This document shows positions 1 to 20,847 of a DNA stretch of 20,847 nt, in pieces; the first letter of the stretch is position 1; every line of letters begins with the position of its first letter. The notes below the pieces were generated by a model, which saw nothing but the letters and a program-made list of their open reading frames with translations, was not told the DNA's origin and searched no databases. The stretch is taken from positions 1 through 20,847 of the IMG/VR virus record IMGVR_UViG_3300012936_000232; one strand, given 5' to 3'. Source of the DNA: a virus. The translations under genes were made by a program, and so were the position numbers.

Positions 1-422
1 ACCCGAACCTCGAATGCCGCCATGTTTTCTGCTCGAGGACCACTGTACCGCATCCAAGCATAACCAGCTTCATTGATATTAACACGATAACTTTCCACCG
101 ACTCACCAAGTTCCTCCCACTCATCCAGCTTCGCGACGAGACCCGTCCAGACTTCAGAGTCTTTGTCAACCTTCACCCACTTCGCACCACGACCAGAGAA
201 TGCATCTTTCTGTTCACGACGCCACCCCTCACCTTGCGACGCCACACCTCGCCCACTTCGACTCTCCACCTCAGACCGGAATACATCCTGGACCCCTTCC
301 ATAAACCGAATCATGCTGGCATCTTCAGATGAACCATACATCTCACGGAGAATATTTACCAGGTCCTCGTACTTCTCATGCCCACGGATATGACCATCAA
401 TCTGTGCGTGTCGAACCTTCAT
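1..422 (-). CDS. Unrecognised protein, 3' end beyond the window
   Basis: The frame is open from an ATG at 422 down to the window edge, giving at least 140 residues. AAGGAGAG lies about 8 bases upstream, which decides the start. The protein begins MKVRHAQIDGHIRGHEKYED and is hydrophilic and mixed-charge, with many Gly, Glu, Arg and Trp residues. I see no signal peptide, membrane segment or catalytic motif, and I do not recognise the family. It is the last gene of a minus-strand series that starts with three tiny genes at 830, 716 and 597. Its codon use (CTG, GTC, GAG, GAC) is far from the TTA/AAA/AAT-rich use of genes to the right: the first 60 bases hold 34 G or C, against 10 in 12121-12180. 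It may come from a differently composed genome or from a mosaic segment. An overlapping plus-strand frame at 163-393 looks like a shadow. Confidence 0.75.
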   Translation of the reverse strand, partial: MKVRHAQIDGHIRGHEKYEDLVNILREMYGSSEDASMIRFMEGVQDVFRSEVESRSGRGVASQGEGWRREQKDAFSGRGAKWVKVDKDSEVWTGLVAKLDEWEELGESVESYRVNINEAGYAWMRYSGPRAENMAAFEVR

Positions 423-492
423 ACGTCTCTCTCCTTGATTGGATTTTATCGCCTGATTGTTACCTGTTGATTATAACTTGACCCGAGGTTTT

Positions 493-597
493 TTACATCA
501 CATAAATCCTCCTATAAACCATGGAGTCAACACATGCAGCCAGACAGATTTTCCCCCAGACACTCACAACCTGTGCGATATAAATGTAGTTTTCCAT
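493..597 (-). CDS. Tiny protein, 34 aa, unrecognised
   Basis: An ATG at 597 is preceded by AAGGAGGT at 5-base spacing, one of the strongest ribosome sites in the window, and the frame closes with TAA at 493-495. The product starts MENYIYIAQVVSVWGK and has a moderately hydrophobic first half (YIYIAQVVSVW) followed by two Cys and a short basic tail (YRR). It could be a small membrane-associated peptide. It sits third in a minus-strand run of small genes (830-729, 716-639, 597-493), all with good ribosome sites, upstream of the larger gene at 422. A second AGGAGG lies near its end, just before an ATG-TGA start-stop. I assign no function. The support is the ribosome site and the tandem arrangement, not similarity. 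Confidence 0.5.
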   Translation of the reverse strand: MENYIYIAQVVSVWGKICLAACVDSMVYRRIYVM

Positions 598-638
598 GGT
601 ACCTCCTTCAGATTGATTATACACAGACGATTGGTTTT

Positions 639-716
639 TTACCTGCTCGCGCATCCGATAAGGATGAATGCGAATAGACCGATCTGAACAGCTAACCCAA
701 TGAGAGTTGGATCCAT
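639..716 (-). CDS. Tiny hydrophobic peptide, 25 aa
   Basis: The ATG at 716 follows CAGGAGGTTCAA, a near-perfect Shine-Dalgarno at good spacing, and the stop is TAA at 639-641. The product, beginning MDPTLIGLAVQIGLFAFILI, is almost entirely one hydrophobic helix (about residues 5-21) and ends GCASR. The ILIGC end resembles a lipobox, but there is no positive N-terminus and almost nothing after the Cys, so a lipoprotein is doubtful and a single-pass membrane peptide is likelier. The gene starts 12 bases after the stop of the 33-aa gene at 830-729, so the two are probably translated from one message. Small hydrophobic phage peptides can be holin or superinfection-exclusion factors, but nothing here discriminates. 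Confidence 0.55.
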   Translation of the reverse strand: MDPTLIGLAVQIGLFAFILIGCASR

Positions 717-728
717 TTGAACCTCCTG

Positions 729-830
729 TTAGTCCATATCTCTAAATCGATACGAACTCATTTTATACGGGAAAATAAATTTATACACGCTTAACCCGAG
801 AATCAGAACCCAAAGCGCTGAGAAAATCAT
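729..830 (-). CDS. Tiny single-pass membrane protein, 33 aa
   Basis: The ATG at 830 is preceded by GAGAAGGGAGACGCGATA, which holds a GGGAG ribosome site about 8-9 bases upstream; the stop is TAA at 729-731. The product starts MIFSALWVLILGLSVYKFIF. Residues 2-20 form one hydrophobic helix, followed by a short charged, tyrosine- and arginine-containing tail (KMSSYRFRDMD), as expected for a bitopic membrane peptide with its tail in the cytoplasm. It is the first gene of the minus-strand series. A TATAAT-like -10 (857-862) lies 27 bases upstream of the ATG, so the series can be transcribed from the control region at 840-970. I do not recognise a family. Confidence 0.55.
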   Translation of the reverse strand: MIFSALWVLILGLSVYKFIFPYKMSSYRFRDMD

Positions 831-856
831 TATCGCGTCTCCCTTCTCTTGTGATT

Positions 857-862
857 ATTATA
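857..862 (-). promoter_or_regulatory. Candidate -10 box for the minus-strand tiny-gene series
   Basis: Read on the minus strand, the sequence is GGGATATAATAATC, containing TATAAT 27 bases before the ATG at 830. No good -35 hexamer sits 16-18 bases upstream, so the assignment rests on the -10 and its position. The same GGG(A)TATAAT pattern recurs at 957-962. Confidence 0.35.
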
Positions 863-863
863 T

Positions 864-905
864 CCCTTATGATAATATTTTACCCGGGATAATAATTATT
901 TACCC
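864..905. repeat. Pair of near-palindromic AT-core, GGG/CCC-ended elements
   Basis: Two adjacent elements, 864-885 and 886-905, each have an AT-rich core bounded by CCC/GGG triplets. The second reads GGG-AT-AATAATTATT-TA-CCC: its ten-base centre is a perfect palindrome and the outer triplets pair, leaving only two mismatched positions per arm. The junction ACCCGGGAT is itself nearly symmetric. This is the form expected of operator sites for a dimeric repressor. It lies directly upstream of the candidate -10 at 857-862, which would suit control of the tiny-gene series. No repressor gene in this window can be linked to it. Confidence 0.35.
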
Positions 906-916
906 AGAACCTAGCG

Positions 917-928
917 GGCCCCGGGGCC
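917..928. repeat. Perfect palindrome GGCCCCGGGGCC
   Basis: The twelve bases are self-complementary and entirely G/C inside an otherwise AT-rich region. On the plus strand TTTTG follows at once, so it could act as a short terminator-like stem, but a palindrome without a loop does not fold well at this length. CCCTAGGGCG (about 940-949) adds a second GC-rich near-palindrome. Function unknown. Confidence 0.4.
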
Positions 929-956
929 TTTTGTAGCCCCCCTAGGGCGCCTATAT

Positions 957-962
957 ATTATA
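957..962 (-). promoter_or_regulatory. Second candidate -10 box, minus strand
   Basis: On the minus strand the sequence is CAGGGTATAATATATAGG, with a perfect TATAAT preceded by GGG as in the element at 857-862. The best hexamer 17 bases upstream is TGTAAA, a poor -35. If used, it would place a leader of roughly 120 bases, including the GC palindrome, before the tiny genes. Confidence 0.3.
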
Positions 963-1050
963 CCCTGCAGACCACTCTTTTTACACTTTTCGCCGCCTAG
1001 GTCCGCACTCGCCCTTAGCATTCTCGCAGCTTTTCCTTTACTTTTGCTTT

Positions 1051-1091
1051 TTCGTGCTTTCGTGTGCTTCGTGACGCTCGTGTAATTCGTG
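1051..1091. repeat. Five YTCGTG hexamers at 8-9 base spacing
   Basis: TTCGTG starts at 1051, 1059, 1068 and 1086, and the variant CTCGTG at 1077, so the steps are 8, 9, 9 and 9. The bases between them differ. The regular spacing in a non-coding region resembles iterons or an array of protein-binding half-sites. No replication initiator is encoded in the window to pair with it. Confidence 0.5.
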
Positions 1092-1260
1092 TGTAAGTGA
1101 TGCGGTGAAATGTTGGGCTAATTGAAAAAGAAAAAGTGTGCGAGAGCAAAAAATTTTCGGGAGAACTTTTGTACAACTTTTTCAGTCTAGGGATACGCTA
1201 TTATATAGTATCAGAGGATTAACGCTGAAAGGTGTTTTATTCTTAGGATGAGGAAATATA

Positions 1261-1295
1261 TAGAGAAGAATAGAAAGATTGTTAGAGGATAAGAT
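1261..1295 (+). repeat. Leader shared with the gene at 2627 (copy 1)
   Basis: The 35 bases before the ATG at 1296 closely match the 35 bases before the ATG at 2627 (copy 2, 2592-2626) when one gap is allowed: both start TAGAGAA, contain ATAGAAA and GATT, and end in a GAGG-type ribosome site. The likeness continues into the first coding residues, MILKE-x-DLR in both genes. Confidence 0.55.
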
Positions 1296-2168
1296 ATGAT
1301 ATTGAAAGAGTATGATTTGAGGCTATTTGTTAAGGAGGTAATTAGTGAGATGTCCCGAGAAAGAAAGCTAGCATTTCGTGACAATTATGGGCATCCGGGT
1401 TTAGTCAAGCATGCTTTGTATACACATTGGTTTCAGGGGCTGATAAGCGAGCCAGCGATATATAAGTTTCAAGAAATGAGTAAAGGTAAGAGTATAGAAG
1501 AGAGAGTTAAGATATGGAAGAGATTCTGTACTAGTCTGTTTGAGAATAGTATTAAATATATTGGTGGAAATAACGAGATATCATGTAACTTGGTAAATCC
1601 GGATAAGAATGTAGGAGTAGGTTGTAATTATAGTGATGGAGGAATTGACGCGTGGGGTTATGTTGGTGTTTTAGTAAAGCCTAAGGTTGTAACAATGGGT
1701 TTTGACGATAACGTTGGAGTTGATATTGATAATTTGTCAAGCGGTCAAAAGAGAAAGCGAACATCAACCTTTAGTCTAGATGACAGGAGAGAAGATAGTT
1801 TAAACAGAAAAGAAGATACTATAAGGAGAAATTTTCCTCTAGAGGACGAAGATGCATATTTAAAGTCTGTAAAAAGCGAGCCGGGAGATTTTTTTACATA
1901 TAATCAAACAGAGTTTGTTTTGGTACCTGAGAAGATTGTTGGTTTGATTTGGTTAGGTGGAGAAGTGGAGCATGGAGACTGGTCTAGAGATGTATTTAGT
2001 CTCGAAGAGTTAAGTTCGTTAGGTTTGACACATAAAAGCTTAGCTGAAGAAATTAGTTCTCACGAGAAGGATTATTTTAAAACATTTTGTCGCAAGAAAG
2101 GCATTCCATTTTACGAGACTAGCGGAAAAGAAATATATGACATTCCTCGAACAAGTTTTGACTTATAA
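1296..2168 (+). CDS. Tagged protein of unknown function, 290 aa
   Basis: The ATG follows AGAGGATAAGAT (GAGG ribosome site). Residues 1-18 form the recurrent tag MILKEYDLRLFVKEVISE, an amphipathic helix pattern shared with the genes at 2627, 3163 and 3637. The body (about 20-290) is hydrophilic, with a Gly/Asp-rich central part (GYVGVLVKPKVVTMGFDDN near 122-140), a lysine/arginine-rich stretch after SSGQKRKRTSTFSLDD and a C-terminal region with GLIWLGGEVEHGDW. It has no signal peptide, membrane segment or known active-site motif. I do not recognise an annotated family, though similar tagged proteins occur in uncultured marine phages as I remember them. It is the first gene of a five-gene plus-strand group and shares leader sequence with the fourth-next start at 2627. 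Confidence 0.8.
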   Translation: MILKEYDLRLFVKEVISEMSRERKLAFRDNYGHPGLVKHALYTHWFQGLISEPAIYKFQEMSKGKSIEERVKIWKRFCTSLFENSIKYIGGNNEISCNLVNPDKNVGVGCNYSDGGIDAWGYVGVLVKPKVVTMGFDDNVGVDIDNLSSGQKRKRTSTFSLDDRREDSLNRKEDTIRRNFPLEDEDAYLKSVKSEPGDFFTYNQTEFVLVPEKIVGLIWLGGEVEHGDWSRDVFSLEELSSLGLTHKSLAEEISSHEKDYFKTFCRKKGIPFYETSGKEIYDIPRTSFDL

Positions 2169-2260
2169 AAGAGGAAAGACGTTTTCTTTCGTTAAATCGT
2201 TGTGTGTAGAATGATAAAATATACAAGCAAGAAAAGAAAAGCTGTTACAGGAGCATATAG

Positions 2261-2587
<327 letters not shown>

Positions 2588-2591
2588 AACA

Positions 2592-2626
2592 TAGAGAATA
2601 ATAGAAAAGATTCTAAAGAGGCAAAT
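2592..2626 (+). repeat. Leader shared with the gene at 1296 (copy 2)
   Basis: This is the second copy of the 35-base leader described at 1261-1295, ending in AAAGAGGCAAAT before the ATG. Its position relative to the start codon is identical in both copies. Confidence 0.55.
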
Positions 2627-3121
2627 ATGATACTAAAAGAAAGTGATTTGCGACGTTTGGTAAGACAAATGATGTTTGAGACTGACGCCGATGTATATCG
2701 TGTTAAATCGGAAGAAGTTGAAGTCGTATATCCTGGTAGAATTGATAAAGGCTTGTTGTTAAAGGGTGACCAAGACGAAGAGATAAGGGGTTTTGTTCGA
2801 CCAGAAGATAGAAGTATCGAAAGAGCCGGAATATATTTCAGAGATAGCTTGGTTGGATTTATGACGCCAAGGCAAGAAGCAGGAGGCTGGCGAGTTGGAG
2901 CCATTTATGTTGATAGTAAAGTAAGGAAAAAGTTTAAAGGAATTGGAAGTATTGCGATAGCAAAGTTTTTTAAAGGTCGAGTAGCTGCTGATTTGCTTAT
3001 TGGCGTGGATAATATTCCTTCACAAAGTGCTTTTAAGAAAGCTGGATTTGTGAATACAGGTAAAGAATATATTGACAAGAGTGATGGTTGGAAAGCGACT
3101 TGGTGGAGTAATAAAATATAA
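2627..3121 (+). CDS. Tagged GNAT-like acetyltransferase, 164 aa
   Basis: Residues 1-18 are the recurrent tag (MILKESDLRRLVRQMMFE). After a linker, residues about 65-160 look like the core of a GCN5-related N-acetyltransferase: a strand with LVGFMTPR, a strand with GAIYVDSKVR, then KKFKGIGSIAIAKFF, which matches the acetyl-CoA-binding R/Q-x-x-G-x-G/A loop and helix, and VDNIPSQSAFKKAGF, the typical C-terminal N-x-x-S-x-x-x-Y/F-x-K-x-G-F motif. The expected reaction is acetyl transfer from acetyl-CoA to an amine, with substrate unknown. The length fits a GNAT plus a 55-60 residue extension. The ribosome site is GAGG 8 bases upstream. The GNAT call is motif-based; catalytic competence is not shown, because the loop is R-K-K-F-K-G-I-G, slightly off consensus. 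Confidence 0.72.
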   Translation: MILKESDLRRLVRQMMFETDADVYRVKSEEVEVVYPGRIDKGLLLKGDQDEEIRGFVRPEDRSIERAGIYFRDSLVGFMTPRQEAGGWRVGAIYVDSKVRKKFKGIGSIAIAKFFKGRVAADLLIGVDNIPSQSAFKKAGFVNTGKEYIDKSDGWKATWWSNKI

Positions 3122-3162
3122 TTAAAATATTTTAAATAATATTTAGTTTAAAAGGGCGTGTA

Positions 3163-3567
3163 ATGAGAATAACAGAGAGAAAATTAAGAAGTATTATAAA
3201 AAGTGTTATTAGAGAGTCTTTTGGTTCTGATGAAGATTATATGAGTAAAATGATTAGACTGTCTGACTTATTGTGGAGTCTAGGAAATGATAACATAAAA
3301 TATGCGGTAGAAGCTGGAAATTTTGAAGAAGTTCGAAGTATTTTAGAAGATCACGAACTTAGAAGCGCAAGTGATGATGAAATTTCTAAAGGTATGTCTT
3401 TTGACTCTCATTATGAGCCGTTATTAATAGTCAAAAAAAGCTTTTTGTTAAGTTTAGGATTTGATGAAGTATCATGTTCAGATGTAGTAAACTTTGGTGA
3501 CAATCCTTACTGGATGCATACATCAAGTGATGGTTCAATACAATTAGGCAATAAATCAAACATTTAA
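3163..3567 (+). CDS. Tagged protein of unknown function, 134 aa
   Basis: Residues 1-18 are the tag in its arginine-rich form (MRITERKLRSIIKSVIRE). The rest is acidic: a helical part around 25-60 (SKMIRLSDLLWSLGND, then NIKYAVEAGNFEEVRSILED, which resembles a single ankyrin-like helix pair) and a C-terminal part ending in HTSSDGSIQLGNKSNI. It has no signal peptide or membrane segment. The ribosome site is weak (AAAAGGGCGTGTA before the ATG). It lies 41 bases after the GNAT-like gene; the gap holds an AT-only hairpin (AAATATT at 3125-3131 pairing with 3138-3144). The ankyrin-like resemblance is only a visual impression, and I assign no function. Confidence 0.7.
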   Translation: MRITERKLRSIIKSVIRESFGSDEDYMSKMIRLSDLLWSLGNDNIKYAVEAGNFEEVRSILEDHELRSASDDEISKGMSFDSHYEPLLIVKKSFLLSLGFDEVSCSDVVNFGDNPYWMHTSSDGSIQLGNKSNI

Positions 3568-3596
3568 AAATAAAAAAGGTTAAAAAATATTTTTAT

Positions 3597-3604
3597 TATA
3601 AATA
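3597..3604 (+). promoter_or_regulatory. Candidate T4-type late promoter TATAAATA
   Basis: TATAAATA, the consensus -10 of T4-type late promoters, lies 32 bases before the ATG at 3637. Transcription starting about six bases downstream would leave room for the AAAGGA ribosome site. No gp55-like sigma is visible here, so use of such promoters is assumed from phage type only, and AT-rich sequence can produce this by chance. Confidence 0.4.
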
Positions 3605-3636
3605 TATAAGTATGTTATTGCTAAAGCGAAAGGATA

Positions 3637-4227
3637 ATGATGATTATTTCAGAAAGCCAACTAAGAGAAATGATTCGTGAAGAATTATTAAAAGAAGGTA
3701 TTATTAGTGAAAGTGACTTATTAGAAGAAGGAATCATGGATTCTTTAAAGAAAGCTGCAAAAACTCTTGTATTAAGTACTTCATTGATGTCAGGTTTAGC
3801 TGCATGTGGTGCATCTCAGCAACAAGCTAGAAACACAATAGAACAAATGAGAGCAGACATACATGGCAGAGCAGCTCAAAGAGATGCTGCTAGAGCTAGA
3901 AGAAGACAACGACCTGACTTTCGCGGAAGAGAAGAAACAACTACACTAGTGTCTAGCTCAACACAAAGAGCTGACTTTTATGAAGAAGCTCTAAGGATTA
4001 AGGGTGACGAAGAGTTATTAGAATTGATGACTTTAGCCTTTAAGAATACTAGACTTAGACTTAAACCTGAGACATCACAAGAAATACTTGAAGAGGATAG
4101 GCAAAAAGCTAGAGCATTAATTATACGACAGGTAGACTCTTCTACTATGTTTCATGACATTGAAAAAGTTCGAGAAATGGGAAGAAAATTATACGGTTTT
4201 GCGCGTCATAAGGCTGGTTCTAGATAA
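3637..4227 (+). CDS. Tagged, possibly lipid-anchored protein, 196 aa
   Basis: Residues 2-20 are the best example of the tag (IISESQLREMIREELLKEG), and a second partial copy follows at 22-33 (IISESDLLEEGI). Next comes a typical lipoprotein-type segment: basic KKAAK (38-42), hydrophobic TLVLSTSLMSG (43-53) and LAAC with Cys57. The lipobox therefore sits behind about 35 extra residues, unusual for a signal peptide. The remaining part (60-196) is alanine/arginine/glutamate-rich and helical (AARARRRQR near 83-93), then EELLELMTLAFKNTRLRLKPE. The start ATG follows AAAGGATA; a second ATG comes immediately after. It ends four bases from the convergent protease gene, with no obvious terminator between them. 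The anchor is inference; alternatively the hydrophobic stretch is a buried helix in a capsid-packaged protein. Confidence 0.72.
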   Translation: MMIISESQLREMIREELLKEGIISESDLLEEGIMDSLKKAAKTLVLSTSLMSGLAACGASQQQARNTIEQMRADIHGRAAQRDAARARRRQRPDFRGREETTTLVSSSTQRADFYEEALRIKGDEELLELMTLAFKNTRLRLKPETSQEILEEDRQKARALIIRQVDSSTMFHDIEKVREMGRKLYGFARHKAGSR

Positions 4228-4231
4228 AATA

Positions 4232-5059
4232 TTATTCTAATTCAATAATGTCTCTAATAATGTTAAGAGGTGTGGCATAGCTTATTTGATTTATTCTTCG
4301 ATCAACTGAGTGTATTATACCAACAAGCTTATTATTATATAGAATAGGTGAGCCAGAAGAACCTGGACCAGCTGAAATTGTGTAAACATGGTTGTGTTTA
4401 TTTTTTTGACCTGAATATATGCCTTGAAAAATAGGTATTGTTTTTTTGCCAAATATTCCGTAAGGAACAGCAATATTTGTAACTCTATCACCTAGAGTTG
4501 GAAGTTCATCTGAAAGCTGAATAGTTGCGGGAAATGGTCTATCTATATTAAACAGGCAAATATCAGGTTTATCAGGATGAGAGTAAATTGTATTTAAGAC
4601 TCTGTATTTGTTTCCAGATATATCATAAACTGATATGGTTTTTACTGCTTCAAGTGACATTTCATTCATTGCTCCAAAAACAAAAGCTGACATTGCACTT
4701 GTAACAGTCTCATTAATATTATCAAATTCATTGCAAACATGACCAGCAGTAATCATAACAGCTTGATTTTCTTCATTTTCAATTGCGAACGTTGTAGATT
4801 TTGAAGAAAAAGAAGCAGCAAGTTGCATGTTTACTGTTTTTAGACCAAGAAGCATTTCGTTACTTGCGCAAATAGAAGAGTCATAAGCATAATTACATTG
4901 TTCTGTAAATTTTTCTATATCTATAACATAAGATGATACTAGTAAACCTACTGAAGAAATGCTCTGTAATGAAGCTGCTCTTGTTTCTTGACTAAGAATT
5001 AATTCTAAATGACAAGAATTTAAGAAAAGTAATGCTATAATAACTTGTAATAGTTTCAT
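4232..5059 (-). CDS. Trypsin-like serine protease, predicted lipoprotein
   Basis: A 275-residue chymotrypsin-fold peptidase. The catalytic triad can be read directly: His107 in ITAGHVC, Asp166 in PDICLFNID and Ser235 in GPGSSGSP, in the right order and spacing for the trypsin/HtrA/glutamyl-endopeptidase group. The GSSGSP form is closer to bacterial secreted proteases than to mammalian trypsin. Residues 1-16 (MKLLQVIIALLFLNSC) are a lipoprotein signal with Cys16 as acceptor. There is no PDZ domain, unlike HtrA. Residues 20-90 are an unassigned N-terminal part with Cys55 and Cys64. The ribosome site is AAGGAGAAACATT, and a candidate promoter precedes it. It probably acts in the periplasm or at the outer membrane of the infected cell, for example in lysis, envelope remodelling or exclusion. 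The protease call is firm; the role is inferred. Confidence 0.9.
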   Translation of the reverse strand: MKLLQVIIALLFLNSCHLELILSQETRAASLQSISSVGLLVSSYVIDIEKFTEQCNYAYDSSICASNEMLLGLKTVNMQLAASFSSKSTTFAIENEENQAVMITAGHVCNEFDNINETVTSAMSAFVFGAMNEMSLEAVKTISVYDISGNKYRVLNTIYSHPDKPDICLFNIDRPFPATIQLSDELPTLGDRVTNIAVPYGIFGKKTIPIFQGIYSGQKNKHNHVYTISAGPGSSGSPILYNNKLVGIIHSVDRRINQISYATPLNIIRDIIELE

Positions 5060-5100
5060 AATGTTTCTCCTTTTAATGAGAAAGTGTTACATTAGTAACT

Positions 5101-5131
5101 ATTATAAGCGTGGTTAGTTAAATAATATCAA
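5101..5131 (-). promoter_or_regulatory. Candidate sigma70-type promoter for the protease gene
   Basis: On the minus strand TTGATA (5131-5126) and TATAAT (5106-5101) are separated by 19 bases, two more than ideal. The -10 ends 42 bases before the ATG at 5059. It lies in the 81-base gap behind the upstream minus-strand gene, the longest gap in this block, which suits separate expression of the protease. Confidence 0.4.
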
Positions 5132-5140
5132 TATAATGTA

Positions 5141-5776
5141 TTACTGTTCAATCTTTTTAATATCTTTGTTTAACGTAGGAGTCGTCCCCATTATAGAAAG
5201 AAACTTTTTTAGTGCCTCTTCAGGGTTTTCTTCTTTTTTTGCTTGTGTATCTTGTGATTCTTGCGAGCTTCCTAATGCATCTTGTAAGTATTCATCAAAT
5301 GATTTATTGTCATTATTCTCTTTAAGTCTAAGAATTTTTTTTAATTTTTTAAATTTTTGTCTTCTAGTAGCCATTTTCTTCTCTTTTCTAGAATTATTTA
5401 CTGCGTCAACTATATAATTTCCAATTTCTTTATGAATTTTTTGTATATTTGCTAGATTTCGTGTTGATACTAAATTTGACCACAATTGAATTAATTCATC
5501 ATATGAAGCAGACTTTGCGTAATTAGCAATATAATTTATTTCATCATGTGATAGTATTTCTGTTTTAAATTTTATAATTAAATCATTAATATTGTAAGAA
5601 CTATCATTTTCATTTATATGAGTTTCATTAGCATATCTTGCTCTCATAGCTGACTTTGCCTTTTTTTTTGATGTATGACATGATACTTTCTCGTTGCTAT
5701 TTTTCTTTTTTAAGACGTATTTGCCTTTTTTACCACTGCTTTGTTTGCATTTTTGTTTAGATATTTTATAAGGCAT
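5141..5776 (-). CDS. Basic protein with short Cys-Lys N-terminal domain, 211 aa
   Basis: Residues 1-50 are strongly basic with Cys10 and Cys33 (KQKCKQSS ... SCHTSKKKAKSAMRARYANE). I remember this short domain from many uncultured marine phage proteins, where it is fused to different partners; its function is not known to me. The middle (60-130) is helical and hydrophilic. A second basic block, ATRRQKFKKLKKILRLKEN (about 136-154), is followed by an acidic/Gln-rich stretch and a lysine-rich tail. It has no membrane segment. The start lies 2 bases after the stop of the lysin gene with no clear Shine-Dalgarno, so it is probably translationally coupled. Nucleic-acid binding is plausible from the charge but not shown. 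A plus-strand frame over 5136-5417 is a shadow. Confidence 0.75.
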   Translation of the reverse strand: MPYKISKQKCKQSSGKKGKYVLKKKNSNEKVSCHTSKKKAKSAMRARYANETHINENDSSYNINDLIIKFKTEILSHDEINYIANYAKSASYDELIQLWSNLVSTRNLANIQKIHKEIGNYIVDAVNNSRKEKKMATRRQKFKKLKKILRLKENNDNKSFDEYLQDALGSSQESQDTQAKKEENPEEALKKFLSIMGTTPTLNKDIKKIEQ

Positions 5777-5778
5777 AA

Positions 5779-6462
5779 CTATCTCGGAAGAAAAACTCTT
5801 GCAGGGGCCCCGCCATAGTGATAAACCATTTGAGAGGCAATATGATCAGAAGCTTCTTGTCCATTACCAAGTGCAACTGAAATGTGTCCGCTTCTGCTAG
5901 TACCTTTACCCCAAACAACAATTGCTCCTGCCGGTAAGTTAATTAAACTTCTTTCCCATACTTCAAAGAAATGTGAAGAAGAAGCAAACTGATCTGCAGC
6001 TTGGTAAGCATGACCACCCCAGAGAAAAGGTCCAGTTATTCTTTCTACAGCATCAGCGACGGCATTATAACACCATCCAACTGTTCCTCTTCTGCTAGCT
6101 TCCCAATATGCTTCGTCGGCAATTCTATTTCCTTTTACTGAATTATAATCACTTTGAGGTAAATTTCCTGTTTGCTGGTTGCTTTCCCAAGAAGATTCAT
6201 CAAGACTTTGTGATGGAGAAATATTTTGCTCATGACAAGAGTTATATATATTTCCTCTTTCAACACAATGACATCCTTCACCATTGCAATAATGTGTTAA
6301 AGTTTGAACACCTGACGTTACTGCATATTTGCTCCAAATACAGCCTAAGCTACATTCACTTCCAATTAAACTTTTTTTAGATGCGTCATTTAATCTTTCG
6401 TTTTCTTCGACTATATTAGAGCAACCTAGTAAAAAAATAAATGTGTACAAAAAAAATTTCAA
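5779..6462 (-). CDS. CHAP/NlpC-type peptidoglycan hydrolase, lipoprotein (lysin)
   Basis: This is a 227-residue cell-wall hydrolase. The C-terminal domain (about 110-227) has the cysteine nucleophile in GWCYNAVADAVE (Cys131) and the catalytic histidine in RSGHISVALGNG (His193), with AGAIVVWGKG before it, as in CHAP/NlpC-P60 amidases or endopeptidases. Residues 1-14 (MKFFLYTFIFLLGC) form a short lipoprotein signal with Cys14, which is unusual for a phage endolysin. Between them lies a Cys-rich segment (Cys37, 41, 59, 64, 66, 76), possibly a disulphide-bonded binding module. The start is TTG, placed by AAGGAGAAAATT. It is next to membrane genes that could be holin or spanin. The domain call is good; lysis role and lipid anchoring are inferred. 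It could instead be a virion or envelope-remodelling enzyme. Confidence 0.82.
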   Translation of the reverse strand: MKFFLYTFIFLLGCSNIVEENERLNDASKKSLIGSECSLGCIWSKYAVTSGVQTLTHYCNGEGCHCVERGNIYNSCHEQNISPSQSLDESSWESNQQTGNLPQSDYNSVKGNRIADEAYWEASRRGTVGWCYNAVADAVERITGPFLWGGHAYQAADQFASSSHFFEVWERSLINLPAGAIVVWGKGTSRSGHISVALGNGQEASDHIASQMVYHYGGAPARVFLPR

Positions 6463-6497
6463 AATTTTCTCCTTTTTTAGTATTATTAAAATACTTT

Positions 6498-7109
6498 TTA
6501 TTTTTTATTAAAATCTTTCCAAAACTGATCATCTAATTGATCGTCTAATTCTTTTTTTGGAGACAAGTCTTTTGGTTTTATAGTAGAAGGAGTAGATTCT
6601 TCAGGATTTTCATCAATTCTAGAGTTAAATGTTCTCATATTTTTTGGTGCATCACTGACTAGCTCTTCGTTTTTAATTTCTTTTGGTATCCACTTTTCTA
6701 TTTCTTTTTTGCTTTTACTGTCAATCCTACCTATTTTCATAAGATTTTCAATTCCAACAAAGATTGAAAGTCTATTTATTACTTCATGTTGTAGACCTTG
6801 AAGTTGCATTCTAAGATTTTCTTTATCCATTTGTGCATCTCTAAGTCTACTAATAAGAGTTGACCTGTCATCATTTAACTTTATAATTTCTTCTTTTAAA
6901 TCTTTTATATCGTCAGGGTCGCGGCCGCTAAAGATAGAAATCATTGATGAGATACTACCAATAATCATACCGACAATACCAACTATAACGTCTTTGTTTT
7001 TATCAGGAATATGCATATAAGTAAAGAAAAATATAAGGCCAATGACCATTACTAAAAATATTAAAGATGCAACCCAGCTTCTTTTTCCTTTATCTGAGAA
7101 CCAATTCAT
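6498..7109 (-). CDS. Two-TM coiled-coil membrane protein, 203 aa
   Basis: Residues 12-32 (WVASLIFLVMVIGLIFFFTY) and about 40-61 (VIVGIVGMIIGSISSMISIF) are two membrane helices joined by a short loop (MHIPDKNKD). They are followed by a heptad-patterned coiled coil (about 66-113, DLKEEIIKLNDDRSTLISRL) and a charged, Pro/Glu/Asp-rich C-terminal tail ending in DDQLDDQFWKDFNKK. The hairpin topology leaves both ends on the cytoplasmic side. Located directly upstream of the lysin gene and 4 bases downstream of the next membrane gene, it is a candidate holin or lysis regulator, but no named holin family is evident. A weak AT hairpin (AGTATT, loop, AATACT; 6479-6495) lies between its stop and the lysin start. 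Confidence 0.75.
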   Translation of the reverse strand: MNWFSDKGKRSWVASLIFLVMVIGLIFFFTYMHIPDKNKDVIVGIVGMIIGSISSMISIFSGRDPDDIKDLKEEIIKLNDDRSTLISRLRDAQMDKENLRMQLQGLQHEVINRLSIFVGIENLMKIGRIDSKSKKEIEKWIPKEIKNEELVSDAPKNMRTFNSRIDENPEESTPSTIKPKDLSPKKELDDQLDDQFWKDFNKK

Positions 7110-7113
7110 AATA

Positions 7114-7383
7114 TCACGCTGACTTTTCGTTTTCGTTTTCTTTCATAATTTCTAAAGTTAAAACTCTTCTGTCAATTGAACTAACTTGTGAAGACATTTT
7201 TTCTTTAGAGTTTTCCATATCAGAGACTTTTTCGCCTAGATGATCAACTTTTTGAGCAATTAAGTCGCATTTTTTTTCGACAACATTGAACTTGTTAGAC
7301 ATTATCCAGACTCCTGCCATGATGGAAGCAATAACAGGTGCACTTTGAGATATTAAATTAAGAACTGCTTCCATTATTTGCAC
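7114..7383 (-). CDS. Small one-TM coiled-coil protein, holin/spanin candidate
   Basis: The 89-residue product has one hydrophobic helix (about 5-29, EAVLNLISQSAPVIASIMAG then VWIM), followed by a long heptad pattern (33-80: VVEKKCDLIAQKVDHLGEKV, SQVSSIDRRVLTLEIMKEN). One TM helix plus a coiled coil is the architecture of i-spanin (Rz) subunits and of some small holins. No matching o-spanin lipoprotein is obvious, although lipoproteins lie nearby (6462, 5059). It overlaps the upstream gene by 10 bases, so expression is coupled. The assignment rests on topology and neighbours only. Confidence 0.7.
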   Translation of the reverse strand: MQIMEAVLNLISQSAPVIASIMAGVWIMSNKFNVVEKKCDLIAQKVDHLGEKVSDMENSKEKMSSQVSSIDRRVLTLEIMKENENEKSA

Positions 7384-7844
7384 TCACAAACTTGTTTTCC
7401 GCATTTAACACAAACAGTATCTTCTAAGTGTGAATCTTCTTTGTCAGATTTTTTACTTTCTTCTTCTTTTTTTTCCAAAGCTTCTTTAATAATTTGTGCT
7501 TCTAGGTCGTCATCAATACCATTGTTGTTTTCATCTTTAATTTGAGGTGTTTCTTCAACTGTTTCAACAAGTTGATTAAGAAGCTTATTTTTACTTCCTA
7601 AATGACCTTTTAACATCATTATAAGAAAAGTTGCGCCACTTCCTCCCATTAAACCTATGAGAAGTTGTTTTCTTGTTGGTTCATTTTCACCATCACAAAT
7701 GAACCATGCTGTGGCAATTCCAATAATTGTAGAGATAAATCTTTGTAAACCTTTTTTACCCTTAAGTTTTAAAGAGCGTTTAAGGCCTTCAGTGCCAACA
7801 TAAGCAACACCAGCACAAATAAGTAATAGTTCTGTAACGGGCAT
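7374..7844 (-). CDS. Three-TM membrane protein with acidic Ca-like and Cys tail
   Basis: Residues about 4-18, 36-50 and 60-79 are three hydrophobic helices (ELLLICAGVAYVG; FISTIIGIATAWFIC; QLLIGLMGGSGATFLIMMLK) separated by basic or acidic loops, a compact phage-holin-like layout. After them come the DENNNGIDDDLEA motif (104-116), which matches the D-x-N-x-N-G-I-x-D pattern of calcium-binding thrombospondin type 3 or dockerin-like loops, a long lysine/glutamate helix, and CVKCGKQVCEC at the C-terminus (Cys145, 148, 153, 155), a possible zinc knuckle. The start is set by an excellent AGGAGGT seven bases before the ATG. A membrane lysis protein is my best guess; both metal motifs are read by eye. 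Confidence 0.72.
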   Translation of the reverse strand: MPVTELLLICAGVAYVGTEGLKRSLKLKGKKGLQRFISTIIGIATAWFICDGENEPTRKQLLIGLMGGSGATFLIMMLKGHLGSKNKLLNQLVETVEETPQIKDENNNGIDDDLEAQIIKEALEKKEEESKKSDKEDSHLEDTVCVKCGKQVCECK

Positions 7845-7880
7845 AACAGACCTCCTATAAAACTAATTATCAATGAGTAA

Positions 7881-8231
7881 TCAGTCCATCATGAAAGGTT
7901 TAGCAAATCCTTCTTTTAAAAGGATTTGATTTACAGAGTTATCATCTGAAATATCATTTTTATTTAAATAGACTTTACTTATCCATCTACCAAACTTGCC
8001 TTTTTTCATTACAACAAGATAAACATCTTTGTTTTTAATTAAGCTTTCTAGTTTTTCTTTTGCTTTATATCCAAGTTTTTTTTCCTGAAGGTCTTTTGTT
8101 CTAATTTCAGGTGTGTCTATGCCATAAAGTCTAAATTTTTCTTTTATTGTTATTTTAAAGCCTAAATCTACTAGACAAGTAATTGTATCTCCGTCATAAA
8201 CACTGACTACTTTTGCTTTATATGTAAACAT
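7881..8231 (-). CDS. Staphylococcal-nuclease-like (SNase/TNase) protein
   Basis: A 116-residue OB-fold nuclease of the thermonuclease family. Seen motifs are VYDGDTIT (Asp13, Asp15), FRLYGIDTPE (Arg34, Asp39, Glu42) and GKFGRWISKVYL (Arg82), which align with Asp21, Arg35, Asp40, Glu43 and Arg87 of staphylococcal nuclease, plus the C-terminal NQILLKEGFAKPF signature. All expected catalytic residues are present, so calcium-dependent cleavage of DNA or RNA to 3'-phosphate products is plausible. There is no signal peptide, so it would act in the cytoplasm, perhaps in host nucleic-acid breakdown. It starts 2 bases after the stop of the cupin-like gene, in an operon-like arrangement with it and the gene at 9113. 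Confidence 0.9.
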   Translation of the reverse strand: MFTYKAKVVSVYDGDTITCLVDLGFKITIKEKFRLYGIDTPEIRTKDLQEKKLGYKAKEKLESLIKNKDVYLVVMKKGKFGRWISKVYLNKNDISDDNSVNQILLKEGFAKPFMMD

Positions 8232-8233
8232 TA

Positions 8234-8500
8234 TTATATCTCTTCAATTTTTATAATTAAATTATCGTCACCCTTAATCAGACGATGCCAAATTTTTGTC
8301 TCTATGACATAGGTTTTACCTTTTTGTAGGTTAAAAGGTATATTGTTATCTAGCTGAAATTTCCAATTATTTCCTGCAAGTATTGTTATTTTTCTATTAC
8401 TATCGTCTCTATGCCATTTTAAGTCTGTTTCTTGTAGACTACTATTGAATTTTCTAATTATAAAGTTTTCTATTTTTATGTCTTTATATGGTTTTGACAT
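8234..8500 (-). CDS. Small cupin-like protein, 88 aa
   Basis: The protein is made of short strands with a metal-type histidine pattern: WHRDDSNRKITIL (His30, Asp32 or Asp33), then WKFQLDNN, PFNLQKGKTYVIE, and IWHRLIKG (His72). An HxD ... H arrangement with strands ending in a P-x-x-L-x-x-G-x-x-x-x-I turn is what small cupins and the jelly-roll core of 2-oxoglutarate oxygenases show, but at 88 residues only a minimal barrel fits and the 2-oxoglutarate-binding arginine is not clear. I recall very similar short proteins in uncultured marine phages. It is tightly packed between the nuclease gene (2 bases) and the gene at 8502 (1 base). Confidence 0.68.
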   Translation of the reverse strand: MSKPYKDIKIENFIIRKFNSSLQETDLKWHRDDSNRKITILAGNNWKFQLDNNIPFNLQKGKTYVIETKIWHRLIKGDDNLIIKIEEI

Positions 8501-8501
8501 T

Positions 8502-9113
8502 TTACCATCTTCCTGGAAATTTAAGCCCTAGCTGTTTCTTATATCTATGAATATTACATGACCAATATCTAGCTTTCCACTTAGGACCTGGGTCTGTATC
8601 ACATTTATGTCTTGCTAGAAAAGATTTTCTAGCAGCAGCATTTTTAGAAATTCTCATTCCAGGTTGACCGAATCCAACTTTAACAACGTTGCCTTTTGCA
8701 TTTTTTGTATAAACAACAAATTTTTTCTTGCCGCCGCTAGCTCTTTTAGGTTTATTTAGCTTGACTTTTTTGCCTCGATACTCAGCTTCATTAATTTCTC
8801 TGACGTATTCTAAAGGAAAATCTAAAGGAACAACTTTATCCTTATAAGTGCCAAAATAACCAATGTCTGTGTTTTTTAGAAGCCAGCTATCGTTTTCACA
8901 CAAGAAAATAATTCTATTTTCTATAAGACAATTTCTTGCTTCGAAAAATAGTTTAAAATATTCTGCACTACCCATACGATAAATCGTTTCAGACAAAGGA
9001 ATGTTATTATCAATATGGTGCTTTAAACTTTCTGAAAGTGTTCCATTTTTTAAAATGTAATAGTTTTTATTGTAAATTTTATTAAATATAGACTCAGCTA
9101 AAGACTTACTCAT
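8502..9113 (-). CDS. Conserved marine-phage-type protein with basic Cys C-terminal domain
   Basis: Two parts are visible. Residues about 24-115 carry LKHHIDNNIPLSETIYRMGS, EYFKLFFEARN and a segment ending in EINEAEYRGKKVKLNKPKR; residues 118-190 are a basic domain with KKFVVYTKNAKGNVVKVGFG, then ARKSFLARHKC (Cys171) and ARYWSCNIHR (Cys186). I recognise both as recurrent in T4-like marine phages (the second as a DUF5872-like domain), where no function is established to my knowledge. Structural or capsid-associated roles have been suggested only by context. It is the first gene of the minus-strand block, so it probably lies nearest the promoter. No signal peptide. AAGG sits six bases before the ATG. 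Confidence 0.78.
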   Translation of the reverse strand: MSKSLAESIFNKIYNKNYYILKNGTLSESLKHHIDNNIPLSETIYRMGSAEYFKLFFEARNCLIENRIIFLCENDSWLLKNTDIGYFGTYKDKVVPLDFPLEYVREINEAEYRGKKVKLNKPKRASGGKKKFVVYTKNAKGNVVKVGFGQPGMRISKNAAARKSFLARHKCDTDPGPKWKARYWSCNIHRYKKQLGLKFPGRW

Positions 9114-9158
9114 GCTACCTTACCTATTTATTGTTAAGTATTATTCAAGGAATTTATA

Positions 9159-9467
9159 ATGAATTTATTAAAAAAATATATTAAGAATATTATAACTGAA
9201 GAAGTTGGTAGAGACTATGCTTCAACAAGAAAAGATACTTTTAGTTTAGACGGAGACGATGTATTAAAAAACGTTGTTAATATAGAGATAGTACCTGACA
9301 CTATGAGTGGTAAGAATATTGTTTATATAACGTTAAACAATAAAGAATACTATCCAGCTTTAAAAAACTTTTTAGGAAATTATGCTTATAAAAATAGTCA
9401 TGAAGAAGCTATAATTGAAAAAGAAAAAGCTTTAGAAAGAATAAAAAACATTTTATTTAACTTGTGA
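9159..9467 (+). CDS. Small protein with degenerate N-terminal tag, 102 aa
   Basis: The start ATG follows CAAGGAATTTATA (AAGGA site). Residues 1-17 (MNLLKKYIKNIITEEVG) are a lysine-rich variant of the N-terminal tag of the genes at 1296-3637. The rest has alternating strands and a C-terminal helix: DVLKNVVNIEIVPDT, NIVYITLNNKEYYPALKNF, then a lysine/glutamate-rich helix (EEAIIEKEKALERIKNILF). No known motif. It is divergent from the minus-strand block (45 bases apart), and both genes must start from that gap or from within each other. A frame beginning at 9464 (GTG/ATG overlapping this stop) again has a tag-like start but no ribosome site; see findings. Confidence 0.7.
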   Translation: MNLLKKYIKNIITEEVGRDYASTRKDTFSLDGDDVLKNVVNIEIVPDTMSGKNIVYITLNNKEYYPALKNFLGNYAYKNSHEEAIIEKEKALERIKNILFNL

Positions 9468-9631
9468 TGTATAAAAGAAATTTAAAAAATATAATAAAGT
9501 CGATTAATATTGAAAATGAAGTATTCATTGAATATTTTGTTTTTTCGTTTATAATGTGCTGTTACATACTAATATTATTTAATGAAGTTTTAAATAAGTT
9601 TTATTTAATTACTAGATACGGTTCGATTCCG
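9468..9631. other. Short gap with tRNA T-arm-like remnant and AT hairpin
   Basis: No well-supported gene fills this gap between convergent genes. It contains a perfect hairpin TTAAATAA-GTT-TTATTTAA (9590-9608) and, at 9617-9633, TACGG-TTCGATT-CCGTT, the form of a tRNA T-arm with four of five pairs and the standard loop. Seven bases after it (9634-9640) could be the 3' half of an acceptor stem, but I could not find a matching 5' half, D-arm or anticodon arm upstream, so an intact tRNA is not supported. Confidence 0.4.
9590..9608. repeat. AT-only hairpin between convergent genes
   Basis: An eight-base perfect inverted repeat with a three-base loop sits between the stop of the plus-strand gene (9467) and the stop of the minus-strand gene (9632). 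It could weakly terminate both transcripts, but it has no G/C pairs and no U-run. A third copy of TTATTTAA lies at 9632-9639. Confidence 0.35.
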
Positions 9632-9844
9632 TTATTTAAGCTTTTGTTTAATAATGCTTTTATCGCGATAAAACATATCATGATATTTTTGAAGCATTTC
9701 TTTAACAAGGTCTTGAATAAGACTTTCAAGTTCTTTCTCTTTGAGTAAATCTTTTTTAAGATTACTATATTGATTTTTAATTTCTTTTTTAGCAATTCTT
9801 TTAGAAATTTTTTCAATTTCTTTTTTATTTTCTATTTTAGGCAT
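9632..9844 (-). CDS. Small lysine-rich helical protein, 70 aa
   Basis: I place the start at the ATG at 9844 (MPKIENKKEIEKISKRIAKK) because GAGGAT lies five bases upstream; a longer frame from 9871 has no such site. The protein is almost wholly charged helix, with the conserved-looking end ESLIQDLVKEMLQKYHDMFY. I remember this tail pattern (MLQKYHDxFY/W followed by a basic RR or RDK segment) in small proteins of marine T4-like phages of unknown function. It reads toward the gene at 9159 and is divergent from the helicase gene, whose start is only 19 bases away. Predicted coiled-coil, cytoplasmic. Function unknown. Confidence 0.65.
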   Translation of the reverse strand: MPKIENKKEIEKISKRIAKKEIKNQYSNLKKDLLKEKELESLIQDLVKEMLQKYHDMFYRDKSIIKQKLK

Positions 9845-9849
9845 AAAAT

Positions 9850-9857
9850 CCTCGAGG
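9850..9857. promoter_or_regulatory. Palindromic CCTCGAGG serving both divergent ribosome sites
   Basis: CCTCGAGG is self-complementary, so each strand shows GAGG. On the plus strand it lies six bases before the TTG at 9864; on the minus strand five bases before the ATG at 9844. The same eight base pairs encode the Shine-Dalgarno of both genes. With starts 19 bases apart, the promoters must lie inside the opposite genes. Confidence 0.55.
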
Positions 9858-9863
9858 TAAATT

Positions 9864-11477
9864 TTGAACAAAGCTGAATGGATTAAATATTTTCCATATA
9901 ATGAAACTAGAACTCAGCAAGAAAATGCAATAAATAAAGTTTTAGAAGGTTTTAATAATAATAAAAAATATGCTGTTGTTGAGTGTGGAACAGGTGTAGG
10001 AAAATCTGCAATAGGATTAACAATTGCTAGGTATCTAAATAATAAATATCAAAATGATGACGATAATGGTTGTTATTTTTTAACTACACAGAAAATCTTG
10101 CAAGAGCAATATGAAAAAGACTTTGAAAAGATAGGAATGAAAAGTCTTTATAGTAGTAACAACTACACTTGTAAAAAAGAAAAAAAGTCTTCTTGTAAAG
10201 AAATTCAAGACTTAATTAGACAAGGTACAACAAAGCCTCAGCTTGAAACATGTGCTTATGACTGTATTTACAAGTCTAAAAAGAAAGAGTTTTGTGACTC
10301 TGAATTGTCAATTACAAATTTTTCTTATTTCTTGACAGAAAAGAATTATAATGGTAAGACTCCAAGAAAAAAGATTTTAGTAGTTGATGAAGCTCATAAT
10401 CTTGAGAATGAGCTTTCAAGATTTATTGAAATTACAGTATCACAGCACTTCGCTGAAAATGTTTTAAAAATTAAAATGCCTAAATTGTCAACACAATTTC
10501 AGTCATTTAATTGGGTAAAAAACGTTTATTTACCGCATTTAACAAAAGTATCAGTAAATTTAAATAATAAATTACAAAATCTAGGCATTACGTCACAAAA
10601 ACTAGCTGAACTTAAATCACTGCATCACAAGGTTCAATTAATTAATTCGCATTTGACTAAGATTAAACAATTTATTGAAATTTACGACAAAGACAATTGG
10701 GTTTTTGAAACTTCTCATACAGATAAAAAAAATAAAATTAAGCTTATATTTAAGCCAATTGAAGTTTCAAAGTATTCACATGAGTATCTTTTAAATAATG
10801 CAGACTACATTATTTTTATGTCAGCAACAATTATTTCTCAACAAGGTTTTTGTGAGCTAGTTGGAATCGATGAAGATAAAACAGTTTTTGTCAAAGAAGA
10901 GTCACCTTTTGACCCTAAAAAAAGACCAATTGTGTTTTTAAATACTGGAAGTATGTCTGCTAATAATATTGATAAAACTTTACCTAAAATTAGAGTTACT
11001 ATCAATGACATATTAGATCAGCATAAAGGTGAAAAAGGTATTATTCATACACATAATATTAAGATTGCTGAATTTATTAAGCATGCAGTTAGGAATAAAA
11101 GACTTAAAGTTGCCTATGGCGCAAATAGAGAAAAGCTGTTAGAGGAGCACTGTCGCAGCTCTAATGATACTGTCCTTGTCTCACCTTCAATGTCAGAAGG
11201 AGTTGATTTAAAAGGTGACTTAAGCAAGTTTCAAGTAATTTGTAAAATGCCATTTCCATACTTAGGTGACAAAGTATGTAGAAAGAAAATGAATAAGTGG
11301 AAGTGGTGGTATAATATGCAAACTGTTAGAACAATTGTACAGTCTGTTGGTAGAAGTATTAGAAATCATGAAGATGAAGCTATTACTTATATTTTAGATA
11401 GCGACTGGAAGAGAATTATGAATAGAAGTTATGATATGTTCCCTGAAGACTTTTTTAAGTCATATTGTGAGTTATAA
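9864..11477 (+). CDS. DinG/XPD-type Fe-S superfamily 2 DNA helicase
   Basis: A 537-residue ATP-dependent 5'-3' helicase of the DinG/XPD/Rad3 group. Seen in order: a Q-motif-like RTQQENA (16-22), Walker A CGTGVGKS (41-48), five Cys in the Fe-S region (Cys103, 111, 130, 134, 144; four would hold a [4Fe-4S] cluster), DEAH (175-178), the MSATI motif III-like sequence in the middle, SEGVDLKGD (about 444-452, motif V) and QSVGRSIRN (493-501, motif VI with arginine finger). The start is TTG, fixed by GAGG five to six bases before it. It probably unwinds recombination or damaged DNA intermediates or R-loops during phage replication. It opens a plus-strand train: the Nudix ATG begins 1 base after its TAA. 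The family call is strong; cellular role inferred. Confidence 0.95.
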   Translation: MNKAEWIKYFPYNETRTQQENAINKVLEGFNNNKKYAVVECGTGVGKSAIGLTIARYLNNKYQNDDDNGCYFLTTQKILQEQYEKDFEKIGMKSLYSSNNYTCKKEKKSSCKEIQDLIRQGTTKPQLETCAYDCIYKSKKKEFCDSELSITNFSYFLTEKNYNGKTPRKKILVVDEAHNLENELSRFIEITVSQHFAENVLKIKMPKLSTQFQSFNWVKNVYLPHLTKVSVNLNNKLQNLGITSQKLAELKSLHHKVQLINSHLTKIKQFIEIYDKDNWVFETSHTDKKNKIKLIFKPIEVSKYSHEYLLNNADYIIFMSATIISQQGFCELVGIDEDKTVFVKEESPFDPKKRPIVFLNTGSMSANNIDKTLPKIRVTINDILDQHKGEKGIIHTHNIKIAEFIKHAVRNKRLKVAYGANREKLLEEHCRSSNDTVLVSPSMSEGVDLKGDLSKFQVICKMPFPYLGDKVCRKKMNKWKWWYNMQTVRTIVQSVGRSIRNHEDEAITYILDSDWKRIMNRSYDMFPEDFFKSYCEL

Positions 11478-11478
11478 A

Positions 11479-11922
11479 ATGGCTGGCGCAGGTTTTATAA
11501 TTTACAAAAGAGAAAATAATGAAAATTTATTTTTAACATTGGAAAAGTTTAGAAAAGATAGATACGGAAACCAGTTTGACATACCAAAAGGTGTTATTGA
11601 TGAAGGTGAAACAGCATTTGAAGCTGCTTGTAGAGAACTTTACGAAGAAGCAAATATTCAAGGCGACCAAATTAGTATTAAGCTTGATAAAGACTTTAAA
11701 ATGATAGTCATTAACCCAGATGGCGTTGATACAATGACTTTATATTTAGCTGAATACATTGGTAAAGAAAGTGATAAAATAAAAGTATTGCCTAATCCTG
11801 ATACTAAAAAGTATGAGCACAAGAGTATTGGTTGGATGTTAGAAGAAGAAGCAGAAGAAAATTGTTTACAATATTTAAAAACTATTTTTAGAAAGGCAGC
11901 AAAAGTAGTAAATGAGTACTAG
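11479..11922 (+). CDS. Nudix hydrolase, 147 aa
   Basis: The Nudix box is at residues 38-60: Gly38, x5, Glu44, x7, Arg52-Glu53, Leu, x, Glu56-Glu57, with Asn59 where the consensus has Gly, so all metal-binding glutamates are kept. The preceding DIPKG and the start GAGFIIYKR are typical of (di)nucleoside polyphosphate/Ap4A-type Nudix enzymes. The expected reaction is hydrolysis of a nucleoside diphosphate linked to another moiety. I start at ATG 11479 (MAGAGF) instead of an in-frame upstream start at 11431, because the extra residues overlap the helicase and do not look like Nudix. Its stop overlaps the next gene by 11 bases, so it is translationally coupled. Possible roles are nucleotide-pool cleaning or cap/alarmone hydrolysis. 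Confidence 0.92.
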   Translation: MAGAGFIIYKRENNENLFLTLEKFRKDRYGNQFDIPKGVIDEGETAFEAACRELYEEANIQGDQISIKLDKDFKMIVINPDGVDTMTLYLAEYIGKESDKIKVLPNPDTKKYEHKSIGWMLEEEAEENCLQYLKTIFRKAAKVVNEY

Positions 11923-12115
11923 TACTAATATAGGATTTTCTGAAATTACTATGATGTCATCCGCAGCATCTTTATTTGCAACAGAAAATACAAATATATT
12001 TTTTGTTTTATTTACAGTTGCAACATTATCAGCGTTCTTCAGAGTTGTGCTTTCAGAAAAAAGAATTGAAGATATTAAATTTTTAGTATCTAAAAAAGAA
12101 GAAGAACATGAATAA
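11912..12115 (+). CDS. Small one-TM protein, 67 aa
   Basis: The ATG lies inside the end of the Nudix gene, and the gene overlaps the following one by 8 bases. Residues about 28-46 (NIFFVLFTVATLSAFFRVV) form one membrane helix, preceded by a Ser/Thr/Met-rich segment and followed by a charged coiled tail (SEKRIEDIKFLVSKKEEEHE). Single-helix proteins of this size are common in phages, and the function cannot be read from the sequence. I consider it real because of its packing in the operon and its codon use, not by similarity. Confidence 0.6.
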   Translation: MSTSTNIGFSEITMMSSAASLFATENTNIFFVLFTVATLSAFFRVVLSEKRIEDIKFLVSKKEEEHE

Positions 12116-13265
12116 AGAACTATATACTATTAAAAAATTTGTAGATGACTTTGAAAAAAATAAAATAAGAATAATCAACGATAAAAATGTTTATCAGAAT
12201 AGTCATCTTTTTTTATATAGTTTAATGTGTTCTAATATTTTAAAAAATAATCCGTATAAGTCTCTTATTTTAGAAAGAGCAATCAATATTGAAAAAATAT
12301 TTCCAGGAAGTTCTTTTAATTTATTAAAAAATATATTTTTAAAAAATACAGAAAAAATTAATAAAAATAAAAGAAGAAAAGCAAAGTTTTCTGATGCATT
12401 AGATTATATTAATAAACAGCTTGCAAATAAAGACTCTATTGACTTATTTAAAATTATATTAAAAGTTTCAGGTTCAGACTCTTTAATAAGCATTAAAAAT
12501 ACAAAATATAAAAGTCAAATTAAAAAAAGTAACTCATATAAATTTGATATAAATGTAAGAGAAGACTTTTATTCAATTTTGTTTAGTAAGTCTAGCGAAG
12601 TAAAAACTAATTGTTATATTGCTAATTTTGACGAGTTTATTGAAAAAGAAAATGTTATTATTCCTTTACTAGAAAAAGCTTATTTAAATAACAAAAAGGC
12701 TTTAATTATAGTCTGTAGAGGTATTCTTCCAAATATTGCAAATAGTATTAAACAGACTTTACTAAAGAACAAAATGGCTTGTTTAATATATGAAAAATTT
12801 ACAGTTGACCATGACCCTTTCTTTTTTGAAGATATTTCATTAGCAACAGGATATTCACTTAGTAGTGAATCTTTTAATATAAAGTCTAATATAGAAAACT
12901 TAAAATGTTTTGATAATGTTATTTTAACACCAAATAGTTTAACTTTTACTAAGTGTAATAAAAATTCTATTGACAAAAAAATAAAAGAATTTTCTAGTTT
13001 AGAAAAAAACGAAATAATTGAAAAAAGAATAAAAAGGCTAAAAGGTAAAAAAACTGAAGTGTTTCTCTCTAAAAAAAACCAAATTGAAGATATCAAATTT
13101 TGCATATCAGCATTTAAAAAAATAAGACAATTTGGAGTTTACTTTGATGATAAAGATAATATAATTCCTGTATGTCTGTATGATGCTGTAGAAAAATTAT
13201 CGCTAGAATTGCAGAATGATATTAAGAAATGCAGGAGCTATTATGAAATTAGAAAGTCAAATTAA
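12108..13265 (+). CDS. GroEL/TCP-1-like protein lacking the ATPase signature
   Basis: The 385-residue protein follows the GroEL order of segments at low identity. A SGSDSLISIK segment (121-130) resembles GroEL GKEGVITVE; SYKFDINVREDFYSILF (143-159) resembles the mobile region GMQFDRGYLSPYF; NVIIPLLEKAYLNNKKALII (182-201) resembles the apical ILPVLEAVAKAGKPLLII; FEDISLATG (240-248) resembles LEDIAILTGG; EKRIKRLKGKKTEVFL (305-320) resembles the EKLQERLAKLAGG segment; EDIKFCISAFKKIRQFGV (327-344) resembles ARVEDALHATRAAVEEGV. Missing are the ATP-binding loops (GPKGRNV, DGTTTAT) and most of the C-terminal equatorial domain, so ATP-driven folding is unlikely. I remember TCP-1/cpn60-labelled proteins of this sort in marine T4-like phages. 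It may bind substrates or host chaperonin. The gene overlaps both neighbours. Confidence 0.75.
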   Translation: MNKELYTIKKFVDDFEKNKIRIINDKNVYQNSHLFLYSLMCSNILKNNPYKSLILERAINIEKIFPGSSFNLLKNIFLKNTEKINKNKRRKAKFSDALDYINKQLANKDSIDLFKIILKVSGSDSLISIKNTKYKSQIKKSNSYKFDINVREDFYSILFSKSSEVKTNCYIANFDEFIEKENVIIPLLEKAYLNNKKALIIVCRGILPNIANSIKQTLLKNKMACLIYEKFTVDHDPFFFEDISLATGYSLSSESFNIKSNIENLKCFDNVILTPNSLTFTKCNKNSIDKKIKEFSSLEKNEIIEKRIKRLKGKKTEVFLSKKNQIEDIKFCISAFKKIRQFGVYFDDKDNIIPVCLYDAVEKLSLELQNDIKKCRSYYEIRKSN

Positions 13266-13461
13266 CAAACATTTAGGACAAAAATATTATTCTGTAATGG
13301 ATGTTTTAAAAGGAAAGCTTACATCTTTATTACTAGAAAATAGTAGAGAATTATCAATTGAAATAGATACAGTTAAAAAAATTGACAGTCTTTTGTCTTT
13401 AGAAATTGATAGTGCTAAAAGCTGGGGATACGATCAGTTAAAGGTTGAAATTGACGAATAA
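13243..13461 (+). CDS. Small acidic helical protein, 72 aa
   Basis: I take the ATG at 13243 (MKLESQINKHLGQK) because GCAGGAGCTATT gives AGGAG five bases before it; an in-frame start at 13216 has no site. The first 23 bases overlap the end of the GroEL-like gene. The protein is charged and helical, with a repetitive SLLLENSRELSIEIDTVKKI, then DSLLSLEIDSAKSWGYDQLK. It has no membrane segment, Cys or known motif. Its stop TAA overlaps the ATG of the next gene by one base (TAATG), showing translational coupling. I do not recognise it; it may be a conserved phage small protein. Confidence 0.7.
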   Translation: MKLESQINKHLGQKYYSVMDVLKGKLTSLLLENSRELSIEIDTVKKIDSLLSLEIDSAKSWGYDQLKVEIDE

Positions 13462-13919
13462 TGAAGTATGTAACTCACTTAATAGAATGTAGTTGTATTT
13501 TACCATTATATTCAAAAAGTGAAAAGCCAGTGTACCATAAATTTTCAGTGTTTTCTACGTTAGAAGAAGAAAAAATAGAAGAAAAATATGTTGCTTGTAA
13601 TAATTGTGATGTTATTCATAAAATAACAGACTATTGTTCTAGTGAAATAATATCTGACACTTCAAATTATCGTGGAATGGTAACTACAAAAGAAGATTTA
13701 GAACATTCTATAGATAATAAATTAGTTTCGCTTTTAGTAAAGAACGATTGTGATGTTAGCGTTTGGGAAAAAATAGATTACTTAATAGAAAACAAAATAG
13801 ACGACTATGTTGTTATTTCAAGGTCTACTGAACAAAACAATGTAATATGTCAAATTTTATATTTTGAAAAAGATGGTTCTTATAAACTTAAAAGAGAAAT
13901 ATTTCAAAGGAATTTATAA
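13461..13919 (+). CDS. Conserved phage-type zinc-ribbon-like protein, 152 aa
   Basis: Start and stop overlap the neighbours by one base each (TAATG on both sides). Residues 8-55 hold a possible zinc site: IECSCILPLYS (Cys10, Cys12) and VACNNCDVIHKITDYC (Cys46, Cys49, with Cys59 and His53 nearby). The pattern CxC ... CNNCxVIHK, then an acidic middle and a WEKIDYLIE segment, and a C-terminal strand with ending YKLKREIFQRNL, is one I recall from uncultured marine T4-like phage proteins with no assigned function. It has no signal peptide. DNA or RNA binding is a reasonable guess from the zinc-ribbon form. Downstream is a 63-aa gene with a shared AAGGAATTTATAATG start. Confidence 0.78.
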   Translation: MKYVTHLIECSCILPLYSKSEKPVYHKFSVFSTLEEEKIEEKYVACNNCDVIHKITDYCSSEIISDTSNYRGMVTTKEDLEHSIDNKLVSLLVKNDCDVSVWEKIDYLIENKIDDYVVISRSTEQNNVICQILYFEKDGSYKLKREIFQRNL

Positions 13920-14110
13920 TGCAAAAAGAAGATATAAATTCTATTAAGAAAGTTAGAGAAATCAAAGAAGAAATCATTAGATATGGTGTAACTCAAGATG
14001 AGTTAAAACAACTTATTTTTAAACTTTCTTTAGAATTAGAAGACAATAGTTTAATGAAAAATATTTCTTTATTAATAAATAAAGAAGACAAACCTAAATT
14101 AGAAATATAA
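13919..14110 (+). CDS. Small charged protein, 63 aa
   Basis: The ATG overlaps the preceding stop (TAATG), and AAGGAATTTATA gives a ribosome site inside the upstream gene. The product is mostly helix with alternating charge (KKVREIKEEIIRYGVTQDEL, KQLIFKLSLELED), without Cys or hydrophobic runs. Its stop is 10 bases before the next ATG. I do not recognise it. The coding call rests on coupling and spacing in a train where almost every gene overlaps the next. Confidence 0.65.
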   Translation: MQKEDINSIKKVREIKEEIIRYGVTQDELKQLIFKLSLELEDNSLMKNISLLINKEDKPKLEI

Positions 14111-14120
14111 AGGAGTAATA

Positions 14121-14351
14121 ATGTCACAATTAAATCAAGAAGAACTCACAGAGCAAATTAAATCTGAATACGAAGAAAGCAAAATACTATTAGAGCTTTT
14201 AAAAAAGGACCTTGATAAGTCATTGAGTGGTAATGCTTCTGCAGGAGTAAGACTTAGAAAAGGATTAAGAAGTCTATCAGCTAGTTTAAAGTCTTTGGCA
14301 AAGAATTCTCTTGAATTAAAAAAGTCACAAGACGCTGTTAAAGACTCTTAA
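14121..14351 (+). CDS. Histone-H1-like small basic helical protein, 76 aa
   Basis: The ATG has AAGGAG at 7-base spacing, the best site in this part of the train. Residues 35-65 hold SLSGNASAGVRLRKGLRSLS and ASLKSLAKNSLELKKS, a pattern like the small nucleoprotein-like phage family with N-x-x-A-G-x-R-x-R-K (Hc1/H1-like), preceded by an acidic helical segment (EQIKSEYEESKILLELLKKD). A DNA- or RNA-associated role is plausible from this motif but not shown. Its last 14 bases overlap the 3' end of the convergent minus-strand regulator gene. Confidence 0.68.
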   Translation: MSQLNQEELTEQIKSEYEESKILLELLKKDLDKSLSGNASAGVRLRKGLRSLSASLKSLAKNSLELKKSQDAVKDS

Positions 14352-14571
14352 AAACTTTCTTTTTTAATTTATTTAGTGCATTTTTTTCAATTTGACATAT
14401 TCTCATTCTAGAAATACCAAATATTTCACCTATTTCTTGAAGAGTATGTTCGTTATTATTTGATTGTAATATTGCGCATTTATTTTTGCATTTATTTTCC
14501 CAATATTTGCACTCAATATTGTTGCAATTTGTATTGCTGTCATTTATTTTACCAAAACAGTTTTTATTCAT
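14338..14571 (-). CDS. Sigma-region-4-like HTH protein with Cys-rich N-terminus
   Basis: Residues 42-69 read HTLQEIGEIFGISRMRICQI then EKNALNKLKKK, close to the region 4.2 helix-turn-helix of sigma70-type factors (TLEEIGEVFGVTRERIRQIE). Regions 2 and 3 are absent at 77 residues, so it is not a complete sigma factor but may be a promoter -35-binding regulator. The N-terminus has five Cys (5, 16, 21, 28, 32) in C-x-x-x-x-C-like spacings that could bind zinc. I start at the ATG at 14571: AGGA is seven bases upstream, whereas an ATG at 14577 would lie only two or so bases from it. It is the only minus-strand gene inside a plus-strand train and is convergent with the histone-like gene, 14 bases overlapping. 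I recall similar short proteins in marine phages. Confidence 0.82.
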   Translation of the reverse strand: MNKNCFGKINDSNTNCNNIECKYWENKCKNKCAILQSNNNEHTLQEIGEIFGISRMRICQIEKNALNKLKKKVFKSL

Positions 14572-14643
14572 AAACATTTCCTAACATGTTTTTAATACTT
14601 AGATTAGATTTAATTGTATAAACATGAGAGGAAGTTTATATTA

Positions 14644-15942
14644 ATGAAACAAAATAATGTTTACGTAATTGATACTAGTGTTTTACTTTATGACAAAAAT
14701 TGTCTTCACAACTTTACAGATAGTATTGTCTTTATACCTCTCGTAGTTTTAGAAGAACTTGACAGATTTAAAGATAGACAAGGTGTTTTAGGAGAATCAG
14801 CAAGACATATTAATAGAATGCTTGATAGTTTAAGAGAGATTGGTAGTTTACATGAAGGAGTTCTTTTAGAAGAAGATAATATTCTTATTAAAGTTTGGGT
14901 AGAAGAAAATAAAGTTAATAATGCATTTTTAGAAATGTCAAAGTCAAATGACAACTATATTATATCATCAGTAATAGGAATATCAGAAAAATATCCAGAA
15001 TATGAAGTTAAGCTTATTACAAAAGATATTAATTTAAGAGTAAAATGTGATTCTATAAAGTTGCTTGCAGAAGACTATTTTGGTGACTTGTTAGATATTA
15101 GAAAAGAAGAACTATTTTGTGAGTGGAAAACAATAGATAGAAGCCAAGACTTTGTTGATGATTTATATAAAAATGGTACAATAGAAATGGAATTGAACTT
15201 ATTTGAAAACGAGCCATTTTTATTAAGGAATTTTCAAAACACAAGTTCAGCATTATGTGTATATGAAAAAAACGTAATACGTGTAATTAAAAATAAATCT
15301 GAAATTAAAAATTATACTGGAATAACTCCTAAAAATAAAGAACAACAATTCTCTTTAGATGCTATTATGAATCCAGATGTAAGTTTAGTTTCTTTAACTG
15401 GATTACCTGGCAGTGGAAAAACTTATTTAAGTTTAATGTCAGGATTAGCTTTGGTTAATAAAGACATTTTTAAAAGAATTATTTTTACAAGAGTAACTCA
15501 GCCTGTTGGTAAAGACTTAGGATTTTTGCCTGGAGACTTAAATGAAAAAATGCAGCCATGGATTGCGCCAATAATAGACAATTTTAGAAATGCTTTTGGT
15601 GATTTATCTTATTTTAATATGATGCTTGAAAAAAATCAAATTGACGCTGCACCTATATCTTATATGAGAGGTCGAAGCTTTAACGATAGCTTTATAATTG
15701 TAGATGAAGCACAAAATGCAACTATTCATGAGTTAAAAACAATTATAACTCGTGTAGGTCAAAATTCAAAAATATTACTTTTAGGTGACGTTGATCAAAT
15801 AGATGCTCCATATTTAGATAAGGAGTCAAATGGTTTAACTCAAGTAATACAAAAGCTTAAAGAATCTGTATACTCAGTGCATGTTAACTTGCCTAGAGGC
15901 TACCGTTCTGACTTGGCATCAGAGGCAGCGGAGAAACTTTAA
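14644..15942 (+). CDS. phoH: PIN-PhoH fusion ATPase/RNase-like protein
   Basis: Two domains. Residues 1-150 are a PIN nuclease domain: VIDTSVLL with Asp10, VLEELDRFKD with Glu37/38 and Asp40, and TKDINLR with Asp128, the acidic metal-site residues. Residues about 235-432 are the PhoH P-loop ATPase: Walker A GLPGSGKT (253-260), FTRVTQPVGKDLGFLPGDL, IIVDEAQN (Walker B, 352-358), LLLGDVDQID and LPRGYRSDL. This is the PhoH2/YlaK architecture, in which the PIN domain is an RNase and the ATPase is helicase-like. I use ATG 14644 because GAGAGGAAG precedes it and the protein then starts MKQNNVYVIDTS; a TTG at 14614 would add ten residues over the ribosome site. PhoH is common in marine phages; its role there is not settled. 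The next gene starts directly after its TAA. Confidence 0.94.
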   Translation: MKQNNVYVIDTSVLLYDKNCLHNFTDSIVFIPLVVLEELDRFKDRQGVLGESARHINRMLDSLREIGSLHEGVLLEEDNILIKVWVEENKVNNAFLEMSKSNDNYIISSVIGISEKYPEYEVKLITKDINLRVKCDSIKLLAEDYFGDLLDIRKEELFCEWKTIDRSQDFVDDLYKNGTIEMELNLFENEPFLLRNFQNTSSALCVYEKNVIRVIKNKSEIKNYTGITPKNKEQQFSLDAIMNPDVSLVSLTGLPGSGKTYLSLMSGLALVNKDIFKRIIFTRVTQPVGKDLGFLPGDLNEKMQPWIAPIIDNFRNAFGDLSYFNMMLEKNQIDAAPISYMRGRSFNDSFIIVDEAQNATIHELKTIITRVGQNSKILLLGDVDQIDAPYLDKESNGLTQVIQKLKESVYSVHVNLPRGYRSDLASEAAEKL

Positions 15943-16254
15943 ATGGCAACTTTAAGAGATAAAAATAGATATAAGAAAATATATCCACTTCTTAGAAGAA
16001 GACCTATATATGAAACAACAACTTCAGGAAACGGAGTAGACGTGGAAGCAGCAGTATTAGTATTTGATAACTCAAGTCAAGAAACATATACATTTACCCG
16101 AAATTATGTGTCATTGCCTGTTTGTACAATAGCTCCCGAAGATGAAAACGTTAATGTTTTCATAACTAGTCTAACAATAAATAACGTAACTATCTCTGCT
16201 TCAGAAGAATTTAATGGTAAAGTTCATATACATGTAGTAAGCTCAGATAATTAA
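15943..16254 (+). CDS. Small fibre-associated, lectin-like protein, 103 aa
   Basis: The ATG follows the PhoH TAA without a base between. After a basic N-terminus (MATLRDKNRYKKIYPLLRRR) the chain is beta-rich: ETYTFTRNYVSLPVCTIAPE, NVNVFITSLTINNVTISASE and KVHIHVVSS. The order F-x-x-x-Y/F-x-x-x-P-x-V, then several strands ending in a short F-x-G-x-V, resembles H-type lectin-like domains of tail-associated phage proteins, though identity is low and the match is visual. One Cys (Cys61) occurs in this core. It lies directly before the long tail fibre gene, which supports a structural or receptor-binding role. Carbohydrate binding is inference. Confidence 0.6.
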   Translation: MATLRDKNRYKKIYPLLRRRPIYETTTSGNGVDVEAAVLVFDNSSQETYTFTRNYVSLPVCTIAPEDENVNVFITSLTINNVTISASEEFNGKVHIHVVSSDN

Positions 16255-16281
16255 TAATATAATTGAAAGAAAGTTTATATT

Positions 16282-19200
16282 ATGGCTAAAGATTTTAGAG
16301 CTGAAGGTCTATTAACGTCTAGAATTATAGGATCTGGATCTGGCCCAGGTCTTGTAATATATGATGATTCAATTGCATCTGACAAAATAGGCGGTACTTC
16401 TAATAGTGCAGCTTTACTTACAAATGTCGGAAATGATGTTTTTCTTTTAGTTCATGGAACTGCTGGATCAAAAGACTCTAATAGTAGAGGAACTTCTCTT
16501 TTTAAAGGAGACGTAGTAGTTTCAGGTACTTTATATACAGAAAGTCACATTGTTGAAGTAAATAGAAACAACCCAGGAAACTTTACTGTTTTTACAAGCG
16601 ATGGCGCTGGAAGTAGTGAGGTATCATTATTTTCCGAAGGTGACTATCATCTTGTTTCTATACATGATGCTCCTGATACTGGAGTTGGTGCATTACAAAC
16701 AGATACAAATTTTTATGTTAGTGGCTCTATTGGTAATAGAAGTGTAGTTGATAGTAGAGGAACAGCAGTTTTTGGTGGTGACTTAGTTGTCAGCGGTAGC
16801 ATATTTGCTTTAAGCGACTTTAGTCAATCTGGTGGATTAACATTAAGCAATGGTGACTTAACTTTAAGCAGCGGTGATTTAGAATTAACAGGTAGTTTAA
16901 ACCATTTAGGAAACTATACTTTAAATGGAAATATAGTTCAGGTTGGCAATTTAAATCAAACTGGTAATTTGTCACTTACAGGAAGCTATGACCAGTTAGG
17001 TGACTTAGAACTAACAGGTAGCTTAATTCAAAAAGGTGACTATAATCTAGATGGAAACATAGTCCAGACAGGAAATTTAAATCAAACTGGTAATTTGTCA
17101 CTTACAGGAAGTTACGACCAACTAGGTGATCTAGAGTTAACAGGAAGTTTAATTCAAAAAGGTGATTATAATCTAGACGGTAATATAGTTCAAGAAGGCA
17201 ATCTATCTCTTACAGGTAGTTTATTACAAGATGGTGACTTTACTCTTGATGGAAGTTTATTACCTGCAGGTGAAGATGATACAATTGGTGCATCTGATAA
17301 TTCATGGAATAATATTTATGCAGAAAAAATAACAAGTGAAGCGCCTAATTTGCTTGATTTAAATTTTGACTCACCTGCTGACCATAATGATAATGTATTA
17401 TTACAATCAATTGAAAGTGTTTATATAAAAATAGACGCTGATAATGGCGCAACAGATAATCAGTTTGGTATTTATAGAAACGATGAAGACTTAATAGACT
17501 CAAATGCCCTGTATTTAGTTAAGGAAGATGGAACAAGTACGACAAAAGGTCAGGCAAACTTTTTATCAGGTTCACACACATCAGGAACAGTATTAGTATC
17601 AGGTTCTATTGTCGTATCAGGTACTGTTACAGACTCTGAGGGCAATGAAATTGGTGGTTCTACAATAGGTGATGCTGAAGATAACGATTACACAGATGGT
17701 TTATTTACAGACTTCACTACTACGACACCTATAGGCACTGCAATTGATAGATTCAATGAAGTATTAAAATCATTGGCACCTACTCCTGCTCCAAATTTAG
17801 ACCAGTTTACAGTTTCAACATTAAATGGAATTACAGCTAACTTATCTTTTGGCTCATCAGGTTCAGTAATAAGTTATAACAATGTATTAGATACAGCAGG
17901 TTATAACGTTATTGATGTTAATGAAAGCTACGAACCTTTATCAAATGTTGTAGGCAGTTATCGTTTAGGCATTTACAACGGAAGTCAAAGTATAAGTGGT
18001 GTTCTTAATAACGACGTTACTGCAGACCAGTATCAAAACGCTCAGATAAATTACCCATCAGACTCATTTGGAAATGCTGATTTAGGCAGCTTAAAGTTAT
18101 TTCTTAATGGTGTAGAGATTCATAGCTTAGACTTAACAAATTTTGCTGGAACAGGAAATCCAGGTTCCGGATCTGCAAGTAGTTTAAATGCTGACGGCTC
18201 AGGATTTACTAATATTAGTATTGCTGATGAAGGTAAGTTTTCAAACGGAGACTCTTTTGGCAGTTTTAAGCATAGAACAGGTCAATGGGTAGTTCATTCC
18301 AGTAGTCAGAGAAACGGTTGGAACTATGCTCAAGTAAAGCATGTAATAGGTGCATCAGAAACTGTTACAGGTTTTGCTGAATGGGTCAATGATGATAATA
18401 ATGAAAACATTTCCATAACAGAGAATTCATTAAATGTTAATATGGCCGGAGAGTTATATCTTAGTGGCGTAAAATATAATACGTCAGGAACAGCTGCTTA
18501 CATTGGTAACGTTAATAATGCATATAAAAATATTTATGACAATACACCAATAACTTTTACAACCACTACGTCATCAGGAACTTTTGAACTAGACAGTGTT
18601 AATAAACCAATTATTGATACAAGTTCTGAAGATAATACAAAAATTATTGCGTTAAGCCAGTCTGGTCCTATTAATACTACTAAAATGATTGGTGGAAATA
18701 TAACAGCTAACGTTTCAGTTACACATCCATTTGCTGCTAAAGGAATTTCTAACGGTGGCGCACTATCACTTAGCGATGATATCCTACTATATAATGTCGC
18801 AGATACTTCTACAAACTTAAGCGAAACTTTCCAAAGAGAAACTTATAGAGTTACAGATTACGGCTATGACCTTCAAGCTGACGTTGTAGACGTAATTAAC
18901 CAATGGAATTCACAAAATAGCATATCAGCAGGTATTTCTCATGGTACAGGACTAATGGTTTTTGATGAAAAATTAGTTTCTCATAGTAATTCTTTCAATA
19001 GCGGCGACTTCAGAAACACGTCAGACGGAGGAAGTATTGAACACGGGCCAGATTCTAATCCAGACTATAGCGGAATATCTGGTGAAAGAAATTATATAAG
19101 AAAATTTCAAAATACATCAGGTGCAAATGTTAGAGACTTAGGTTATACTATGAATGGTACTGGGACTTTGGTTGCTAATGGCGAAAGTCTTAATGGTGAT

Positions 19201-20847
19201 GAATTTAAACTATTCTTTAAGTTTCCTTCAAATGGTACTGATGACACTGGTTGGCTAGACGCAGCAACAGCATTTACTTATCATTCTACAGGTGACAATG
19301 ATGGCTGCTCAATAGGAACTTTAGATACAAACTTAAATTCAACAAATTACGTTACATTTGGAACCGGTTCTTTGTTAACAAATGAATATATTGTTGCAAA
19401 AATCGTTGCTGATTCTTCTTGGACAGGAGAAATTACTAATTTTCAAGTAGGTTTTGGAGTTGTTACAGATGTAAACGAACCTTCTAATGTAAATGAATTA
19501 GACTCATCACAAAGTGGTGTTAGTGGTAAATTAAGTTTTGGAAGTTCTTTATCAAAAGCAAATTATACAAGTGTAGGAAGCATTCAAGGAGGCTTTGGAG
19601 CAATTGATGCTAATGGTGTCTTTAGCGTTTCTAGTCATAGAAGAGGAATATTTGATAAAACAACAACAATTTCAGGTCCAGTAAATGACTCTGTAACAGC
19701 TTCTGGAAACAATTATATTAATAACTCTTTCAGCGACGGAAACAAAGGAACTTTAAAGCTAGAAGTAAATGGTGCTGATGTTCATACAATTGACTTAACA
19801 TCATTTGCTTCAGGAAATAGTTTAAATGGAAATAACTCAGGATTTGTAAGTGTAACTGACGCTGTTGTTGGCAAAAACAACTTTTTATTGCCTGATTATA
19901 CAAAGTTTTATAGAACTGCTAATTTCTCTGTTAATCCTGCTGACCAAAGAAATGGCTGGAATTATGCAAGAGTAATTCATACGGTTGACAGTTCTGATAG
20001 AGAAACAAATTATATTGAATGGGTCAACGACGATTCAGGACTAGATATTACTTTCTCTAACTTGTTAATTAGTAACATATCAGCAGGTGCTGCTGGAACA
20101 AATCATCTTTCAGGAGTTGAGTACTTTAAGTCCCCTATAGGCGAATTTAGTTTCACAGCTAGTAATGTATACAAATATGTATACAGCGATTCAAATTCTG
20201 CTATAAGTTTTCCAACAACAACAAATTCGACAATTAACTCAATTGAGTTTTCTGGCGATGGAATAACAAATGGTTCTGTTAACAGCACATCAACAAGCTT
20301 GCCATCACTTTTAACAGCTGTCTCTGATAGCTATGATGATGATTTAAGTATAATAGGAAACTTTACGTTTGACCAAGCAACTTCTTTACCAGGAGTAAAT
20401 GCATCTTCAGCAACACTTTCTGGTCGCATTATTCATCCTTTAACAGGAACTTTTACAACAAATAATACTTCGTCATCAAATATCTTAATTCAAACTTTCT
20501 CTAGTGTGACACAGTCAGATACTTTAGAAGAATTTACAAATGAATCTCAACGTCTTCCAGATAATATACTTTTCAGTGACCAAAACTCTGTAACAAATAA
20601 CAATTGGGATTCTACAGCTACACTTACTGATGGTTTAATGGTCTATTATGGACAACTAATTTATCCAGACGGCAATTTTAAAAATAACGGAGAAGCCGGC
20701 GCGACAGATAATTTACATGCACCAGCAAATAATCCAGACTATACATCTGCTACTGGAACAAAATATTTCTATAGAAGATTTAAAAACACTACTAATAGCT
20801 CTAAAACTGGATTTACTTTGACAATTGGAGGAAATGGCTCGACATTA
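16282..20847 (+). CDS. Giant tail fibre/adhesin, C-terminus beyond the window
   Basis: The frame is open from ATG 16282 to the last base (1522 codons, no stop). AAGAAAG gives a moderate ribosome site. The start MAKDFRAEGLLTSRIIGSGS and the segments GDVVVSGTLYTE and GTAVFGGDLVVSGSIFA are typical of phage fibre or baseplate-linked proteins. Residues 175-330 are built from 12- and 18-residue glycine turns (LIQKGDYNLDGN-type), including a 42-residue unit twice (223-264, 265-306), followed by SWNNIYAEKI (341-350), a common tail-fibre junction. TPIGTAIDRFNEVLKSLAP (482-500) precedes two long diverged copies of an approximately 550-residue module (about 515-1075; about 1078 to the end). Low Cys, high Ser/Thr/Asn/Gly. 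Trimeric beta-structured fibre and host binding are inferred. Confidence 0.9.
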   Translation, partial: MAKDFRAEGLLTSRIIGSGSGPGLVIYDDSIASDKIGGTSNSAALLTNVGNDVFLLVHGTAGSKDSNSRGTSLFKGDVVVSGTLYTESHIVEVNRNNPGNFTVFTSDGAGSSEVSLFSEGDYHLVSIHDAPDTGVGALQTDTNFYVSGSIGNRSVVDSRGTAVFGGDLVVSGSIFALSDFSQSGGLTLSNGDLTLSSGDLELTGSLNHLGNYTLNGNIVQVGNLNQTGNLSLTGSYDQLGDLELTGSLIQKGDYNLDGNIVQTGNLNQTGNLSLTGSYDQLGDLELTGSLIQKGDYNLDGNIVQEGNLSLTGSLLQDGDFTLDGSLLPAGEDDTIGASDNSWNNIYAEKITSEAPNLLDLNFDSPADHNDNVLLQSIESVYIKIDADNGATDNQFGIYRNDEDLIDSNALYLVKEDGTSTTKGQANFLSGSHTSGTVLVSGSIVVSGTVTDSEGNEIGGSTIGDAEDNDYTDGLFTDFTTTTPIGTAIDRFNEVLKSLAPTPAPNLDQFTVSTLNGITANLSFGSSGSVISYNNVLDTAGYNVIDVNESYEPLSNVVGSYRLGIYNGSQSISGVLNNDVTADQYQNAQINYPSDSFGNADLGSLKLFLNGVEIHSLDLTNFAGTGNPGSGSASSLNADGSGFTNISIADEGKFSNGDSFGSFKHRTGQWVVHSSSQRNGWNYAQVKHVIGASETVTGFAEWVNDDNNENISITENSLNVNMAGELYLSGVKYNTSGTAAYIGNVNNAYKNIYDNTPITFTTTTSSGTFELDSVNKPIIDTSSEDNTKIIALSQSGPINTTKMIGGNITANVSVTHPFAAKGISNGGALSLSDDILLYNVADTSTNLSETFQRETYRVTDYGYDLQADVVDVINQWNSQNSISAGISHGTGLMVFDEKLVSHSNSFNSGDFRNTSDGGSIEHGPDSNPDYSGISGERNYIRKFQNTSGANVRDLGYTMNGTGTLVANGESLNGDEFKLFFKFPSNGTDDTGWLDAATAFTYHSTGDNDGCSIGTLDTNLNSTNYVTFGTGSLLTNEYIVAKIVADSSWTGEITNFQVGFGVVTDVNEPSNVNELDSSQSGVSGKLSFGSSLSKANYTSVGSIQGGFGAIDANGVFSVSSHRRGIFDKTTTISGPVNDSVTASGNNYINNSFSDGNKGTLKLEVNGADVHTIDLTSFASGNSLNGNNSGFVSVTDAVVGKNNFLLPDYTKFYRTANFSVNPADQRNGWNYARVIHTVDSSDRETNYIEWVNDDSGLDITFSNLLISNISAGAAGTNHLSGVEYFKSPIGEFSFTASNVYKYVYSDSNSAISFPTTTNSTINSIEFSGDGITNGSVNSTSTSLPSLLTAVSDSYDDDLSIIGNFTFDQATSLPGVNASSATLSGRIIHPLTGTFTTNNTSSSNILIQTFSSVTQSDTLEEFTNESQRLPDNILFSDQNSVTNNNWDSTATLTDGLMVYYGQLIYPDGNFKNNGEAGATDNLHAPANNPDYTSATGTKYFYRRFKNTTNSSKTGFTLTIGGNGSTL
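16948..17199 (+). repeat. Tandem 126-base repeat in the fibre gene
   Basis: Copy 1 is 16948-17073 and copy 2 is 17074-17199, exactly 42 codons each and in frame. The first 36 bases are identical; after that the copies differ at 17 synonymous codons and only one amino-acid codon (Thr in copy 1, Glu in copy 2, near the end). The unit is itself 18+12+12 residues of the same turn pattern. Confidence 0.9.
17824..20847 (+). repeat. Two diverged copies of an ~550-residue fibre module
   Basis: Landmarks recur in the same order at offsets of 546-563 residues: LSFGSS (521 and 1084), LNGVEIHSLDLTNFA and VNGADVHTIDLTSFA (about 607 and 1161), QRNGWNYA (676 and 1222), EWVNDD, the GLMV segment (890 and 1451) and NPDYSG/NPDYTS near the end. 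Copy 2 is cut by the window edge. Identity is low overall but clear around these landmarks. Confidence 0.75.

Follow-up and report, generated by a model that had tools for sequence, protein, structure and literature searches.

The gene at positions 5779–6462 (minus strand) of the window, the whole stretch of 20,847 nucleotides of viral DNA analyzed here, codes for a protein predicted to be a lipoprotein, in which a Cys-rich spacer precedes a cysteine hydrolase domain resembling that of lysins, an assignment supported by its sequence. The gene is a self-standing module that is found at two different loci (A and B). With a probability of about one half, its product can be regarded as a phage-made, exported wall peptidase that is anchored in the outer membrane and acts in the periplasm independently of a holin, i.e., as a stand-alone, swappable module serving as an accessory envelope enzyme.

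The original prediction had described this gene and three neighboring ones as a lysis block composed of a lipoprotein lysin and three membrane partners. All four open reading frames were confirmed in position and strand. According to the open reading frame, its relatives and a fold comparison, the lipoprotein comprises 227 aa and is translated from a TTG start codon, which lies 6 nt further on from a ribosome-binding site (GGAG, 6469–6472, minus strand). Its N-terminus, MKFFLYTFIFLLGC-S, carries a predicted type II signal peptide with the lipobox LLGC14 (residues 1–14, 6421–6462; Cys14 at 6421–6423). A strict lipobox rule identified this signal in all four CHAP-type members, in which Cys14 is also invariant, and in 10 of all 23 lipoproteins examined, compared to a mean of 0.09 per 23 for shuffled N-termini. 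Ten of the 13 failing proteins contain Asn or Asp immediately preceding the Cys; the others deviate at a different position or in N-terminal charge. Beyond Cys14, the protein contains cysteines at positions 37, 41, 59, 64, 66, 76, and 131. The first six of these lie between lipobox and catalytic domain in a Cys-rich domain (residues 34–77, 6232–6363) and, together with the Cys at the lipobox position, are kept across the aligned family. The lipoprotein signal and the Cys-rich spacer described earlier both hold at the level of prediction. The AlphaFold2 model of the Cys-rich domain has a core pLDDT of 84–90, and its comparison with the PDB yielded no match, which is not proof of a new fold.

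Residues 105–227 (5782–6150) form the putative CHAP/NlpC-like catalytic domain, delineated by motif, PHROG and fold comparison, with Cys131 at 6070–6072 and His193 at 5884–5886. The label "CHAP-type" given to it previously is borne out by the motifs, since GWC131Y and SGH193IS are invariant in all four CHAP-type members and Cys and His occur in the order expected for CHAP. It is probably also correct by fold, but not by profile: PF05257 (CHAP) at its curated cut-off matched neither this protein nor anything else in the window. The full-length protein matched no Pfam or PHROG family, and its catalytic half alone gave weak matches to phrog_635, a family of endolysins (E 0.03), and to phrog_329, which comprises minor tail proteins (0.076). 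Searches of PDB sequences yielded nothing useful. In a VIA-align comparison using a low-confidence model (mean pLDDT 43), the top rows were the phage endolysin Lys2972 (Z 5.9), Tae3, Tse1, PlyPy, Tae1, LysK, and LysGH15; Z values below 8 may reflect just a common arrangement, and unrelated proteins appear from Z 3.4. This is a weak fold comparison, but phage endolysins and wall amidases rank first. The protein has the Cys/His order of CHAP and NlpC/P60 endolysins such as Lys2972, LysK, and PlyPy and may have a similar papain-like arrangement, whereas it differs from them as a predicted exported lipoprotein with a Cys-rich domain and without a PF05257 match. Its substrate could also be a protein instead of peptidoglycan.

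These features suggest the following route. The phage-made lipoprotein would be exported by Sec and lipidated at Cys14 by the host enzymes Lgt and LspA. Since the residue at position +2 is Ser, and neither the Lys nor the Asp retention signal, the protein most likely resides in the inner leaflet of the outer membrane; the Lys+2 of Myxococcus xanthus inner-membrane lipoproteins was found in none of the 23 lipoproteins. This assignment assumes sorting according to Ser+2, and another sorting system of the host would result in a different location. The disulfide-rich domain would fold in the periplasm and place the papain-type hydrolase beside the peptidoglycan, which it would cut without the need for a holin. 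Anchor and Cys-rich domain are the constant part, with an exchangeable CHAP-like or C39-like cutting domain. During infection, the lipoprotein would probably have an accessory role, opening the wall or acting on the envelope alongside separate lysin candidates; it may serve lysis, or envelope remodelling or superinfection exclusion. MepS/NlpC proteins are bacterial lipoprotein cell-wall peptidases and likewise combine a papain-like wall peptidase with a lipid anchor, whereas the protein of the window is phage-encoded and contains the additional Cys-rich domain. Spanins of the Rz1 type are outer-membrane phage lipoproteins as well, but the window protein, unlike these, bears an enzyme domain, and no inner-membrane spanin partner was identified.

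The exchange of the catalytic domain is directly visible in the family. Of 20 sequences with anchor and Cys-rich domain, four are fused to a CHAP-like domain and 16 to Peptidase_C39_2 (L088, L090, and L091, which do not contain the Cys-rich domain, were left out of this count, and L093, a weak match, and L096, which is cut off, out of the lipoprotein set altogether). All four siblings tested with PF13529 carried Peptidase_C39_2 joined to the same N-terminal module (E 3e-15 to 1.6e-14), and the C39 catalytic motifs were present in 19 of 19 proteins. When CHAP-type and C39-type proteins were compared by hhalign, residues 6–81 alone could be aligned (98.8%), whereas the catalytic halves gave no alignment (0.3%). 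C39_2 is reportedly used in phage endolysins, in the account of Oliveira et al. from 2013. The CHAP-type lipoprotein is under purifying selection (Ka 0.055, Ks 0.484 between L001 and L003), and each of the six large records containing a lipoprotein gene has exactly one copy; that of one record (G009, L091) is of a divergent C39 type in which the Cys-rich domain is missing. As the 18 large records had been preselected, six as known lipoprotein carriers and twelve for the two-TM gene described below, six of 18 is not a frequency.

With the lipoprotein as query, neither 50,697 phage records, searched to E 0.01, nor 72,556 plasmid records, searched to E 1, yielded a match, and two genome-contig scans with narrow peptide patterns revealed no cellular relatives. 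The C39-type lipoprotein produced only distant matches of its catalytic domain, in three cyanophages. In the two of these three that were viewed, the relative is flanked by genes for capsid and tail tube in one case and located beside a tail-associated lysozyme in the other, which, like the match to the minor tail protein family mentioned above, would fit a virion-borne enzyme penetrating the wall during entry. We consider such a role very improbable, since a lipobox signal peptide and a Cys-rich domain suit export from the infected cell rather than virion assembly.

At locus A, closely related viruses carry different versions of the lipoprotein gene at the same site, one having replaced the other: L001 and L075 share 88.8% identity in the DNA ligase, 91.8% in a 158-aa gene and 77% in Hsp20, and the catalytic domains of their lipoproteins differ. 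L001 and L003, on the other hand, have CHAP-type proteins that are 89% identical, far above the values of the neighboring Hsp20 (37%), 85-aa (49%), and 158-aa (70%) genes, which indicates horizontal movement. Directly downstream of the lipoprotein gene at this locus, an MtsC-like gene was found in 4/4 cases (NF047638, E 3e-42 to 7e-49), and tblastn gave MtsC-like alignments of at least 199 columns for 11 of 13 locus-A viruses, L001 itself included and L077 excluded, as its lipoprotein is the same as that of L076. All ten MtsC-like proteins inspected end in a Cys and a TM segment resembling MYXO-CTERM, and this partner suggests Myxococcota-like hosts. Furthermore, in 11 of 12 cases the locus-A unit possesses its own conserved leader, with an intrinsic terminator ahead of it. 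Both the adjacent surface protein gene and this separate leader would also fit the picture if the lipoprotein, at locus A jointly with the MtsC-like protein, changed the surface or periplasm of the infected cell and thereby blocked superinfection or altered cell contacts instead of causing lysis. Phage T5 offers a precedent in Llp, described as a phage lipoprotein for exclusion. Such a guarding function is possible, but we give it clearly less weight than the accessory wall peptidase: the window contains no MtsC-like gene, the lipoprotein is intact in L003, where this gene was not found, and in L079, where the match is limited to 44 aa, and lipoprotein-mediated exclusion is not known to require a lysin-type hydrolase.

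A constant lipid-anchored part with an exchangeable enzyme domain is also reminiscent of the SitA toxins of myxobacteria, which are modular lipoproteins frequently located on prophage-like elements, and the MYXO-CTERM/MtsC-like partner would point to hosts of a fitting kind. A polymorphic weapon of this type, passing to neighboring cells via outer membrane exchange, is nevertheless highly unlikely here. SitA proteins contain an escort domain of ~375 aa and nuclease toxins and have an immunity gene in the operon. The phage proteins, with a shared N-terminal part of ~80 residues followed by a CHAP-like or C39 peptidase domain, have neither the escort domain nor the C-terminal nuclease, and the neighbors viewed were MtsC-like (locus A) or variable, with no conserved immunity-like gene noticed among them.

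The three genes next to the lipoprotein gene in the window had been assigned two, one, and three TM segments. Hydropathy analysis confirmed two clear segments for the protein at 6498–7109 (minus strand), while the small protein at 7114–7383 (minus) has one borderline segment (1.61) and the protein at 7374–7844 (minus) has one above the threshold and two weaker ones that appear at a relaxed threshold only. The small protein weakly matches phrog_1863 and phrog_4257 (E 4e-4 and 4.9e-4), both families of unassigned function, and a local search with it and the 7374–7844 protein revealed no close relative. Single-sequence scans with the two-TM protein and with the three-TM protein gave no matches. 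As a profile search with the two-TM protein nonetheless yielded 60 loci, the empty results for the three-TM and one-TM proteins carry little weight. A class III-type nucleotide cyclase gene is present in the locus of all 43 other distinct two-TM-family proteins, directly upstream in 34 (identical proteins were taken once, and L054, L071, and L073, for which the gene set lists no ORF of the two-TM protein, were dropped); the window has no such cyclase. In a comparison with Pycsar, the cyclase weakly matched PycC in two of three cases (E 2.7e-4 and 6.4e-4), and PADLOC models gave no match to the three two-TM proteins tested.

These associations do not bear out the proposed lysis block. The lipoprotein gene adjoins different genes elsewhere, in L006 it is convergent with the two-TM gene, and the family of the latter is associated with a nucleotide cyclase. 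No conserved lysin-holin or lysin-spanin adjacency was found, the gene context varying among relatives, and the neighbors of the lipoprotein in the window are probably mostly incidental. Still, the four genes are located on one strand within 2.1 kb, and 26 nt upstream of the 7374–7844 gene lies a candidate late-type promoter motif, ATAATTAG (7863–7870, minus). In contig G001, 7 of the 12 sites of this motif precede an ORF by at most 90 nt, compared to 0.5 expected, an enrichment that is not an independent test since this contig was also the source of the motif. No enrichment was seen for the T4-type late promoter TATAAATA, and Rfam scans (five sources) as well as tRNA scans of the window and six loci were empty. 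The position of the lipoprotein gene, behind an operon that has a candidate late promoter, would fit lysis. Together with the endolysin-like catalytic domain and the holin-like and lysin-like genes near the relatives at locus B, this speaks for a cassette in which lysis is mainly due to the lipid-anchored lysin, with the three membrane proteins as its holins or regulators, as originally envisaged. We regard this as unlikely, considering that the gene association is not conserved, that the two-TM family accompanies a cyclase and that no lipoprotein match was obtained in the twelve large records chosen because of the two-TM gene, which may be fragments. Moreover, relatives have other lysin candidates, namely weak Phage_lysozyme matches in four of six locus-B proteins and a CHAP match slightly below the cut-off in G001 (PF05257, 1.4e-6).

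Phage lysins are usually viewed as soluble, SAR or virion-bound enzymes, with holins setting the timing. None of the open-access papers listed in a literature search dealt with a phage lysin anchored by a lipid. If correct, the accessory wall peptidase favored here, a lipid-anchored, exported lysin-type enzyme with a catalytic domain swapped between unrelated families, would represent a different route to the sacculus. The Cys-rich module provides a sequence tag to find further such enzymes, and the MtsC-like partner at locus A an entry point to phages that infect Myxococcota-like hosts. More tentatively, large marine phages of such hosts might carry a plug-in envelope weapon, in which unrelated papain-type wall peptidases are swapped in place behind a lipid anchor and Cys-rich adaptor and which, often paired with a phage MtsC-like surface protein, remodels or opens the envelope from the outer-membrane side independently of a holin. 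If true, this would constitute a lysis or exclusion strategy unlike those of soluble, SAR, and virion lysins.

The feature studied comprises four minus-strand genes of the window, which with 20,847 bases is the entire virus record and probably a fragment. The lipoprotein gene (5779-6462, minus strand) has a TTG start codon after GGAG and encodes a product of 227 aa with the N-terminus MKFFLYTFIFLLGC-S. Six more cysteines at residues 37-76 are followed by a polar linker, after which the C-terminal domain carries GWC131YNAVADAVE and SGH193ISVALG. Searches of Pfam and PHROG with the full-length protein yielded no family match. The catalytic half weakly matched the endolysin family phrog_635 (E 0.03) and the minor tail protein family phrog_329 (E 0.076), and TIGR02594 was matched at 0.022 by one of four CHAP-type family members; a rival explanation would see a virion enzyme in the lipoprotein. 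An AlphaFold model generated from an input of four sequences was poor (mean pLDDT 43; best part the last 77 residues, pLDDT 58-67), and Foldseek found no significant match for it. VIA-align, run on Foldseek's own candidates, placed the phage endolysin Lys2972 at the top with Z 5.9, values below 8 possibly reflecting a merely common arrangement according to the tool's warning, followed by Tae3, Tse1, PlyPy, Tae1, LysK and LysGH15; unrelated proteins appeared from Z 3.4 on. These weak family and fold matches favor the CHAP-type hydrolase of the original prediction as far as a CHAP/NlpC-like catalytic domain is concerned, which is how we take it here, whereas no Pfam family covers the whole protein and membership in PF05257 is not proven. 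Two genes away, a trypsin-like protease is encoded at 4232-5059 (minus strand; PF13365 at 5.8e-8). Its N-terminus, MKLLQVIIALLFLNSC, falls outside the strict lipobox rule, and it is possibly a second lipoprotein enzyme.

Scans of viral contigs revealed CHAP-type relatives in three other viruses (loci L001, L003, and L006; 64-68% identity to the window protein), with the L001 lipoprotein recurring as the same protein in L002, L005, L013, and L094. The lipobox Cys, all six spacer Cys, Cys131 and His193 are invariant in the CHAP-type members. Among named phages, plasmids and bacterial genome contigs, no relatives were found with the search methods applied. When loci surrounding the two-TM gene (6498-7109, minus strand) were searched, four lipoproteins were obtained that have only the N-terminal part in common with the CHAP-type ones, their C-terminal domain being Peptidase_C39_2 in 4/4 (PF13529, E 3e-15 to 1.6e-14). 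After two further scans, 20 sequences (19 different) with a hydrophobic N-terminus, a Cys and a six-Cys domain were available, namely 4 CHAP-type and 16 C39-type; C39 proteins with a similar N-terminus that lack the Cys-rich domain (L088/L089, L090, L091) are outside this set. When profiles of both types were compared, only residues 6-81 aligned (probability 98.8%, E 6.8e-17), and the catalytic halves did not align (0.3%). The C39 motifs (Gln, Cys, His, Asp) occurred in 19/19. The Cys-rich core was predicted with good confidence (pLDDT 84-90), and its model had no match in the PDB. Ka/Ks was about 0.1 in both types (five pairs; e.g., 0.055/0.484 for L001/L003 and 0.039/0.288 for L079/L080). 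The strict lipobox rule is satisfied by 10 of 23 lipoproteins, including all 4 CHAP-type ones; in 10 of the remaining 13, Asn or Asp precedes the Cys, which makes lipidation of these ten less certain.

The gene occurs at two loci, with a DNA ligase/short ORF on one side and Hsp20 on the other (locus A) or with a helicase and a cyclase/two-TM pair as flanks (locus B). Both types are present at both loci, provided that the window, whose lipoprotein gene directly follows the two-TM gene, counts as B. In a tree of the short N-domain, in which the majority of remaining forks are unresolved, the four CHAP-type rows group together (98/94) and span both loci. At locus A, L001 and L075 have close flanks (ligase 88.8%, 158-aa gene 91.8%, Hsp20 77% identical) but lipoproteins with only the N-module in common and different catalytic domains; the gene was thus exchanged in place. 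Conversely, the L001 and L003 lipoproteins, both CHAP-type, are 89% identical despite values of 37% for Hsp20, 49% for the 85-aa gene, and 70% for the 158-aa gene, which lie nearby. Exactly one lipoprotein was found in each of six large records chosen for carrying one and none in twelve chosen for the two-TM gene, a selection for which 6/18 is no frequency.

A lysis cassette, in which the three membrane proteins serve a lipoprotein lysin, was the original prediction and is a rival reading. The two-TM family was found at 60 loci. Among its 44 distinct members, 34 are encoded directly after a cyclase-like gene on the same strand (spacing -82 to 47 nt, overlapping in 18/34), one directly before such a gene, and eight at a distance of 1-8 genes from one; a cyclase-like gene is missing only in the window. 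Since the family thus goes with a cyclase gene (43/44, window excepted), the two-TM protein is more plausibly a component of a cyclase module than the lipoprotein's holin, and its proposed role as lysis partner is not upheld. The one-TM (7114-7383) and three-TM (7374-7844) proteins, both on the minus strand, had no match in 63 other records compared locally; the former weakly matched two PHROGs of unknown function. In L006, lipoprotein and two-TM genes are convergent.

Large viral contigs (L014-L073) contain, as a conserved pair, a class III-type nucleotide cyclase directly followed by the two-TM protein (e.g., L018 6105-7468; L062 6066-7435), the cyclase often ending in a C-terminal TM segment. 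The PF00211 cut-off was passed by one of four cyclases tested (L018, 1.1e-7; L024 3.7e-4, L006 0.096, L062 none), the first part of TIGR04510 was matched strongly (1.5e-41 and 6.4e-32) yet below its cut-off, and two of three weakly matched PycC. Pycsar systems consist of a cyclase and a membrane effector, and the pair recalls them in placing a cyclase beside a membrane protein, but the two-TM proteins tested match no PADLOC model. A search of named phages gave the cyclase a single weak match, at 25% identity, and yielded nothing for the two-TM protein. Near the pair, many loci encode a small conserved hydrophobic protein (about 83-121 aa; 33 ORFs, e.g., L006 5821-6081) with the motif SKKFIAYL..GWK..ITSGxIQIGYILGQAALDKY, holin-like by eye and without significant family match in three tested.

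Other lysin candidates are, in the large viral record G001, a 425-aa protein whose CHAP match falls slightly under the cut-off, and four of six tested locus-B proteins (412-470 aa) weakly matching Phage_lysozyme below cut-off (E 5e-4 to 3e-3). Because these exist, the lipoprotein is unlikely to be the sole lysin of these viruses, the window itself being too short to judge. One of the Phage_lysozyme-matching proteins was found in G005, whose lipoprotein sits at locus A. In L013 (same virus as L001), 7385-7642 encodes an 85-aa lipoprotein-like protein (SLYSC), heptad-like by eye, possibly an outer-membrane spanin. Of the contigs with a CHAP-type relative, G001 is the largest. It encodes a terminase (40% identity to Flavobacterium phage immuto over 93%; further matches include many T4-like phages), a portal protein and a head maturation protease, genes which point to a T4-like tailed phage. 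Many proteins begin, by eye, with a motif like M-x-ITE-x-x-LR-x-I-I-R-x-V-I-x-E (window 1296, 2627, 3163, and 3637, plus strand; L001 4458; similar in L072 and L048), some continuing with an (L/I)xE site plus a stretch that is hydrophobic or resembles a lipobox (LMSGLAAC in 3637-4227). Such N-termini may be head-targeting propeptides cut by the head maturation protease.

In L001, the lipoprotein gene is followed by that of a thrombospondin-3-repeat protein (5602-6231; L075 6824-7441, and others). At locus A, 4/4 such proteins matched NF047638 (MYXO-CTERM cohesion protein MtsC) at E 3e-42 to 7e-49, the alignments covering part of the profile and staying under the cut-off of the family. By tblastn, alignments of at least 199 columns were obtained in 11 of 13 locus-A viruses, L001 itself counted, while L079 gave a 44-aa match and L003 none; among 19 records, only G005, G006, and G008 carry the gene, and in each of them the lipoprotein sits at locus A. 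All ten C-terminal ends inspected contain a Cys and a TM segment, most of them also basic residues, features that the excerpted text of PMC11980579 gives for MYXO-CTERM, a tag of Myxococcota. This MYXO-CTERM-like end suggests that the hosts may be Myxococcota-like. As rivals, lipoprotein and MtsC-like protein may serve exclusion or surface remodelling, or the lipoprotein may be a SitA-like transferred weapon (cf. excerpts of PMC8546572, PMC5562445). For M. xanthus, the excerpted PMC3222651 reports Lys at +2 in 8/12 inner-membrane lipoproteins and a tendency toward Ala at +7 in extracellular ones. Since the residue at +2 is Ser, Ala, Thr or Gly in all 23 lipoproteins, and Ala occupies +7 in L072 alone, these sorting residues make the outer membrane the likely site.

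With regard to expression, 7 of 12 sites of the motif ATAATTAG in G001 lie at most 90 nt upstream of an ORF (0.5 expected), an enrichment that is a lead and no independent test, the motif having been chosen from G001 itself. One of two window sites lies 26 nt before the 7374-7844 gene, so the four genes may form one late operon. At locus A, 11/12 lipoprotein genes have their own leader after an intrinsic terminator, with invariant TTGACGAA. In L013 (G003), GTGTAA about 19 nt before TATAATA forms, by eye, a promoter-like pattern upstream of several locus-A-region genes; the lipoprotein gene there has no GTGTAA box.

The straightforward reading of these sequences is that the lipoprotein would be exported and then lipid-anchored, its Cys-rich domain acting as a disulfide-stabilised adaptor and its papain-type hydrolase being turned toward the wall. 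Because two unrelated peptidase domains exchange, a generic substrate, e.g., peptidoglycan stem peptides, would fit better than one specific protein, which is an argument rather than a test. Such an exported wall enzyme would work without a holin and would therefore have to be slow, late or locally confined.
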